Below, piece by piece: positions 1-64,000 of a stretch of DNA of 64,000 bases (position 1 is the first letter of the stretch; each line of letters starts with the position of its first letter). Below the pieces are notes generated by a model that saw only the letters and a program-made list of their open reading frames with translations, was not told where the DNA came from and did not search any database. The translations under genes and the position numbers were made by a program. Source of the stretch: Pseudomonas sp. A-RE-19 (GTDB lineage: Bacteria > Pseudomonadota > Gammaproteobacteria > Pseudomonadales > Pseudomonadaceae); the NCBI RefSeq assembly GCF_019956555.1, contig NZ_JAHBDQ010000033.1:186001-250000 (forward strand). Reading direction: 5' to 3'.

Positions 1-82
1 CGTCGACATACAGCGTATGGGTTTTATCGACGGCCAGATCGTGCCGGGCGTGGGGTTTGATCTGCGGGTACAAAGTCTGCAT
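1..82 (-). CDS. pip: Proline iminopeptidase, N-terminal fragment cut by window edge
   Basis: Only the first 27 codons are present; the gene runs off the left edge. The fragment begins MQTLYPQIKP and continues HARHDLAVD...LYVD, which I recognise as the N-terminus of the S33 prolyl aminopeptidases, cytoplasmic serine hydrolases that remove N-terminal proline. A GGAG sequence lies 7 bases before the ATG and supports the start. The catalytic serine hydrolase motifs lie outside the window, so the call rests on the N-terminal match alone. Confidence 0.75.
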   Translation of the reverse strand, partial: MQTLYPQIKPHARHDLAVDKTHTLYVD

Positions 83-198
83 TGCGCGCTCCGTAAGGGG
101 TTCGATGTCATCCCTGTAGGGACTTCTATTATTCTGCCGTCCGGCATCATAAACCCGAATGACTTCAATGAGCATGCCCCTTGCAGCGTCAGCGTTTG

Positions 199-1119
199 TC
201 AGCCCGTTTTCTGCGCCAAATAGCCGAGCAGGGTTTCATAGAGTCGGTCGACCTCGGCGACCTGCCCCCGGGCCCGCAAACAACCGTGAACCAACCCCTC
301 GCCGTAGTAAAGCATTGCGCTTACGCCTGCGGCGTTGAGTCGCTCGGCGTAAAGCACGCCGTCATCGCGCAGCGGGTCGAATTGCGCCACGGCGATCAAC
401 GCCGGTGGCAGACCGCTGAAATAGTCGGCGAGCAAGGGCATCGCATAGGCACCCGGTTGTCGGGTTCCGCCTAAATACAACGCGTGATAACAATCCAGAT
501 CGCTGCTGCTGAGCAATGGCGCATCGGCGCATTCGCTGCGCGACGGCAATCGGTGATCGCCGCCCAGCCCCGGATAGATCAGAACCTGCGCACAGGGCAT
601 TGGCTCGCCGGCATCGCGCAAGGCGAGGCACAACGCAGCGGCGAGGTTGCCGCCAGCGCTGTCCCCTGCCACCAGCGTCCGCGCCGGATCAAGCTGAAAC
701 GGTCCTGTGCGCAGCGCACGCCAGACACTCAGGCAGTCCTTGAACGCCGCCGGAAACGGGTGCTCCGGTGCCAGCCGATAATCAATGGCGATCACCAACG
801 CGCCAAGCACCGACGCCAGTTCGGCGCAGATAAAGGCGTGGGAATCCAGATCCCCCACCACCCAACCGCCGCCGTGCAGATACACAATGCACGGCCAACC
901 GTTGGTCGGCGGTGGAACCGAGGGTTGCCAGGCGCGCACCGCCACGCCCGCCAACTTGAGATCGATCACCTCAAGCCCTGCGGGACACGGCGGGGTAAAC
1001 GCCCGGCACATCTCGCTGTAGGCCAGACGCAAACCGGGGAGGCTGCTGTCGGTGCTGTTGAAGCTGAGGGTTTTCTCGACGAAAGCCGCCATCTGTTCAG
1101 AGAGTGGATAAGAAGCCAT
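199..1119 (-). CDS. Alpha/beta hydrolase, hormone-sensitive-lipase-type esterase
   Basis: A 306-residue alpha/beta-hydrolase-3 family protein. It has the oxyanion-hole motif HGGGWVVGD, the nucleophile elbow GDSAGGN (catalytic Ser), and near the C-terminus a DPLRDDG segment and a VHG segment that supply the probable Asp and His. This is the HSL-type carboxylesterase layout; the natural substrate cannot be read from sequence. No signal peptide is seen, so it is probably cytoplasmic. I chose the ATG at 1119; an upstream in-frame TTG at 1137 is possible, but neither has a clear Shine-Dalgarno sequence. It lies in the same direction as the hut genes but is separated from the next gene by a REP pair, so it is probably not part of that operon. 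Confidence 0.85.
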   Translation of the reverse strand: MASYPLSEQMAAFVEKTLSFNSTDSSLPGLRLAYSEMCRAFTPPCPAGLEVIDLKLAGVAVRAWQPSVPPPTNGWPCIVYLHGGGWVVGDLDSHAFICAELASVLGALVIAIDYRLAPEHPFPAAFKDCLSVWRALRTGPFQLDPARTLVAGDSAGGNLAAALCLALRDAGEPMPCAQVLIYPGLGGDHRLPSRSECADAPLLSSSDLDCYHALYLGGTRQPGAYAMPLLADYFSGLPPALIAVAQFDPLRDDGVLYAERLNAAGVSAMLYYGEGLVHGCLRARGQVAEVDRLYETLLGYLAQKTG

Positions 1120-1171
1120 GTGTCTGCAGCCAGTCAAATAGAGGAAGTCAAAAAAACTGAACGACGCAGAA

Positions 1172-1265
1172 CCTGTGGGAGCGTGGCTTGCCCGCGAAGA
1201 ATGCGCCGCGGTTTTTCAGGTATTACGCGTCATCGTTCTTCGCGGGCAAGCCACGCTCCCACAGG
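1172..1265. repeat. REPIN, inverted REP pair (GTGGGAGCGTGGCTTGCCCGCG type)
   Basis: Two copies of the core CTGTGGGAGCGTGGCTTGCC in opposite orientation enclose about 40 bases. The enclosed part is nearly identical, in reverse orientation, to that of the element at 39584-39675, so the whole unit rather than a single REP appears to have been copied. Confidence 0.9.
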
Positions 1266-1304
1266 TCTTGCGTCTTCCTCGCCACGGTGGTCCCGCTCGA
1301 CCAG

Positions 1305-2252
1305 TCAGTTTTTCAAACTGGCCTGAACGGTTGCCACACCCTCCTTCCCATCAAAACTGCTGACACCCGCCAGCCAACGCTGAAGATCTTCAGAATGCTC
1401 GCGCAGCCATTGCCTGGCGACATCCTGCGGCGTCTTGCGCTCCATGATCGGCACCATCAACTGGCTTTCCTGAGCCGCGGTAAAGGTCAGGTTTTCCAGC
1501 AGTCGGTTCACGTTCGGGCAACGCTCGGCATAGTCCGGCGCGGTCACGGTGGAAACGGTCGCCGCGCCTTCGTTCGGGCCATAGACGTCTTCGCTGCCGG
1601 TCAGGTAGGCGATGTGCATGTTGATGTTCATCGGATGCGGGGTCCAGCCGACGAACACCACGAACTCCTTGTGATTGACCGCCCGTTGCACGGCAGCGAG
1701 CATTCCGGCCTCACCAGACTCGATCAGCTTGAAGTCCTTCAAGCCAAAGCGGTTGGTCTCGATCATGGTTTTGATGGTGGTGTTGGCGCCGCTGCCCGGC
1801 TCGATGCCGTAGATCTTGCCGCCGAGCTGATCCTTGAATCTGGCGATGTCGGCGAAGGTTTTAAGGCCCGCCGCCGCAACATAGTCAGGCACGGCAAGGG
1901 TCGCCTGAGCATCCGAGAGGCTCGGTTTGTCCATGACCTTCACTTGATTGGCGGTCACGAACGGGGCGATGTTCTTGTCCATCGCCGGTTTCCAGTAACC
2001 GAGGAAGATATCGAGACGTTTGTCGCGGATGCCGGCGAAGATGATTTGCTGCACGGCGCTGGTTTGCTTGCTTTCGTAGCCGAGGCCGTTGAGCAACACA
2101 TCAGCCATGCCGCTGGTGGCGATGACGTCGGTCCAGTTGACCACGCCCATGCGCACGGTTTTGCAGGATGGGTCGTCACTGGCCAGGACGCTGGTGCTCA
2201 GAAGAGCAGTGCCGCAGAGGATTGAGAGACAGCGGGTAAACAGTCTTTTCAT
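1305..2252 (-). CDS. Periplasmic quaternary-amine (choline/carnitine-type) ABC substrate-binding protein
   Basis: This is a 315-residue binding protein of the OpuAC/ChoX family. The ATG at 2252 puts a signal peptide (MKRLFTRCLSILCGTALLS..., cleavage near SVLA-SDD) at the N-terminus; an upstream ATG at 2301-2303 would hide it. The aromatic residues that form the choline cage in ChoX have counterparts here: Trp40 (VNWTD), Trp87 (GYWKP), Tyr124 (VPDYV) and Trp203 (VGWTPHP). This suggests choline, carnitine or a related betaine as ligand. No permease or ATPase gene adjoins it, so it would have to share a transporter core. The hut-encoded HutW-HutV pair belongs to the same ABC subfamily and is one candidate. 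Its place after hutG, across a REPIN, leaves co-transcription doubtful. Confidence 0.85.
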   Translation of the reverse strand: MKRLFTRCLSILCGTALLSTSVLASDDPSCKTVRMGVVNWTDVIATSGMADVLLNGLGYESKQTSAVQQIIFAGIRDKRLDIFLGYWKPAMDKNIAPFVTANQVKVMDKPSLSDAQATLAVPDYVAAAGLKTFADIARFKDQLGGKIYGIEPGSGANTTIKTMIETNRFGLKDFKLIESGEAGMLAAVQRAVNHKEFVVFVGWTPHPMNINMHIAYLTGSEDVYGPNEGAATVSTVTAPDYAERCPNVNRLLENLTFTAAQESQLMVPIMERKTPQDVARQWLREHSEDLQRWLAGVSSFDGKEGVATVQASLKN

Positions 2253-2410
2253 CGGGAGAGTCTCGTGCGGCAGATTATTGTGAGGGTCGGTGTCTTCATG
2301 CACCGTGCCCCGAACATTACGCAGCGTCGAGAGGGTAAAAGCGAACTGTGGCGACCGTGTTTTGCACGGTGGCGACAGTTCCGGAAGGTATCGAGAAGAA
2401 CCCCGAACCG

Positions 2411-2496
2411 TGGGAGCGAGCCTGCTCGCGATTGCGGTGTAACAGTCAACATAGATATTGAATGTTATGACCTCATCGCGAGCAGGCTCGCTCCCA
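2411..2496. repeat. REPIN, inverted REP pair (GAGCCTGCTCGCGA type)
   Basis: Inverted copies of TGGGAGCGAGCCTGCTCGCG flank about 45 bases. The inner segment containing CAGTCAACATAGAT resembles the interiors of the elements at 47377 and 55215. It fills most of the gap between hutG and the choline-type binding protein gene. Confidence 0.9.
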
Positions 2497-2501
2497 CAGG
2501 G

Positions 2502-3305
2502 TTATGCGCTGTAGTGCTTTTCGCCCCACGCCAACAACCCTTGCAGCAACTCCCTGAGCACCACCTGCGTCGGTGCCGCCAGGTCCGGGCGATAACGGAA
2601 CGGCTCGAACTCTTCCATGTACGTGCACTGCCCCAACTCCAGTTGCACGGCATGGATGTTTTCGGCCGGGTTGCCGTAATGCCGGGTGATGTGCCCGCCC
2701 TTGAAGCGACCGTTCAGCACATGGCTGTAATCGAGGTGCTTCGCGCAGATCGCTTCCAGTTGAGTGGCCAACTGTGGATCGCAACTGGCGCCATTGAAGG
2801 TGCCGAGGTTGAAGTCCGGCAATTTGCCGTCGAACAGGTGCGGGATGATCGAGCGGATCGAGTGCGCATCGAACAGCAGCGCATAACCGAACTCAGCCTT
2901 CAATCGTGCCAGCTCCTCCTGCAAGGTGCGGTGGTACGGCGTCCAGATTTGCTCCAGATAAGTCGCTCGTTCCGCCGCGGACGGCTCCATGCCCTCACGG
3001 AACAACGGAATACCGTCGAACAGCGTCGCCGGATACAGACCGGTGGTGGCGCCGACATACAACGGCTTGTCGTCGGACGGCCGGTTCAGATCGATGACAA
3101 ACCGCGAGTACTCGGCCGCCAGGGTGCTGGCGCCCAGCTCGGCGGCGAATTCGTAAAGCCTTGGGATGTGCCAGTCGGTGTCCGGCAGGCTTTTCGCGTC
3201 GGGAATCAACCCGGCTTCGACCGCCGGGGTCAGGCGCAGGCCGGCGTGGGGCATGCTGATCAGCAGCGGCACACGGCCTTGTTTGAAGTTCAGAACCTTA
3301 TCCAC
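2502..3305 (-). CDS. hutG: N-formylglutamate deformylase (amidohydrolase)
   Basis: HutG hydrolyses N-formylglutamate to glutamate and formate, the last step of the five-step histidine route. The protein is 267 residues, the usual family length, when started at the GTG at 3305 (VDKVLNFKQ). That start is preceded by AGGAG with 7 bases of spacing, whereas the longer open frame begins inside hutI and has no such site. Family motifs include SMPHAGLRL near the N-terminus, DTDWH, and FDAHSIRS, which carry likely metal-binding His and Asp residues. It is the last gene of the leftward hut series, starting 10 bases after the hutI stop. Its presence with hutF shows the two-step FIGLU route rather than direct formiminoglutamase. 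Confidence 0.96.
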   Translation of the reverse strand: MDKVLNFKQGRVPLLISMPHAGLRLTPAVEAGLIPDAKSLPDTDWHIPRLYEFAAELGASTLAAEYSRFVIDLNRPSDDKPLYVGATTGLYPATLFDGIPLFREGMEPSAAERATYLEQIWTPYHRTLQEELARLKAEFGYALLFDAHSIRSIIPHLFDGKLPDFNLGTFNGASCDPQLATQLEAICAKHLDYSHVLNGRFKGGHITRHYGNPAENIHAVQLELGQCTYMEEFEPFRYRPDLAAPTQVVLRELLQGLLAWGEKHYSA

Positions 3306-3315
3306 AACTGCTCTC

Positions 3316-4521
3316 CTAAACGCTTGTTTCGACGCCGTGACGCACGACGCGTTTTTCCAGGTCGCCGCCCAGCCAGTACGACAGGTCGGCCGGTCGATCA
3401 ATCTGCCAGGCGACGAAGTCTGCGACTTTGCCGGCTTCCAGCGAACCGTGAGTCTCGGCCATGCCCAGTGCGGTGGCGGCGTGAATCGTCGCGCCAGCCA
3501 GGGCCTCTTCCGGGGTCATGCGGAAACAGGTGCAGGCCATGTTCAGCATCAGGCGCAACGACAACGCCGGCGAAGTGCCCGGGTTGAGGTCGCTGGCGAT
3601 GGCAATTTTTACGCCGTGTTTGCGCAAGGCTTCCATCGGCGGCAATTGGGTTTCCCGCAGGAAGTAGAACGCGCCAGGCAGCAACACCGCGACGGTGCCG
3701 GACTTGGCCATGGCGATGGCGTCGTCTTCGGTCATGAATTCCAGATGATCGGCGGACAGCGCGTGGTAGCGCGCCGCCAGACTCGAACCGTGCAGCGACG
3801 ACAATTGCTCGGCATGCAGCTTCACCGGCAAGCCGAGTTGCTGTGCGGTGATGAACACGCGCTCGACCTGCGCCGGCGAAAACGCCAGGTATTCGCAGAA
3901 AGCATCCACCGCATCCACCAGCCCTTCGGCGGCCAGGGCCGGGAGCATTTCGCTGCAGATGTGATCGATGTAGTCGTCGGCCCGATCCGCGTATTCCGGT
4001 GGCAAGGCATGAGCGGCCAGGCAGGTGCTGCGCACGCTGACCGGGAGCTCGACGCCGAGACGACGGATGACCCGCAGGATCTTGCGTTCACTGGCCAGGT
4101 CCAGGCCGTAGCCTGACTTCATCTCGACCGTGGTCACGCCGTCGCGCATCAGACTCTTCAGACGCTTGGCGGCACTGGCAAACAGCTCGTCTTCGCTGGC
4201 GGCGCGGGTGGCGCGCACGGTGCTGGCGATGCCACCGCCGCTTGCTGCGATTTGCGCGTAACTGACGCCTTGCAGACGTTGCTCGAACTCGCCGCTGCGG
4301 TTGCCGCCGAACACCGTATGGGTGTGGCAATCGATCAGGCCCGGAGTGACCCAGGCCCCATTCAAATCGTTGACAGCCGGGTACTCGCCCGCCGGCAGTT
4401 CGCCGCGCGGGCCAATCCACTCAATGTGCGCACCTGACGTCACGATGGCCGCATCCTCGATGATCGAGTAGACGCCTTGCGCCATGGTTGCGACGTGGCA
4501 GTGTTGCCAGAGAGTTTTCAT
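3316..4521 (-). CDS. hutI: Imidazolonepropionase
   Basis: HutI hydrolyses 4-imidazolone-5-propionate to N-formimino-L-glutamate in the cytoplasm. The 401-residue protein has the amidohydrolase metal motif [10 protein letters not shown] (His66, His68), the segments KLHAEQ and SADHLEF that hold further His ligands, and [10 protein letters not shown] near the C-terminus with the conserved Asp. Length is normal. GGAGG lies 6 bases before the ATG. It sits between hutT (17 bases upstream) and hutG (10 bases downstream), consistent with one transcript. Confidence 0.97.
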
Positions 4522-4538
4522 CCGTGGCCTCCGTTAGG

Positions 4539-5948
4539 TTATCGATGAGAAAAAGAAGGTTCCCGCTCCACCGGTACTGCCTTGCCCGCCGCCGGTTTCA
4601 CCCACGTCAGGTAGGCCAGCACCAGCAATACAATCCAGACCACACCGACGATCAGGGCCGCCTGGGTGTCCGGGAAATAGCCCAGCACGCCAAAGATGAA
4701 CAGCATGAAGGCAATCGCCGCCATCGGTGCATAGGGCCAGAACGGCACCGGGAATTTCAGTTGGGCGACCTGTTCGCGGCTCATGGAACGACGCATGGCC
4801 ACTTGGGTGAACAAGATCATCAACCAGACCCACACCGTCGCAAAGGTGGCGATGGAGGCGATCAACAGAAAGACGTTTTCCGGAATCAGGTAGTTCAGCA
4901 GCACGCCCAGCAACAGCGCGGCACTCATGACCACCACGGTCATCCATGGCACGCCATTGCGCGACAAGCGGGCAAAGCCTTTGGGTGCGTGCCCTTGCTG
5001 AGCCAACCCGTACATCATCCGGCCAGCGCCGAAGATGTCACTGTTGATGGCCGACACCGCCGCCGAGATCACCACGATATTGAGGATGGTCGCCGCCGAG
5101 CTGATACCCAGGTTGTCGAAAATCTGCACGAACGGGCTGCCCTGGCTACCGATCTGCTGCCACGGAAAGATCGACATCAGCACCAGCATCGTCAGCACGT
5201 AGAACAGCAAAATACGCAGCGGTACGGCATTGATCGCCCGGGGCAGCACATGCTGCGGGTCTTTGGCTTCACCGGCCGTCACGCCGATGATTTCAATGCC
5301 GCCAAACGCAAACATCACCACCGCAAACGAAGCGATCAGGCCGCCCACGCCGTTGGGCATGAAGCCGCCATGGCTCCAGAGATTACTGATGTCGGTCGCC
5401 TGGGCGCCGGGCGCGGTGCTGATGCCGAACAGCATGATGCCGAAGCCACCCAGGATCATCGCGACGATGGCCGCCACTTTGAGCAGCGACAGCCAGAACT
5501 CCATTTCACCGAAGACTTTGACGTTGCACAGGTTCAAGCCGCCGACCACCGAAACGATGCCCAGCACCCAGATCCAGCGGGCGACTTCCGGAAACCAGAA
5601 GCCCATGTAAATACCGAACGCGGTCACGTCGGCCATGCCGACGATGACCATTTCAAACGCGTAGGTCCAACCGAGGATGAAGCCCGCCATCGGCCCCAGA
5701 TAGGTGCTGGCGTACTGGCCGAATGAGCCGGCCACCGGGTTATGCACCGCCATCTCGCCGAGGGCGCGCATGACCATGAACACCGCCGCGCCACCAATCA
5801 GATAAGCGAGCAGGACCGCCGGGCCGGCCATTTGAATGGCCGAGGCAGAACCGTAAAAAAGCCCGGTGCCGATCGCCGACCCCAGCGCCATGAAGCGAAT
5901 ATGTCGGGCAGAGAGCCCGCGTTTCAAACCTTTTGCTGGCTGTTGCAT
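4539..5948 (-). CDS. hutT: Histidine permease, APC superfamily (HutT)
   Basis: A 469-residue inner-membrane amino-acid permease with about twelve hydrophobic segments. The N-terminal [16 protein letters not shown] signature is the glycine-rich first helix of the amino acid transporter (AAT/ProY) group of the APC superfamily. These are proton-coupled symporters. Location between the histidase gene and hutI identifies histidine as the likely substrate, matching HutT (HutTh) of other pseudomonads; the sequence alone would also fit proline or another amino acid. AAGGA lies 6 bases before the ATG. Confidence 0.9.
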
Positions 5949-5987
5949 TTCTCGTCCTTAATTATTCTTATTCGACTCAAAATCGTA

Positions 5988-6060
5988 TCGCGAGCAGGCT
6001 CGCTCCCACAGGGGTTGTGTGAACACTGGAGATCCACTGTGGGAGCGGGCTTGCTCGCGA
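5988..6060. repeat. REP doublet, outward-facing arrangement
   Basis: Two REP cores, TCGCGAGCAGGCTCGCTCCC and its near reverse complement GGGAGCGGGCTTGCTCGCGA, lie in the opposite relative order to the REPINs at 1172 and 2411. It fills the gap between the histidase gene and hutT. Confidence 0.9.
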
Positions 6061-6068
6061 AGAGGCCA

Positions 6069-7601
6069 TTACAGGCTAGGCAGCAACTTCGCCGTAACCA
6101 GCTCATTCAGGCAACGCGTGGCCAACAGCTCACTTGCCGCGTTGATGTCCGGTGCAAAGAACCGGTCCTTCTCATAAAACGGCACTTCAGCGCGCAGGAT
6201 GGCGCGAGCCTTTTCCAGTTTGGCCGAGGTTTTCAGGCCTTCACGCAGGTCCAGGCCCTGAGCCGCCGCCAACCATTCAACCGCCAGAACCCCACGCGTG
6301 TTCTCGGCCATTTCCCACAGACGCTTGCCCGCCGCCGGAGCCATGGAAACATGGTCTTCCTGGTTGGCCGACGTCGGCAGACTGTCCACCGAGTGCGGAT
6401 GAGACAGCGCCTTGTTCTCGCTGGCCAGGGCCGCCGCGGTCACTTGAGCGATCATGAAGCCGGAGTTCACGCCGCCATTGGCCACCAGGAACGGCGGCAG
6501 TTGCGACATGTGTTTGTCCATCATCAGCGAGATGCGGCGCTCGCTCAGGGAACCGATTTCGGCGATGGCCAGGGCCATGTTGTCGGCGGCCATGGCCACC
6601 GGTTCGGCGTGGAAGTTACCGCCGGAGATCACGTCACCTTCAGCGGCGAACACCAGCGGGTTGTCGGAGACAGCGTTGGCTTCGATCGCGAGTACTTCGG
6701 CGGCCTGACGGAACTGGGTCAGGCAGGCGCCCATGACTTGCGGCTGGCAGCGCAGGGAGTACGGGTCCTGGACCTTTTCGCAGTTCTGGTGCGAGTCGGA
6801 CACTTCGCTACGCTCGCCCAGCAGATCGCGGTAAGCGGCAGCGGCGTCGATCTGGCCTTTCTGACCGCGCGCGGCGTGGATCCGCGCGTCGAATGGCGAG
6901 CGCGAGCCCAGTACGGCTTCAACAGTCATACCACCAATGGCCAGGGCACCAGCAAACAGGTCTTCGCCTTCGAACAAACCGCGCAATGCATAAGCGGTAG
7001 AAACCTGAGTGCCGTTGAGCAGCGCCAGACCTTCTTTGGCAGCCAGGGTCAACGGGGTCAGACCGGCGATTTTCAGCGCTTCGGTTGCTTGCATCCACTC
7101 GCCTTTGTAGCGAGCTTTACCTTCGCCCAGCAGCACCAGGGACATATGGGCCAGAGGCGCCAGGTCACCGGATGCACCCACCGAACCTTTCAATGGAATG
7201 TGCGGGTAAACCTCGGCGTTGATCAGGGCGATCAGTGCATCGATCACCACGCGACGAATGCCGGAGAAACCACGGCTCAGGCTGTTGACCTTGAGCACCA
7301 TGACCAGTCGAACCAGCGCGTCGCTGATCGGCTCGCCGACACCGGCGGCGTGGGACAGAACGAGCGAGCGCTGCAGGTTTTCCAGGTCTTCGCTGGCGAT
7401 ACGGGTCGAAGCCAGCAGGCCGAAACCGGTGTTGATGCCGTAAGCCGTGCGGTTCTCGGCGAGGATCTGTTCCACGCAGGCAACGCTGGCTTCGATCTGG
7501 CTCGAGGCGCTGTTGTCGAGGGTGATTTTGACCGGTTGCTGATAAACATCACGCAGTTGGGCAAGGCTCAGTTGGCCGGGAATCAGGTTAAGCGCAGTCA
7601 T
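6069..7601 (-). CDS. hutH: Histidine ammonia-lyase (histidase), MIO-competent copy
   Basis: Histidase removes ammonia from L-histidine to give trans-urocanate. Started at the ATG at 7601, with AAGGAG 6 bases upstream, the protein is 510 residues, the normal family length; the longer frame adds an unrelated N-terminus. It contains [12 protein letters not shown], whose Ala143-Ser144-Gly145 cyclise to the MIO electrophile. The catalytic Tyr54 (AYGINTGFG), the SHAAG histidine, LLNGTQ, QDPYSLR and QEDHVSM are all present. This is the copy expected to do the chemistry. It follows the MIO-lacking paralogue by about 120 bases and precedes hutT across a REP doublet. Confidence 0.97.
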
Positions 7602-7718
7602 TTTGTGCTCCTTTTGAGAGTTTGTTGTTAACTCACCAGTCGCTCCGGAAATGTCCGTTGTCCGTCGCGTCAACCCTTTTGGGGAAGTCGCGCCTTGGCA
7701 CGCTGGTGTTTGTAGAAA

Positions 7719-9245
7719 TCAGTTCAGTTCTGGAAAAGCCTTGTGCAACAAAATCGGGTCTTTCAAAACACCGGCAGCGGCAGCAATGTCCGGTGCCAGC
7801 CAGCGGTCCTGGTCGTAGGCCGGAACCCGCTCACGCAGCAGACGCCATGCGGCATCGGTGCCCGCGCCAAAGCGTTGCTCTTTGAGGAATTCAAAAGCCT
7901 GGGATGCCAGCAAATATTCAATCGCGAGAATCTGCGTGCAGTTTTCCAATGCGCGATGCAGCTTCAGCGCCGCGTTGGTGCCCATGCTCAAGTGGTCTTC
8001 CTGCAAGCCCGAGGTGACGTAGTTGTCGAGCACCGCCGGTTGCGCCAATTGACGGTTTTCCGCACACAGGGATGCGGCGACGTACTGGACGATCATCATC
8101 CCGGAATTCACCCCGGGGTTGGCCACCAGAAACGCCGGCAGACCGCTGACGTGCGGGTTGATCAAACGATCCAGGCGACGCTCGGCGATGGAACCGATTT
8201 CTGCCATGGCGATGGCGAGCAAGTCAGCGGCCAACGCAACCGATTGGCCGTGGGGGTTGGCCTGGGACACGACGCGGTAGTTGTCCGGCGTGCCCAGCAG
8301 CATCGGGTTGTCGGTGACAGCGTTGAGTTCGGTTTCGATCTGCTTTTTCGCGTGCTCAAGCTGATCGCGAGCCGCACCGTGAACTTGCGGGATCGAGCGG
8401 ATGCTCAACGCATCCTGAGTGCGAATACCCTTGCTGCTGGCGATCACTTCGCTGCCATCGAGCAAGGCACGAAGGTTGATTCCCACCTGCTGCATGCCCG
8501 GATGGGGTTTAAGCGCGATGATCTCGGCGTCGAATGCCGCGATCTGGCCGCGCTGGGCTTCGAAGCTCATGGCACCGACCACGTCGGCCCACTGCACGAG
8601 TCGGGTTGCATCTGCGAGCGCCAGGCAGCTGAGGCCGGTCATGCATGGCGTGCCGTTGACCAGGCACAAGCCATCTTTAGCGCCCAGTTGCACCGGTTGC
8701 AGCCCCTCTTCGGCCAAGGCTTGCTGCGCAGAAACGATCTGCCCGCGATAGCTGACATTGCCGACACCCAACAGAGTGATTCCGATGTGGGCCATGTGGG
8801 TCAGGTAACCGACCGACCCCTGAGACGGCACTTGCGGGGTGATGCCGCGATTGAGTAGCGCCAGCAGGGCTTCGACCACGCGGCGATGAATGCCGGATTT
8901 GCCGTGGCTATAGTTGCGAATAGCGGCGCAGATGATTGCGCGGGTCTGTTCGTCGGCCAGTGGCGCGCCAACGCCACAGGCGTGACTGAGCAAGGTATTG
9001 CGCGACAATTGGCTGAGTTGTTCGTCCTGGAGCGAGACGTTGCACAAGGCGCCCAGGCCGGTGTTGACGCCATAGGCACGCTCGCCGCTGGCGACAATGC
9101 GCTGGACGATCGCCTGGGCATTCTCGATCCGCGCCCAGACCTGCGGTGACAGCTCAAGCTGTGCGCCATGGCGGGCGACGGCGACCACATCCTGCCAGCG
9201 CAACGGGGCGTCGGCGATAACGATTTTTTCAGCCTGGGACATCAT
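7719..9245 (-). CDS. Histidase-family paralogue lacking the MIO triad
   Basis: A 508-residue member of the aromatic amino acid lyase family, full length and open. It keeps Tyr58 (AYGVNTGLG), His88 (LLSHACG), Asn197 (LVNGTP), Gln277 and Arg283, and QEDHLSM. Where the neighbour has [15 protein letters not shown] it reads GSVGYLTHMAH: Ala-Ser-Gly and the following residues are gone, so no canonical MIO can form. The family tyrosine in QDPYSLR is also Leu280 here (QDALSIR). In P. fluorescens SBW25 two hutH copies are known in this position. By inference this one is not a conventional histidase and may act on another substrate, by another mechanism, or bind a ligand. It is placed between hutV and hutH in the operon. 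The first of two tandem ATG codons is given as start. Confidence 0.9.
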   Translation of the reverse strand: MMSQAEKIVIADAPLRWQDVVAVARHGAQLELSPQVWARIENAQAIVQRIVASGERAYGVNTGLGALCNVSLQDEQLSQLSRNTLLSHACGVGAPLADEQTRAIICAAIRNYSHGKSGIHRRVVEALLALLNRGITPQVPSQGSVGYLTHMAHIGITLLGVGNVSYRGQIVSAQQALAEEGLQPVQLGAKDGLCLVNGTPCMTGLSCLALADATRLVQWADVVGAMSFEAQRGQIAAFDAEIIALKPHPGMQQVGINLRALLDGSEVIASSKGIRTQDALSIRSIPQVHGAARDQLEHAKKQIETELNAVTDNPMLLGTPDNYRVVSQANPHGQSVALAADLLAIAMAEIGSIAERRLDRLINPHVSGLPAFLVANPGVNSGMMIVQYVAASLCAENRQLAQPAVLDNYVTSGLQEDHLSMGTNAALKLHRALENCTQILAIEYLLASQAFEFLKEQRFGAGTDAAWRLLRERVPAYDQDRWLAPDIAAAAGVLKDPILLHKAFPELN

Positions 9246-9293
9246 GAACCTCGTGCGTACAACCTGAATATTGATGCTGCTTTACCGACGCTA

Positions 9294-9354
9294 TCGCGAG
9301 CAGGCTCGCTCCCACATTGGAATGCGCCCCCTGTGGGAGCGAGCCTGCTCGCGA
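9294..9354. repeat. REP doublet, outward-facing arrangement
   Basis: TCGCGAGCAGGCTCGCTCCC and its reverse complement lie 20 bases apart in the gap between hutV and the MIO-lacking lyase gene. Confidence 0.9.
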
Positions 9355-9382
9355 TGAGGCCGGCAACGTCACCGCAAATTTC

Positions 9383-10213
9383 TCAAACCACCGCAGCCCG
9401 CCGCTGCACGAACCGGTCAACATACTCATCCGCCGGCGAATGCAGGATCTCTCTCGGCGTGCCGACCTGAATCAGGCGGCCATCCTTGAGGATCGCGATG
9501 CGGTTGCCGATGCGCACCGCCTCGTCGAGGTCGTGGGTGATGAAGACGATGGTCTTGTGCAGGGTCTTTTGCAGTTCCAGCAACTGGTCCTGCATCTCGG
9601 CGCGGATCAGCGGGTCGAGGGCGCTGAAGGCTTCGTCCATCAGGATGATGTCGGTGTCCGCCGCCAGGGCGCGGGCCAGGCCTACACGCTGGCGCATACC
9701 GCCGGAAAGCTGATGCGGGTATTTGTTTTCGTAGCCCTTGAGGCCCACGGTGTTGATCCAGTGCAGCGCGCGCTCAGCGCACACTTGCTTGCTCTCGCCA
9801 CGCACTTTCAGGCCGTAGGCGACGTTATCCAGCACGGTCTTGTGCGGCAGCAGGCCGAAGCTCTGGAACACCATGCTGATCTTGTGCCGGCGAAATTCGC
9901 GCAGGGCTTCCATGTCGTATTGCAGGATGTCCACGCCGTCCACCAGAATCGCGCCGCTGGTGGGGTCGATCAGGCGATTGAAGTGGCGCACCAGGGTCGA
10001 CTTGCCGGAGCCGGACAGGCCCATGATCACGAAGATCTCGCCGGTGGCGATGCTCAGCGACAGGTCGTTCACACCGACCACGCAGCCGGTTTCGGCCAAC
10101 ACCTGGTCTTTGGTCTTGCCCTGGCCAATCATGCCCAGCGCATCCTTGGAACGGCTGCCGAAAATCTTGAAGACGTTTTTGACTTCGATCTTGCTGATGG
10201 CTGCGTTGCTCAT
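9383..10213 (-). CDS. hutV: Histidine ABC transporter ATP-binding protein
   Basis: A 276-residue ATPase of the ProV/glycine-betaine subfamily. It has Walker A GLSGSGKST, signature LSGGMRQR, Walker B ILMDEAFSALDP and the switch His in FITHDLDEA. It would energise uptake through HutW with HutX as binding protein. Its ATG overlaps the hutW stop codon as ATGA, indicating translational coupling. Unlike full-length ProV it ends soon after the nucleotide-binding domain, with little room for a CBS regulatory region. Assignment to histidine rests on operon context and on HutXWV of other pseudomonads. Confidence 0.92.
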   Translation of the reverse strand: MSNAAISKIEVKNVFKIFGSRSKDALGMIGQGKTKDQVLAETGCVVGVNDLSLSIATGEIFVIMGLSGSGKSTLVRHFNRLIDPTSGAILVDGVDILQYDMEALREFRRHKISMVFQSFGLLPHKTVLDNVAYGLKVRGESKQVCAERALHWINTVGLKGYENKYPHQLSGGMRQRVGLARALAADTDIILMDEAFSALDPLIRAEMQDQLLELQKTLHKTIVFITHDLDEAVRIGNRIAILKDGRLIQVGTPREILHSPADEYVDRFVQRRAAVV

Positions 10214-11061
10214 TTGCTCACCTCATGCCGTGGCCGACCATACGCCTGAGTAATGCGGTCGATGACCACTGCCAGAATCACGATCGCCAGACCGGCTTCA
10301 AGGCCGCGTCCGACGTTGAGGGTCTGAATCCCCACCAACACGTCTTCACCCAGGCCACGGGCACCGATCATCGAGGCGATCACCACCATCGACAGCGCCA
10401 TCATGGTGGTCTGGTTGATCCCGGCCATGATGCTCGGCAGGGCCAGCGGCAGTTGCACGCCAAACAGTTGCTGCCAGCGGTTGGCGCCGAAGGCGTTGAT
10501 CGCTTCCATCACTTCACCGTCGACCTGGCGAATACCCAGATCGGTCAGACGGATCAGCGGTGGCGCGGCGTAGATCACGGTCGCGAAAATCGCCGGAACC
10601 TTGCCCAGACCGAACAGCATCAGCACCGGGATCAGGTACACGAAACTCGGCATGGTCTGCATGATGTCCAGCAACGGCATCAGCACTGAACGCAGGCGAT
10701 TGCTGCGCGCCGAGAGGATGCCCAACGGAATGCCGATCAGCACCGAGATGACGGTAGCCACCATCATCAGCGCCAGGGTCTGCATCAGCTTGTCCCAGAG
10801 GCCGACCGCCCCCACCAGGAACAGCAGACCGACGATGACCGACGTGGTCACGACTTTGCGGGTCGCGTGCCAGGCAACGCCCGCCACGATCGCCAGCATC
10901 AGCCACCAGGGCGCCGAACGCAGCAGCCCTTCAAGATTGACGATGGCCCACAACAGGGTGTCGGAGATGTGCCGGAACACATCGCCGTAGTTGGTGACCA
11001 ACGAATCGACCCAACTGTTGACCCAGTCGGCGATGGAAAAGGTAAAGCTTTCGGGAAACAT
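10210..11061 (-). CDS. hutW: Histidine ABC transporter permease
   Basis: A 283-residue inner-membrane permease of the ProW/OpuAB type with about six to seven hydrophobic helices and the BPD domain segment (MQTMPSFVYLIPVLMLFG, then EAINAFGANRWQQ, the EAA-like loop that contacts the ATPase). The ATG at 11061 (MFPESFTFSIADW) matches the usual N-terminus; the frame extends further upstream without a clear ribosome site. It lies 71 bases after hutX and overlaps hutV by ATGA. Confidence 0.92.
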   Translation of the reverse strand: MFPESFTFSIADWVNSWVDSLVTNYGDVFRHISDTLLWAIVNLEGLLRSAPWWLMLAIVAGVAWHATRKVVTTSVIVGLLFLVGAVGLWDKLMQTLALMMVATVISVLIGIPLGILSARSNRLRSVLMPLLDIMQTMPSFVYLIPVLMLFGLGKVPAIFATVIYAAPPLIRLTDLGIRQVDGEVMEAINAFGANRWQQLFGVQLPLALPSIMAGINQTTMMALSMVVIASMIGARGLGEDVLVGIQTLNVGRGLEAGLAIVILAVVIDRITQAYGRPRHEVSK

Positions 11062-11132
11062 AAAAAGACTCTCAATCAAGGGGTTGCGATCAAGCATCCG
11101 ACTGCCGTTGCCGACAGTCGGAGACACTCGAC

Positions 11133-12101
11133 CTACAAGGCCGCGTCGATCTTTTTGGCTGCGTCTTCACTCACCCATGCGTGCCAGACTTCAGGATGTT
11201 CCTTCAAGAAGATCTTGGCCAGTTTTGGCGACTCGATCCGCTCTTTGGTCATGCGCCCAAGATTCTGGTTCAGCAGGTCGATTGGCACGTTGACCTTTTC
11301 CAGCACGGCCACCAGTTCCGGGGCTTGCTCGTGGAAAGTCTTGGACAGGCCGACCTTGATATCCACGGTCTTGTTCACGCCTGGTTTCTCTTCGAGTTTC
11401 ACCACGTCGATCTGGCCCATCAGCGGGGTTGGCGACCAGTAGTAGAACAGGATCGGCTCGCCACGCTTGTAGCTCGACAGCACGGCCGCATCCAGCGCCG
11501 GGCCGGTGCCTGGGCGGAAGTTGGTGTAGGTGCTTTCCAGGCCGTAGCTTTTCAGCATTTCGCTGTTGTCCAGCTCGCAGGTCCAGCCGGCCGGGCAGTT
11601 ATAGAAACGGCCCTTGGATGGCTCTTCGGCGTCCTTGAACACCGCGGAATACTTGCCCAGATCAGCAATGTTTTTCAGGTCCGGGGCTTTCGGCTCAAGC
11701 TTGCGCTTGGCATCGCCTTCGATCACATAACGCGGTACGTACCAGCCTTCGACGGCACCCACTACCGGCGCGCCGACACCGACTACCTTGCCGGCCTTCT
11801 CAGCCTTGTTCCAGACCTCGCTGCGGCCGACCCACTCTTCGGCAAACACTTGAATGTCGTTGCTGCTCAGGGCGTTTTCCATGGTGATGGAGTTGCCTGG
11901 CAGGCTGTCGGTCTTGCAGTCGTAGCCTTTCTCCAGCACGACTTGCAGCACGTCGGTCAGCAGCATGGCGCTTTCCCAGTTCAGGCCGGCGAATTTCACC
12001 GGTTTGCCCGATTCGCACCAGCCCGCCGCCTGAGTGGCGCCGGCACTGGCCAACAGGCCCATGGAAAGCAATGTGGTCAGCAGGGTCTTGTTCGATTTCA
12101 T
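11133..12101 (-). CDS. hutX: Histidine ABC transporter periplasmic binding protein
   Basis: A 322-residue binding protein of the OpuAC family with a signal peptide (cleavage near ATQA-AGWCES). Two nearby cysteines (NCPAGWTCELDN) may form a disulphide. Aromatic residues in GLNWESAM, AEEWVGR and YYWSPTP are placed as in betaine-type binding proteins, but the hut context points to histidine. AGGAG lies 9 bases before the ATG. It is followed by its permease and ATPase, giving a complete importer. Confidence 0.9.
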   Translation of the reverse strand: MKSNKTLLTTLLSMGLLASAGATQAAGWCESGKPVKFAGLNWESAMLLTDVLQVVLEKGYDCKTDSLPGNSITMENALSSNDIQVFAEEWVGRSEVWNKAEKAGKVVGVGAPVVGAVEGWYVPRYVIEGDAKRKLEPKAPDLKNIADLGKYSAVFKDAEEPSKGRFYNCPAGWTCELDNSEMLKSYGLESTYTNFRPGTGPALDAAVLSSYKRGEPILFYYWSPTPLMGQIDVVKLEEKPGVNKTVDIKVGLSKTFHEQAPELVAVLEKVNVPIDLLNQNLGRMTKERIESPKLAKIFLKEHPEVWHAWVSEDAAKKIDAAL

Positions 12102-12169
12102 TGTGTGACGCTCCTAATCATGAGTTGGCTTACGGCAGTCAAGAGGCATCCAGCCCTGTTCACGTCCAG

Positions 12170-13642
12170 TCAGGCCTGCGCCGCAGCGCGACCGGCCCCG
12201 CTTTTTATAGGTGCTGCATCGCTGTCCTGCTCGACTGGCAGAATCAGGTGATCGGGTACTGCGCTGTGCCATTTTTTCGCGCACACGTAATACAGGCCTG
12301 CGGGAAGCACCAGACCGATGATCCAGGAAATATCCACACCACCCAGAGCGTCCACCAGCGGACCGGTGTAGAACTTGGTAGAGATGAACGGCAGTTGCAC
12401 CAGCACACCGAAGACATAAACGCTGATACCGAGGGGGTTCCAGCGGCCGTAGCGACCGTTTGGATCGGCCAGTGCCGGCACGTCATAGCGCTCGCGAGTG
12501 ATGCAGTAGTAGTCCACCAGGTTGATCGCGCTCCATGGTGTAAAGAACGCCAGCAAAAACAGGATGAAGGACTTGAACGCACCGAGGAACGAGTGTTGAC
12601 CGAGCAACGCCATCAGGGTCGCAGCACCGACGATGACCAGCACGAAGACCAGACGCTGCAAGCGCGTTACCCGCAGGTCACCACGGAAACCGCTGATGAC
12701 GGTCGCAATGCACATGAAGCTGCCGTAGGAGTTCAGCGTGGAGATGGTGACCTTGCCGAACGCGATGCTGAAGTACAGCAGCGCAGCGGTGGCACCGGTA
12801 CCGCCCAGACCCACGATGTAGGCCACTTCGTGGCCGGCGAACTGCCCGTTGGCCGAGGCGGCCGCAAGCACGCCGAGGATCATCGCCACCTGTGCGCCAA
12901 TGACCGAACCCGCGCCTGCGGCGAAAAAGGTCTTCACCGAGGAAGTCTTGCTCGGCAGGTAGCGTGAATAGTCAGCCACGTAGGGGCCGAAGGCGATCTG
13001 CCAGGACGCCGCGAGCGACACCGCGAGCAAGAAACTGCTCCAGCTGAAGTGGCGGATTTGCAACAGTGCGCCAACGTCAACCTGGCTCATCAGACGGCTG
13101 AACAGATAAACAAAGGCAATCACGCCAATGACACTGGCAACACGGCCGATCCAATGGATCACCCGATAACCGAGCACCGTGACCAGCACGATGACGCTGG
13201 CGAAGATGAGGATACCGACGCTGTCGCTGACGCCAAACAACTGGCCCAGCGCCTGGCCGGAAAGCACGGTGCCCGTTGCGGTGAAGCCCAGGTACATCAG
13301 GCACACCAGCACGATCGGGATGGCCGCGCCATAAACACCGAACTGCACCCGGCTGGAGATCATCTGCGGCAGGCCAAGCTTGGGCCCTTGCGCCGCATGC
13401 AGCGCCATTACGCCACCGCCCAGCAGTTGACCGATCAACAGACCGATCAACGACCAGAACACGTCACCGCCCAGCACCACGGCCAGGGCCCCGGTGACAA
13501 TCGCGGTGATTTGCAGGTTGGCACCCATCCACAGGGTGAACTGGCTCAACAGACGACCGTGTCTCTCCGCTTCCGGGATGTAGTCGATCGAACGTTTCTC
13601 GATCAACGGTTTACTGCCTGCACGATCGTCATTAACAGCCAT
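12170..13642 (-). CDS. NCS1-family permease, probable urocanate transporter (HutTu-like)
   Basis: A 490-residue membrane protein of the nucleobase:cation symporter-1 (cytosine/purine permease) family with about twelve hydrophobic helices. N-terminal features include RHGRLLSQFTLWMGANLQ, and the middle has ADYSRYLPSKTSSVK, both typical of CodB-like permeases. It lies directly between hutU and hutX. In P. fluorescens a transporter encoded next to hutU takes up urocanate, so urocanate is the most likely cargo here; cytosine, allantoin or hydantoin cannot be excluded from sequence. Confidence 0.85.
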   Translation of the reverse strand: MAVNDDRAGSKPLIEKRSIDYIPEAERHGRLLSQFTLWMGANLQITAIVTGALAVVLGGDVFWSLIGLLIGQLLGGGVMALHAAQGPKLGLPQMISSRVQFGVYGAAIPIVLVCLMYLGFTATGTVLSGQALGQLFGVSDSVGILIFASVIVLVTVLGYRVIHWIGRVASVIGVIAFVYLFSRLMSQVDVGALLQIRHFSWSSFLLAVSLAASWQIAFGPYVADYSRYLPSKTSSVKTFFAAGAGSVIGAQVAMILGVLAAASANGQFAGHEVAYIVGLGGTGATAALLYFSIAFGKVTISTLNSYGSFMCIATVISGFRGDLRVTRLQRLVFVLVIVGAATLMALLGQHSFLGAFKSFILFLLAFFTPWSAINLVDYYCITRERYDVPALADPNGRYGRWNPLGISVYVFGVLVQLPFISTKFYTGPLVDALGGVDISWIIGLVLPAGLYYVCAKKWHSAVPDHLILPVEQDSDAAPIKSGAGRAAAQA

Positions 13643-13684
13643 TGTTCAACCTCTGTGGATTGTTTGTCGGTGTTGGTGATCCCC

Positions 13685-13756
13685 GTAGGAGTGAGGCTTG
13701 CCCGCGAAGGCGTCTTTTCTGACACACCGCGGTTCGCGGGCAAGCCTCGCTCCTAC
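13685..13756. repeat. REPIN, inverted REP pair (GAGGCTTGCCCGCG type)
   Basis: GTAGGAGTGAGGCTTGCCCG and its imperfect reverse complement surround about 25 bases in the gap between hutU and the NCS1 permease gene. Confidence 0.9.
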
Positions 13757-13783
13757 AGGTTTTGCATCAGGCCAAAGCCTGTT

Positions 13784-15472
13784 TTATTTGCCGGTAATCA
13801 TCGGCAGGTTCAGTCCCTGCTCCTTGGCACAGTCGATCGCGATCTGGTAACCGGCATCGGCGTGACGCATAACGCCAGTCGCCGGGTCGTTGTGCAGCAC
13901 GCGAGCGATACGCTCGGCCGCTTCATCCGTACCGTCGCAGACAATCACCATGCCCGAGTGCTGGGAGAAGCCCATGCCGACGCCGCCGCCGTGGTGCAGG
14001 GAAACCCAGGTCGCGCCGCTCGCGGTATTGAGCAAGGCGTTGAGCAGTGGCCAGTCGGACACGGCGTCGGAACCGTCCTGCATCGATTCGGTTTCGCGGT
14101 TCGGGCTGGCAACAGAGCCTGAGTCCAGGTGATCGCGACCGATCACGATTGGCGCGGACAATTCACCGCTGCGCACCATTTCGTTGAACGCCAGACCCAG
14201 CTTGGCGCGCAGGCCCAGGCCAACCCAGCAGATACGTGCCGGCAGACCCTGGAAGCTGATGCGCTCACGGGCCATGTCCAGCCAGTTGTGCAGGTGGGCG
14301 TCGTCCGGGATCAGTTCTTTGACCTTGGCGTCGGTTTTGTAGATGTCTTGCGGATCGCCCGACAGTGCAGCCCAACGGAACGGGCCGATGCCACGGCAGA
14401 ACAGCGGACGGATGTAAGCCGGTACGAAGCCTGGGAAGTCGAATGCGTTTTCCACGCCCTCTTCCTGGGCCATCTGACGGATGTTGTTGCCGTAGTCGAA
14501 AGTCGGTACACCCATTTTCTGGAAGTCCAACATCGCCTTGACGTGCACAGCCATCGATTGCTTGGCAGCTTTGATCACTGCGGCGGGTTCGGTCTTGGCG
14601 CGAGCGCGGTACTCTTCCCAGGTCCAGCCGGCTGGCAGGTAGCCGTTGAGCGGGTCGTGGGCGCTGGTCTGGTCGGTGACCATGTCCGGGCGCACGCCGC
14701 GCTTGACCAGTTCAGGAAGGATTTCAGCCGCGTTACCCAGCAGGGCGATGGAAATCGCTTTGCCTTCCTTGGTGTATTTGGCGATGCGGGCCAGGGCGTC
14801 GTCGAGGTCGGTGGCTTGCTCATCGACGTAGCGGCTTTTCAGACGGAAATCGATACTGACCTGCTGGCATTCGATGTTCAGCGAGCAAGCGCCGGCCAGG
14901 GTTGCGGCCAGAGGCTGAGCACCGCCCATGCCGCCGAGGCCTGCGGTCAGGACCCAACGACCTTTAAGGTCATCGTTGTAGTGTTGGCGACCGGCTTCGA
15001 CGAAGGTTTCGTAGGTGCCCTGAACGATGCCCTGGCTGCCGATGTAGATCCAGCTGCCAGCGGTCATCTGGCCGTACATGGCCAGGCCTTTGGCGTCGAG
15101 TTCGTTGAAGTGTTCCCAGCTCGCCCAGTGTGGCACCAGGTTGGAGTTGGCGATCAGCACGCGCGGGGCGTTGCTGTGGGTCTTGAACACGCCGACCGGT
15201 TTGCCGGATTGCACCAGCAGGGTCTCGTCGTCGTTCAGGTTGGTCAGGCTTTCGACGATCTTGTCGTAGCATTCCCAGTTACGTGCCGCACGACCGATAC
15301 CACCGTAAACCACCAGTTCTTTAGGGTTCTCGGCAACTTCCGGGTCGAGGTTGTTCATCAGCATGCGCAGCGGCGCTTCAGTCAGCCAGCTCTTGGCGGT
15401 CAGCTTGTTACCGCGAGCAGCACGGATTTCGACATTGCGGTATTTAGTAGGTTTCTGGGTGTTGTCAGTCAC
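13784..15472 (-). CDS. hutU: Urocanate hydratase (urocanase)
   Basis: HutU adds water to urocanate to give 4-imidazolone-5-propionate using a tightly bound NAD+ as electrophile. The 562-residue protein has the nucleotide-binding glycine-rich loop [14 protein letters not shown] (around 176-189), the conserved Cys415 in [14 protein letters not shown] (Cys410 in the 557-residue P. putida enzyme), and [13 protein letters not shown] near the C-terminus. The start codon is GTG (GTG ACT GAC AAC) with AGGAG 8 bases upstream. It is the first gene of the long leftward hut series, behind a sigma-54-type promoter and HutC operator. Confidence 0.97.
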
Positions 15473-15606
15473 GAAAAAGACTCCTCAGCGATCAAATCCA
15501 AACCAACCCTGGCGGTGGGCGAGCCAGCCTGTGCGCATGGTTGCGCCACAAGCGAATCAGTGGACGTTACGAGGAGTCTCGATCGACTCATACGCATACG
15601 TCTTTA

Positions 15607-15620
15607 CTTGTACATACAAG
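15607..15620. promoter_or_regulatory. Putative HutC operator at hutU
   Basis: The sequence CTTGTACATACAAG is a near-perfect dyad (TTGTA-CA-TACAA). It resembles GntR/HutC operators and covers the predicted transcription start of the hutU sigma-54 promoter, so bound HutC would block initiation. Urocanate is the known inducer of HutC. Confidence 0.75.
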
Positions 15621-15624
15621 CATA

Positions 15625-15640
15625 TGCAATCAAGCGGCCA
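15625..15640 (-). promoter_or_regulatory. Putative sigma-54 promoter of hutU
   Basis: On the minus strand the sequence reads TGGCCGCTTGATTGCA: the -24 GG and -12 GC are twelve bases apart, with TTGCA at -12. It predicts a start near 15614. A sigma-54-dependent hutU promoter driven by CbrAB and NtrBC is established for P. fluorescens. Confidence 0.75.
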
Positions 15641-15752
15641 ACTTGCTGGATAAGCATTCAAGAAAAATTCTGGAAGGGCTGGAAAGCGCCTGGATCAAGG
15701 GTTCTGGCGCAGATGAAATTTTTCGAGGGGATTTTGCGGAAGGGGCGAAGGC

Positions 15753-15798
15753 TGTTACTTGAGCGTGGTTTTGCGCCACGCTGGGGCGTTCGGTAACA
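15753..15798. promoter_or_regulatory. Inverted TGTTAC/GTAACA pair with internal hairpin, possible enhancer site
   Basis: TGTTAC (15753-15758) and GTAACA (15793-15798) flank a perfect 7-bp hairpin (AGCGTGG/CCACGCT, 15762-15782). It lies 110-160 bases upstream of the hutU sigma-54 promoter, where an enhancer-binding protein such as CbrB would bind. The role is inferred from position and dyad symmetry only. Confidence 0.4.
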
Positions 15799-15830
15799 AA
15801 GTGGTGCGCGATGGGGAACGCTTAAAAGCA

Positions 15831-15930
15831 AAAGATCGCAGCCTTCGGCAGCTCCTGCAGATTCAATGTCCACCCGCGATATTTGCGGCGAACATGATCA
15901 ATGTAGGAGCTGCCGAAGGCTGCGATCTTT
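15831..15930. repeat. REPIN, inverted REP pair (GATCGCAGCCTTCGGCAGCTCC type)
   Basis: AAAGATCGCAGCCTTCGGCA and its reverse complement surround about 50 bases. This is a second REP family, unrelated in core sequence to the TGGGAGCG types. Confidence 0.9.
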
Positions 15931-15943
15931 TGAGGATTTTGGA

Positions 15944-16513
15944 TCAGCGCGCGATCAGCTCGATCACGCAACACTGACCCTTGATAGAGATATCCAGCAG
16001 CCCGACGTTACCATCCAGTTGCAGGCAATCATGACGGCCGAGTTGGCTGGTGTCGTTACCCACCTTCACTTCAAGCTCGTCGGTGACACTGAACACCAGC
16101 ACGGTGCCGGCCGAGCTGAAAAACCGCTGCTCGCCCTCCAGCCACTGCAACCGCGCGCGGTAACGGTCCGGCGCATAAATCAGGTTGAAATCGCGAATCG
16201 GCCCGCCGAGCAATGCGCAGGACACATGACTCTCACCACTGAAAGCGAAGGGGTCCAGCGGTAACAATGCCCGCGTGTTCTGACCGTCGACACGCAAGGT
16301 CATGCCCTCGCCTTGCAGCACGGTGATCACTCGCTCATAGCCGGCAAAGGTAGAAAACCCGCCCGACTCGCCGATGTCGGCAATCGACAGGCGCCAGCCA
16401 AAACCATCAAGGCCCACACCGCTATCGCGGGTGATTTCCTCGGTGCTACCGCCGCCGTTTTTCCACGGCATGCGCGGGTAATCGGCCGCGCGTAAAACCT
16501 TCAACTGACCCAT
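15944..16513 (-). CDS. hutD: HutD, hut operon modulator of cupin-like fold
   Basis: A 189-residue HutD/Ves-family protein recognised by its N-terminus LRAADYPRMPWKNGGGSTEE and the inner motif WRLSIADI. Members fold as a double-stranded beta barrel related to cupins and have no demonstrated catalytic role. In P. fluorescens HutD limits hut expression and affects fitness on histidine. It follows hutC by 27 bases in the same direction and is probably co-transcribed with it, separate from the hutU transcript because the sigma-54 promoter lies downstream. Confidence 0.93.
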   Translation of the reverse strand: MGQLKVLRAADYPRMPWKNGGGSTEEITRDSGVGLDGFGWRLSIADIGESGGFSTFAGYERVITVLQGEGMTLRVDGQNTRALLPLDPFAFSGESHVSCALLGGPIRDFNLIYAPDRYRARLQWLEGEQRFFSSAGTVLVFSVTDELEVKVGNDTSQLGRHDCLQLDGNVGLLDISIKGQCCVIELIAR

Positions 16514-16540
16514 TTATGTCTCTTTATTATTTATGGCTCT

Positions 16541-17302
16541 TTATTTATGAAACCGTCCTTCCAGACGATGACGGGAACCGGGGTGGATCAAACGGGCGGC
16601 GGTCACTGGCTGACGGCCGGACCAGGTGCGGCGGCGAATCAGCAGGCACGGTTCGCCCTTTTCAATCTGCAGTAACTTGCACTCGGACGGCTCGGCGAGA
16701 ATCGCTTCGACCACATGCTCGCCTTCGGTCAACGGCGCGACCTGATTCAAATAGGCATATGGCGTTTGTACGGTGAAGTCTTGCTTGAGGTAGTCCGGCG
16801 CCACCAGCGCGTTGACGAAACGGTCTTCGATTTGCACCGGAATATCGTTTTCGAAATGCACGATCAGCGAGTGGAACACCTTCTGGCCTTCGCGCATGTC
16901 CAGGGCCAGGGCCCGCTCGGAACCGGCGGCCTCTTCTTCGAGGGTGATCACCTTGCAGGTGTGACGATGGCCACGGGAGGCGATCTCGTCGGCGATGTTG
17001 TGCACCTCAAACAAGGCAGACTGGCTTTTCGGTTCGGCGACAAACGTACCGACACCCTGCATACGCACCAGCAAGCCGTCGGCGGTCATCTCGCGCAGGG
17101 CACGATTGATGGTCATGCGGCTGAAACCCAGCTGATTGACCAACTCGCTTTCCGACGGAACGCGGTAGTGCGGTGGCCAGTTTCCACTGTCGATCTGCTG
17201 GGTGATCATCTGTTTGACGCGGGCGTACAGGGGCGCCGGACTGTCGCCCAGATTGGCGCTCAGATTGGCATTCGGCGGCAATGTGGCAGAGGGAGTCGGC
17301 AC
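16541..17302 (-). CDS. hutC: Histidine utilisation repressor, GntR/HutC family
   Basis: A 253-residue regulator. Residues about 24-90 form the winged helix-turn-helix (PLYARVKQMI, then VPSESELVNQLGFSRMTINR), and the remainder is a UTRA effector domain that in HutC binds urocanate. HutC represses the hut promoters until urocanate accumulates. The start lies about 70 bases from the palindrome TGTATATACA in the hutC-hutF gap, implying autoregulation. Confidence 0.96.
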   Translation of the reverse strand: MPTPSATLPPNANLSANLGDSPAPLYARVKQMITQQIDSGNWPPHYRVPSESELVNQLGFSRMTINRALREMTADGLLVRMQGVGTFVAEPKSQSALFEVHNIADEIASRGHRHTCKVITLEEEAAGSERALALDMREGQKVFHSLIVHFENDIPVQIEDRFVNALVAPDYLKQDFTVQTPYAYLNQVAPLTEGEHVVEAILAEPSECKLLQIEKGEPCLLIRRRTWSGRQPVTAARLIHPGSRHRLEGRFHK

Positions 17303-17373
17303 GGTTAATCCTTGTTCATTTGTTAGAGGTTGCTAGCTTGCCGGAGTTTACCGAGCAGGCAAACGTCTGTATA

Positions 17374-17383
17374 TGTATATACA
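17374..17383. promoter_or_regulatory. Putative HutC operator in the hutC-hutF gap
   Basis: TGTATATACA is a perfect 10-bp palindrome between the divergent hutC and hutF starts, within a wider TA-rich dyad. It shares the TGTA-TACA core with the hutU operator and could control both directions. Confidence 0.7.
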
Positions 17384-17409
17384 AATAACACACGATGGGG
17401 TGCTGAACC

Positions 17410-18774
17410 ATGTCCGCCTTCTTTGCCGAACGCGCGCTGCTGCCTAGTGGATGGGCCAACAATGTACGTCTTGAGGTCAGCGCCGATGGCGTGCTGACCC
17501 ATATCCAGGCCGATTCTCACGCAGATGACGCCGAACGGCTGAGCGGTCCGCTGCTTCCCGGGATGCCGAATTTGCACTCCCACGCCTTCCAGCGGGCCAT
17601 GGCCGGGCTGGCGGAAGTGGCGGGCAATCCGAATGACAGTTTCTGGACCTGGCGCGATTTGATGTACCGGCTCGTCGGAAAAATCAGCCCGGAGCAACTC
17701 GGCGTCATCGCCCGTCAGCTGTACATCGAAATGCTCAAGGCCGGTTACACCTCGGTCGCGGAATTTCATTACGTACATCACGACAATAACGGCCAGCCCT
17801 ACGCGGACCCGGCCGAACTGGCGCTGCGCATCAGCCAGGCCGCCAGCTCCGCCGGTATCGGTTTGACTCTGCTGCCGGTGCTCTACAGCCATTCCGGTTT
17901 CGGCGGCCTGGCCCCGAATGAAGGTCAGCGCCGCTTTATCAACAGCACCGAAAACTACCTGAAGCTCCAGTCGCGCTTGCAGCCGATCCTGGCGCAGCAA
18001 CCGGCCCAGGCCTTGGGTTTGTGTTTCCACTCGTTGCGCGCGGTAACACCGCAGCAGATCAGTGAAGTGCTGGCGGCCAGCGACAAGCAGTGCCCGGTGC
18101 ACATTCACATCGCCGAGCAGCAAAAAGAAGTCGATGACTGCCTGAGCTGGAGCGGTCGCCGGCCGTTGCAATGGCTGTACGAAAATACCGAAGTCGATCA
18201 GCGCTGGTGCCTGGTCCACGCGACCCACGCCAACCCGGAAGAAGTCACGCTCATGGCCAGGAGCCGCGCCATCGCCGGCCTGTGCCTGACCACCGAAGCC
18301 AACCTCGGCGACGGGATTTTCCCGGCGGTGGACTTCCTGGCGCAAGGCGGGCGCATGGGCATCGGTTCCGACAGCCATGTGTCGTTAAGCGTGGTGGAAG
18401 AATTGCGTTGGCTGGAATACGGCCAGCGTCTGCGTGATCAGCGGCGTAATCGTTTGTATGGCGCCGATCAGCCGATGGTCGGCCGCACATTGTACGACGC
18501 CGCGCTGGATGGCGGCGCCCAGGCATTGGGGCAGCCGATTGGTGCCCTCGAAGTCGGCAAGCGTGCCGACTGGCTGGTGCTGGATGGCAACGATCCGTAC
18601 CTGGCGACGGCCAGCGGCGACGGGATTCTCAATCGCTGGTTGTTTGCCGGGGGTGATCGTCAGGTGCGGGATGTACTGGTCAACGGTCAGTGGGTCGTGC
18701 GTGACGGGCGCCATGCCGGGGAAGAAGACAGCAATCGGGCGTTTACCCAGGTCCTGCGCGAACTGCTCGGTTAA
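17410..18774 (+). CDS. hutF: Formimidoylglutamate deiminase
   Basis: HutF deaminates N-formimino-L-glutamate to N-formyl-L-glutamate and ammonia. The 454-residue amidohydrolase has the metal motif NLHSHAFQRA (His56, His58), HIHIAEQQKEV with the third His, LVHATHA, and GIGSDSHVS with the conserved Asp. Length is normal. It is transcribed away from hutC from its own promoter region containing the TGTATATACA palindrome. With hutG it completes the bacterial five-step pathway. Confidence 0.96.
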   Translation: MSAFFAERALLPSGWANNVRLEVSADGVLTHIQADSHADDAERLSGPLLPGMPNLHSHAFQRAMAGLAEVAGNPNDSFWTWRDLMYRLVGKISPEQLGVIARQLYIEMLKAGYTSVAEFHYVHHDNNGQPYADPAELALRISQAASSAGIGLTLLPVLYSHSGFGGLAPNEGQRRFINSTENYLKLQSRLQPILAQQPAQALGLCFHSLRAVTPQQISEVLAASDKQCPVHIHIAEQQKEVDDCLSWSGRRPLQWLYENTEVDQRWCLVHATHANPEEVTLMARSRAIAGLCLTTEANLGDGIFPAVDFLAQGGRMGIGSDSHVSLSVVEELRWLEYGQRLRDQRRNRLYGADQPMVGRTLYDAALDGGAQALGQPIGALEVGKRADWLVLDGNDPYLATASGDGILNRWLFAGGDRQVRDVLVNGQWVVRDGRHAGEEDSNRAFTQVLRELLG

Positions 18775-18783
18775 CCGAAAAGC

Positions 18784-18884
18784 AAAAGATCGCAGCCTTC
18801 GGCAGCTCCTACAATGATCCGGTTGGTCGCAATAATGCGGATCAACCGGACTCTGTAGGAGCTGCCGCAGGCTGCGATCTTTTT
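18784..18884. repeat. REPIN, inverted REP pair (GATCGCAGCCTTCGGCAGCTCC type)
   Basis: Inverted copies flank about 50 bases between the convergent hutF and lipocalin genes. An inner inverted pair, ATCCGGTTG and CAACCGGA, extends the stem. Confidence 0.9.
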
Positions 18885-18896
18885 TCGGCCGCGCCG

Positions 18897-19466
18897 CTAG
18901 TTCGAAGTCTTGGCCATCTTGGTATCCGACGTGCGCCAGATCAGCCGTGTCGTGTCATACCCCTGCTGACGCGCCTTGCTCAGCAGTTCCTCACGCACGA
19001 CGCCATTGACCGTCGGGGTCCGTGACAACAGCCACAAATGACGGCGACTCGGGTCGCCGACAATCGCAGTCTTGTAATCATCGCTGACGTACAACACCCA
19101 GTACTCTCCCTTCGCCGTACCAGGTATCAGTCGCGAGAACCAGGTATCGAACTCGACCCACAACTTGTCAGCCTTGCCGGGCACCTGTGGCGAAGCCGTG
19201 CCTTTGGCCTCTTCCCATTGCCAATCCGACGTCAGGCAGCGATTCAACACCGCCATGTCACCGTCAGGCTTGAGGGTGTAATGGGCCTCGGATTGCGCGC
19301 AGTTGCGCTGGAAATACATCGGCAGACGCGCCAACTCGTACCAGGTCCCCTGGTAGCGCTTGAGGTTGACCGTGTTGACGGTTTTGGGTGCCAACGGATC
19401 TACGCCGGAAGTGGCGCAGCCGGCCAATACCAGGCTGGCAAAAAGAACGATCAGTAACCGCTTCAT
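18897..19466 (-). CDS. blc: Outer-membrane lipocalin lipoprotein, Blc-type
   Basis: A 189-residue lipoprotein with a type II signal and lipobox LVLAGC (Cys17). The lipocalin signature follows: YQGTWYELARLPMYFQRNC, the motif around the conserved Gly-x-Trp. The second structurally conserved region includes GEYWVLYVSDDYK, and the C-terminal part has LWLLSRTP. Bacterial lipocalins bind lipids at the outer membrane, often lysophospholipids, and tend to be induced under envelope stress. It starts 33 bases after another lipoprotein gene in the same direction, probably one operon. Confidence 0.93.
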   Translation of the reverse strand: MKRLLIVLFASLVLAGCATSGVDPLAPKTVNTVNLKRYQGTWYELARLPMYFQRNCAQSEAHYTLKPDGDMAVLNRCLTSDWQWEEAKGTASPQVPGKADKLWVEFDTWFSRLIPGTAKGEYWVLYVSDDYKTAIVGDPSRRHLWLLSRTPTVNGVVREELLSKARQQGYDTTRLIWRTSDTKMAKTSN

Positions 19467-19499
19467 TATTTTTTTCTCCCGTGGGCGAATAGCCCCGGT

Positions 19500-19754
19500 T
19501 TACTTCAGGCCTTGGCCGGAAAACATCAGCACTTTGTCACCGGCATACTGCACGCTGATAAAGCTGTTTTTGTCGCCCCAGGTGCAACTGGACATGCCGA
19601 GCGCGCCCGAGCAATCGGTCGGTTTACCCAGCAAGGTTTCAACCTCGGCCTTGGGCATGCCGGTCGACAGCTTCGAGTAATTTTCCTGATTGATCTTGCC
19701 GCACGCGGCCAACAACACGCAAAACGAGAGCAAGGCGATAGATCGCAGCGACAT
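19500..19754 (-). CDS. Small lipoprotein, DUF3862/SmpA-like
   Basis: An 84-residue lipoprotein with lipobox LLAACG (Cys18). The mature part contains the motif NYSKLSTGMPKAEVETLLGKP, characteristic of the BamE/SmpA-like fold: a Tyr, then 'G M' followed by a 'V..LLG.P' helix. A Cys pair (DCSGALGMSSC) may be a disulphide. Function unknown. It precedes blc by 33 bases, suggesting a shared envelope role. Confidence 0.85.
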   Translation of the reverse strand: MSLRSIALLSFCVLLAACGKINQENYSKLSTGMPKAEVETLLGKPTDCSGALGMSSCTWGDKNSFISVQYAGDKVLMFSGQGLK

Positions 19755-20034
19755 GGTGTAACTCCTGGGGCGAAGGGAATGGCATGGCTGCCAAGCTGAA
19801 GCTTAGAAGAGAAAACCCCTGTCTGGTTCCCTGAGAATCCGGCTATTTGTTCGGCCTCCGTCAGCCTTTTGACGATAAATCTGCCACTTTTTCGTGCTGT
19901 TGGGTATTTCGTCGGTTTGCGCAGAAGCCGCCTAATCTTTGGCGCCGGCCAGTCGACATAGAAGCAGCGCAAAGCCTTCCACTGTGGCAAATTGACACCT
20001 CTTGTTGACCAGCCCATTCGCGGTAGCTCATTTA

Positions 20035-21927
20035 ATGACCAGAAACATGAAATTCAGCCACAAAATCCTGTTGGCAGCCGCCCTCGTGGTGGCCGTCGCA
20101 TTTGCCTGTTTCATCCTGTTCAACGATTACCGCCAGCGGCAGACCCTGCGCAGCAGTACCGAGTCCTCGATGCAGGAACTCGGCAGCCTGACCACCAGCA
20201 ACATCCAGACCTGGCTGGAAAGCCGAATCCAACTGCTGCAATCGTTGTCCCAGCAGATCGCCGTGGACGGCAGCGCCCAGGCCAGCCTCAAGCGCGCCAT
20301 CGACCTGCCGGCCTACACCAGCAACTTCCAGCTGAGCTACTTCGGCGGCACCGATGGCGTGATGTTCTCGATCCCGGCCGGCAACCGCGCCGCCGACTAC
20401 GACCCTCGCGCCCGTGGCTGGTACAAGGCGGCCAACAGCGCGCAACAGACCGTCGTCACGGAACCCTACATCGCGGCGTCATCGGGCAAACTGGTGATCA
20501 CCGTTGCCACACCGGTGAAGCACCAGAATGAGATGATTGGCGTCGCCGGCGCGGATATCGATCTGTCCAGCGTCAGCGCGATCATCAACTTGCTGAATTT
20601 CGGCGGTCATGGCCATGCGTTCATTGTCAGCGCCGACGGCAAAATCCTGATTCACCCAGACAGCAAACTGGTGCTCAAGAACCTGGCTGACGCTTATCCC
20701 AACGGCGCGCCGAAAATCAGCCCGGGCCTGAAGGAAGTCGAACTGGACGGCAAAACCCAGTTCATCTCCTTCACTCACGTTAACGGCGTGCCGTCGGCGG
20801 ACTGGTACGTGGCGCTGGTGCTGGATAAAGACACCGCGTTCTCGATGCTCAGTGAGTTCCGCACCTCGGCAATCATCGCCATGATCATCGCCGTGGTGAT
20901 CATCATCGCGCTGCTGAGCATGTTGATCCGCGTGCTGATGCAACCGCTGCTGACCATGGGCCGCGCCATGCATGACATCGCCGAGGGCGAAGGTGACCTG
21001 ACCAAACGCCTGACCATCCATGGCCAGGACGAGTTCGGTGCGCTGGGCACCTCGTTCAACCGCTTTGTGGAACGTATTCATACCTCGATCCGTGAAGTGT
21101 CCTCGGCCACCGGCCAGGTCAACGAAGTCGCCTTGCGGGTCGTCGCGGCTTCTAACTCATCGATGTTCAACTCCGATCAGCAAGCCTCACGCACCAGCAG
21201 CGTGGCTGCGGCGATCAACGAATTGGGCGCCGCCGCTCAGGAAATCGCCCAGAACGCCGCCCTCGCCTCGCAGCATTCAAGCGACGCCCGTGCCTTGGCC
21301 GAAGACGGTCAGCAAGTGGTGGATAAAACCATCGCCGCCATGCAGCAGCTGTCGGCAAAAATCAGCGATTCGTGCGGCAACATCGAAACCCTGAACAGCA
21401 ACACGGTGAACATCGGGCAGATTCTGGAAGTGATCACCAGCATCTCGCAGCAGACCAACTTGCTGGCGCTCAACGCGGCCATCGAAGCGGCCCGTGCCGG
21501 TGAAGCCGGTCGTGGTTTTGCCGTGGTCGCGGATGAGGTGCGCAACCTCGCCCACCGCACTCAGGATTCGGCGCAGCAAGTGCAGAAGATGATCGAAGAG
21601 CTGCAAGTCGGCGCCCGGGAAGCGGTCAGCACCATGACCGACAGCCAGCGCCAGAGTGAAAGCAGCGTCGGCATCGCCAACCAGGCCGGCGAACGCCTGG
21701 GCAGCGTGACGCAGCGCATCGGTGAGATTGACGGGATGAACCAGTCGGTGGCCACCGCGACCGAGGAACAAACCGCTGTGGTGGAGTCGATCAACGTCGA
21801 CATTACCGAGATCAACACGCTGAATCAGGAAGGTGTGGAGAACTTGCAGTCGACCTTGCGTGCGTGTGCCGACCTTGAACAGCAGGCGGCGCGGTTGAAG
21901 CAGTTGGTGGGTAGTTTCCGGATCTAA
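20035..21927 (+). CDS. Methyl-accepting chemotaxis protein, PctA-type amino-acid receptor
   Basis: A 630-residue inner-membrane chemoreceptor: TM1 near 8-30, periplasmic dCache_1 domain to about 280, TM2 near 285-305, HAMP domain, and a signalling domain whose hairpin tip contains [16 protein letters not shown]. The dCache amino-acid-binding residues are present: Tyr122, Arg127, Trp129, Tyr130, Tyr145 and Asp174 (compare Y-R-W-Y-D in PctA). It therefore probably senses L-amino acids. I chose the ATG at 20035 ([13 protein letters not shown]), which parallels the PctA start; 20047 is an alternative. It stands alone, without neighbouring chemotaxis genes. Confidence 0.92.
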
Positions 21928-21946
21928 GGCGCTCTTGATGGCCTCA

Positions 21947-22019
21947 TCGCGAGCAGGCTCGCTCCCACAGTGGATCTCCAGCGCGACAAAGATCTATGTG
22001 GGAGCGAGCCTGCTCGCGA
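21947..22019. repeat. REP doublet, outward-facing arrangement
   Basis: TCGCGAGCAGGCTCGCTCCC and its reverse complement lie between the convergent chemoreceptor and DUF924 genes. Confidence 0.9.
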
Positions 22020-22044
22020 TGGCGGTATCAGCAACAACGAAAAG

Positions 22045-22647
22045 CTAGAAGCGAGATCCAGGACCTGAAAGAAACTCCAGCTCCTCAGCCGTAGATTCAC
22101 GCCCCAACACCGCATTGCGATGGGGAAACCGTCCAAATCGCGCAATGATCTTCTGATGCCGCTCGGCGTAATCCAGATTGTCGGCAAACACCGCCCGATC
22201 CGCCTCCGGTTGCTGCTCGACCAAATCGAGAAACCGCGAAACCGCTTCGTTCTGCACCGCCAGATTCTCGCAGTGCTCGAACACCAGATAGATAAACACC
22301 CGCTGGATCGGTCGCAGTTGCCGATCGAAATCCGCGGCAATGCCTTGCGCCACCAGTGCCTGAGCCCTGAGATCGCCTGAAAAGGATTTGGGGGTGTCGC
22401 GAAAGATCATGCGCGGAAGTTGATCGAGCAGCAGCACCAAAGCCAGCCAACCTTCAGGGCGTTGCACCCATTCAGTCAGTCCGCCGGCCAGTGCCTGCTC
22501 GACCAGGTCCCCGAAACGCATCCGCGCTTCGAGGTCCTGGCTGTCGCGTTTGCCGAACCATAACTTGCCCTTGTCAGCCGATATTTCGTTGGGTGATTCG
22601 AAAGATCCGAACCACCATTCGAGCAACGGCTGCCAGGGCGCGGTCAT
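22045..22647 (-). CDS. DUF924 family protein
   Basis: A 200-residue cytoplasmic protein of the DUF924 (YPL/tetratricopeptide-like) family. Recognisable segments are PEGWLALVLLLDQLPRMIFR and the later YLVFEHCENLAVQ. The family has no firmly assigned function; it is predicted to be alpha-helical and was tentatively linked to RNA or tRNA processing only by fold. It starts 3 bases after the fbp stop and is likely co-transcribed with it. Confidence 0.85.
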   Translation of the reverse strand: MTAPWQPLLEWWFGSFESPNEISADKGKLWFGKRDSQDLEARMRFGDLVEQALAGGLTEWVQRPEGWLALVLLLDQLPRMIFRDTPKSFSGDLRAQALVAQGIAADFDRQLRPIQRVFIYLVFEHCENLAVQNEAVSRFLDLVEQQPEADRAVFADNLDYAERHQKIIARFGRFPHRNAVLGRESTAEELEFLSGPGSRF

Positions 22648-22650
22648 GTT

Positions 22651-23661
22651 TTATTCCTTGTGGTAAGCCGTGACGCGGGCCACTTCTTCTTTCGAACCGA
22701 GGAACACCGCAACACGCTGGTGCAGGCCTTCCGGCTGGATGTCGAGGATGCGCTGGTGGCCGTCGGTGGATGCGCCACCCGCTTGTTCCACCAGGAACGA
22801 CATCGGGTTGGCTTCGTACATCAGGCGCAGTTTGCCCGGCTTCGACGGCTCGCGGCTGTCGCGTGGGTACATGAACAGACCGCCGCGGGTCAGGATGCGG
22901 TGCACGTCCGCGACCATCGCGGCGACCCAACGCATGTTGTAGTTCTTTTTCAGCGGGCCTTCTTCGCCTGCCAGTAATTCGCCGACGTAGCGCTGTACCG
23001 GAGCTTCCCAGTGACGCTGGTTGGATGCGTTGATGGCGAATTCCTGGGTGCTTTCAGGAATGGTGATGTCTTCATGGGTCAGGACGAAGCTGCCCATTTC
23101 ACGGTCCAGGGTGAAACCTTTCACGCCGTCGCCCAGGGTCAGGATCAGCATGGTCTGTGGACCATAGATGGCATAACCGGCGGCCACTTGCTGGGTACCT
23201 GGCTGCAGGAAAGCCTTTTCATTCAAGGGCTCGTTCTGGCTCAGGTATTCGTTCGGGCAACGCAGTACCGAGAAGATAGTACCGACCGGTGCGTTGATAT
23301 CGATGTTCGACGAACCGTCCAGTGGGTCGAATACCAGCAGGTAGGCACCTTTCGGGTATTTGCCCGGGATCTGGTAGGCATTGTCCATTTCTTCGGACGC
23401 CATGCCGGCCAGGTGACCGCCCCACTCGTTGGCTTCAAGCAGGATCTCGTTGGACAGCACGTCGAGTTTCTTCTGCACTTCGCCCTGAACGTTTTCGGTG
23501 CCCATGCTGCCCAGGACACCACCCAGGGCGCCTTTGGAGACGGCGTGGTTGATTTCCTTGCAGGCACGCGCCACCACTTCGATCAGGAAACGCAGATCGG
23601 CAGGAGTGTTGTTGCTACGGGTCTGCTCAATCAAATAGCGACTCAAGGTAACGCGGGACAT
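22651..23661 (-). CDS. fbp: Fructose-1,6-bisphosphatase, class I
   Basis: Fbp hydrolyses fructose 1,6-bisphosphate to fructose 6-phosphate, the committed gluconeogenic step. The 336-residue protein has the metal and phosphate motif [11 protein letters not shown] (Asp112-Asp115 region), the upstream MASEE acidic ligands near 88-91, and [20 protein letters not shown] with the active-site Lys and Glu. Pseudomonads growing on amino acids such as histidine depend on this enzyme for hexoses. Its neighbour downstream is the DUF924 gene. Confidence 0.97.
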
Positions 23662-23850
23662 GGAAGGCTCCGGTGGAATGGGGGGCTAAAAACCCGCGCA
23701 GTTTAACGCGAGTCGGGGCGCATTTCCTCCTATCAGACGTGATACACCCAATAGAGTTCATGTGCGGGGTTGAGCGTAGTTCGAAATGAGGCCGATGTGG
23801 CTTGCGGATCAGTGGCAGATTGAGGCTTTTTTGTGGCTGATAGACCGCTT

Positions 23851-23941
23851 TCGCGAGCAAGCCCGCTCCCACAGTGGATCCCGGTCGTACACAAACTTTG
23901 TGTACTCTGAAGATCGAAGGTGGGAGCGGGCTTGCTCGCGA
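23851..23941. repeat. REP doublet with internal palindrome, filling the fbp-DUF3999 gap
   Basis: The 302-base gap between the fbp start and the DUF3999 stop contains this REP doublet (TCGCGAGCAAGCCCGCTCCC and its reverse complement). Inside it, GTACACAAACTTTGTGTAC (23887-23905) is a perfect odd palindrome. The rest of the gap, next to fbp, should hold the fbp promoter, but no box stood out. Confidence 0.85.
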
Positions 23942-23964
23942 ATGGCGCGCAGCGCCAGCCATCC

Positions 23965-25332
23965 TCAGGATTTAGCAGCAGGTTTGCGCAGCAAGCTGAA
24001 CGCCATGGCCCCCAGAACCAGCACACTGAGCAACAACACCGCCCATAAACCGAATTTTTTCCAGTTCGTGCCCACTACCGTTGGCGCTGTCGCCGCCGGA
24101 GTCATCACGGCCCCACCGTCCACCGTCGCCCTGCCCAACGCCGCCAATTTGGCCGCGCTGTAATCCGGAATCAGCGTCGACAACGGCAAGTTCGCCGGCT
24201 TCACCGTCGCACTCCCCAGCGCCAGCGTGTAAGGCCCGGCGCCACGCGCCAGAAACACCAGTTGCGTGGAACGCACGGCAAACCGCACCGTCGGCGCTTC
24301 GGCACCCAGGCCACCGCCACGCTCATCCACCGTCAGCTTCAATTGCTGCACGATCTGCCCCGGCAACTGCAATTCGTTCTGCACCACGTCCTGGCCATTC
24401 TGCGTCAGGCGATAGAGCAAACCGCTGCTCAGCGGTTGCCACGGCAGGCTGGTTTCCCGGCGTCCCGACAACGTCACCGGCGCCAGGCTGTTGGGCTGAC
24501 TCAGCTCGATCTGCAAGCGCTGGACGTTCAACCCCATCGGCAATTGCCAGGTGTACTCGCCGGCCTTCGCGCTGCTGCCGGCCAACGGTTGCGACCAGAC
24601 CAACGGCAGCGGCAAGGTGCGAGGATTGGCGCTTTCCAGTTGCGCCGAAGTCAGCACCGGCGCCGACTGAGGCGAATTCCACAACAAGCGCAAATAGCGC
24701 GCCGATTGCCCTGGCAGGCCGACTTCATGTTGCTCGACCTGTTCGTCGGCAAACGTCAGCCGCGCCACCTGTCCTTCGCCCCATGACTGCCAATGCTGCA
24801 AATCGTCGCTGGCTTCAATGCTGAAACGCTGGAAACCGTCGCGTTCGCTGGTCCAGTCGAGGATTAATTGCCGCAACGGCGCCTTGATGCCGCTGGCGTC
24901 GAGCAACCAGCCACGCAGCACCTCTTCGCCCGCCTCCAATTGGGTGGCCGGTTGCACTTCGACCAATGTGCCACTTGCACTCGATTGCACCCTTACGCTC
25001 GGTACGTGTTCGGTGTCATCCGCCGAGTTGTACAACGGGAACCACTTTACGTCGGTCAGCGTGCGGTTTTCGCGGGTTTGCGCGGATTCCCGAGCCAGAG
25101 CGTACGCCTGAGGCTCACCGGCCGCATTGAAGACGCGCAAGTCGCTGAGATCGGTCTGCCGGGCTTTCAGTTGCACGCCAAAAGGCAGTTCAAGGCGATA
25201 CCACGGGCCCTCGCCACTGACGGACAACGGCACCTGCGTGGCGAAGTCCGACGGTTTTTCCTGCGCGCCGGCCGACAGCGTCACCCCCAGCACCACAGCC
25301 CCCCACCAGCCCAGGTTCAACTTCTGACTCAA
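23965..25332 (-). CDS. DUF3999 exported, membrane-anchored protein
   Basis: A 455-residue protein with an N-terminal signal (LGWWGAVVLGVTLSAGAQ), a long periplasmic region rich in beta-type sequence, and one C-terminal transmembrane helix (LWAVLLLSVLVLGAMAFSLL) followed by RKPAAKS. It matches the DUF3999 family; function unknown. The start is TTG, with AAGGAG 7 bases upstream, and TTGA overlaps the stop codon of the preceding DUF2339 gene. The coupling implies that the two products act together in the inner membrane. Confidence 0.85.
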   Translation of the reverse strand: MSQKLNLGWWGAVVLGVTLSAGAQEKPSDFATQVPLSVSGEGPWYRLELPFGVQLKARQTDLSDLRVFNAAGEPQAYALARESAQTRENRTLTDVKWFPLYNSADDTEHVPSVRVQSSASGTLVEVQPATQLEAGEEVLRGWLLDASGIKAPLRQLILDWTSERDGFQRFSIEASDDLQHWQSWGEGQVARLTFADEQVEQHEVGLPGQSARYLRLLWNSPQSAPVLTSAQLESANPRTLPLPLVWSQPLAGSSAKAGEYTWQLPMGLNVQRLQIELSQPNSLAPVTLSGRRETSLPWQPLSSGLLYRLTQNGQDVVQNELQLPGQIVQQLKLTVDERGGGLGAEAPTVRFAVRSTQLVFLARGAGPYTLALGSATVKPANLPLSTLIPDYSAAKLAALGRATVDGGAVMTPAATAPTVVGTNWKKFGLWAVLLLSVLVLGAMAFSLLRKPAAKS

Positions 25333-28300
25333 GACGACACTCCTTCGGTTTCAGGGGCCGGTTTTTCCGCACCCGGCACAGCCTCGGCACGCTTGGGCGG
25401 CAACGGAGCGAAATAGCCCACCACCAACAGCAACACGCCAACGCCGATAAACGACACGATCCGCGCCAGCCCGCCGCGGTTACTCAATTCAATGAAGAAC
25501 AACTTGGCGACCACCAGCGCGATCAGCGCGGCGCCGATCAGCCAGACTTCACGACGATGACGCAGATGCCCACCGATCATCAGACTCAGGGCCATCAGGG
25601 TCCAGACGATGGACAGGCCGGCCTGCACCAGCATCGATTCAAGCAGCAGATCCAGCGCGAACGGCACCCCGCCCCAATGGTGCGCAGTGCGCATTACCAT
25701 CGCGGTGAAGAAAGCAAACAGCGAAACCCCGGCGATCACCTGCGTGACGTTATCGGCGTAGGCCTTGCGAACCGCCAGTTGCGTCACGGCAGTCCGAGAC
25801 CAGACGTAAACGCCGAACAGGGCAAACAGCAGGCCCAACTCCAGCGGGTTGATCAGCGGTACATACGGCAACGGCTCGGCGGTGCCGTCACTGGCGATGT
25901 TCGCCAGCCAGAACCAACCGAGCATCAGCAACGCCAATGGCGCAGCGGCATAGACACGGTACTCGCGGGGATAAGCCGATACCGGCCACGGCCACGTGCG
26001 TGGTGCGGCCATCAGCACCAGATACAGGCTCGGCAGAATCGCCCAGCCCAGCCAGCGCCAGGCGTTGTACTGCTCCGACAACAGCAGCAGACCGTAACGC
26101 AGCTCCAGGGCCAACACGCCGATCAACAGCCAGCAGCCGAGCACATGGGCGGTGCTCAGGGCGCTTGCGGGCAGCATCGCCGCAAGGCGTCGCAGTGAGA
26201 TGAAATGCACGACGAATACCGCGGCCCAAACCAGCCAGCCGAAATTGGCGGCCGGGTGATAACGTGAATGCCAGGCCGCGAGCAACACCAGACCGGCGGC
26301 GGGAATCAACAAGGTGCAGAGCAAGCCCAGCGACGACCACCTCAGGCGCAGCGCCAACACCGTCCACAGCGCGACACTCACGGCGGCGACGGCCAGCAGC
26401 AAGGTCGCTTGCAGATTCAACGGGGCAAAGCGCAGCACTTCGCTGACCCACGCCAGCGCCCACCACCCCGCGCCCCACACCAGCAATACTTCGGACAAGC
26501 GCTGCAGGCTCAACCCATCGAAGGCCGAAGCATGATTGCCAAGCTGCAAACGCCAGGCCCCGACGAATGCGGCCAGCCCCAGCACCAGCGGCGTCCAGAA
26601 ACCGCTGTGGGCCAACGGTCGCAACCCTTCGCTGAGCAGCGGCCCGAGCAGGTCCGGCCCGGCGAACAGGAATGCCGCGCCGCCGATCACCTGCAACAGC
26701 AGACCAAAGACAAAACTCACGCGTTGCTTCAGGTACAGGCTCAGCCAGATGATGAACAAACCACTGGCGGCCCACACCGCACTCGCGGTTTGCCATGGCA
26801 ACACGAACAGCACCGCGAGGTTGATCAGCACCAGACCGGCCAGCAACACCACCGACAAGCCGCGCAGCAAACGCACGTCACTGCGCACCATTTCGTCGCG
26901 AGCCGCCAGCAACATCCCGGCGATCAACGCCAGCCCGATCAGGGACGCGCTGAGTAAACCGCTCCAACCGGCGCTGAACACCGCAGCCGATTCGCCGCCC
27001 GCCCCTTGCAGCCGTAACAGGAACAACGCACCGCCGAGCAGTTGCACGGCAAACGCGGTGAACAGGAACGCTCGCGATTGCAGGCGCAGGCCGACGAACA
27101 ACGTCGCCAAGCCGGCCAGCGCCCAACTGATCGCCGTGCCATGAGTGAAGAAGAACAGCGGCGCCAGCAGATAAAGGAACGTCAGCCCCAGACAAGCCAG
27201 CACCGGCAGCCCTTGGCGTTCCCACTGTGACGCCTGTTCGGGCAACGCTTTGCGCAACTGGTAAAAGCTGAACAGCAGCGCCACGCCGAGCATCAACGCC
27301 CCCAGCGGTGCGCCATCAAGCAGGCTGCTCTCGCCGATCCGCAGCCCGCTGAGAAACGCCAGTGCCGAGCCCAGTTGCAGCAGCAAGGCAAAGGCTCGCG
27401 CCAGCGGTCGCTGTTGACGCAGGCCGAGCCAGAAAATCCCAGCGCCTTCCACCGCCCAGGCGGCCGCGGTCCAACGTGCGTCCAGCCCCAAGGGGATCGC
27501 CAGGCTGGCGAAGATCACCCCCAGCGCCAGACAGGTTTCCGCCAGCAACAGCGCTCGGCCGCCCATCAGCAACCGGGCCAGGCCCATGTAAATCATGCCC
27601 AGTGCCAAGGCGCTGAAAGCGGCGGCAAATTCCAGGTGCTCCACCAGCGCGAACTGCAAACCGAAGCCCACCAGCGGTGGCGCGAACAGCATCGTGCCGT
27701 CAATGTAATCGCCCTTGCGCGCGGACCAGTGCAGCAGTGCATCGCGGCTGTCGTCCTCGGGCGCATCGCTCATGTCCAGCAGTTTGCGCCGGGCGAACAG
27801 CAGGCCGATGGCCAGGTACATCAGGAAAAACAGAATCAGGAACGGCTCGGTGCTCCACAGCAACTCAGGCTTGTAGGAACGCAGGCCCCAAGCCAACCCG
27901 ATGCCGAAGGTGCCGACAAAACCAATGAGGTTGAGCAATCGCCAGGCCTTGAACCAGGCGATGCCAAGGATACCGGCGTTGAGCAGGGCGAAATAACTGA
28001 ACAGCGCGACATGATTGCCGGCACCGGTGGAGGTCAGGATCGGCGCGGCGAAACCGCCCAGTGCGGCAGCGGCGGCCAGGCCCAACGCGTTTTGGGTAAT
28101 GGCGAGAATCGCCGAGAACACCGTCACCACCACCAGCAAGCCCAGCGCCGCCGTGGGGTCGAGCAACGGATGCAGACGCATCGCGGCGAATACCGTCAGG
28201 TACAACACCCCAATCCCGGTGCCTTGCAGCATCAACGCGTAATTGCTGTTGCGCAGGCGCAGCCACCAGCCCAGCGCGAGCAAGCCCAAGGCCGCCGCCG

Positions 28301-28916
28301 CGACACCGGCGTAACGCAATTCGATCGGCACCACCATGCCTTCGGTGGCGTAGCGCAGCAGGAAGGCCAGGCCGAGGAACAACAGCACAACGCCGACCCG
28401 CAACACGGTATTGCCGCCGAACAACCAGTTGCGCGCGCCGCTGATGGCGCGTTCGATGAAGTTCGGGCCGCGCGGCTCAGCCGGTTGCTGTGGTTCGCGG
28501 GCAACCGGTTCGGGTTTCCACGCATCAGCGGGCTGCGGATGACGGGTTTCGGCGGCCGCCGCCGTGATGGGTTCGAGCTCGGGCGGCAGCTCCCAGATCA
28601 GTTCCGGGGTTGCGACAGGGGCTTGCTCGAGGATGACTTCAGGGGATGGAGCGGATTCGCTGGCAACCGGTTCGCTGGTTTCAGGTGCCTTGACGCCTGA
28701 CACCTCCAACAACGCCAGTCGCTGCTCGAGCGCATTGAGCGCAACCTGCGCCTGATCGAGCAAGCGCCGCTGCTCGGCGGTTTGACCACTCAAGCGGCCG
28801 ATGCGAATGGTCTGGCCGATACCCAGCCCGAGCAAAGCGCCCAGCAGCGCAGCGCTGAACGACTCGTCAAGCATCCAGCCCAGCAGCAGCCCAATCAGCA
28901 TGAACATCCATTGCAT
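25329..28916 (-). CDS. DUF2339 very large polytopic membrane protein
   Basis: A 1195-residue inner-membrane protein. Two short hydrophobic segments begin the chain, then a charged and probably coiled region (about 45-75), a Pro/Glu-rich linker to about 150, and then some thirty hydrophobic helices to the C-terminus. This is the DUF2339 layout; function unknown. I chose the ATG at 28916 (MQWMFMLIG), which has AGGGA upstream, over the ATG 8 codons earlier. The downstream DUF3999 gene overlaps its stop. The size and helix number suggest a transporter or a lipid/polymer-handling protein, but nothing catalytic is recognisable. Confidence 0.85.
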   Translation of the reverse strand: MQWMFMLIGLLLGWMLDESFSAALLGALLGLGIGQTIRIGRLSGQTAEQRRLLDQAQVALNALEQRLALLEVSGVKAPETSEPVASESAPSPEVILEQAPVATPELIWELPPELEPITAAAAETRHPQPADAWKPEPVAREPQQPAEPRGPNFIERAISGARNWLFGGNTVLRVGVVLLFLGLAFLLRYATEGMVVPIELRYAGVAAAALGLLALGWWLRLRNSNYALMLQGTGIGVLYLTVFAAMRLHPLLDPTAALGLLVVVTVFSAILAITQNALGLAAAAALGGFAAPILTSTGAGNHVALFSYFALLNAGILGIAWFKAWRLLNLIGFVGTFGIGLAWGLRSYKPELLWSTEPFLILFFLMYLAIGLLFARRKLLDMSDAPEDDSRDALLHWSARKGDYIDGTMLFAPPLVGFGLQFALVEHLEFAAAFSALALGMIYMGLARLLMGGRALLLAETCLALGVIFASLAIPLGLDARWTAAAWAVEGAGIFWLGLRQQRPLARAFALLLQLGSALAFLSGLRIGESSLLDGAPLGALMLGVALLFSFYQLRKALPEQASQWERQGLPVLACLGLTFLYLLAPLFFFTHGTAISWALAGLATLFVGLRLQSRAFLFTAFAVQLLGGALFLLRLQGAGGESAAVFSAGWSGLLSASLIGLALIAGMLLAARDEMVRSDVRLLRGLSVVLLAGLVLINLAVLFVLPWQTASAVWAASGLFIIWLSLYLKQRVSFVFGLLLQVIGGAAFLFAGPDLLGPLLSEGLRPLAHSGFWTPLVLGLAAFVGAWRLQLGNHASAFDGLSLQRLSEVLLVWGAGWWALAWVSEVLRFAPLNLQATLLLAVAAVSVALWTVLALRLRWSSLGLLCTLLIPAAGLVLLAAWHSRYHPAANFGWLVWAAVFVVHFISLRRLAAMLPASALSTAHVLGCWLLIGVLALELRYGLLLLSEQYNAWRWLGWAILPSLYLVLMAAPRTWPWPVSAYPREYRVYAAAPLALLMLGWFWLANIASDGTAEPLPYVPLINPLELGLLFALFGVYVWSRTAVTQLAVRKAYADNVTQVIAGVSLFAFFTAMVMRTAHHWGGVPFALDLLLESMLVQAGLSIVWTLMALSLMIGGHLRHRREVWLIGAALIALVVAKLFFIELSNRGGLARIVSFIGVGVLLLVVGYFAPLPPKRAEAVPGAEKPAPETEGVSS

Positions 28917-28967
28917 GGTCGATATCCCTAAGCAGCCCATTGCCTTGTGGCGTTTGCACTGACGTCA

Positions 28968-29049
28968 TCGCGGGCAAGCCTCGCTCCCACAGATTTTGCA
29001 CAGGCCGCAAGAACGACATATGACCTGTAGGAGCGAGGCTTGCCCGCGA
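28968..29049. repeat. REP doublet, outward-facing arrangement
   Basis: TCGCGGGCAAGCCTCGCTCC and its reverse complement lie between glgP and the DUF2339 gene. Confidence 0.9.
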
Positions 29050-29150
29050 TTGACCGCGCAGCGGTCGCCGAAACATCCGGAGAACCTGGCGCTTAGTATA
29101 TCGGTCCGGCCCAACAACCGTCGGGCCGGACTCGCAATTATTGCTAAAAG

Positions 29151-31601
29151 TTACTCCAACGCCTTCCAAATATCCGTGGCGTACTCGCGAATGGTCCGGT
29201 CGGACGAGAACCAGCCCATCCGTGAGCTGCTCAATACCGCCGAGCGCCACCACTCTTTGGAGTCGTGCCAGTGAGCCTCGACCCGCATCTGAGCGTTCCA
29301 GTAGGAATCGAAATCGGCGCAGACCAGGAAGCGGTCGTAATCCACCAGCGAATCGATCAGCATGGTGTAACGGGACGGATCGTCCGGTGAGAACACCCCA
29401 CCGCGAATCGCTTGCAGCACGTCATTGAGTCGATGGGAGGCGGCAATGTCCGGTGCCGCGTTGAATTCATGGTTGAGCTTGCGCGCTTCCACTTGCTCGG
29501 CGCTGAGGCCGAAGATGAACATGTGTTCAGCGCCAATGCGCTCGCACATTTCCACGTTGGCCCCGTCCAGGGTGCCAATGGTCAACGCGCCGTTGAGGCC
29601 GAATTTCATGTTACTGGTGCCCGACGCTTCGAAGCCCGCGGTGGAAATCTGCTCCGACAAATCCGCCGCCGGAATGATGCTTTCGGCCAGGCTCACGTTG
29701 TAGTTGGGCAAGAACACCACTTTGAGCAAACCACGCACGGTCGGGTCGTTGTTGACCACCCGGGCGATGTCGTTAGTCAGTTTGATGATCAGCTTGGCCT
29801 GGTGATAACTGGCCGCCGCTTTGCCGGCGAAGATTTTCACTCGCGGCACCCAGTCGATTTCCGGCTCGGCACGAATCGCCTGATACAGCGCGACGGTGTG
29901 CAGCAGGTTGAGCAACTGACGTTTGTATTCGTGGATTCGCTTGACCTGCACGTCGAACATCGCCGCCGGGTTGATCGCGATCCCCAGCCGCTCATGAATC
30001 AGGTACGCCAGCGCTTTTTTGTTGTGCAGCCGTTGTTCGGCGAACTGCTTGCGGAATGCAGTCTTCTCGGCAAACGGTTCCAGCCCTATCAGGCGTTCTT
30101 CGGGGTTATCCAGCAGATCCGGGCCGAGGGCGTCGACCATCATCGAGGTCAGCTCGGGGTTGGCCTGATAGAGCCAGCGGCGGAAGGTGATGCCGTTGGT
30201 CTTGTTGTTGATCCGCTCTGGATAGAGTTTATGCAGTTCGGAGAACACCGTGCTGCGCATCAGCTGCGTGTGCAGGCCGGACACACCGTTGACGCTGTGG
30301 GAACCCAGGAACGCCAGGTTGCCCATGCGCACGCGCCGACCGTTGTCTTCCTCGATCAGCGACACCGCGCGCAACACGTCGAAATCGTGAACACCCTTGG
30401 CCCGCAACGAATCGATGTGCTGGGCGTTGATCAAATAAATGATCTGCATGTGCCGTGGCAGCATCCGCTCCATCAAACCGACCGGCCAGGTTTCCAGCGC
30501 CTCCGGCAACAGCGTGTGGTTGGTGTATGAGAGCGTGTCGACGGTGACCTGCCACGCTGCATCCCACGCCACGTCATAAACGTCGACCAACTGACGCATC
30601 AGCTCGGCGACGGCAATCGAGGGGTGAGTGTCGTTGAGCTGAATGGCCGCGTGATCGCCCAGGGTCAGCACCGAAGTGTGCATGTTGCGATGGCGACGCA
30701 GCAAATCCTGCAGGGACGCGGCAACGAAGAAATATTCCTGGCGCAGCCGCAGTTCCTGGCCGGCCTCGGTGCTGTCCGCCGGGTAGAGCACGCGGGAGAT
30801 ACTTTCGGCCCGGGCCACTTCTGCTACCGCGCCCAAGTGGTCGCCAGCGTTGAAGCGTTCCAGGTGCAACTCTTCCATGGCCCGGGCACGCCACAGCCGC
30901 AGCGTGTTGACACTCGCACCGTGCCAACCGACCACCGGGGTGTCATAAGCAATGGCCCGCACGGTTTCCGCCGGGGACCAGACTTGCCTGGATTTGCCGT
31001 TCTCATCGGTCACGGTTTCGACACTGCCGCCAAAACCGATCGGGTAGGCGACCTCCGGCCGTTCGAACTCCCACGGGTTGCCGAAATCCAGCCAGTGTTC
31101 GGTCTGTTCCTGCTGCCAACCGTCGACGATGGCCTGGCGGAACAGACCATGTTCGTAACGAATGCCGTAACCATGGCCGGCAATGCCCAGGGTCGACATG
31201 CTTTCCATGAAGCATGCCGCCAGACGCCCGAGGCCTCCGTTGCCCAGTGCGGCATCGGGCTCCAGCAAACGGATACGTTCGATGTCGACGCCCAGTTCGG
31301 TCATGGCCTCGCGGGCCACATCGAGCAGGCCGAGGTTGCTCAGGCTGTCGTAGAGCAAGCGGCCGATAAGGAATTCAAGGGAGAGGTAATAAACCCGCTT
31401 CTGACCTTTACGGTAGATCTGCCGGGTGTGGTCCATCCAGTGCTCGACCATATGATCGCGCGCCGCCAGGGCGATGGCTTCGAACCAGTCGTGGTCGAAG
31501 GCGTGATCCGGGTCTTTGCCCACCGCGTAGGTGAGCTTGGTCAAGACGGCGTCGCGGAATGCGGCCACCTCTGCTTCGCGAACAAGTGGTTCTTGAGTCA
31601 T
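29151..31601 (-). CDS. glgP: Glycogen/maltodextrin phosphorylase
   Basis: An 816-residue PLP-dependent phosphorylase that releases glucose 1-phosphate from alpha-1,4-glucans. The cofactor lysine lies in EASGTSNMKFGLNGAL, followed by TIGTLDGANVEM. Near the N-terminus are YYLSLEFLIGR and ALGNGGLGRLAACFMES; LNDTHPSIAVAELMR is in the middle. Length is typical. It stands apart from other glycogen genes here. It is leftward and divergent from the YkgJ-type gene. Confidence 0.96.
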   Translation of the reverse strand: MTQEPLVREAEVAAFRDAVLTKLTYAVGKDPDHAFDHDWFEAIALAARDHMVEHWMDHTRQIYRKGQKRVYYLSLEFLIGRLLYDSLSNLGLLDVAREAMTELGVDIERIRLLEPDAALGNGGLGRLAACFMESMSTLGIAGHGYGIRYEHGLFRQAIVDGWQQEQTEHWLDFGNPWEFERPEVAYPIGFGGSVETVTDENGKSRQVWSPAETVRAIAYDTPVVGWHGASVNTLRLWRARAMEELHLERFNAGDHLGAVAEVARAESISRVLYPADSTEAGQELRLRQEYFFVAASLQDLLRRHRNMHTSVLTLGDHAAIQLNDTHPSIAVAELMRQLVDVYDVAWDAAWQVTVDTLSYTNHTLLPEALETWPVGLMERMLPRHMQIIYLINAQHIDSLRAKGVHDFDVLRAVSLIEEDNGRRVRMGNLAFLGSHSVNGVSGLHTQLMRSTVFSELHKLYPERINNKTNGITFRRWLYQANPELTSMMVDALGPDLLDNPEERLIGLEPFAEKTAFRKQFAEQRLHNKKALAYLIHERLGIAINPAAMFDVQVKRIHEYKRQLLNLLHTVALYQAIRAEPEIDWVPRVKIFAGKAAASYHQAKLIIKLTNDIARVVNNDPTVRGLLKVVFLPNYNVSLAESIIPAADLSEQISTAGFEASGTSNMKFGLNGALTIGTLDGANVEMCERIGAEHMFIFGLSAEQVEARKLNHEFNAAPDIAASHRLNDVLQAIRGGVFSPDDPSRYTMLIDSLVDYDRFLVCADFDSYWNAQMRVEAHWHDSKEWWRSAVLSSSRMGWFSSDRTIREYATDIWKALE

Positions 31602-31793
31602 CGATAAGACCTCGAGCGAGCGTGAAGTTGTCTGAGCCTAGTCGGTCTGACAGACCATTGAGACTCTGGTTCGGCAGTTTTCCTTGTTAGTGCGAGATAG
31701 ATCGACATTACGTTATCGCGTGCCAGAAATGATGCAGGGGCCGTGCCGGACACCGGGCTTATTTTGCGACCAGCAAAAAAATCTGGCGAAAGG

Positions 31794-31824
31794 TTGTTCA
31801 AAAATCCACCAGTCCCGGTATGAT
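31794..31824 (+). promoter_or_regulatory. Possible sigma-70 promoter of the YkgJ-type gene
   Basis: TTGTTC and TATGAT are separated by 19 bases, longer than ideal, some 35 bases before the start codon. The -10 box is good, the -35 weak. Confidence 0.35.
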
Positions 31825-31857
31825 CGCGCGCCCTGATGCACATGCTGGTAACAACCG

Positions 31858-32295
31858 ATGATGAAGCCCAACCTGATCGCCGCCGCGGAGATCGATCGCC
31901 TCGATACCTGGGCCAAGTACTCTGCCCCGATGTGCGGTTCCTGCGTGTCCAGCTGCTGCACCTTGCCGGTCGAGGTCAAGATCAAGGATCTGATCCGTAT
32001 CGGCATCGTTGATGAATTCGAGCGTGGCGACCCGCCGAAGAACATCGCCAAGCGCTTGCAGAAGGAAGGGATCGTCGAACGCTATAACCAGAAGTCCGAG
32101 ATCTTCACCCTTCAGCGCATGAGCAACAACGATTGCCTGTACCTGGATCGTAAGAGCCGTTTGTGCACTATTTATGATAAACGCCCGGACACCTGCCGCA
32201 ACCACCCGAAGATCGGACCGCGGCCGGGGTATTGCGCGTACAAGCCCAAAGAAGTGGTGCGCGAGAATAATCCGCGGACGCTGGACAAGTTCTGA
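31858..32295 (+). CDS. YkgJ family cysteine-cluster protein
   Basis: A 145-residue protein with a CxxCCxxxCC-like zinc or iron cluster pattern spread over three segments: MCGSCVSSCC, NDCLYLD...RLCTIYDKRPDTCR, and GYCAYKP. This matches the YkgJ/UPF0153 family of putative Fe-S or zinc-binding proteins. Function is not established. It ends in a strong hairpin shared with typA. An alternative start is the second Met. Confidence 0.88.
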   Translation: MMKPNLIAAAEIDRLDTWAKYSAPMCGSCVSSCCTLPVEVKIKDLIRIGIVDEFERGDPPKNIAKRLQKEGIVERYNQKSEIFTLQRMSNNDCLYLDRKSRLCTIYDKRPDTCRNHPKIGPRPGYCAYKPKEVVRENNPRTLDKF

Positions 32296-32326
32296 TTTCC
32301 TATCTTCGCTGTCTGACAGATTGCTT

Positions 32327-32399
32327 TCGCGGGCAAGCCTCGCTCCTACAGGATTAGCGCAAACACCACAAACCCTGTAGGAGCGAGGCTTGCCCGCGA
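32327..32399. repeat. REP doublet, outward-facing arrangement
   Basis: TCGCGGGCAAGCCTCGCTCC and its reverse complement lie between the convergent YkgJ-type and typA genes. Confidence 0.9.
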
Positions 32400-32441
32400 A
32401 GAGGCCCTCACAAACGCCGCAAAAAACCCAGACAAACAAAA

Positions 32442-32475
32442 ACGCCCCCGACCTTGCGGTCGGGGGCGTTTTTTT
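32442..32475. terminator. Bidirectional rho-independent terminator
   Basis: A 12-bp GC-rich stem (ACGCCCCCGACC with GGTCGGGGGCGT) and a TTGC loop are followed by seven T on the plus strand and preceded by A residues, so it can end both the YkgJ-type and typA transcripts. Confidence 0.92.
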
Positions 32476-32496
32476 AAGCGTTAACTAAGCCGAAAC

Positions 32497-34317
32497 TCAG
32501 TTGCCGCTTTTCTTGGCAGCGCGGGTACGCTCGCTTTCGCCCAGGATCTTCTTGCGAAGACGGATGGACTTAGGAGTGACTTCGCACAATTCGTCTTCTT
32601 GAACGAATTCCAGAGCCTGCTCCAGGGTGAAGCGGATAGGCGGAACCAGAGCGATGGTTTCGTCTTTACCCGAAGCACGCATGTTGTCGAGCTTCTTGCC
32701 TTTGGTTGGGTTGACGCCCAGGTCGTTGTCGCGGCTGTTGATGCCGACGATTTGACCTTCGTACACGTCTTCACCGTGACCCAGGAACAGTTTGCCGCGA
32801 GCCTGCAGGGTTTCCAGCGAGTAAGTCAGTGCCTTACCGGTAGCCACCGAAACCAGTACGCCGTTCTGACGGCCGGACATGTCGCCGGACTTCATCACGT
32901 CGTAACGGTCGAAGATCGAGGTCAGGATGCCTGCACCGGAGGTCAGGGTCAGGAACTCGTTACGGAAACCGATCAAGCCACGAGCCGGGATGTTGTACTC
33001 AAGGCGCACACGGCCCTTGCCATCCGGAACCATGTTGGTCAGGTCGCCTTTACGGATACCGATCTGCTCCATGATCGAACCTTGCGATTCTTCCGGCAGG
33101 TCGATGGTCACGTTTTCGTACGGTTCGTGCTTGACGCCGTCAACCATGCGGATGATCACTTCCGGACGACCAACACCCATTTCGAAGCCTTCGCGACGCA
33201 TGGTTTCGATCAGTACCGAGAGGTGCAGCTCACCACGGCCGGAGACTTTGAACTTGTCAGCCGAGTCGCCTTCTTCAACGCGCAGAGCAACGTTGTAGAG
33301 CAGTTCTTTGTCCAGACGTTCCTTGATGTTACGGCTGGTGACGAACTTGCCTTCTTTACCGCAGAAAGGCGAGTCGTTTACCTGGAAGGTCATGGAAACG
33401 GTTGGTTCGTCAACGGTCAGCGGCTTCATCGCTTCGACGTTCAGTGGGTCGCACAGAGTGTCGGAGATGAACAGCTGGTCGAAGCCGCTGATGCAGACGA
33501 TGTCGCCGGCAGCTGCTTCTTCAACGTCGATACGGTGCAGACCGTGGTGACCCATCAGCTTCAGGATACGGCCGTTACGCTTCTTGCCGTCGGCGTCGAT
33601 AGCCACAACCGGAGTGTTCGGCTTGATGCGACCACGAGCGATACGGCCAACACCGATAACACCCAGGAAGCTGTTGTAGTCCAGAGCGGAGATTTGCATC
33701 TGGAACGGACCGTCACGGTCGACTTTCGGCGCAGGTACGTTGTCGACGATCGACTGGTACAGCGGGGTCATGTCTTCAGCCATGTCGGTGTGGTCCAGAC
33801 CGGCAATGCCGTTCAGGGCCGAGGCGTAGACGACTTTGAAGTCCAGCTGTTCTTCGGTAGCACCGAGGTTGTCGAACAGGTCGAAGATCTGGTCCAGAAC
33901 CCAGTCCGGACGCGCGCCTGGACGGTCAACCTTGTTGATGACCACGATTGGACGCAGGCCGGCTTCGAAAGCCTTCTTGGTCACGAAACGGGTTTGCGGC
34001 ATAGGGCCGTCTTGAGCGTCAACCAGCAGCAGAACGGAGTCAACCATCGACATTACACGTTCAACTTCGCCGCCGAAGTCGGCGTGGCCCGGGGTGTCCA
34101 CGATGTTGATGTGGTAGCCGTTCCAGTTGATGGCGGTGTTTTTCGCCAGAATGGTAATACCGCGTTCTTTCTCCTGGTCGTTGGAGTCCATCACGCGCTC
34201 GTCGTTGAGCTCGTTGCGCTCCAGGGTGCCGGATTGACGCAAGAGTTTGTCTACCAGGGTGGTTTTACCATGGTCAACGTGAGCAATGATGGCGATGTTG
34301 CGTAGATTTTCGATCAC
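32497..34317 (-). CDS. typA: Ribosome-associated GTPase TypA/BipA
   Basis: A 606-residue translational GTPase of the EF-G superfamily. G1 is HVDHGKTTL (residues 13-21), G2 is RGITI, G3 DTPGH and G4 NKVD. Domains II, III and V and the BipA-specific C-terminal domain follow to residue 606. BipA binds the 70S ribosome and helps 50S assembly and growth under stress or cold. The lysine-rich C-terminal tail ([11 protein letters not shown]) is typical. It is transcribed alone, after thiI, and ended by the strong hairpin at 32442. Confidence 0.97.
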
Positions 34318-34456
34318 TTGTGTATCTCGATCAGAGGATTCGGTGTGCTGACAGGTCGTGGCAGCGATTAACTTTAGAGTCCGTCAAAGCCGTTACAGCT
34401 TGACGGCGGCGTCGGGGGGCCGGTGACGCAGGCCACAGGCAAACAGCCCCGGGCAC

Positions 34457-35911
34457 TTAGCTCGGTCGATAAACGCGCACATTGGCATGCCCCTCACTGA
34501 GCAAATGGTGGGCATGCAGGCGACTCATCACGCCTTTGTCGCAATACAACAGGTACTGGCGAGTAGGGTCCAGTTCCTTGAAACGAGCGTTCAATGCATA
34601 AAACGGCATCGTCTGCACCTCAATGCCAGCGAGTTCCAGCGGCTCGTCTTCAGCGGCATCCGGGTGACGGATGTCGATGATGATCTGCCCCGCCAGTGCT
34701 TCGCTGACTTCTTCGATCTGCAAATCCTGGCCCAATTCGTCGATCACGCGATCGATCGGTACCAGTTTGGCGTTCTCGAGCGCACGCTCAAGGACCGCCA
34801 TGTCGAATTCTTTCTCTTCATGCTCCACGCGCGGACGCTTGGCGTGGGTCTTTGGGTTCACCGAGATGACCCCGCAGTATTCCGGCATGTGCTTGGCGAA
34901 ATCGGCAGTGCCGATTTCGTTGGCCAGGTCGATGATGTCCTGCTTGTGACTGGCGATCAGCGGACGCAAGACCAGCTTGTCGGTCACGCAGTCGATCACG
35001 GACAGGTTCGGCAACGTCTGGCTCGACACCTGGGAAATCGCTTCGCCGGTGACCAGCGCTTCGATCTCCAGCCGATCGGCAATACGGGAAGCAGCGCGCA
35101 ACATCATACGCTTCAAAACTACACCCATATGACTGTTATCGACTTTCCCGAGAATTTCTCCCAGTACTTCCTCGAACGGCACACTGACAAATAACACGCG
35201 TTGAGAGCTGCCGTACTTCTTCCAGATGAAGTGCGCGACTTCCATCACGCCCAGTTCGTGGGCACGTCCGCCCAGATTGAAGAAGCAGAAATGGCTCATC
35301 AGCCCGCGGCGCATGATCTGGTAGGCGGCAACAGTGGAATCGAAGCCGCCGGACATCAGCACAAGCGTCTGTTCCAGGGCTCCCAGCGGATAACCGCCGA
35401 TGCTGTTGTGCTGGCTGTGGATCACGAACAACCGTTTGTCGCGAATTTCGATGCGAACTTCAATTTCCGGCGTTTTGAGCGAGATTCCGGCGGCGCCGCA
35501 CTGACGACGCAACTGGCTGCCGACGTATTTCTCGACATCCATCGAGCTGAATTCGTGCTTGCCGGCACGCTTGCAGCGCACCGAAAAGATCTTCCCGGCC
35601 AGCGAATCGCCGAAATGCAGCTTGCACTTGGCGACGATGTCGTCGAAATCGCCCAACGGGTATTCATCGACCTGCAGGAAATGCGCGATGCCCGGCATGC
35701 AGCTCAGGCGTTCGGTCATCTCCTTCAGGGCTTTCGGGTCGCTGACGCGGGTTTCCAGCTCGAGGTTGTCCCACACACCGTTCACCACCACGGCCGGGTC
35801 CAGATCGCGGAGCACGGTACGGATGTTTTTGGCCAACTGGCGGATGAAACGCATCCGTACCGGGCGGCTCTTGATGGTGATCTCGGGGAAGACTTTTACG
35901 ATTAGTTTCAT
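34457..35911 (-). CDS. thiI: tRNA 4-thiouridine synthetase / sulfurtransferase
   Basis: ThiI makes s4U8 in tRNA and can pass sulphur to the thiazole branch of thiamine synthesis. The 484-residue protein starts at the ATG at 35911 ([11 protein letters not shown]); the longer frame adds an unrelated leader. It has an N-terminal ferredoxin-like and THUMP region (to about 165), the PP-loop LMSGGFDST, and a C-terminal rhodanese domain with catalytic Cys457 in [12 protein letters not shown] (E. coli Cys456). Because the rhodanese domain is present, it can act in both roles. Confidence 0.97.
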
Positions 35912-36007
35912 GAAAACAGCGCGCGCTGGGCCAGCCGAAAAAGGGGGGCGCGGATTATAGCGGAAATTGCTCAAGGTTTAACCAGTTAATGTGCAGAAGG
36001 TTTTGCA

Positions 36008-36024
36008 CGCACCAAAACAGGTCA
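36008..36024. promoter_or_regulatory. NtrC-like site upstream of glnA
   Basis: CGCACCAAAACAGGTCA matches 12 of 17 positions of the enterobacterial NtrC site TGCACCAAAATGGTGCA. It is about 110 bases upstream of the sigma-54 promoter, a normal enhancer distance. One half is strong and the other weak. Confidence 0.45.
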
Positions 36025-36078
36025 TTTATCGAATTGGACGCTACATTACAGGGCGAGGTTTGGCGCTTTTCGAGGCTT

Positions 36079-36095
36079 TGCACCTTTATAAGCGT
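36079..36095. promoter_or_regulatory. Second NtrC-like half-site upstream of glnA
   Basis: TGCACC is a perfect half-site but its partner half (AAGCG) is poor. It could be a weak co-operative site between the distal site and the promoter. Confidence 0.3.
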
Positions 36096-36127
36096 GATAT
36101 TGGGGCAAAAAACCCATGGTGGGGCAC

Positions 36128-36143
36128 TGGCATGCAATTTGCT
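36128..36143 (+). promoter_or_regulatory. Sigma-54 promoter of glnA
   Basis: TGGCATGCAATTTGCT has GG at 36129-36130 and GC at 36141-36142, exactly 12 apart, and fits the consensus TGGCACG-N4-TTGCW with one mismatch. It predicts a start near 36153. Confidence 0.85.
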
Positions 36144-36241
36144 CCCTTGTGAGGCAGGTTGCCATGGCAGAGTATTCGCGCCGGCATCACCCACATTCTA
36201 AGGGCATCCACTACTAAGCCCGAAGCCACCCGGAGGACACT

Positions 36242-37648
36242 ATGTCGAAGTCGGTTCAACTCATCAAAGATCATGACGTCAAGTGGATTGATCTGCGCTT
36301 CACGGACACCAAAGGCACTCAGCACCACGTGACCATGCCGGCTCGCGATGGGCTGGATGAAGCTTTCTTCGAAGAAGGCAAAATGTTCGACGGTTCCTCC
36401 ATCGCTGGCTGGAAAGGCATCGAAGCTTCCGACATGATCCTGATGCCGGACGATTCCACTGCCGTTCTCGACCCGTTCACCGAAGAGCCGACCCTGATCC
36501 TGGTTTGCGACGTGATCGAGCCTTCGACCATGCAAGGCTACGACCGTGACCCACGTGCGATCGCCAAGCGTGCCGAGGAATACCTGAAGTCGACCGGTAT
36601 CGGTGACACCGTATTCGTGGGTCCAGAGCCTGAATTCTTCATCTTCGACGAAGTGAAGTTCAAGTCCGACATCTCAGGTTCGATGTTCAAAATCTTCTCC
36701 GAACAAGGTTCGTGGATGTCCGACCAGGACGTGGAAGGCGGCAACAAAGGCCACCGTCCAGGCGTAAAAGGCGGCTACTTCCCTGTTCCGCCGTTCGACC
36801 ACGACCACGAAATCCGTACCTCCATGTGCAACGCCATGGAAGAAATGGGCCTGGTCATCGAAGTTCACCACCACGAAGTGGCGACTGCCGGTCAGAACGA
36901 AATCGGCGTGAAGTTCAACACCCTGGTTGCCAAGGCTGACGAAGTTCAAACCCTGAAGTACTGCGTACACAACGTTGCTGACGCATACGGCCGCACCGCG
37001 ACCTTCATGCCTAAGCCTCTGTACGGCGACAACGGTTCGGGTATGCACGTTCACCTGTCCATCGCCAAAGATGGCAAGAACACCTTCGCTGGCGAAGGCT
37101 ATGCCGGCCTGTCCGACACCGCTCTGTACTTCATCGGCGGCATCATCAAGCACGGTAAGGCCCTGAACGGCTTCACCAACCCGTCGACCAACTCCTACAA
37201 GCGTCTGGTCCCAGGTTTCGAAGCTCCAGTGATGCTGGCCTACTCGGCTCGCAACCGTTCCGCTTCGATCCGTATTCCTTACGTGTCCAGCCCTCGCGCT
37301 CGCCGTATCGAAGCTCGCTTCCCGGATCCGGCAGCCAACCCGTACCTGGGCTTCGCTGCACTGTTGATGGCTGGCCTGGACGGCATCCAGAACAAGATCC
37401 ACCCAGGCGACGCTGCTGACAAAAACCTGTATGACCTGCCGCCTGAAGAGGCGAAAGAGATCCCACAAGTTTGCGGCAGCCTGAAAGAAGCCCTGGAAGA
37501 GCTGGACAAAGGTCGTGCGTTCCTGACCAAAGGCGGCGTTTTCAGCGACGACTTCATCGACGCTTACATCGCCCTGAAAAGCGAAGAAGAAATCAAGGTT
37601 CGTACCTTCGTACACCCACTGGAATATGAGCTGTACTACAGCTGCTGA
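36242..37648 (+). CDS. glnA: Glutamine synthetase, type I
   Basis: GlnA makes glutamine from glutamate, ammonia and ATP, the main ammonia-assimilating enzyme. The 468-residue subunit of a dodecamer has [10 protein letters not shown], the metal and ATP segments PEPEFF and [23 protein letters not shown], and the adenylylation Tyr397 in NLYDLPPEE, so activity should be controlled by GlnE. The sigma-54 promoter and NtrC-like sites upstream imply nitrogen control, and ntrBC lie 2.3 kb downstream. A strong hairpin follows the stop. Confidence 0.99.
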
Positions 37649-37684
37649 TCCGGTAGCGCCGCGCTACGCGGCGTGACAAAAGAG

Positions 37685-37709
37685 AGGCCTCCTTCGGGAG
37701 GCCTTTTTT
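37685..37709 (+). terminator. Rho-independent terminator of glnA
   Basis: AGGCCTCC-TTCG-GGAGGCCT is an 8-bp stem with a stable TTCG loop followed by six T. Confidence 0.93.
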
Positions 37710-37782
37710 GTGGGCGAACGTCTGTCATCGGATGCACGGTTGCGTGCATCATGGCCTTCATCCGATAAAGCCGAGATGCCCC

Positions 37783-38331
37783 ATGCGCCTACGCCCATGC
37801 CTTGCCCTGCTCACCGCCCTGCTGACCAACAGCGCTTTTGCCAGCCCGGCACCTGCCGCCCTCGCCCCGCTGCTTGGCACCATTGAAGAACGCCTGGCGA
37901 TTGCCGATCAGGTTGCGCTGAGCAAATGGGACAGCGGCAAACCGGTCGAAGACCGTCAGCGCGAGCACGAAGTCATTGCCGGTGCCGTCGCCCTGGCACC
38001 TGCCTATAAATTGAGCAACGAAGCCGTCGAACAGTTCTTCTCGGCGCAGATCGAAGCCAACAAACTGGTGCAATACGCGCACCTGTCAGACTGGCATGCC
38101 CAAGGCAAGGCGCCCGACGACCCTCGTCCCGATCTCGTTGGGCAGATCCGCCCACAACTTGATCAGTTACAAAAACGCCTGCTGCAACAACTGGCCGATT
38201 TCAGCCCTTATCGCAACGACCCGCAGTGCCCGTCCTGGCTGGCCAAGGCCAATAAAACCGGCGCCCAAGCGCCTCTGCGTGAGCTCGCCCAGGTACGCGC
38301 CACCGCTGAGTTGTGCAGCGCCAGCCGCTGA
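37783..38331 (+). CDS. Periplasmic chorismate mutase, AroQ-gamma type
   Basis: A 182-residue exported protein. The signal peptide (MRLRPCLALLTALLTNSAFA) ends near residue 20. The mature part carries RLAIADQVALSKW, then DRQREHEVI and QFFSAQIEANKLVQ, the helices that hold the AroQ active-site Arg, Lys and Glu residues. Secreted AroQ-gamma enzymes convert chorismate to prephenate outside the cytoplasm; their physiological purpose is unclear. The ATG at 37783 is chosen because it directly begins the signal peptide; the frame is open further upstream. Confidence 0.88.
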   Translation: MRLRPCLALLTALLTNSAFASPAPAALAPLLGTIEERLAIADQVALSKWDSGKPVEDRQREHEVIAGAVALAPAYKLSNEAVEQFFSAQIEANKLVQYAHLSDWHAQGKAPDDPRPDLVGQIRPQLDQLQKRLLQQLADFSPYRNDPQCPSWLAKANKTGAQAPLRELAQVRATAELCSASR

Positions 38332-38432
38332 GCCTGCCTGCCGACGTGCGCTGAAGTGCTCTATGCTCAGCGCTTAGTCGCCATGAACGGAACAGGGCCG
38401 GACACCTGCCCAACGGCCAATGGAAGCCTGCA

Positions 38433-38948
38433 ATGCGCTCATTGTTGTTATGCCTGCTCGTACTGATCGCCCTGCCCGCCGCCGCGCAGATCTACAAGTA
38501 CACCGACGCCAACGGCAACACTGCCTACAGCAATCAGCCGCCCGATGGCGTAAAAGCCCAGCCGGTCGAATTGCCACCGCTCAACAGCGTCGAGCCTCAA
38601 CCGCCGAGCGAGTCAGTAGCACCTGTCGAAACCAACCGTCGTGAACATCCCGGCGGCGCCTATCAGGTGCTGGAACTGACGGGACTGCCCACCGAAGAAG
38701 CCCTGCGCGCCAACAACGGCACGTTCACTGTCAGCGTATTGATCCAGCCGCGCCTGCAAGGCCCTCATCGATTGAGGCTGTTACTGGATGATCAGCCTTA
38801 CGGCCAATCGAGCAACGTACCGATTCTGCAACTGGTGAACATCGACCGGGGCGAACACCGCCTGGCGGTTCAGGTGATCGACGGGCAAAACGTCGTGCAA
38901 CAGAGCCCCACCGTGACCTTCACTGTGCAACGGGTGCATAAGCCTTGA
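38433..38948 (+). CDS. DUF4124 domain exported protein (first copy)
   Basis: A 171-residue protein with a signal peptide (MRSLLLCLLVLIALPAAA). The DUF4124 motif follows: QIYKYTDANGNTAYSNQPP, a small beta domain common in Pseudomonas envelope proteins. The rest looks like a beta sandwich (HRLRLLLDDQPYGQS, then NIDRGEHRLAVQV). Function unknown. Its stop overlaps the TTG start of a second gene with the same plan, so the two are probably a tandem duplication acting together. Both lie between glnA and ntrB. Confidence 0.87.
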   Translation: MRSLLLCLLVLIALPAAAQIYKYTDANGNTAYSNQPPDGVKAQPVELPPLNSVEPQPPSESVAPVETNRREHPGGAYQVLELTGLPTEEALRANNGTFTVSVLIQPRLQGPHRLRLLLDDQPYGQSSNVPILQLVNIDRGEHRLAVQVIDGQNVVQQSPTVTFTVQRVHKP

Positions 38949-39559
38949 GGGTCTGGCTGTTGGTCGCATGCCTGATCAGCCTGCCGGCGGTGGCCGAGGT
39001 CTTTACCTACATCGACGCCCAGGGCAATCGTGTCTTCACCGATCAGCCGGGCGCCCGCAATGCCAAGCGAGTGCCACTGGCGACAAGCAATCGAATGTCG
39101 GCCAACCCGAGCGGCGCCGCACCCGTGACGAGCGTGGGGAAAAACCAGGTCAAACCGCTGTTTCATTACGACATGCTTCGTGTGCTGGTGCCGGAACCGG
39201 ATGCCACGATCCGTAGCACTGCCGGCGAATTGATCGCCAGCGTTACCAGCGAACCCGGCCTGCAACGGGGCCATCGTTACCGTTTGTTGCTGGACGGCCA
39301 GCCTACCGCCGAGCCAGGCCCGAGCCCGGTGTTCGCCCTGAGCAACATCGACCGCGGCAGCCATCAACTGTCCGTGGAAATCCTCGACGAACAGGGTCGC
39401 ATCGTTGAGCGCACGGCCAATCAACCGTTCCACATGTTGCGCATTTCCCTCGCGCAGAAACGTCAGGCCCAACCCTGCGTCCTCACCGACTACGGCCAAC
39501 GGCCGGAATGCCCCCTCAAAGACAAACCCGAAGAAGAAAAAAGCTTCTTCTGGCGCTGA
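38945..39559 (+). CDS. DUF4124 domain exported protein (second copy, TTG start)
   Basis: A 204-residue paralogue of the preceding protein. The signal peptide (RVWLLVACLISLPAVA) begins immediately at the TTG at 38945, which overlaps the upstream stop as TTGA; no later start would preserve the signal. Matching elements are EVFTYIDAQGNRVFTDQPG, HRYRLLLDGQPTAEPG and NIDRGSHQLSVEI. It has an extra C-terminal Cys pair (CVLTDYGQRPEC). Function unknown. Confidence 0.85.
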   Translation: MRVWLLVACLISLPAVAEVFTYIDAQGNRVFTDQPGARNAKRVPLATSNRMSANPSGAAPVTSVGKNQVKPLFHYDMLRVLVPEPDATIRSTAGELIASVTSEPGLQRGHRYRLLLDGQPTAEPGPSPVFALSNIDRGSHQLSVEILDEQGRIVERTANQPFHMLRISLAQKRQAQPCVLTDYGQRPECPLKDKPEEEKSFFWR

Positions 39560-39583
39560 TGCCGGTCAGTTAAGGCGCAGAAC

Positions 39584-39675
39584 CTGTGGGAGCGTGGCTT
39601 GCCCGCGAAGAACGATGACGCGTAACACCTGAAAAACCGCGGTGCATCCTTCGCGGGCAAGCCACGCTCCCACAG
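39584..39675. repeat. REPIN, near copy of the element at 1172
   Basis: CTGTGGGAGCGTGGCTTGCC and its reverse complement. The interior, read on the opposite strand, shares CCGCGGTTTTTCAGGT and TTACGCGTCATCGTTC with the element at 1172-1265. Confidence 0.9.
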
Positions 39676-39750
39676 AATTCTCGTCACTCAAATTTCTTCA
39701 CCACAGGCTCTGCACTTGGTCTGGCCTTCTTCTAACTTCGTTCAGCTTTG

Positions 39751-39767
39751 CGCACTATATTGGTGCA
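39751..39767. promoter_or_regulatory. NtrC-binding site upstream of ntrB
   Basis: CGCACTATATTGGTGCA fits the consensus TGCACY-N5-GGTGCA in all but the first base. It lies about 130 bases upstream of the sigma-54-type promoter, so NtrC likely activates its own gene. Confidence 0.75.
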
Positions 39768-39893
39768 ACAAACTGCACCGTACCCACATTCCAACCCATT
39801 TTGGTTCGAAAGTACCCGCAAAAGCTGGCAGAACGCCACGCAAACGAGCGTCAAACGCCTGTTTCAGGCTCTAAACGCTTCTTTTCGGAGCCT

Positions 39894-39909
39894 TGGTTTG
39901 GTTTTTGCA
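39894..39909 (+). promoter_or_regulatory. Putative sigma-54 promoter of ntrBC
   Basis: TGGTTTGGTTTTTGCA has GG (39895-39896) and GC (39907-39908) twelve apart with TTGCA at -12. The -24 element departs from TGGCAC, so it may be weak. Confidence 0.65.
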
Positions 39910-39965
39910 TTTTCCTCGTATCAGCGCTCGTTTCTTACGCGCGCTCCGCTCCAAAAGAGGTCCTG

Positions 39966-41051
39966 ATGACCATTAGCGACGCACTACACCGCTTGCTACT
40001 CGACAACCTGACCACCGCAACCATTCTGCTCGACGCCGAACTGCGCCTCGAGTACATGAACCCGGCGGCGGAGATGCTGCTGGCCATCAGCGGCCAGCGT
40101 AGCCATGGGCAGTTCATCAGTGAGTTGTTCACCGAATCCACCGAGGCGCTGAACTCCCTGCGCCAGGCAGTCGAGCAGGCGCACCCGTTCACCAAGCGCG
40201 AAGCAATGCTGACCGCCCTCACCGGCCAGACACTGACCGTCGACTACGCCGTGACACCGATCCTGAGCAATGGCGATACCCTGCTGTTGCTGGAGGTTCA
40301 CCCTCGCGACCGTTTGCTGCGGATCACCAAGGAAGAGGCGCAGCTGTCGAAACAGGAGACCAGCAAGATGCTGGTGCGCGGCCTCGCCCACGAAATCAAG
40401 AATCCGCTGGGCGGGATTCGTGGCGCCGCTCAGTTGCTCGCCCGTGAGTTGCCGGAAGAAAGCCTGCGCGATTACACCAACGTCATCATTGAAGAGGCCG
40501 ATCGCCTGCGCAATCTGGTGGATCGCATGCTCGGCTCCAACAAATTGCCGTCGCTGGCCATGTGCAACGTCCATGAAGTGCTGGAACGTGTCGGTCAGTT
40601 GGTGGAGGCCGAAAGCCAGGGCTGCATCACTTTGGTGCGCGATTACGACCCAAGCATTCCGGATGTCTTGATCGATCGCGAACAGATGATTCAAGCCGTG
40701 CTGAACATCGTGCGCAACGCGATGCAGGCCATCAGCAGCCAGAACGAACTGCGCCTTGGCCGCATCAGTTTGCGTACCCGCACCATGCGCCAGTTCACCA
40801 TCGGCCACGTGCGCCATCGCCTGGTGACCAAGATCGAAATCATCGACAACGGCCCGGGGATCCCCGCCGAGCTACAAGAAACCATCTTCTTCCCCATGGT
40901 CAGCGGCCGCCCGGACGGTACCGGGCTGGGCCTGGCCATTACCCAGAACATCATCAGCCAGCACCAGGGCCTGATCGAATGTGACAGCCATCCAGGCCAC
41001 ACCACGTTCTCGATCTTTCTGCCACTGGAACAAGGAGCCACATCGACATGA
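39966..41051 (+). CDS. ntrB: Nitrogen regulation sensor histidine kinase NtrB
   Basis: A 361-residue soluble kinase that phosphorylates NtrC when nitrogen is short and dephosphorylates it under PII control when nitrogen is sufficient. A PAS domain occupies about 10-110. The H-box GLAHEIKNPLGG holds phospho-acceptor His142, followed by the N box (LNIVRNAMQAI), the G1 box (IDNGPGIP) and GTGLGLAI. I chose the ATG at 39966 (MTISDALHRLL), preceded by AGAGG, rather than the far upstream start, which would add an unrelated leader. Its stop overlaps the ntrC ATG as ATGA. Confidence 0.96.
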   Translation: MTISDALHRLLLDNLTTATILLDAELRLEYMNPAAEMLLAISGQRSHGQFISELFTESTEALNSLRQAVEQAHPFTKREAMLTALTGQTLTVDYAVTPILSNGDTLLLLEVHPRDRLLRITKEEAQLSKQETSKMLVRGLAHEIKNPLGGIRGAAQLLARELPEESLRDYTNVIIEEADRLRNLVDRMLGSNKLPSLAMCNVHEVLERVGQLVEAESQGCITLVRDYDPSIPDVLIDREQMIQAVLNIVRNAMQAISSQNELRLGRISLRTRTMRQFTIGHVRHRLVTKIEIIDNGPGIPAELQETIFFPMVSGRPDGTGLGLAITQNIISQHQGLIECDSHPGHTTFSIFLPLEQGATST

Positions 41052-42484
41052 GCCGTAGTGAAACCGTGTGGATCGTCGATGACGACCGTTCTATCCGTTG
41101 GGTCCTGGAAAAAGCCTTGCAGCAGGAAGGCATGACCACGCAAAGCTTCGACAGCGCCGATGGCGTGATGAGCCGCCTGGCGCGCCAGCAGCCGGACGTG
41201 ATCATCTCCGACATCCGCATGCCGGGTGCCAGCGGTCTGGACCTTCTGGCACGGATTCGCGAACAACACCCACGGCTGCCAGTGATCATCATGACTGCGC
41301 ACTCTGACCTGGACAGCGCTGTCGCGTCCTATCAGGGCGGCGCGTTCGAATACCTGCCCAAGCCGTTCGACGTTGATGAAGCGGTGTCGCTGGTCAAACG
41401 CGCCAACCAGCACGCCCAGGAACAACAAGGCCTGGAAGTCCCGGTCGCCCTGACCCGCACCCCGGAAATCATCGGTGAAGCGCCGGCGATGCAGGAAGTG
41501 TTTCGCGCCATCGGGCGCTTGAGCCACTCCAACATCACCGTGCTGATCAATGGCGAATCCGGTACCGGTAAAGAACTGGTGGCCCACGCCCTGCACCGTC
41601 ACAGCCCACGGGCGGCTTCGCCATTCATTGCATTGAACATGGCGGCGATCCCCAAGGATCTGATGGAATCCGAGCTGTTCGGCCATGAAAAAGGCGCATT
41701 TACCGGCGCGGCCAACCTGCGTCGCGGGCGTTTTGAGCAGGCCGACGGCGGCACGCTGTTCCTCGATGAAATCGGCGACATGCCGGCGGACACTCAGACG
41801 CGCTTGCTGCGGGTATTGGCGGACGGTGAGTTTTACCGTGTCGGCGGTCACACGCCGGTAAAGGTCGATGTGCGCATCATCGCCGCGACTCACCAGAACC
41901 TGGAAACCCTGGTGCATGCCGGCAAATTCCGTGAGGACTTGTTCCACCGCCTCAATGTGATCCGCATCCACATTCCACGGTTGTCGGACCGTCGCGAAGA
42001 CATCCCGACCCTGGCCAAGCACTTCCTCAGCCGCGCCGCACAGGAGCTGGCGGTAGAACCGAAGCTGCTGAAAAACGAAACCGAGGAATACCTGAAGAAC
42101 CTGCCGTGGCCCGGCAACGTGCGTCAGCTGGAGAACACCTGCCGCTGGATCACCGTGATGGCTTCGGGTCGCGAAGTGCACATCAGTGACCTGCCGCCGG
42201 AGCTGCTGAGCCTGCCACAGGATTCGGCACCGGTGACCAACTGGGAGCAAGCGCTACGTCAGTGGGCTGATCAGGCGCTGGCACGCGGTCAGTCGAGCCT
42301 GCTCGACAGCGCAGTACCGGCATTCGAGCGGATCATGATCGAAACCGCTCTCAAACACACCGCCGGCCGCCGCCGCGATGCTGCCGTTTTGCTGGGTTGG
42401 GGACGTAATACCCTGACGCGCAAGATCAAGGAATTGGGGATGAAGGTTGATGGTGGGGATGATGATGAGGGGGATGAGGGCTAG
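41048..42484 (+). CDS. ntrC: Nitrogen regulation response regulator NtrC
   Basis: A 478-residue sigma-54 activator. The receiver domain has Asp55 in IISDIRMPG. The AAA+ domain has Walker A GESGTGKE, the sigma-54-contacting loop GAFTGA and Walker [12 protein letters not shown]. The C-terminal Fis-type helix-turn-helix ([20 protein letters not shown]) binds TGCACC-type sites. A short acidic tail ([10 protein letters not shown]) ends the protein. Probable targets in this window are glnA, its own promoter, NrsZ and perhaps hutU. Confidence 0.97.
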
Positions 42485-42520
42485 TTAGTGCTTTCAATCT
42501 TCGTCGTTCTCTAGATCCAT

Positions 42521-42607
42521 TCGCGGGCAAGCCTCGCTCCTACAGGTCCGGTGTGAACCCCGAATGGTGGTTAACGCCGGACCTGTAGGAGCGAGGCTTG
42601 CCCGCGA
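42521..42607. repeat. REP doublet with extended inner stem
   Basis: TCGCGGGCAAGCCTCGCTCC and its reverse complement. The inner ends continue the pairing (ACAGGTCCGG with CCGGACCTGT), so the doublet could fold as one long hairpin just after ntrC. Confidence 0.9.
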
Positions 42608-42624
42608 AGCTTTTAGGGCCAGCG

Positions 42625-42641
42625 TGCACCGCATCAATGCA
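42625..42641. promoter_or_regulatory. NtrC-like site upstream of NrsZ
   Basis: TGCACCGCATCAATGCA has a perfect TGCACC half and a four-of-six match in the second half (AATGCA). It is about 160 bases upstream of the sigma-54 promoter of the small RNA. Confidence 0.5.
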
Positions 42642-42784
42642 CCATGAACCGCAATCGCGCACGACAACCGATCCGAAATCCCGCCATCACCTGCAAAGAA
42701 ATCCGCATCGCAGAAATACGAAGGCCCCGATTCACGGGGCTTTCAGCGCTACTCAGCGATTTTCTGTTGCAACTTGTTAAAAAC

Positions 42785-42800
42785 TGGCACGCCCCCTGCA
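42785..42800 (+). promoter_or_regulatory. Sigma-54 promoter of the NrsZ RNA
   Basis: TGGCACGCCCCCTGCA contains the consensus -24 TGGCACG and -12 TGC with GG-GC spacing of exactly 12. It is the best sigma-54 match in the window and predicts a start near 42811. Confidence 0.88.
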
Positions 42801-42837
42801 ATAGTCCATTCAGTGATTCAGTTCACTACCCAGTTTC

Positions 42838-43108
42838 GGGGACCTTGGTACAGGCAGGCCGGGGATTCCCCTCTTTACACCGGGCTCATACCGCAACAGC
42901 GACGAGCCCATCCCGTTTTGGGGTCCTTGGTACAGGCAGGCCGGGGATTCCTTCTTTACACCGGGCTCACGACGCGATGCGCGAGCCCTCCCGTTTTGGG
43001 AACCTCGGTACAGGCAGGCCGGGGATTCCTTCTTTACACCGGGCTCACGATGCAATGCGCGAGCCCTCCCGTTTTGGGAACCTTGGTACAGGCAGGCCGG
43101 GGATTCCC
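42838..43108 (+). repeat. Tandem repeat array, 78-82 bp unit, 3.5 copies
   Basis: Direct repeats with the shared core GGTACAGGCAGGCCGGGGAT. The second and third units are almost identical, and the fourth is truncated after the first hairpin. They make up the body of the NrsZ RNA. Confidence 0.93.
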
Positions 43109-43114
43109 TCTTTT
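43076..43114 (+). terminator. Probable terminator of NrsZ
   Basis: GGGAA (43076-43080) pairs with TTCCC (43104-43108) around the last repeat core, followed by TCTTTT. It overlaps the end of the convergent gene by two bases. Confidence 0.5.
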
Positions 43115-43553
43115 ATTGCTCTCGGAGATGGATCTCCAGCCGCCAGCGGTCATCGACCTCGCTACCGGCCCAATCGCCCTGCAGTGGCCGGGCCGCCACT
43201 ACCGTCAGCAACAACCCCCCATCACTCAAACGCACTCGCCAGTTCGCATTCTTGTCGTTGAGCTTGAGCTGACCTTTCTGCGCACGGCCTTCAGCCTCGA
43301 ACAACAGTGCGAGGCTACCGTCGACGAACTCGCCGTGAGCCTTCGGTTCGTTGTTGAACCACACCACCAGGCCGTCATTCGTGACCTCGACCTGCTGCAA
43401 TTCGCTGGGGTCGGGGGTGGTCAGGCGACCGATCATCAGGCCCACCATCACCCCGACGATCGCCAACGAAGCCATCACCCGTGGGAATAGTTTCGAACGA
43501 GGGTCCTTTGGCGGCGTAGAATGCCCGTCATCTTTACCTTCGGAGCCGTGCAT
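43113..43553 (-). CDS. Conserved membrane-anchored protein (PA5126-like)
   Basis: A 146-residue protein with a basic cytoplasmic N-terminus (about 1-25), one transmembrane helix (VMASLAIVGVMVGLMIGRL) and a periplasmic domain of about 95 residues with beta-type pattern (VTNDGLVVWFNNEPKAHGEF). I know no function for it. Its position next to trmL and NrsZ is conserved with P. aeruginosa. The start ATG overlaps the trmL ATG on the other strand (CATG). A later Met (MASLAIVG) is possible but lacks a ribosome site. Confidence 0.8.
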   Translation of the reverse strand: MHGSEGKDDGHSTPPKDPRSKLFPRVMASLAIVGVMVGLMIGRLTTPDPSELQQVEVTNDGLVVWFNNEPKAHGEFVDGSLALLFEAEGRAQKGQLKLNDKNANWRVRLSDGGLLLTVVAARPLQGDWAGSEVDDRWRLEIHLREQ

Positions 43554-44007
43554 GTTTCACGTCATCCTTTTCCAACCAGAAATTCCGCCGAATACCGGCA
43601 ACGTTATCAGGCTGTGCGCCAACAGTGGCTGCCACCTGCATTTGATCGAACCGCTGGGCTTCGAGATGGACGACAAGCGCCTGCGCCGGGCCGGCCTCGA
43701 TTATCACGAGTATGCCACCCTGCAACGCCACGCAGACCTTGCCAGCTGTCTGGAAAGCCTCGGTCATCCTCGGCTGTTCGCCTTTACCACCAAGGGCTCG
43801 CGACCGTTTCATGATGCCAGCTTCGCCGAGGGCGATGCCTTCCTGTTCGGCCCGGAAAGCCGTGGCTTGCCGGCCGAAGTGCTCGATGCACTGCCCGGCG
43901 AACAGCGTCTGCGCTTGCCGATGCGCGAAGGCTGCCGCAGCCTGAACCTCTCCAACACCGTGGCCGTCGCCGTGTATGAAGGCTGGCGTCAGCTCGGGTT
44001 TAAGTAA
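43552..44007 (+). CDS. trmL: tRNA (cytidine/uridine-2'-O-)-methyltransferase TrmL
   Basis: A 151-residue SPOUT methyltransferase that methylates the wobble ribose (position 34) of tRNA-Leu isoacceptors using S-adenosylmethionine. Seen are the N-terminal FQPEIPPNTGNVIRLCAN, the motif FLFGPESRGLP and the C-terminal knot LPMREGCRSLNLSNTVAV, all diagnostic. Length is typical. The ATG at 43552 gives the canonical N-terminus MFHVILF. Confidence 0.95.
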   Translation: MFHVILFQPEIPPNTGNVIRLCANSGCHLHLIEPLGFEMDDKRLRRAGLDYHEYATLQRHADLASCLESLGHPRLFAFTTKGSRPFHDASFAEGDAFLFGPESRGLPAEVLDALPGEQRLRLPMREGCRSLNLSNTVAVAVYEGWRQLGFK

Positions 44008-44040
44008 GCCCACGTCATCAGGCGATACGACAATCCAAAT

Positions 44041-44117
44041 GTAGGAGCTGCCGAAGGCTGCGATCTTTTGACTTTGATTTTCAAGATCAAAAGATCGCAG
44101 CCTTCGGCAGCTCCTAC
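44041..44117. repeat. REP doublet, 31-bp perfect arms
   Basis: GTAGGAGCTGCCGAAGGCTG and onward to 44071 is repeated exactly, inverted, at 44087-44117, with a 15-base spacer. It belongs to the GATCGCAGCCTTCGG family, in the arrangement opposite to those at 15831 and 18784. Confidence 0.93.
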
Positions 44118-44141
44118 ACGAAGGTTTTGTTTACTCCATGA

Positions 44142-44168
44142 AAAAAGCGCCTTCAACGGGCGCTTTTT
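44142..44168. terminator. Bidirectional terminator between trmL and secB
   Basis: AAAAAGCGCC and GGCGCTTTTT form a 10-bp stem around a 7-base loop. The U-run end forms on either strand, serving convergent trmL and secB. Confidence 0.85.
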
Positions 44169-44190
44169 CCATGGAGCAAACGAAGCTTCT

Positions 44191-44676
44191 TTATTGAACG
44201 GTTGGAGTCTCGCCAGCCGCCTGCATGCGTTGCAGCTCTTGTGCGTACAGCGCGTCGAAGTTCACCGGGGCCAGCATCAGGGCCGGGAACGAACCGCGGG
44301 TCACCAGGCTGTCCAGGGTTTCGCGAGCGTACGGGAACAGGATGTTCGGGCAGAACGCGCCGAGCGTGTGGCTCATCGAAGCGTCGTCCAGGTTCTTGAT
44401 CAGGAAGATCCCGGCCTGTTGCACTTCAGCGATGAACGCCACTTCTTCACCGTTTTTCACGGTAACCGACAGAGTCAGCACGACTTCGTGGAAGTCGCCT
44501 TCCAGAGCCTTCTGGCGGGTGTTCAGATCCAGACCGACGCTCGGCTCCCACTGCTGGCGGAAGATCGCCGGGCTTTTCGGGGCTTCGAAGGACAAGTCAC
44601 GTACGTAGATGCGCTGCAAGGAGAATTGCGGTGCGGTTTCTTCTTCGCTAGCTGCAGTGTTCTGTTGGTCAGTCAT
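44191..44676 (-). CDS. secB: Protein-export chaperone SecB
   Basis: A 161-residue tetrameric cytoplasmic chaperone that holds precursors unfolded and delivers them to SecA. Motifs are [19 protein letters not shown] and, later, [19 protein letters not shown] and [15 protein letters not shown], all diagnostic. The ATG at 44676 (MTDQQNT) with GGATC/AAGGATC upstream gives the usual N-terminus. It is last in a rhodanese-grxC-secB operon. Confidence 0.97.
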
Positions 44677-44733
44677 CTCAGATCCTTTCTGATCTCGGGT
44701 CTTGTAGGGGTTGGCTATTTTCAAGTAAGGCAG

Positions 44734-44988
44734 TCAGGCCTTGAGCATGGCGTCGAGCTTGCCGGCGCGCTCCAGGGCAAACAAATCATCACAGCCGCCA
44801 ACGTGGGTGCTGCCGATCCAGATCTGCGGCACGGACGTACGTCCGGCCTTCTGAGCCATCGCGGCACGCACCTGCGGCTTGCCATCGACCTTGATCTCTT
44901 CGAAGGCTACGCCTTTGTTCTCGAGCAGGTACTTGGCTCGCGAGCAATAAGGGCAGTAATCGCTGGAATAGACGACGACGTTGTTCAT
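44734..44988 (-). CDS. grxC: Glutaredoxin 3
   Basis: An 84-residue dithiol glutaredoxin with active site YCPYC (Cys12, Cys15), TSVPQIWIG cis-proline loop and GGCDDL glutathione-binding motif. It reduces disulphides with glutathione in the cytoplasm. It starts 1 base after the rhodanese stop and precedes secB by 57 bases. Confidence 0.96.
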   Translation of the reverse strand: MNNVVVYSSDYCPYCSRAKYLLENKGVAFEEIKVDGKPQVRAAMAQKAGRTSVPQIWIGSTHVGGCDDLFALERAGKLDAMLKA

Positions 44989-44989
44989 A

Positions 44990-45403
44990 TCACTTCACCA
45001 GCGGCAGATTGTCGGCTTTCCAGCTGGAAATACCGCCGGACAGCTTGGCGGCGGTGAAGCCGGATTTCATCAGTTCGCGGGCATGAGTGCCGGCAGTCTG
45101 GCCCATGGCGTCGACCAGGATAATGGTCTTGGCCTTGTGCTTTTCCAGTTCGCCGACGCGAGCGGTCAGTTTGTCCTGAGGAATATTCAACGCGCCAACG
45201 ATGTGACCGGCGGCAAAATCCTTGGTCGGACGAATGTCGACCACCACGCCTGCGTCCTTGTTGACCAGCCCGGTCAGTTCACCGGTGCTCAGGCTGCGGC
45301 CGCCGCCTTGCATCTGATAGGCCAATAGCAGGGCCGCCAGTACAACGAAGATACCCACGAGAATGTAGTGGTTGGTGGCGAATTGAATCAGGTGATCAAC
45401 CAT
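44990..45403 (-). CDS. Membrane-anchored rhodanese-like protein without catalytic cysteine
   Basis: A 137-residue protein with one N-terminal transmembrane helix (about 12-30) and a cytoplasmic rhodanese fold (VVVDIRPTKDFAAGHIVGAL, then GISSWKADNLP). Where active rhodaneses have a Cys loop, it reads ILVDAMGQTAG, with Asp98 in place of Cys, so sulphurtransferase activity is not expected. It resembles E. coli YibN, also next to grxC-secB. A role in membrane insertion or export is inferred from this context. The ATG at 45403 begins the helix; the longer frame runs into the repeat element. Confidence 0.88.
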   Translation of the reverse strand: MVDHLIQFATNHYILVGIFVVLAALLLAYQMQGGGRSLSTGELTGLVNKDAGVVVDIRPTKDFAAGHIVGALNIPQDKLTARVGELEKHKAKTIILVDAMGQTAGTHARELMKSGFTAAKLSGGISSWKADNLPLVK

Positions 45404-45819
45404 CGAAGGAGGTTCCAGGGCGTTAAAATGTCGGCCAGTATACACAGCCACTATGGTGGGCCAAACCCCGTCCGGCGGTGACGGCGCCGGAACTTCGCTG
45501 TAGGACGTGTTGACCCTCAATTGCGAGTCGCGCCGCGCCCCGTAAATCGCAAGACTAGGCATGAGGAGTGAGGTTTGGCGTTTCAAATAAACGACGAATA
45601 ACGACGGATTGCGTTACGGGGCGTGGCCCTCCGGGTTTGCCCTGTGAGCGCGCCATGCTGCGTTGCGGGACTCGGCAAGGAAACGACCCTTACCCACGTC
45701 CCGCGCCTTGCCTGGCACGCTCACAGGGCAAACGCGACTCGCAATTGAGGGTCAACACGTCCTAAACTTGCCACTCCCTTTTCCATCGCCCTCTTTTAAC
45801 TCAGCCACGAGTGGAATCT
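45404..45819. other. Intergenic region between rhodanese gene and gpmI
   Basis: The 415-base gap is mostly the inverted-repeat element at 45501-45764. The 97 bases on the left should carry the promoter for the rhodanese-grxC-secB operon, and the 55 bases on the right lead into gpmI. No gene is seen. Confidence 0.7.
45501..45764. mobile_element. MITE-like element with 32-bp perfect terminal inverted repeats
   Basis: The ends TAGGACGTGTTGACCCTCAA... (45501-45532) and its exact reverse complement (45733-45764) match over 32 bases. Inside are two further stems: CGCCCCGTAA/TTACGGGGCG (45536-45545 and 45614-45623) and GTTTGCCCTGTGAGCG with its reverse complement (45635-45650 and 45718-45733). There is no coding capacity. 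Both ends carry TA, compatible with the TA target duplication of IS630-type transposases. AACTT also occurs close to both ends (45491 and 45765), so the boundary is uncertain. Confidence 0.8.
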
Positions 45820-47349
45820 ATGACTACCACGCCTAAACCTTTGGTCCTGATGATTCTCGACGGCTTCGGTCACAGTGACAGCCAGGAATCCAACGCCATC
45901 TATGCGGCGAAGAAGCCCGTACTGGACCGCCTGTGGGCCACCGTGCCGAACGGCCTGATCTCGGGCAGCGGCATGGACGTCGGCTTGCCGGACGGCCAGA
46001 TGGGCAACTCCGAAGTCGGCCACATGAACCTCGGCGCCGGCCGGGTGGTGTATCAGGACTTCACCCGCGTGACCAAAGCGATCCGCGACGGCGAGTTCTT
46101 CGAGAACCCGACCATCTGCGCCGCGGTGGATAAAGCCGTTGCTGCCGGCAAAGCCGTGCACTTCATGGGCCTGCTGTCCGATGGCGGCGTTCACAGCCAC
46201 CAGGACCACCTGGTTGCCATGGCCGAACTGGCCTTCAAGCGCGGCGCTGAAAAAATTTACCTGCACGCGTTCCTCGATGGCCGCGATACACCGCCGAAAA
46301 GCGCCCAGTCGTCGATCGAACTGCTGGACGCAACCTTCGAAGCCCTCGGTAAAGGCCGGATCGCCAGCATCATCGGCCGTTATTACGCCATGGACCGCGA
46401 CAACCGTTGGGATCGCGTGTCCCAGGCCTACAACCTGATTGTCGATGGCAGCAGCGAATTCAACGCCGCCACCGCCCAGGAAGGCCTGCAAGCCGCCTAC
46501 GAGCGTGGCGAGAGCGACGAATTCGTCAAAGCCACCAGCATCGGTGAGCCGGTCAAGGTTGAAGACGGCGACGCCGTGGTCTTCATGAACTTCCGCGCCG
46601 ACCGTGCCCGCGAACTGACCCGCGTGTTCGTCGAAGACGATTTCAAGGAGTTCGAACGCGCTCGCCAGCCAAAACTGGCCGGCTTCGTCATGCTGACCCA
46701 ATACGCCGCCAGCATCCCCGCGCCGTCGGCCTTCGCCGCGGGCAGCCTGGACAACGTGCTGGGCGATTACCTGGCGAAAAACGGCAAGACGCAGCTGCGC
46801 ATCGCCGAAACCGAGAAGTATGCCCACGTGACCTTTTTCTTCTCCGGCGGTCGCGAAGAACCGTTCCCGGGCGAAGAACGCATCCTGATCCCGTCGCCGA
46901 AAGTCGCCACCTATGACTTGCAGCCCGAGATGAGTGCCCCGGAAGTCACCGACCGCATCGTCGAGGCCATCGAAAACCAGCGCTACGACGTGATCGTGGT
47001 CAACTACGCCAACGGCGACATGGTCGGCCATAGCGGTGTGTTCGATGCGGCAGTCAAAGCCGTCGAATGCCTGGACCTGTGTGTCGGTCGCATCGTCGAG
47101 GCGCTGGAAAAAGTCGGCGGCGAAGCCCTGATTACCGCCGACCACGGCAATGTAGAGCAGATGTCCGACGCATCGACCGGCCAGGCCCACACCGCCCATA
47201 CCACCGAGCCGGTGCCGTTCATCTATGTCGGCAAGCGTGACTTCAAGGTCCGCGACGGCGGCGTGCTGGCGGATGTCGCGCCGACCATGCTGATGTTGCT
47301 GGGGCTGGAAAAGCCTGTGGAAATGACCGGGACATCGATTCTGGTGTAA
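45820..47349 (+). CDS. gpmI: 2,3-bisphosphoglycerate-independent phosphoglycerate mutase
   Basis: Interconverts 3- and 2-phosphoglycerate through a phosphoserine intermediate and two Mn ions. The 509-residue protein has LMILDGFG near the N-terminus, nucleophile Ser64 in [18 protein letters not shown] and the C-terminal [11 protein letters not shown] and [11 protein letters not shown], which supply metal ligands. I chose the ATG at 45820 (MTTTPKPL) over an in-frame GTG three codons earlier. Monocistronic by context. Confidence 0.97.
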
Positions 47350-47376
47350 TCCGCCTATTCAAACACCGCCAAACCC

Positions 47377-47466
47377 TGTGGGAGCGAGCCTGCTCGCGAT
47401 AGCAATCTGACAGCCAACATCTTTGTTGAATGTACTGATGCCATCGCGAGCAGGCTCGCTCCCACA
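47377..47466. repeat. REPIN, inverted REP pair (GAGCCTGCTCGCGA type)
   Basis: TGTGGGAGCGAGCCTGCTCG and its reverse complement, interior with GCCAACATCTTTGTTGAATG related to those of the elements at 2411 and 55215. Confidence 0.9.
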
Positions 47467-47502
47467 TTGGTTTGCGGTGTTTTTCAGTCCAGTTATCACA
47501 CA

Positions 47503-47524
47503 GCCCCAATTGGGCATTTTTTTT
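47503..47524 (+). terminator. Possible rho-independent terminator after gpmI
   Basis: GCCC-CAATT-GGGC is a short stem followed by A and eight T, 150 bases past gpmI and just before envC. Confidence 0.45.
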
Positions 47525-47578
47525 GCTGCGCATGGCGGGCATACTAGGCCGTCCCTTTCCCTGGTGTCGCCCGCCTCT

Positions 47579-48871
47579 ATGCTTCGCGTCCTGATAGCCC
47601 TTGCCCTGACTTGCCTGCTCCAACCGGCCTTTGCCGACGAGCGCACGCAAACCCAACAACAGTTGGACGCCACGCGTCAGGACATTGCCGAGCTGAAAAA
47701 ATTGCTGGGCAAACTCCAGGAAGAAAAATCCGGGGTGCAAAAAGACCTCAAAGGCACCGAAACCGAGATGGGCAAGCTCGAGAAGCAGGTCGATGCCCTG
47801 CAAAAAGAGCTGAAGAAAAGCGAATCCGAGCTGCAGCGACTCGATGGTGAGAAAAAAAAACTCCAGAGCGCGCGCATTGAACAGCAACGACTGATCGCCA
47901 TTCAGGCCCGGGCGGCCTATCAGAATGGCCGCCAGGAGTACCTCAAGCTGTTGCTCAACCAGCAGAACCCGGAAAAATTCGCCCGCACCCTCACCTATTA
48001 CGACTACCTGAGCCAGGCCCGCCTGGAGCAGTTGAAGAATTTCAACGAAACCCTGCGCCAACTGGCCAATGTCGAAAAAGACATCGGCCTGCAGCAGGCG
48101 CAATTGCTGGTGCAGAAAAGCAGCCTCGACAGCCAGCGCGATGAACTCGACAAGGTCCGCAAAGAGCGTCAGCAAGTCCTGGCCAAGCTCAACGATGACG
48201 TGAAGGCTCGCGATCAGAAACTGGCGGCGCGCGAGCAGGATCAGGCGGACCTGTCTAAAGTCCTTAAAACCATTGAAGAAACCCTGGCCCGTCAGGCCCG
48301 TGAGGCAGAAGAAGCGCGGCAGAAAGCGCTGATCGCCCAGCAGGAAGCCGAAAAAAAGCGTTTACGTGAGGCTCAGGCTGAAGCAGATGCCAGCGACGCC
48401 CCACGCAAACCCGCTAAATCGACACCCGGCGCACTGGTTTCAAGTTCAGGCGAAACCTTTGGCGGCCCCTTTGCTTCCACTCGCGGCAAACTTCCATGGC
48501 CGGTTGATGGTCGTCTGCTGGCGCGCTTCGGTGAAAACCGTGGCGACGACGCCCGAACCAAGTGGGATGGCGTGATGATCAGCGCCTCCGCCGGCAGCCA
48601 GGTGCATGCCGTTCACGGCGGCCGCGTGGTGTTTGCCGATTGGCTGCGTGGCGCGGGGTTGCTGGTCATTCTCGACCATGGCAACGGTTTTTTGAGTCTT
48701 TATGGTCACAACCAGACGCTGCTCAAGTCTGCGGGTGACGTGGTAAAAGCCGGTGAGTCCATCTCCACTGTCGGTAGCAGTGGCGGGCAGGACACACCAG
48801 CGCTGTATTTCGCTATTCGTCAGCAGGGTCACCCGAGTGATCCGGCGCAATGGTGCCGCGCGCAAGGATAG
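47579..48871 (+). CDS. envC: EnvC-type murein hydrolase activator
   Basis: A 430-residue exported protein. Signal peptide to about residue 18 (PAFA-DERTQ). Long coiled coils rich in Gln, Lys and Glu run from about 20 to 280. The C-terminal M23/LytM domain runs from about 315 to 425. The catalytic HxH of active LytM enzymes is replaced (ALYFAIR), and the first ligand pair is also missing (WDGVMIS). It therefore fits EnvC, which activates division amidases rather than cutting peptidoglycan. The ATG at 47579 starts the signal peptide directly. ctpA follows 34 bases later. Confidence 0.93.
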   Translation: MLRVLIALALTCLLQPAFADERTQTQQQLDATRQDIAELKKLLGKLQEEKSGVQKDLKGTETEMGKLEKQVDALQKELKKSESELQRLDGEKKKLQSARIEQQRLIAIQARAAYQNGRQEYLKLLLNQQNPEKFARTLTYYDYLSQARLEQLKNFNETLRQLANVEKDIGLQQAQLLVQKSSLDSQRDELDKVRKERQQVLAKLNDDVKARDQKLAAREQDQADLSKVLKTIEETLARQAREAEEARQKALIAQQEAEKKRLREAQAEADASDAPRKPAKSTPGALVSSSGETFGGPFASTRGKLPWPVDGRLLARFGENRGDDARTKWDGVMISASAGSQVHAVHGGRVVFADWLRGAGLLVILDHGNGFLSLYGHNQTLLKSAGDVVKAGESISTVGSSGGQDTPALYFAIRQQGHPSDPAQWCRAQG

Positions 48872-48905
48872 GCGTTGAGTCACCTACATTAGGAGTTCGT
48901 TCGAC

Positions 48906-50234
48906 ATGCTGTATTTGTCCCGCCTTACCTCGCTGGCCCTGACGATCGCCCTGGTGATCGGCGCGCCATTGGCGTTCGCCGCTCAACCGGCCCCGACGGC
49001 CCCGGCGGTTGCGCCTGCCGGCACCGCTGCGACCACCAAGGCGCCTTTGCCGCTGGACGAGTTGCGCACCTTTGCCGAAGTCATGGACCGGATCAAGGCA
49101 GCCTATGTAGAACCGGTGGACGACAAGACCCTGCTGGAAAACGCCATCAAAGGCATGCTCAGCAACCTCGACCCGCACTCCGCGTACCTGGGCCCGGAAG
49201 ACTTCGCTGAGTTGCAGGAAAGCACCAGCGGCGAATTCGGCGGCCTGGGCATCGAAGTCGGCGCTGAAGACGGTTTCATCAAAGTGGTTTCGCCCATCGA
49301 TGACACCCCGGCCTCCAAGGCTGGCATTCAGGCCGGCGACTTCATCGTCAAGATCAACGGCCAGCCAACTCGCGGCCAGAGCATGACCGAAGCCGTGGAC
49401 AAGATGCGCGGCAAGATCGGCCAGAAAATCACCCTGACCCTGGTCCGCGATGGCGGTGCGCCGTTCGACGTGGTCCTGGTCCGCGCCATCATTCAAGTGA
49501 AGAGCGTGAAGAGCCAGCTGCTGGAATCCGGCTACGGCTACATCCGCATCACCCAGTTCCAGGTCAAGACCGGCGAAGAGGTCTCCAAGGCCTTGGCGAA
49601 GTTGCGCAAAGACAACGGCAAGAAGCTCAGCGGCATCGTTCTCGACCTGCGTAACAACCCGGGCGGCGTGCTGCAATCGGCGGTGGAAGTGGTCGACCAC
49701 TTCATTACCAAGGGCCTGATCGTCTACACCAAGGGCCGCATCGCCAACTCCGAACTGCGCTTCTCCGCCACCGGCAAGGACCAAAGCGAAGCCGTGCCAA
49801 TGGTCGTACTGATCAACGGCGGCAGCGCCTCGGCCTCGGAAATTGTCGCTGGCGCATTGCAGGATCAGAAACGCGCAGTCGTCATGGGCACCACCAGTTT
49901 CGGCAAAGGCTCGGTACAAACCGTGTTGCCGCTGAATAACGACCGCGCCCTGAAAATCACCACGGCGCTGTACTACACGCCGAACGGTCGCTCGATTCAG
50001 GCCCAGGGCATCGTCCCGGACATCGAAGTGCGCAAGGCCAAGATCACCAACGAGCAGGACGGCGAGTACTTCAAGGAAGCCGATCTGCAAGGTCACCTGG
50101 GCAATGGCAACGGCGGCGCCGACAAACCGACCGGTTCCAGTGGCAAAGCCAAGGCCATGCCGCAGGATGACGATTACCAGTTGGCCCAGGCCCTGAGCCT
50201 GCTCAAAGGGCTGAGCATCACCTCCGGCCGCTGA
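48906..50234 (+). CDS. ctpA: Carboxy-terminal processing protease, S41 family
   Basis: A 442-residue periplasmic serine protease. Signal peptide to about residue 25, then an Ala/Pro/Thr-rich linker, a PDZ domain at about 110-195 (GGLGIEV, AGIQAGDFIVKING), and the protease core. The Ser-Lys dyad is Ser309 in GGSASASEI and Lys334 in SFGKGS, with spacing of 25 as in P. aeruginosa CtpA (Ser302, Lys327). It probably degrades peptidoglycan hydrolases, and the linkage with envC fits cell-wall control. The stop is directly followed by the yibQ-like start. Confidence 0.94.
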   Translation: MLYLSRLTSLALTIALVIGAPLAFAAQPAPTAPAVAPAGTAATTKAPLPLDELRTFAEVMDRIKAAYVEPVDDKTLLENAIKGMLSNLDPHSAYLGPEDFAELQESTSGEFGGLGIEVGAEDGFIKVVSPIDDTPASKAGIQAGDFIVKINGQPTRGQSMTEAVDKMRGKIGQKITLTLVRDGGAPFDVVLVRAIIQVKSVKSQLLESGYGYIRITQFQVKTGEEVSKALAKLRKDNGKKLSGIVLDLRNNPGGVLQSAVEVVDHFITKGLIVYTKGRIANSELRFSATGKDQSEAVPMVVLINGGSASASEIVAGALQDQKRAVVMGTTSFGKGSVQTVLPLNNDRALKITTALYYTPNGRSIQAQGIVPDIEVRKAKITNEQDGEYFKEADLQGHLGNGNGGADKPTGSSGKAKAMPQDDDYQLAQALSLLKGLSITSGR

Positions 50235-50235
50235 G

Positions 50236-51018
50236 ATGCGCCTGCGGTTGCTGCTCGGTCTGCTGTGCTGTCTGGCGGGTGTTGCTCACGCGGCGCCCGT
50301 CACGACAGTGGCCACACCTGCAAAGGCTTACCTGAGCCTGATCATCGATGACCTGGGGCAGAACCTGCCCCGGGATCGCCGCGTGCTGGCCCTGCCCGGC
50401 CCCGTCACCACGGCAATCATGCCCGATACTCCCCACGCCACAGAATTCGCCCGCGAAGCCCATCGCGCCGGCAAGATCGTCATCCTGCACATGCCCATGG
50501 ACCCGGCCACCGGCCCATTTGCCTGGCATCCCGAGTTGCCCATCGAAGAACTCGAGAAGCGCCTGAACGCGGCGTTCCAGGCTGTGCCGCATACCGCCGG
50601 CATCAACAACCACATGGGCAGCCGCATGACTGCTCAGCAACCGGCCATGGCCTGGCTGATGGCGGACTTGCAGCGTCGGCACAAGTTCTTCGTCGACAGC
50701 CGCACCAGTGCGCAAACCGTGGCGGCCGCCGAGGCGCAGAAGATTGGTCTGGCGAGTGTTTCGCGGGATGTGTTTCTGGATGACGAGCCCACCGAAGCGG
50801 CGATCTTCACTCAGCTGCAGACGGCAATCAGCCTGGCGCGCAAACAGGGTTCGGCGGTGATGATCGGGCATCCGTATCCACAGACGCTGGCCGTGCTTGA
50901 GCGTGAATTGCCTAAGCTCAAGGCGCAGGGCATCGAGTGGATTGATATCAAGCAGATGATCAGCGTGCGCGGTAACAAGGCGACGGCCGGGCATGGGAAA
51001 GATGGCGTGTACCGCTAA
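50236..51018 (+). CDS. Divergent polysaccharide deacetylase family protein (YibQ)
   Basis: A 260-residue exported protein with a signal peptide (LLLGLLCCLAGVAHA). The fold matches the divergent polysaccharide deacetylase family: LIIDDLGQNLPRDR near the N-terminus, the metal-site-like HMPMDP and HMGSRMT, FVDSRTS and IGHPYPQTL. The metal residues (Asp, His, His) seem present, but the substrate is unknown; E. coli YibQ is likewise encoded after envC. It begins one base after ctpA stops, so envC-ctpA-yibQ is one operon. Confidence 0.9.
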   Translation: MRLRLLLGLLCCLAGVAHAAPVTTVATPAKAYLSLIIDDLGQNLPRDRRVLALPGPVTTAIMPDTPHATEFAREAHRAGKIVILHMPMDPATGPFAWHPELPIEELEKRLNAAFQAVPHTAGINNHMGSRMTAQQPAMAWLMADLQRRHKFFVDSRTSAQTVAAAEAQKIGLASVSRDVFLDDEPTEAAIFTQLQTAISLARKQGSAVMIGHPYPQTLAVLERELPKLKAQGIEWIDIKQMISVRGNKATAGHGKDGVYR

Positions 51019-51040
51019 CTTGCCGCACCACAAAACCACT

Positions 51041-51128
51041 GTGGGAGCGAGCCTGCTCGCGATGGCGGTATGCCAGACAATAATGATGTCGACTGACACT
51101 CCCTCATCGCGAGCAGGCTCGCTCCCAC
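51041..51128. repeat. REPIN, inverted REP pair (GAGCCTGCTCGCGA type)
   Basis: GTGGGAGCGAGCCTGCTCGC and its reverse complement lie between the convergent yibQ-like and binding-protein genes. Confidence 0.9.
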
Positions 51129-51165
51129 ATTGGTATATGCATGGCAGAAGGTAGGGCGTTGAACG

Positions 51166-51921
51166 CTACAAATACCGCCCCATGATGTCGTCCACCACGC
51201 CTTCCTTGCGCAGCTGATCCAGCGCTGCCTGAAGCTTGGCCACGACGTCATCCGGCACGTCTTTGTTCAACGCCAGGTAAAGCTCGGCGCTGTTGAACCG
51301 CAGCACGGTCTTGAGCCCGTTCACGCCTTCCTGGCGCGCCAGATAGCGGCCTGCCGGGTCACCGGTGGCCCACAGGTCGATCTGGCCGTCGACCAGTTTT
51401 TTTGCGTTGTCCTGATCCCGCAGCACGACAATCGGTTTCAATCCTTGCCTGGCCAGCGTCTCGGCAATCGCATCACCCTTGTAGGCGCCAATTTTGTATT
51501 TGCGCGCCTGCTCCAGCGACTCGAGGGTGATCTTGCTATCGGCCTTGGCCAGCATGATCCAGTCGTCCGGGCCGATAGGGCCGACCCACTTGAAGAGTTT
51601 CTCGCGGTCCGGCAAACGCGCCATCACGAACACGCCATAACCGGGCTTTTCCAGGGCGAGTTTGTAGATGCGCTCCCAAGGGAAACGCAGCGTCAGGCTG
51701 TAGGTGATGTCGGCGCGCTTGAACATCTCGCGGACGATATCCACGGCGATGCCATTGATGTTCTCGTCCTGAGCGAAGTTCTTGCCGTTTTTCGCCATGT
51801 TGTACGGCGGGAAATTTTCCGTCAGCAACACCAGGCCAGGGCCGGGACTTTCTTCGGCGCGAGCCCCGTTGATGAGCAACAAAGAAGCGCTGGCAAGGAC
51901 AAGAAGAAGACGTTTAAGCAT
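51166..51921 (-). CDS. Periplasmic solute-binding protein, family 3
   Basis: A 251-residue protein with a signal peptide (LLLVLASASLLLINGARA) and the family-3 pattern: LTENFPPYNM, GIAVDIVREMFKRADI, and IGAYKGDAIAETLARQGL. Such proteins bind amino acids, but this short version lacks an adjacent permease and could be a stand-alone sensor or scavenger. The homologous position in P. aeruginosa also holds ABC binding-protein genes beside hisF. The ligand is unknown. Confidence 0.85.
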   Translation of the reverse strand: MLKRLLLVLASASLLLINGARAEESPGPGLVLLTENFPPYNMAKNGKNFAQDENINGIAVDIVREMFKRADITYSLTLRFPWERIYKLALEKPGYGVFVMARLPDREKLFKWVGPIGPDDWIMLAKADSKITLESLEQARKYKIGAYKGDAIAETLARQGLKPIVVLRDQDNAKKLVDGQIDLWATGDPAGRYLARQEGVNGLKTVLRFNSAELYLALNKDVPDDVVAKLQAALDQLRKEGVVDDIMGRYL

Positions 51922-51994
51922 GTCGGGCTACCGGAATCCATGGCGTGCCCAAGAGTGCCCTGAGCCCGCCATACTGTCCACTGGCCTGTACCGT

Positions 51995-52765
51995 TTAACG
52001 CATCACGATGCCGCGATGAGCCATGTAGGCCTTGGCTTCCTGCACGGTGTATTCACCGAAGTGGAAAATACTCGCCGCCAGCACCGCGCTGGCGTGGCCT
52101 TCGAGGATGCCGTCGGCCAAGTGCTGAAGGTTGCCGACACCGCCGGACGCGATCACCGGAATGCCCAGCGCATCACTGATGGCGCGGGTGACGCCCAGGT
52201 CGAAACCGTTTTTCATGCCGTCCTGGTCCATGCTGGTCAGCAGGATTTCACCGGCGCCCAGACCTTCCATCTTCTTCGCCCATTCAACGGCGTCGAGACC
52301 GGTTGGCTTGCGACCACCGTGGGTGAAGATTTCCCAGCGTGGGGTTTCGCCCGGGCCGGAAACCTTCTTCGCGTCGATGGCGACGACGATGCACTGCGAG
52401 CCGAAATGCTGCGCCGCTTCGCCGACGAACTCCGGATTGAACACCGCAGCGGTGTTGATCGAAACCTTGTCCGCACCGGCATTGAGCAAGTTGCGAATGT
52501 CTTGCACGGTACGCACGCCGCCGCCCACGGTCAGCGGGATGAACACCTGGCTGGCCATGCGCTCGACGGTGTGCAGCGTGGTGTCGCGGCCGTCGACGCT
52601 GGCGGTGATGTCGAGAAAGGTAATCTCGTCGGCGCCCTGTTCGTCGTAACGACGAGCGATTTCCACCGGGTCGCCGGCGTCGCGAATGTTCTCGAACTTG
52701 ACGCCCTTGACCACCCGGCCGTTATCCACGTCCAGGCAAGGGATGATGCGTTTGGCCAGCGCCAT
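51995..52765 (-). CDS. hisF: Imidazole glycerol phosphate synthase cyclase subunit
   Basis: HisF joins PRFAR and ammonia from HisH to give imidazole glycerol phosphate and AICAR. The 256-residue TIM barrel has the first catalytic Asp12 in [16 protein letters not shown], the second in [12 protein letters not shown], and the phosphate loop ASGGVGN. Starts with AGGA 6 bases before the ATG, 9 bases after hisA. Confidence 0.98.
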
Positions 52766-52774
52766 GGTCAGTCC

Positions 52775-53512
52775 TCAGCCTTTGTACGAATCGCAGAAAG
52801 CTTGCGCTTGCGCAACATCGAGGGTGCCTTCGTAAATCGCCCGGCCGGTGATGGCGCCGATGATGCCTGGCGCCTTGGCGTCGAGCAGCGACTTGATGTC
52901 ACCCAGATTGTGGATACCGCCGGAAGCGATCACCGGAATCTTCGTCGCAGCGGCCAGGGCGGCGGTGTACGAAACGTTGCAGCCCTGCATCATGCCGTCT
53001 TTGGCGATGTCGGTATAAACGATCGCCGACACGCCGTCGGCTTCGAATTGCCTGGCCAGGTCGATGACCTGAACGGTGCTGATTTCAGCCCAGCCGTCGG
53101 TGGCGACAAAACCGTCTTTGGCATCCAGACCGACAATCACCTTGCCCGGGAATGCACGGCAGGCTTCGGCCACGAAAGCCGGGTCTTTCACGGCTTTGGT
53201 GCCGATGATCACGTAGCTCACGCCCGCTTTCACGTAGTGCTCGATGGTTTCCAGGGAACGGATACCGCCACCGATCTGAATCGGCAGGTTCGGGTAGCGC
53301 TTGGCGATGGCGGTGACCACTTCGCCGTTGACCGGCTGGCCTTCGAAGGCGCCGTTCAGGTCGACCAGATGCAGACGGCGGCAACCGCCCTCCACCCACT
53401 TGGCAGCCATGCTCACCGGGTCATCGGAGAACACCGTGGAATCTTCCATGCGGCCCTGGCGCAGACGAACACAGGCACCGTCTTTGAGATCGATAGCGGG
53501 AATAATCAGCAT
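52775..53512 (-). CDS. hisA: Phosphoribosylformimino-AICAR-phosphate isomerase
   Basis: HisA opens the ribose ring of ProFAR to PRFAR by an Amadori rearrangement. The 245-residue TIM barrel is paralogous to HisF; Asp8 in [12 protein letters not shown] and the Asp in [12 protein letters not shown] are the acid-base pair. I chose the ATG at 53512, which gives the standard N-terminus. It lies between the DUF2164 gene (42 bases upstream) and hisF. Confidence 0.97.
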
Positions 53513-53554
53513 CTGGCAAACCTTCAAATTCGAGTGTTCAGCTTCGCTCGGAAA

Positions 53555-53815
53555 TCAGTTTTTCTCGAGCGCCCACAGGTCGCTTTCGATGCTTTCGAAC
53601 CTCTCTTTGAGGTGCGTCTGCACATCGAAAATCGCCCTGTTGTAATAGTGCGGAGCAATTTCGCGGGTAAACAGCTCCAGGATTTCAGCCGCTTCGAATG
53701 AACCCAGGTCCAGTTCGAAGCGATCTTCCATGAAGCGTTTGATCTTGTGATTGGCCTCGCTCTCCTGCTCGGGAGTGAGGGTCAGGATCGGCGGCTTGCC
53801 CTTCTTGACGGCCAT
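53555..53815 (-). CDS. DUF2164 family protein in the his operon
   Basis: An 86-residue acidic protein, predicted helical, matching DUF2164 (segments LTPEQESEANHKIKRFMEDR and LELFTREIAPHYYNRAIFD). Function unknown. Its ATG follows the hisH stop with no gap (TAAATG), so it is translated with hisH, and hisA begins 42 bases later. The close packing suggests co-expression with the HisH/HisF complex, but nothing in the sequence shows an enzymatic role in histidine synthesis. Confidence 0.88.
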   Translation of the reverse strand: MAVKKGKPPILTLTPEQESEANHKIKRFMEDRFELDLGSFEAAEILELFTREIAPHYYNRAIFDVQTHLKERFESIESDLWALEKN

Positions 53816-54454
53816 TTACCAGCGACCATCCCACGCGGCGAAGTTCTGCAGCAATTGCAGGCCATGGGTGTGGCTCTTCTCCGGGTGGAATTGCACGGCA
53901 AAACGCGAGCCGTCGGCCAGCGCTGCGGCAAAATCGACACCGTAGTGACCGCTACCCACCACCTGCCGCGCATTGCCGGCGGCGATGTAGTAGCTGTGCA
54001 CGAAGTAGAAACGCGCCAGGTCCGGAATGTTGTGCCACAGCGGGTGAGTCACCGTCTGCTTCACTTCGTTCCAGCCCATGTGCGGCACTTTCAGGTGTTC
54101 GCCGTCTTCGTGCAGATCCTTGCCGAAGAACTTCACCTGGCCTGGAAACAGGCCGATGCAATCGACGCCGTCGTTTTCTTCACTGCTGTCGAGCAAGGCT
54201 TGCATGCCCACGCAAATGCCGAGGAACGGACGGTCCTGGCTGACTTCACGCACCAGCGTGTCGAAACCCAGACGACGGATCTCCGCCATGCAATCGCGAA
54301 TCGCGCCGACGCCGGGGAATACCACCCGGTCGGCTTCGCGAATCACATCGGCATCGCTGGTGATCAGCACCTTGCCGGCACCGACATGCTCGAGGGCCTT
54401 GGCCACCGAGTGCAGGTTGCCCATGCCGTAATCGATAACCGCAACCGTCTGCAT
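53816..54454 (-). CDS. hisH: Imidazole glycerol phosphate synthase glutaminase subunit
   Basis: HisH hydrolyses glutamine and channels ammonia to HisF. The 212-residue class I amidotransferase has the nucleophile Cys81 in [12 protein letters not shown] and the His/Glu pair in [12 protein letters not shown] near the C-terminus. Its ATG overlaps the hisB stop by one base (TAATG). Confidence 0.98.
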
Positions 54455-55047
54455 TACAGAACGCCTTTGGTCGAAGGCATCTGCCCGGCCATGCGGTCAT
54501 CCAGCTCTACTGCCATGCGCAGGGCGCGGCCGAAAGCCTTGAACACGGTCTCGATCTGGTGGTGGGTGTTGTGCCCACGCAGATTGTCGATGTGCAGGGT
54601 GACGTTGGCGTGGTTGACGAAGCCCTGGAAAAATTCCTGGAACAGGTCAACGTCGAAACCGCCGACGGTAGCGCGGGTATAAGGAACATGCATCTGCAGG
54701 CCAGGGCGGCCGGAGAAGTCGATCACCACACGCGACAGCGCTTCATCGAGCGGCACGTAGGCGTGGCCGTAGCGACGGATGCCTTTCTTGTCGCCGATGG
54801 CTTTGGTGAAGGCCTGACCCAGGGTGATACCGACGTCTTCCACCGTGTGGTGGTCGTCGATATGCAGGTCGCCCTTGCTGACAATATCCAGGTCGATCAG
54901 CCCGTGACGGGCGATCTGGTCCAGCATGTGCTCAAGAAAAGGTACACCGATATCAAATCGGGCCTTTCCGGTGCCATCCAGGTTGATCGAGGCTTTGATC
55001 TGGGTTTCCAGAGTGTCGCGCTCGACAGACGCCATACGTTCGGCCAT
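54454..55047 (-). CDS. hisB: Imidazoleglycerol-phosphate dehydratase
   Basis: HisB dehydrates imidazole glycerol phosphate to imidazole acetol phosphate. The 197-residue monofunctional enzyme has the Mn-binding repeats [11 protein letters not shown] and [16 protein letters not shown]. coli has a fused phosphatase domain; this one does not. It is first of the hisB-hisH-DUF2164-hisA-hisF operon. I chose the second Met of MMAERMAS. Confidence 0.97.
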
Positions 55048-55214
55048 CACCAGCTCCGCAAAATCATTGGGGCGAAAAAGGCAGCCATTATAGGGTCGCG
55101 GGCGCTAAACAGAAACATGAGAGGTGATATCACTGACGGAGTGAACCCCCTACCGTCGGGGATAGACATGTCAGTACAAGCGTGTGAATCAAATTCTGCG
55201 GTTGTGGAAACAAG

Positions 55215-55304
55215 TGTGGGAGCGAGCCTGCTCGCGATAGGGCCATCACATTCAACATCTATGTTGACTGTCAGGCCGCTATCGCGAGCAGGCTCGCTCC
55301 CACA
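55215..55304. repeat. REPIN, inverted REP pair (GAGCCTGCTCGCGA type)
   Basis: TGTGGGAGCGAGCCTGCTCG and its reverse complement. The interior on the minus strand reads ACAGTCAACATAGATGTTGA, almost identical to that at 2411. Lies between hisB and the OFA transporter gene. Confidence 0.9.
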
Positions 55305-55320
55305 GGGATGATGCGTTTAC

Positions 55321-56982
55321 TTAATGGAACAACACCGCAGTCTTCTGCAGCGTCACCCACACACCCCACGCCAACGGAATACCCACCACCAGCCACGCCG
55401 CCACCGCCAACGGCTTGGTGCCCGCATCCGCTTTCCACTCCAGCACGGTGCTGCTGTCGGCACCTTTGTCGTGGCCCAGCGCCTGTTCGGCGGCCAGTTC
55501 AGCGTCGGTCATGAAGTACTTGTCAGCCACCGGGCGAACCATCAGGTTGCACAGGAAACCCAACACCAGCAGGCCCGCGAGGATGTACAGGGTGATGTCG
55601 TAAGCCGCGGCACGTTCAACGCCGATGCTCAGTTGATATTCACGCAGGTAGTTCACCAACACCGGCCCCAGCACACCCGCCGCCGCCCAGGCCGTCAGCA
55701 GACGACCGTGGATCGCGCCGACCATTTGTGTGCCGAACAGGTCCGCGAGATACGCAGGCACCGTCGCAAAACCACCACCGTACATCGACAGGATGATGCA
55801 GAACGCCGCCACGAACAGTGCAACGCTGCCCAGGTGACCGAGGTTCGGGATCAGCGCGTACAGGGCAAAACCCAGGGCAAAAAACACGAAGTAGGTGTTT
55901 TTGCGACCCAGGTAGTCCGAGAACGAAGCCCAGAAGAACCGGCCACCGATGTTGAACAGGCTCAGCAAACCGGTGAAACCGGCAGCAATCGCAGCGATCG
56001 AAGCCAGTTGCGAAGCGTCCAGCTGACCGAACGTCAGGTCGTTGCCGAGCAATTTACCGGCGAACACTTCCTGCAACAGCGGCGAAGCCATGCCAAGGAT
56101 ACCGATACCCGCCGACACGTTCAGGCACAGCACCAGCCACACCAGACGGAATTGCGGGGTCTTCCACGCCACATTCACGTGGACGTGACGGTGGGTAATC
56201 ATCGCGTTGGAAGCTTTCTTCACCGGAGCGGTCCAGCCTTCAGGCTTCCAGCCGGTTGGCGGAACACGGTAGGACAGCGCGCCACCGATCATGAACACGA
56301 AGTAGATCGCGGCCATCACCAGGAAGCTCTGCCACACACCGACGCTGGTTGGCGAAGCGAAGTGGCCCATCAGGGCTGCGGCCAACGGAGCACCGACCAT
56401 CGCGCCACCACCGAACCCCATGATCGCCATGCCGGTCGCCATGCCGCGCTTGTCCGGGAACCATTTGATCAGGGTCGAGACCGGCGAGATGTAACCCAGC
56501 CCCAGGCCGATACCGCCAATGACCCCGGAGCCGATCCACATCAGCCAGATCTGATGGGTATAGACCCCCAGTGCCGAAATCAGCAGACCGCCACACCAGC
56601 ACAGTGCCGACACAACACCGGCCTTGCGAGGACCTGCGTGTTCCAGCCAGCCACCCCAGATCGCTGCCGAGCAGCCAAGGAAGATGAAGAACAGGGTGTA
56701 GATCCAGCCGAGCATCGAAATCGGCCAGTCGCATTGAGACGAAAAGACCTGAGCGATGAAGCTCATGTCCGGCGCGCAAGCCATTGGCTTGGTGACGCCC
56801 AGGGCTTTGGACAACGGCAACCAGAACACCGAAAAGCCATAGGCCATGCCGATGCACAGGTGAATGGCCAGAGCGGCCGGTGGTACAAGCCAACGGTTAA
56901 AACCGGGCTTGGCGATGATGCGCTCCTTGGACAGGAACGCGGGCCGGTCGGCAACGCCGTCCGCCGTGATGCTGGTAGTCAT
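55321..56982 (-). CDS. MFS transporter, OFA (oxalate/formate antiporter) family
   Basis: A 553-residue inner-membrane transporter with about twelve helices and a central loop. OFA features include AYGFSVFWLPLSKALG early on, GGLGLGYISPVSTLIKWFPDKRG (split here as GYISPVSTLIKWFPDKRG) and the second-half GRFFWASFSDYLGRKN. The relative in E. coli is YhjX. Substrate is unknown; a small carboxylate such as oxalate, formate or pyruvate is inferred from the family. I chose the ATG at 56982, preceded by GGGGGA. It has no operon partners. Confidence 0.88.
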   Translation of the reverse strand: MTTSITADGVADRPAFLSKERIIAKPGFNRWLVPPAALAIHLCIGMAYGFSVFWLPLSKALGVTKPMACAPDMSFIAQVFSSQCDWPISMLGWIYTLFFIFLGCSAAIWGGWLEHAGPRKAGVVSALCWCGGLLISALGVYTHQIWLMWIGSGVIGGIGLGLGYISPVSTLIKWFPDKRGMATGMAIMGFGGGAMVGAPLAAALMGHFASPTSVGVWQSFLVMAAIYFVFMIGGALSYRVPPTGWKPEGWTAPVKKASNAMITHRHVHVNVAWKTPQFRLVWLVLCLNVSAGIGILGMASPLLQEVFAGKLLGNDLTFGQLDASQLASIAAIAAGFTGLLSLFNIGGRFFWASFSDYLGRKNTYFVFFALGFALYALIPNLGHLGSVALFVAAFCIILSMYGGGFATVPAYLADLFGTQMVGAIHGRLLTAWAAAGVLGPVLVNYLREYQLSIGVERAAAYDITLYILAGLLVLGFLCNLMVRPVADKYFMTDAELAAEQALGHDKGADSSTVLEWKADAGTKPLAVAAWLVVGIPLAWGVWVTLQKTAVLFH

Positions 56983-57270
56983 GGTGAATCCCCCAATTAT
57001 TAGTATGGTTCGCCAGCCGCCTCTCACCCTCAGCCTTATGCACGCAGGCGTGACTGTTTTTTAGGTGAAGCTCCACTTTGGTGCGACATCACGTCGCAGA
57101 AGGACGGACGAACGGGCAAAGGGTACCATTTGAACGTGACAGAAAAACCAAACTGATATCACCTTTTGTATGTCATCTGTTCTCGTACAACCGCAAGAAC
57201 ATGTTTTCATGCGTAGGCGCTGCCGCAGGCTGCTCCTGCGGGGCCGGATTAACCTTTCAAAGGAAGCGCC

Positions 57271-57678
57271 ATGCCGATCATTGTCGAGCCGCTGAACCAA
57301 GCCACTTATCAGGATCAGCAAGATCTGCAGAAGATCTACCGCGATGCCCCTGACTGGCTGTTCGCGCCATTTACAGGGGATGCAGAACTGATAGAAGTCT
57401 GCCTGCAGGACGGCTCGCTGATCGCCGGACGCTTCAATGACCGACTGTTGGGCGCGGCCCGTTTGCAACGGCGGCACCAGGACATCTGGCATTTGTCCCA
57501 TTTATGCGTACGAAAAATCACCCGTCGTCGTGGCGTTGCCGAGCGTTTAGTGAACGAAGCGCAGAGAATGGCGTCGCAATCGGGCGCGACGTTGCGCCTG
57601 CTGGTGCCTGCCGGGCACCTCGAAGCTCAAGCGCTGGCGGCTAAGCTGAAGATATCGCTGGATGTGCTCCCAACGTGA
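57271..57678 (+). CDS. panM: PanD maturation factor / acetyl-CoA sensor PanM (PanZ) family
   Basis: A 135-residue GNAT-fold protein. The CoA-binding region LCVRKITRRRGVAERLV fits the family, and the N-terminal MPIIVEPLNQATYQDQQDL and DAPDWLF match PanZ/PanM. PanM promotes self-cleavage of aspartate decarboxylase PanD and senses acetyl-CoA in pantothenate synthesis. AAGGA precedes the ATG by 6 bases. It stands alone. Confidence 0.88.
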   Translation: MPIIVEPLNQATYQDQQDLQKIYRDAPDWLFAPFTGDAELIEVCLQDGSLIAGRFNDRLLGAARLQRRHQDIWHLSHLCVRKITRRRGVAERLVNEAQRMASQSGATLRLLVPAGHLEAQALAAKLKISLDVLPT

Positions 57679-57756
57679 TCGCCAAACGGTCGTGCACTTC
57701 GGAGCGCTATACTCCCCGGCTAAATTTCGAATTCGACTAATACAAAGGACTCGCCC

Positions 57757-59991
57757 ATGAAAGCGTTCGGCAAAATCCTGGGTCTGGTACTTCTCGGGCT
57801 GTTGCTGATCATTGTGGCGCTGGGCTTTGCCCTGACCCACTTCTTCGATCCCAACGACTATAAAGACGAGATTCGCCAGATTGCCCGCGACAAGGCCCAC
57901 ATCGAGCTGACGCTCAATGGCGATATCGGCTGGAGCCTGTTTCCCTGGCTCGGCCTGGAATTGCACGAAGCCAGTGTTGCGACCCTGGCCAAACCCACCG
58001 AGCCGTTTGCCGACTTGCAGATGCTGGGCCTCTCGGTCCGTGTGATTCCGCTGCTGCGTCGTGAAGTGCAAATGAGCGATGTGCGTGTCGAAGGACTGGA
58101 CCTGCGCCTGAATCGCGACAAGGACGGTCATGGCAACTGGGAAGACATCGGCAAAGTTCCGGCGCCTGCCACCCCGAGCGGCACGGCCACGCCGCCGGCC
58201 ACCACCGGCGCACCGGCACCAACGACCACCACCCAGGCAGAAAAACCGGCTCAGCCGATCCGCCTGGACATCGACAGCCTGACCGTCAACAACGCCCGCG
58301 TTGAATACAGCGACGAGAAAACCGGCAAACAGTTCAGCGCCGAGAGCATCCAGCTCAGCACCGGCCCGGTACACGACTCGACCAACATTCCGGTCAAGCT
58401 CACCGCGTTCCTTGGCACCAACCAACCGGTTCTGCGGGTACGCACCGAATTGGCCGGCGAGTTGCGTTTCGAACGCGCGCTACAGCGTTACAAATTCGAA
58501 GACATGAAACTCTCTGGTGAAGTCGCCGGCGATCCTCTGCAAGGCAAGACCATGACCTTCGCCGCCCAAGGCCAGCTGCTGCTGGACAAGGCCGCCAACG
58601 TCGCCGAATGGACCGGCATCAAAATCTCCGCCAACCAGCTACGCGCCTTGGGCGAGCTGAAGGCCAACGACCTCGACAAGACTCCGCAGATCAGCGGTGG
58701 CCTGTCGATTGCCCAATTCGATCTGGCGAAATTCGTCGACAGCATCGGCCAGAAACTTCCGGCGATGGCCGAAGGCAGCCTGAGCAAAGTCGAACTGGTC
58801 AGCCAGATTGCCGGCACGCCAACCAGTCTGTCGCTCGACAACATCAATCTGAAGGTCGACGACAGCAGTTTCAGCGGCCGCATCGCTGTCGAGGACTTCG
58901 CCAAGCAATCGCTACGGGCAAGCCTCAAGGCCGACACCTTCAATGTCGACCGTTACCTGCCGCCAAAATCTGCCGAGGCCAACAGCGCGACGCAGGTGCG
59001 TAAGGCCGAAGTGGCCAGCACCGAGGCCGATGCCATGGCCGGCGCGGGCAGTACACCGCTGCCGCCGTCACCCACCAGCGGCCCGTGGAGTACCGAGCGC
59101 CTGTTACCGGTTGAGCGCCTGAGCAAACTCGACATTGACGCCGACCTGACCTTCGGCCTGCTGACCCTCGACAAACTGCCGATTCAGAACGCTGCACTCA
59201 AGGCCAACGGCCAGGGCGGTCTGCTGACCCTGGAGAACTTGCGCGGCGATCTGTACGACGGCAACTTTGAAGCCAAGGGCACCCTGGATGTGCGCCAGCC
59301 AATGCCGGCACTGAACCTGCAAACGCACATCAGCAAAGTGCCAGTGGAAAAAATCCTCGAAAGCCAGGGGAAAAATCCACCGGTCCAAGGCCTCGTTACG
59401 CTCGACAGCGCGCTGACAGGGAGCGGCAACAGCCAGAAAGCGCTGATCGAAAGCCTCAATGGCAACGCCAGCTTCGTCATCAACAACGGCATGTTGCTCA
59501 ATGCCAACCTTGAGCAGCAACTGTGCAAAGGCATCGCCACCCTGAACCGCAAAACCCTCAGCGGCGAACCGAAGGGCAAGGACACGCCGTTCGAAGAACT
59601 CAAGGGCAACCTGATCTTGCGTAATGGCGTGGCCAACAACCCGGACCTGAAAGTGCGCGTCCCGGGCATGACCGTCAACGGTAGCGGCGACATCGACCTG
59701 CGGGTGATGGGCATGGATTATCGTGTCGGCATCATCGTCGAAGGCGACAAGAGCGACATGCCGGACCCGGCCTGCCAGATCGGCGAGCGCTACGTCGGCA
59801 TCGAATGGCCACTGCGCTGCCGTGGCCCACTGGAACTGGGCGCCAAGGCTTGCCGCCTCGACAACGAACGCATGGGACAAGTCGCCAGCAAACTGGCCGG
59901 CGAGCGGATCAGCGAAAAAATCGACGAGAAACTTGGCGATAAAGTCAGCCCGGAACTGAAAAACGCGCTCAAGGGGCTGTTCAAGCGATGA
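57757..59991 (+). CDS. AsmA family protein
   Basis: A 744-residue protein with one N-terminal transmembrane helix ([20 protein letters not shown]), then a long periplasmic repeating beta-groove region. The AsmA N-terminal domain ([37 protein letters not shown]) and the C-terminal AsmA_2 domain are recognised. A Pro/Ala/Thr-rich linker is near residues 130-170. These proteins are thought to move phospholipids between membranes. mutY overlaps its stop (ATGA). Confidence 0.92.
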
Positions 59992-61055
59992 GAGCCGAGC
60001 AGTTTTCAACGGCGGTACTGGATTGGTACGACCTCCACGGCCGCCACGATTTGCCTTGGCAACAGGGCATCACCCCATACCGGGTGTGGGTCTCGGAAAT
60101 CATGTTGCAGCAGACCCAGGTCAGCACCGTGCTGAATTATTTCGACCGCTTCATGGCCTCGCTACCAACGGTCGAAGCCCTGGCCGCCGCGCCGGAAGAC
60201 GAAGTGCTGCACCTGTGGACCGGCCTCGGCTACTACACCCGCGCACGCAATCTGCAGAAGACCGCGAAAATCGTCGTCGCCGAATATGGCGGCGAATTTC
60301 CCCGTGATGTGGAAAAGCTCACCGATCTGCCGGGTATTGGCCTGTCCACCGCTGGCGCGATTGCCAGCCTGAGCATGGGCCTGCGGGCGCCGATCCTCGA
60401 TGGCAACGTCAAACGGGTGCTGGCGCGCTTTACCGCGCAAGAGGGTTATCCGGGCGAGCCCAAGGTTGCCAAACAGCTGTGGGCCAACGCTGAGCGCTTT
60501 ACGCCGTATGATCGGGTCAACGCCTACACCCAGGCGATGATGGACCTGGGCGCCACGCTCTGCACCCGCAGCAAACCGAGCTGCCTGCTTTGTCCGCTGA
60601 AAAAGGGCTGCGAAGCGCACATGCTTGGCCTGGAAACCCGCTACCCGGTCCCCAAACCGCGCAAGGCCGTGCCTCAGAAGCGCACGCTGATGCCGATGCT
60701 CGCCAATGGCGAAGGCGCGATTCTGCTTTACCGTCGCCCTTCCACGGGCTTGTGGGGCGGTCTCTGGAGCTTGCCGGAACTCGACGACCTCGACGACCTG
60801 CAACATCTGGCTTCGCAGCATTCGCTGGAATTGGGCAACCAACAGGCACTGCCAAGCCTGGTGCATACCTTCAGCCACTTTCAATTATCCATCGAACCCT
60901 GGCTGGTTCAGGTCCAGGAGGCCGGCCATCACGTGGCCGAGGCCGACTGGCTCTGGTATAACCTCGCCACCCCGCCGCGCCTGGGCCTTGCCGCCCCGGT
61001 CAAAACCTTGCTCGAACGCGCGGCCGCCGTATTGAACGCAGGAGAGTCGTCATGA
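59988..61055 (+). CDS. mutY: Adenine DNA glycosylase
   Basis: MutY removes adenine mispaired with 8-oxoguanine. The 355-residue protein has catalytic Glu37 ([11 protein letters not shown]) and Asp138 ([10 protein letters not shown]), the helix-hairpin-helix [12 protein letters not shown], and 4Fe-4S ligands Cys192, Cys199, Cys202 and Cys208, all at the same positions as in E. coli. The C-terminal NUDIX-like domain ([10 protein letters not shown]) recognises 8-oxoguanine. Overlaps the AsmA-family stop and the yggX start (both ATGA). Confidence 0.98.
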
Positions 61056-61324
61056 CCCGCACCATCATGTGCCGCAAGTACAAAGAAGAATTGCCCGCCC
61101 TGGAGCGCGCTCCATTTCCGGGTGCAAAAGGTCAGGACATTTTTGACCACGTCTCGGCCAAGGCCTGGGCCGACTGGCAGAAACACCAGACCCTGCTGAT
61201 CAACGAAAAACGCCTGAACATGATGAACGCCGAAGACCGCAAATACCTTCAGGGCGAGATGGACAAGTTCTTTTCCGGCGAGGAATACGCCAAGGCTGAA
61301 GGCTACGTTCCGCCGGCTGAATAA
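61052..61324 (+). CDS. yggX: Fe(2+)-trafficking protein YggX
   Basis: A 90-residue protein that protects Fe-S clusters and limits oxidative damage. It has the diagnostic [19 protein letters not shown], with the single conserved Cys, and [17 protein letters not shown]. Its ATGA overlap with mutY, an Fe-S enzyme dealing with oxidative DNA damage, makes a functional pair. Confidence 0.97.
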
Positions 61325-61388
61325 TCCCGTTTTTTCGGGGGTCGGATCGTAAGCGACGGTAATAATTAAAATTTTTTTGAAAACTTTC

Positions 61389-61417
61389 TTGACGACCCTC
61401 TGAAAAACCAGTTTAAT
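61389..61417 (+). promoter_or_regulatory. Sigma-70 promoter of tRNA-Phe
   Basis: TTGACG and TTTAAT are separated by 17 bases, followed by a GC-rich discriminator (GCGCCCC) typical of stringently controlled stable RNA genes. Confidence 0.8.
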
Positions 61418-61427
61418 GCGCCCCGTT

Positions 61428-61503
61428 GCCCAGATAGCTCAGTCGGTAGAGCAGGGGATTGAAAATCCCCGTGTCGGCGGTTCGATTCCGTCTCTGGGCA
61501 CCA
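61428..61503 (+). tRNA. tRNA-Phe (GAA)
   Basis: A 76-base cloverleaf. The acceptor stem GCCCAGA pairs with TCTGGGC, the anticodon stem is GGGGA/TCCCC with loop TTGAAAA (anticodon GAA at 61461-61463), the T arm has GGTTCGATTCC, and CCA is encoded. Confidence 0.97.
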
Positions 61504-61514
61504 AATACCGAGAA

Positions 61515-61543
61515 CCCTGAATCGCAAGATTCAGGGTTTTTTT
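61515..61543 (+). terminator. Rho-independent terminator of tRNA-Phe
   Basis: CCCTGAATC-GCAA-GATTCAGGG is a 9-bp stem with GCAA tetraloop followed by seven T. Confidence 0.93.
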
Positions 61544-61588
61544 ATGCCCGCGATTTAATCAGTTATCACGCAAGCCACTCTCTCCTGA

Positions 61589-62038
61589 CTAGTTTTCACC
61601 CCCCCAGTGGAAAACCAGATTGCGAGCGGCGCCGCTGCCTATATCCGCTGTATCACGCCGCACCTCACCTTTATGCGTCGCGACAACGGTGTACTTGCCG
61701 GCAGGCAACTGAACGTAAACCAGCGGCCCGGCCTGACTCACTGTCAGCACGGTCTGCCCTGCGGCTTTCTGAATAACCAGGTCCACATCGGGAACGTATT
61801 CATCCTGAGGCCCAGTGGAGAAGGTCATGTGCAGGTTGTAGCCTTTGGTTTGCTGAATGGCTTTAGCCTCATCCTCTCCGATCCCCCCGGACAAGTAGGT
61901 AATCCCGTTTTGCAGTTGCGGCTGGACTTGCACGGCTGAGCTGTCGACCGGCTCAAGACTGGCGGCGTTAATCACGACTGGAAACATCAGTGCGCCGACA
62001 GCGGCGATGGACAGCATGAATGAATGGACGTTCTTCAT
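61589..62038 (-). CDS. Small exported protein, unknown function
   Basis: A 149-residue protein with a signal peptide (MLSIAAVGALMFPVVINAAS). The mature part includes GGIGEDEAKAIQQTKGYNL and a beta-sandwich-like LPAGKYTVVATHKGE segment that resembles carboxypeptidase-regulatory or transthyretin-like domains. I do not recognise a function. Transcribed toward the tRNA-Phe terminator, with no co-directional partner. Confidence 0.8.
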   Translation of the reverse strand: MKNVHSFMLSIAAVGALMFPVVINAASLEPVDSSAVQVQPQLQNGITYLSGGIGEDEAKAIQQTKGYNLHMTFSTGPQDEYVPDVDLVIQKAAGQTVLTVSQAGPLVYVQLPAGKYTVVATHKGEVRRDTADIGSGAARNLVFHWGGEN

Positions 62039-62300
62039 GATGGTGACTCCCGGGTTGCGTAGAACCCACTCGTTACTCTTTTTAGATTTGTTACCGAATG
62101 TTCAAGTTTTAGATCGATTCGCACTTGGGCTCACAGCGAATCGGACTACGTGACGTGCGCCTCATGCATGGGCTGCCGTCGGCCCGGTCCTGCAAAGCAA
62201 ATCTGCCTTTCCTTCCGATTTACCAGCCGCGCCCGGCATCGCGGGCTATCGCTCTCTTGCCATCCTCTTGCGCCTGTTTCCTTCAGCCGCGGAAAATCTC

Positions 62301-63359
62301 ATGAACTCCCTCAAACCCGGTAACACTCAAGATCCACAGATCACGTCACTGCTCGGCAATCTTGGCGAATTGATTAAGGAAGCGCGCCAGAAGGTACTGC
62401 GAGCGGTCGATACCGTTCAGGTGCAAACCTGTTGGCAGATCGGACGGCATATTGTGGAGCTCGAGCAGGAAGGCGCTCGGCGGGTGGTGCATGGAAAGCA
62501 GTTGCTATCGACGCTGGCGAAAGTCCTCACTTCCGAGTTCGGGAAAGGTTTTGACGAACGCAACCTGCGCTACATGCGGGACTTTTATCAGACCTTTCCA
62601 ATCTGGAACGCAGTGCGTTCCGAATTGAGCTGGGCCCACTACCGCAGACTGCTACGAGTCGACAACGACAACGCTCGCCACTGGTACATGAACGAATCTG
62701 CTCTGCAGAACTGGTCAAGTCGCGCCCTCGAGCGCCAGATCAATACCCTCTATTACGAACGCCTGCTGGCAAGCCGCGACCGGCCCGCTGTCAAACAGGA
62801 AGCCGCCACCAACATCCAGCAAATGAACGCCAGCCCTCGGGAGTTCATCCGCGACCCGGTGCTACTGGAGTTTCTCGGCTTGCCCAATGCGGGCCTGATC
62901 CAGGAAAGCGAGCTTGAGCAAGCATTGATCAATCAACTCCAGGGCTTCCTGCTGGAACTGGGCAAAGGCTTCGCCTTCATCGCTCGCCAGCAACGTATCA
63001 GTACCGACAGCAAAGACTTCTACATCGACCTGGTGTTCTACAACTACCTGCTCAAGTGCTTCGTCATCTTCGACCTCAAGCGCGGCGAACTGACCCACCA
63101 GGATGCCGGCCAGATGGACATGTACGTGCGCCTGTACGACGACCTCAAGCGCGGACCGGAAGATGGCCCTACCGTCGGCCTCATTCTCTGCGCACAGAAA
63201 GATGAATCGGTGGTGCGCTATTCAGTGCTGCAAGGCAATGAACAACTGTTCGCCAGCACATACAGACTGGTGCTGCCGAGCGAGGAGGAACTTCGCGCAG
63301 AACTGGCTCGGGAATGGGCGGTGATTGAAGAGCGGTTACTCAAGCAGAGGCCCCGATGA
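62301..63359 (+). CDS. YhcG-family PDDEXK nuclease (DUF1016)
   Basis: A 352-residue protein with the DUF1016 N-terminal helical domain (QTCWQIGRHIVELEQEG; FDERNLRYMRDFYQTFP) and the C-terminal PD-(D/E)xK nuclease domain: DFYIDLVFYN, then FVIFDLKRG (Asp...DxK), then GQMDMYV. Members are predicted DNA nucleases, often on mobile elements or beside restriction genes. I chose the ATG at 62301 over a TTG at 62268. No partner methylase or restriction gene is visible. It is near tRNA-Phe, a common site for accessory genes. Confidence 0.88.
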   Translation: MNSLKPGNTQDPQITSLLGNLGELIKEARQKVLRAVDTVQVQTCWQIGRHIVELEQEGARRVVHGKQLLSTLAKVLTSEFGKGFDERNLRYMRDFYQTFPIWNAVRSELSWAHYRRLLRVDNDNARHWYMNESALQNWSSRALERQINTLYYERLLASRDRPAVKQEAATNIQQMNASPREFIRDPVLLEFLGLPNAGLIQESELEQALINQLQGFLLELGKGFAFIARQQRISTDSKDFYIDLVFYNYLLKCFVIFDLKRGELTHQDAGQMDMYVRLYDDLKRGPEDGPTVGLILCAQKDESVVRYSVLQGNEQLFASTYRLVLPSEEELRAELAREWAVIEERLLKQRPR

Positions 63360-63428
63360 GCACGGGTGGATTGTTCATGAACGGCGCGAAGACTATGGTG
63401 ATTGGCTAGCCGCAAAGGTTTGAAGGCG

Positions 63429-64000
63429 ATGAATTTACAGGACATGCCCTCACTGGCCCCGACGCAACTTGAATTGCCATTACCCACCGGCATATCCGGT
63501 GAATTTTTCGAGGAACCCGCCGCCGACGGCTTCATCCTTGGCGGCTTCACCTGGCGACATGCAAATCAAGACCCGACCCGCCCGGTGGTGATCATCAACG
63601 CCGCTACTTCAGTCCGTTGCCGACACTATTCGCGCTTTGCCGATTACCTCTTCGCCAACGGCTTCGACGTGATCACCTATGACTACCGCGGCATCGGCGA
63701 GTCGCGCCCTGCGTCGCTGAAGGGGCTTGAGGCCTCATGGTCCGATTGGGGGGCGTTGGATTTCGAGGCGATGCTGCAAAGGGCGCAACGCGAGTTTGCG
63801 GAACAACCCATCAATGTCGTCGGCCACAGCTTCGGCGGTTGCGCAGCCGGGCTGGGAGCCTCCGGGCATGTGATCCGACGCCTGGTGACGGTGGGTGCGC
63901 AGTTCGCTTACTGGCGCGACTATGCCCCTGCCCACCGTTGGCGGATGCTCGCCAAGTGGCATATGGTGATGCCGTTGATGACACTGCTTTACGGCTACTT
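63429..64000 (+). CDS. Alpha/beta hydrolase, C-terminus cut by window edge
   Basis: An open frame of 190 codons runs off the right edge. Features are VVIINAATSV before the first helix, DYRGIGESRP, and the nucleophile elbow VVGHSFGG. The pattern resembles serine aminopeptidase/monoglyceride-lipase-type hydrolases. GAAGG precedes the ATG closely. The acid and His of the triad lie beyond the window, so activity is not confirmed. Confidence 0.8.
   Translation, partial: MNLQDMPSLAPTQLELPLPTGISGEFFEEPAADGFILGGFTWRHANQDPTRPVVIINAATSVRCRHYSRFADYLFANGFDVITYDYRGIGESRPASLKGLEASWSDWGALDFEAMLQRAQREFAEQPINVVGHSFGGCAAGLGASGHVIRRLVTVGAQFAYWRDYAPAHRWRMLAKWHMVMPLMTLLYGY

Follow-up and report, generated by a model that had tools for sequence, protein, structure and literature searches.

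A conserved MIO-free histidase homologue of Pseudomonas hut operons, a candidate trimethylamine-lyase for histidine betaine

Why does a Pseudomonas hut operon keep two adjacent histidase-family genes, one of which lacks the Ala-Ser-Gly triad that cyclises to the MIO electrophile? The question arises from the window, by which we mean the whole stretch of 64,000 nucleotides analysed here (Pseudomonas sp. A-RE-19, contig NZ_JAHBDQ010000033.1, positions 186,001 to 250,000), taken from a genome of 6.2 Mb in 72 contigs. The triad-less protein is called HutH1 and its neighbour HutH2. The features that matter here are the following.

2502-3401 (-): hutG, N-formylglutamate amidohydrolase, labelled from its translation and homologues
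3316-4521 (-): hutI, imidazolonepropionase, labelled from its translation and homologues
4539-5948 (-): hutT, amino-acid permease (ProY model 675.8 bits, cut-off 736)
6069-7673 (-): HutH2, canonical histidase with Ala-Ser-Gly, by profile and alignment; the true start is probably the ATG at 7601
7719-9245 (-): HutH1, MIO-less histidase homologue of 508 aa (class A), intact frame, PF00221
8406-8408 (-): codon of Leu280 (HAL Tyr280), by alignment
8787-8819 (-): codons of GSVGYLTHMAH (residues 143-153), site of the missing Ala-Ser-Gly, by alignment
9383-10213 (-): hutV, ATPase of a betaine/proline/choline-type ABC importer (proV model 370.2 bits, cut-off 326.6)
10210-11127 (-): hutW, permease (nearest models ChoW, 296.3 bits, cut-off 363, and ProW, 261.9 bits, cut-off 439)
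11133-12101 (-): hutX, substrate-binding protein (ProX model 76.9 bits, cut-off 215)
12170-13642 (-): NCS1-type permease (124.9 bits, cut-off 353.1)
13784-15472 (-): hutU, urocanase, presumed user of the HutH1 product, labelled from its translation
15944-16513 (-): hutD, labelled from its translation and homologues
16541-17302 (-): hutC, repressor, labelled from its translation and homologues
17410-18774 (+): hutF, formimidoylglutamate deiminase, labelled from its translation and homologues

By rising coordinate, the minus strand reads choline-type substrate-binding protein, hutG, hutI, hutT, HutH2, HutH1, hutV, hutW, hutX, NCS1 permease, hutU, hutD and hutC, followed by hutF on the plus strand. 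HutH1 is thus co-directional with the hut genes, and its place in the cluster is conserved. The solved chains closest to HutX are glycine-betaine-binding proteins (best E 3.4e-24). The choline-ABC-type substrate-binding protein (1305-2303; 431.6 bits, cut-off 379.05) lies directly after hutG, and a palindromic repeat at 9294-9356, presumably of the Pseudomonas REP kind, separates hutV from HutH1. A third histidase-family gene of this genome (L003:1330-3024; G000 C23:114407-115768) has Ala-Ser-Gly, and we take it to be of the kind found in aryl-polyene clusters. By the gene order of P. aeruginosa, PA5093 is presumably the second hutH-like gene of that species. The hutG label that PA5093 bears in one report (PMC12772324) may therefore be off. 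In Pseudomonas sp. J380, both hutH copies and hutU are described as upregulated under iron limitation in another (PMC8069873).

HutH1 is an intact gene that passes for a histidase. Its open reading frame has an ATG start and no internal stop, it matches PF00221 over positions 1-466 of 466 with 564.6 bits (Pfam profile search), and it shares 189 of 471 residues (40%) with HutH2. It also passes the NCBIfam equivalog model for hutH, TIGR01225 (552.9 bits, cut-off 539.15), which is blind to the absent triad, and plasmid records name HutH1 orthologues histidine ammonia-lyase (HAL). Since both the model and these records call HutH1-type proteins histidine ammonia-lyase, many genomes probably carry the wrong enzyme name for them. 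The MIO-cyclising Ala-Ser-Gly by which HAL (EC 4.3.1.3) is recognised is absent. At the motif GSVGYLTHMAHI of HutH1, HutH2 has Ala-Ser-Gly, and the alignment of the two opens a clean three-residue gap with a tyrosine beside it (GSVG---YLTHMAH). The motif QDALSIR of HutH1 contains Leu280, which is a tyrosine in HAL. The first-pass annotation of the window had described two adjacent histidase-family genes of which one lacks the triad, a leucine in place of the tyrosine of QDPYSLR, and retention of Tyr58, His88, Asn197, Gln277, Arg283 and QEDHLSM; the alignment bears out each of these points. A GFP-like or other electrophile formed from GSVGY was considered and finds no support, as no glycine follows the tyrosine. 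An AlphaFold2 model of HutH1, built on a 27-row alignment of the window and related loci, reached a mean pLDDT of 53.5 and was too poor for use.

The residues lost and kept follow a consistent pattern. All 29 class A rows of a diverse alignment lack Ala-Ser-Gly, replace Tyr280 by leucine and replace Phe329 by proline (16) or alanine (13), and Tyr53, His83, Asn195, Gln277, Arg283, Met382 and Glu414 are invariant in all 29. Leucine at HAL Tyr280 is shared by 2/2 ergothionase-type rows and by 8/8 rows of group D; the tyrosine is retained in 22/22 HutH2, 5/5 aryl-polyene-type and 5/5 class B rows. According to PMC11432326, Tyr52, His82, Asn194 and Glu411 are essential in the histidase of Geobacillus kaustophilus (GkHAL), and the F329G variant of the P. 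putida enzyme formed no MIO. The equivalents of all four residues are kept in 29/29 class A rows. Judged from the alignment, the residues serving MIO are gone from HutH1, and those that would hold the substrate and move the proton remain. Because the MIO-serving residues are lost and the histidine-holding ones kept, this would be the pattern expected for a substrate with a bulkier amine that does not need the electrophile.

The same deletion recurs well beyond the window. Some HutH1 match (E <= 0.001) is present in 144 of the 149 genomes of our genus sample, and 104 of the 149 carry an orthologue of at least 58% identity (hand count). Matches are found in 31 of 119 genomes of the family sample (E <= 1e-120) and in 23 of 398 genomes, or 13 of 212 genera, of the phylum sample (E <= 1e-115), all three samples coming from one phylum. 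The best 80 of the 502 relatives in an all-prokaryote genome scan are all Pseudomonas, and plasmid records add homologues in Erwinia, Burkholderia, Rhizobium and Aureimonas. Ten records of a phage collection also match, the best at 60 to 80% identity. We typed the histidase-family reading frames in the loci (at least 300 aa and at least 150 bits) by their best match among six family queries. Among 183 distinct HutH1-best sequences, the Y-type deletion is present in 177, the distant group D accounts for six with a one-residue deletion, and xSG is absent from all; among 170 distinct HutH2-best sequences, xSG is present in 168, a single residue is deleted in one, and the site is not visible in the last. 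With xSG in none of the 183, the gap is neither chance nor a sequencing error. This settles three matters raised by the first-pass annotation: a conserved family with the same gap exists, close homologues with a restored triad do not turn up among the HutH1-best sequences, and a sequencing error in the window is ruled out by the 177 sequences that share its deletion.

Class A is an old and coherent group. Ala-Ser-Gly is absent from every class A sequence examined, so its loss looks ancestral rather than recent. A first tree of 71 sequences, 29 of them class A, was computed with the columns of the MIO site and the Leu280 motif excluded. In it, the class A branch has support 100/99, as does canonical HutH2, and the clade reaches other orders and classes beyond Pseudomonadales and Gammaproteobacteria. 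A second tree (65 rows, two more solved histidases) gives class A 100/100. All 44 MIO-less rows fall on one side of the first tree (95/90). In the second, the MIO histidase 7tqr lands on the MIO-less side (87/76), and we therefore do not claim a single origin of MIO loss. The dN/dS of HutH1 is 0.071 (78 Pseudomonas orthologues, median of 600 sampled pairs), compared with 0.045 for HutH2 (77 orthologues) and 0.038 for hutU (74). Purifying selection thus holds HutH1, slightly more weakly than HutH2. As the first-pass annotation had suspected from the intact frame, the gene is not simply decaying: it has neither the broken frame nor the relaxed selection of a pseudogene, and its clade is deep. 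Taken together, HutH1 is a real, conserved MIO-free class of the histidase superfamily, not a pseudogene and distinct from ergothionase.

What substrate such a protein may act on is suggested by the importers that accompany it. We fetched 80 Pseudomonas loci from the genome collection and left out two shorter than 8 kb. In 78 of the 78 loci of at least 8 kb, hutX-W-V lies directly before HutH1, and in 77 of them HutH1 sits between hutV and HutH2. In 44 further class A loci (one for each genome locus, counting the window), the nearest upstream gene with a label is a ProU-type importer in 13, a His-type ABC importer in 15 and a BCCT carrier in 10, and in the other six a GbcA-like oxygenase (2) or no importer (4); these labels rest on score thresholds that we set ourselves, and the genomes are related, so the locus counts are non-independent trials. 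hutU is on the stretch in 26 of the 44, and some class A members therefore lie outside a hut operon. Besides the two GbcA-like genes, N-methyl-L-tryptophan-oxidase-type (3) and DMGDH-like (3) neighbours occur. Neighbours in loci L141, L197, L194 and L186 were tested against models, where the GbcA-like one scored 585.6 bits (cut-off 670).

In 10/10 BCCT loci, the BCCT gene lies between hutU and HutH1. Three of these carriers score 386-393 bits against PF02028, and BetP is the solved chain nearest to the one carrier compared. Since the BCCT-linked rows all fall into one six-row subclade of the tree, the link between BCCT and HutH1 may be a single event.

As a control, we used 18 same-genus hut loci from the 45 of 149 genomes without HutH1, chosen for a strong HutH2 match. 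None of the 18 has a gene labelled hutX/W/V, BCCT, NCS1 or His-type ABC, and the amino-acid permease hutT is labelled in nine. In 17, the stretch includes hutU, separated from HutH2 by no more than 587 bp, which leaves no room for an importer; the eighteenth (locus L280) showed only HutH2. BCCT is likewise absent from seven further canonical hut loci. A His-type ABC importer was also weakly matched at the canonical cluster of genome G653. Finding such importers close to hut genes is no surprise, and in Sinorhizobium the ProU-type HutXWV transports histidine in addition to betaines; the linkage should therefore not be over-read.

Which product HutH1 probably makes is suggested by the genomes where it stands alone. 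In the genus of G559, hutU is present in 7 of 18 genomes. HutH1 occurs in six of these seven and in none of the other 11, and canonical HutH2 is found only in G653 and G660. Five genomes (G559, G644, G652, G657 and G659; 96-100% complete) have a hut operon in which hutU, hutI, hutF, hutC and hutD are accompanied by no HutH other than HutH1, hutG being labelled in three of the five. The remaining Ala-Ser-Gly-bearing proteins in the fetched loci of this genus are of one type, distinct from HutH2, which we take to be the aryl-polyene-cluster type; a partial match in G660 (L267) is untyped. On a single contig, G653 carries a hut cluster that includes HutH1 and another that includes HutH2. A group D gene is also present in G559 and G653. 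Because the five hut operons have no other HutH, the simplest reading is that HutH1 supplies their urocanate, which it most likely makes itself. On a plasmid of Aureimonas sp. AU20 (L195:8528-11488 (+)), there is also a full hut operon, and the only hutH on the fetched stretch is MIO-less.

We propose that HutH1 is probably a lyase that splits trimethylamine from a histidine betaine independently of MIO; the substrate would most likely be hercynine, which it would convert to urocanate. Hercynine is N-alpha,N-alpha,N-alpha-trimethylhistidine (histidine betaine), from which fungi and actinobacteria make ergothioneine. PMC7653990 describes this trimethylhistidine as an intermediate toward ergothioneine. 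In the proposed mechanism, the importer (hutXWV here; BCCT or a His-type ABC elsewhere) would bring in the betaine, and the retained pocket (the equivalents of His83, Glu414 and Arg283) would hold its imidazole and carboxylate. Tyr58 would then abstract the beta-proton, and trimethylamine would depart with no need of an electrophilic cofactor, since a quaternary amine leaves readily as it is. The urocanate would pass to hutU-I-F-G. We infer the lyase chemistry, the urocanate product and hercynine as the substrate; the release of trimethylamine is suggested by the importers and, by analogy, by the shared MIO-less site. Our searches of open-licence literature turned up no report of a MIO-free hercynine trimethylamine-lyase.

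Several observations weigh against the hercynine reading. The catalytic set is unlike that of ergothionase (Lys383 to Tyr388, Asn195 versus Ser), HutH1 is nearer to HAL by score, and the trees do not join it to ergothionase. The His-type ABC of 15/44 loci does not specify a betaine, HutX and HutW score below the cut-offs of their nearest models, and six of the 44 loci have no importer part directly upstream. In addition, class B, MIO-less beside a true hutU in locus L188, keeps Tyr280.

Of the functions offered by the first-pass annotation, that of a MIO-free lyase for a histidine analogue agrees well with these results. A hydrolase, an isomerase or a regulator is disfavoured, since HutH1 is the sole HutH of five hut operons, keeps the essential residues and is tied to importers. 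As for isomerases, a role as cis-urocanate isomerase was considered because HutU acts on trans urocanate; it was rejected, as we found no sequence evidence for it and one literature search brought up no such gene.

A possible though rather doubtful alternative is that HutH1 performs the same MIO-free elimination on another histidine derivative and still yields urocanate or an analogue of it. Candidate substrates would be N-mono- and dimethylhistidine, histidines acylated on the nitrogen or modified on the ring, and an oxidised ergothioneine. The histidase contacts are kept and Phe329, Tyr280 and MIO are gone from around the amine, which would suit such substrates, as would the N-methyl-amino-acid-oxidase-like and DMGDH-like neighbours in six of the 44 loci and the His-type ABC in 15. 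However, the BCCT and ProU-type importers and the GbcA-like oxygenase neighbours indicate quaternary amines, and the true HutU partner argues against thio-derivatives.

It is unlikely that HutH1 is a MIO-free histidase for L-histidine itself, providing a second route to urocanate. Such a role would explain why HutH1 can be the sole HutH of an operon in five genomes and, MIO apart, keeps the HAL residues reported as essential. Against it, the Ala-Ser-Gly-bearing HutH2 is kept alongside in 77 of 78 Pseudomonas loci. We know of no precedent for MIO-free elimination of plain ammonia in this fold, and Zhang and Rainey reportedly found in 2007 that one of the two hutH copies of P. fluorescens SBW25 is nonfunctional.

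We give little credence to the notion that HutH1 is a pseudoenzyme, either a regulator that binds a ligand or a subunit that joins HutH2 in its tetramers, which its lost electrophile and its place immediately ahead of hutH2 at 77 of 78 Pseudomonas loci might suggest. The five genomes with HutH1 and without canonical HutH2 offer no HutH2 to serve, none of the acid/base and binding residues varies among the 29 diverse members, and HutH1 moves with an importer.

That HutH1 is an ergothionase, converting ergothioneine to thiourocanate and trimethylamine, is very improbable, and we rejected the name. HutH1 does lack MIO, belongs to the same superfamily and has leucine at Tyr280, but it forms a separate clade without an equivalent of Lys383, and four genomes (G044, G365, G507 and G304) hold class A plus separate ergothionase-like genes near a HutU paralogue. 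Finally, decay of a hutH duplicate, for which only the triad loss and a dN/dS slightly above that of HutH2 (0.071 against 0.045) would speak, is largely refuted by the deep, old clade, the low dN/dS over 78 orthologues and the complete lack of xSG among the 183 sequences.

In a wider sense, we lean slightly towards the view that these proteins are a widespread, misnamed family of MIO-free hercynine trimethylamine-lyases, which comes as a cassette with its own importer and gives Pseudomonas, Erwinia, Burkholderia and rhizobia a second way into the Hut pathway, and that MIO loss in this superfamily generally marks lyases whose leaving group is a quaternary amine. If hercynine is the substrate, this would account for the hutH copy of SBW25 reported as nonfunctional, reveal a further source of trimethylamine among bacteria of soil and plants, and give histidine betaine a use. 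HutH2 and HutH1 would then be a natural test of the role of MIO, with the same scaffold carrying it for poor leaving groups and lacking it for good ones.

How does HutH1 compare with its known relatives? With histidase (HutH, EC 4.3.1.3) it shares PF00221, about 40% identity, Tyr53, His83, Asn195, Gln277, Arg283 and Glu414, and the hut operon. It differs in lacking Ala-Ser-Gly and hence MIO, in the changes of Tyr280 to leucine and of Phe329 to proline or alanine, and in its separate deep clade.

Class B is a second MIO-less class in Pseudomonas (L188:8866-10521 (+), L155:4832-6412 (-), L189, L190, L146:2944-4518). It has the same three-residue gap with a tyrosine (GSVGYLAVEGH), whereas it keeps Tyr280 and is about 38% identical to HutH1. 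A His-type ABC importer is nearby, and the class B gene of L188 adjoins a second hutU that is 98% identical to that of the window. Class B is possibly another urocanate-forming lyase with a different substrate. A clade of classes A and B has support 76/41 in the first tree and an AU p of 0.247 in the second, a value that neither establishes nor rejects it. Further MIO-less homologues with one residue deleted (GSLGAAD, GSIGAAD, GSIGAGD, GSLGESD) were seen in L177:4964-6502 (-), L233, L234, L235, L239 and L240, and that of L177 adjoins a hut operon with HutH1.

A known parallel is ergothionase (Treponema denticola, 6s7j/6s7q; Burkholderia sp. HME13), which is likewise a MIO-free member of the superfamily with leucine at Tyr280. 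The T. denticola enzyme reads SSIG-EGDITTLSH at the site and QDPLSFR at the motif, one residue being lost (ASG to EG) where HutH1 has lost three. Its Lys383, which we take to be catalytic, corresponds to Tyr388 in 29/29 class A rows; this position is lysine in 2/2 group C rows and lysine (6) or arginine (2) in the eight group D rows. Asn195 of HutH1 is serine in ergothionase. By score, HutH1 lies nearer to HAL. The branch that carries ergothionase is long, and both trees keep class A a separate clade that does not group with the known enzyme.

The ergothionase-like genes of the four genomes that also carry class A lie 1.4-4.4 kb from a HutU paralogue (49-50% identity), which is presumably a thiourocanate hydratase. 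Loci L229 to L232, with ergothionase-like genes at L229:6983-8641 (-), L230:10887-12506 (-), L231:6986-8572 (+) and L232:6983-8578 (+), are likely ergothioneine or ergothioneine-sulfonate degradation loci. In contrast to these genes, class A goes with the true HutU, which argues for plain urocanate as its product. Without MIO, ergothionase releases trimethylamine from ergothioneine, as PMC13405746 reports. Trimethylamine is thus split off a histidine betaine, and by analogy HutH1 may well use the same chemistry.
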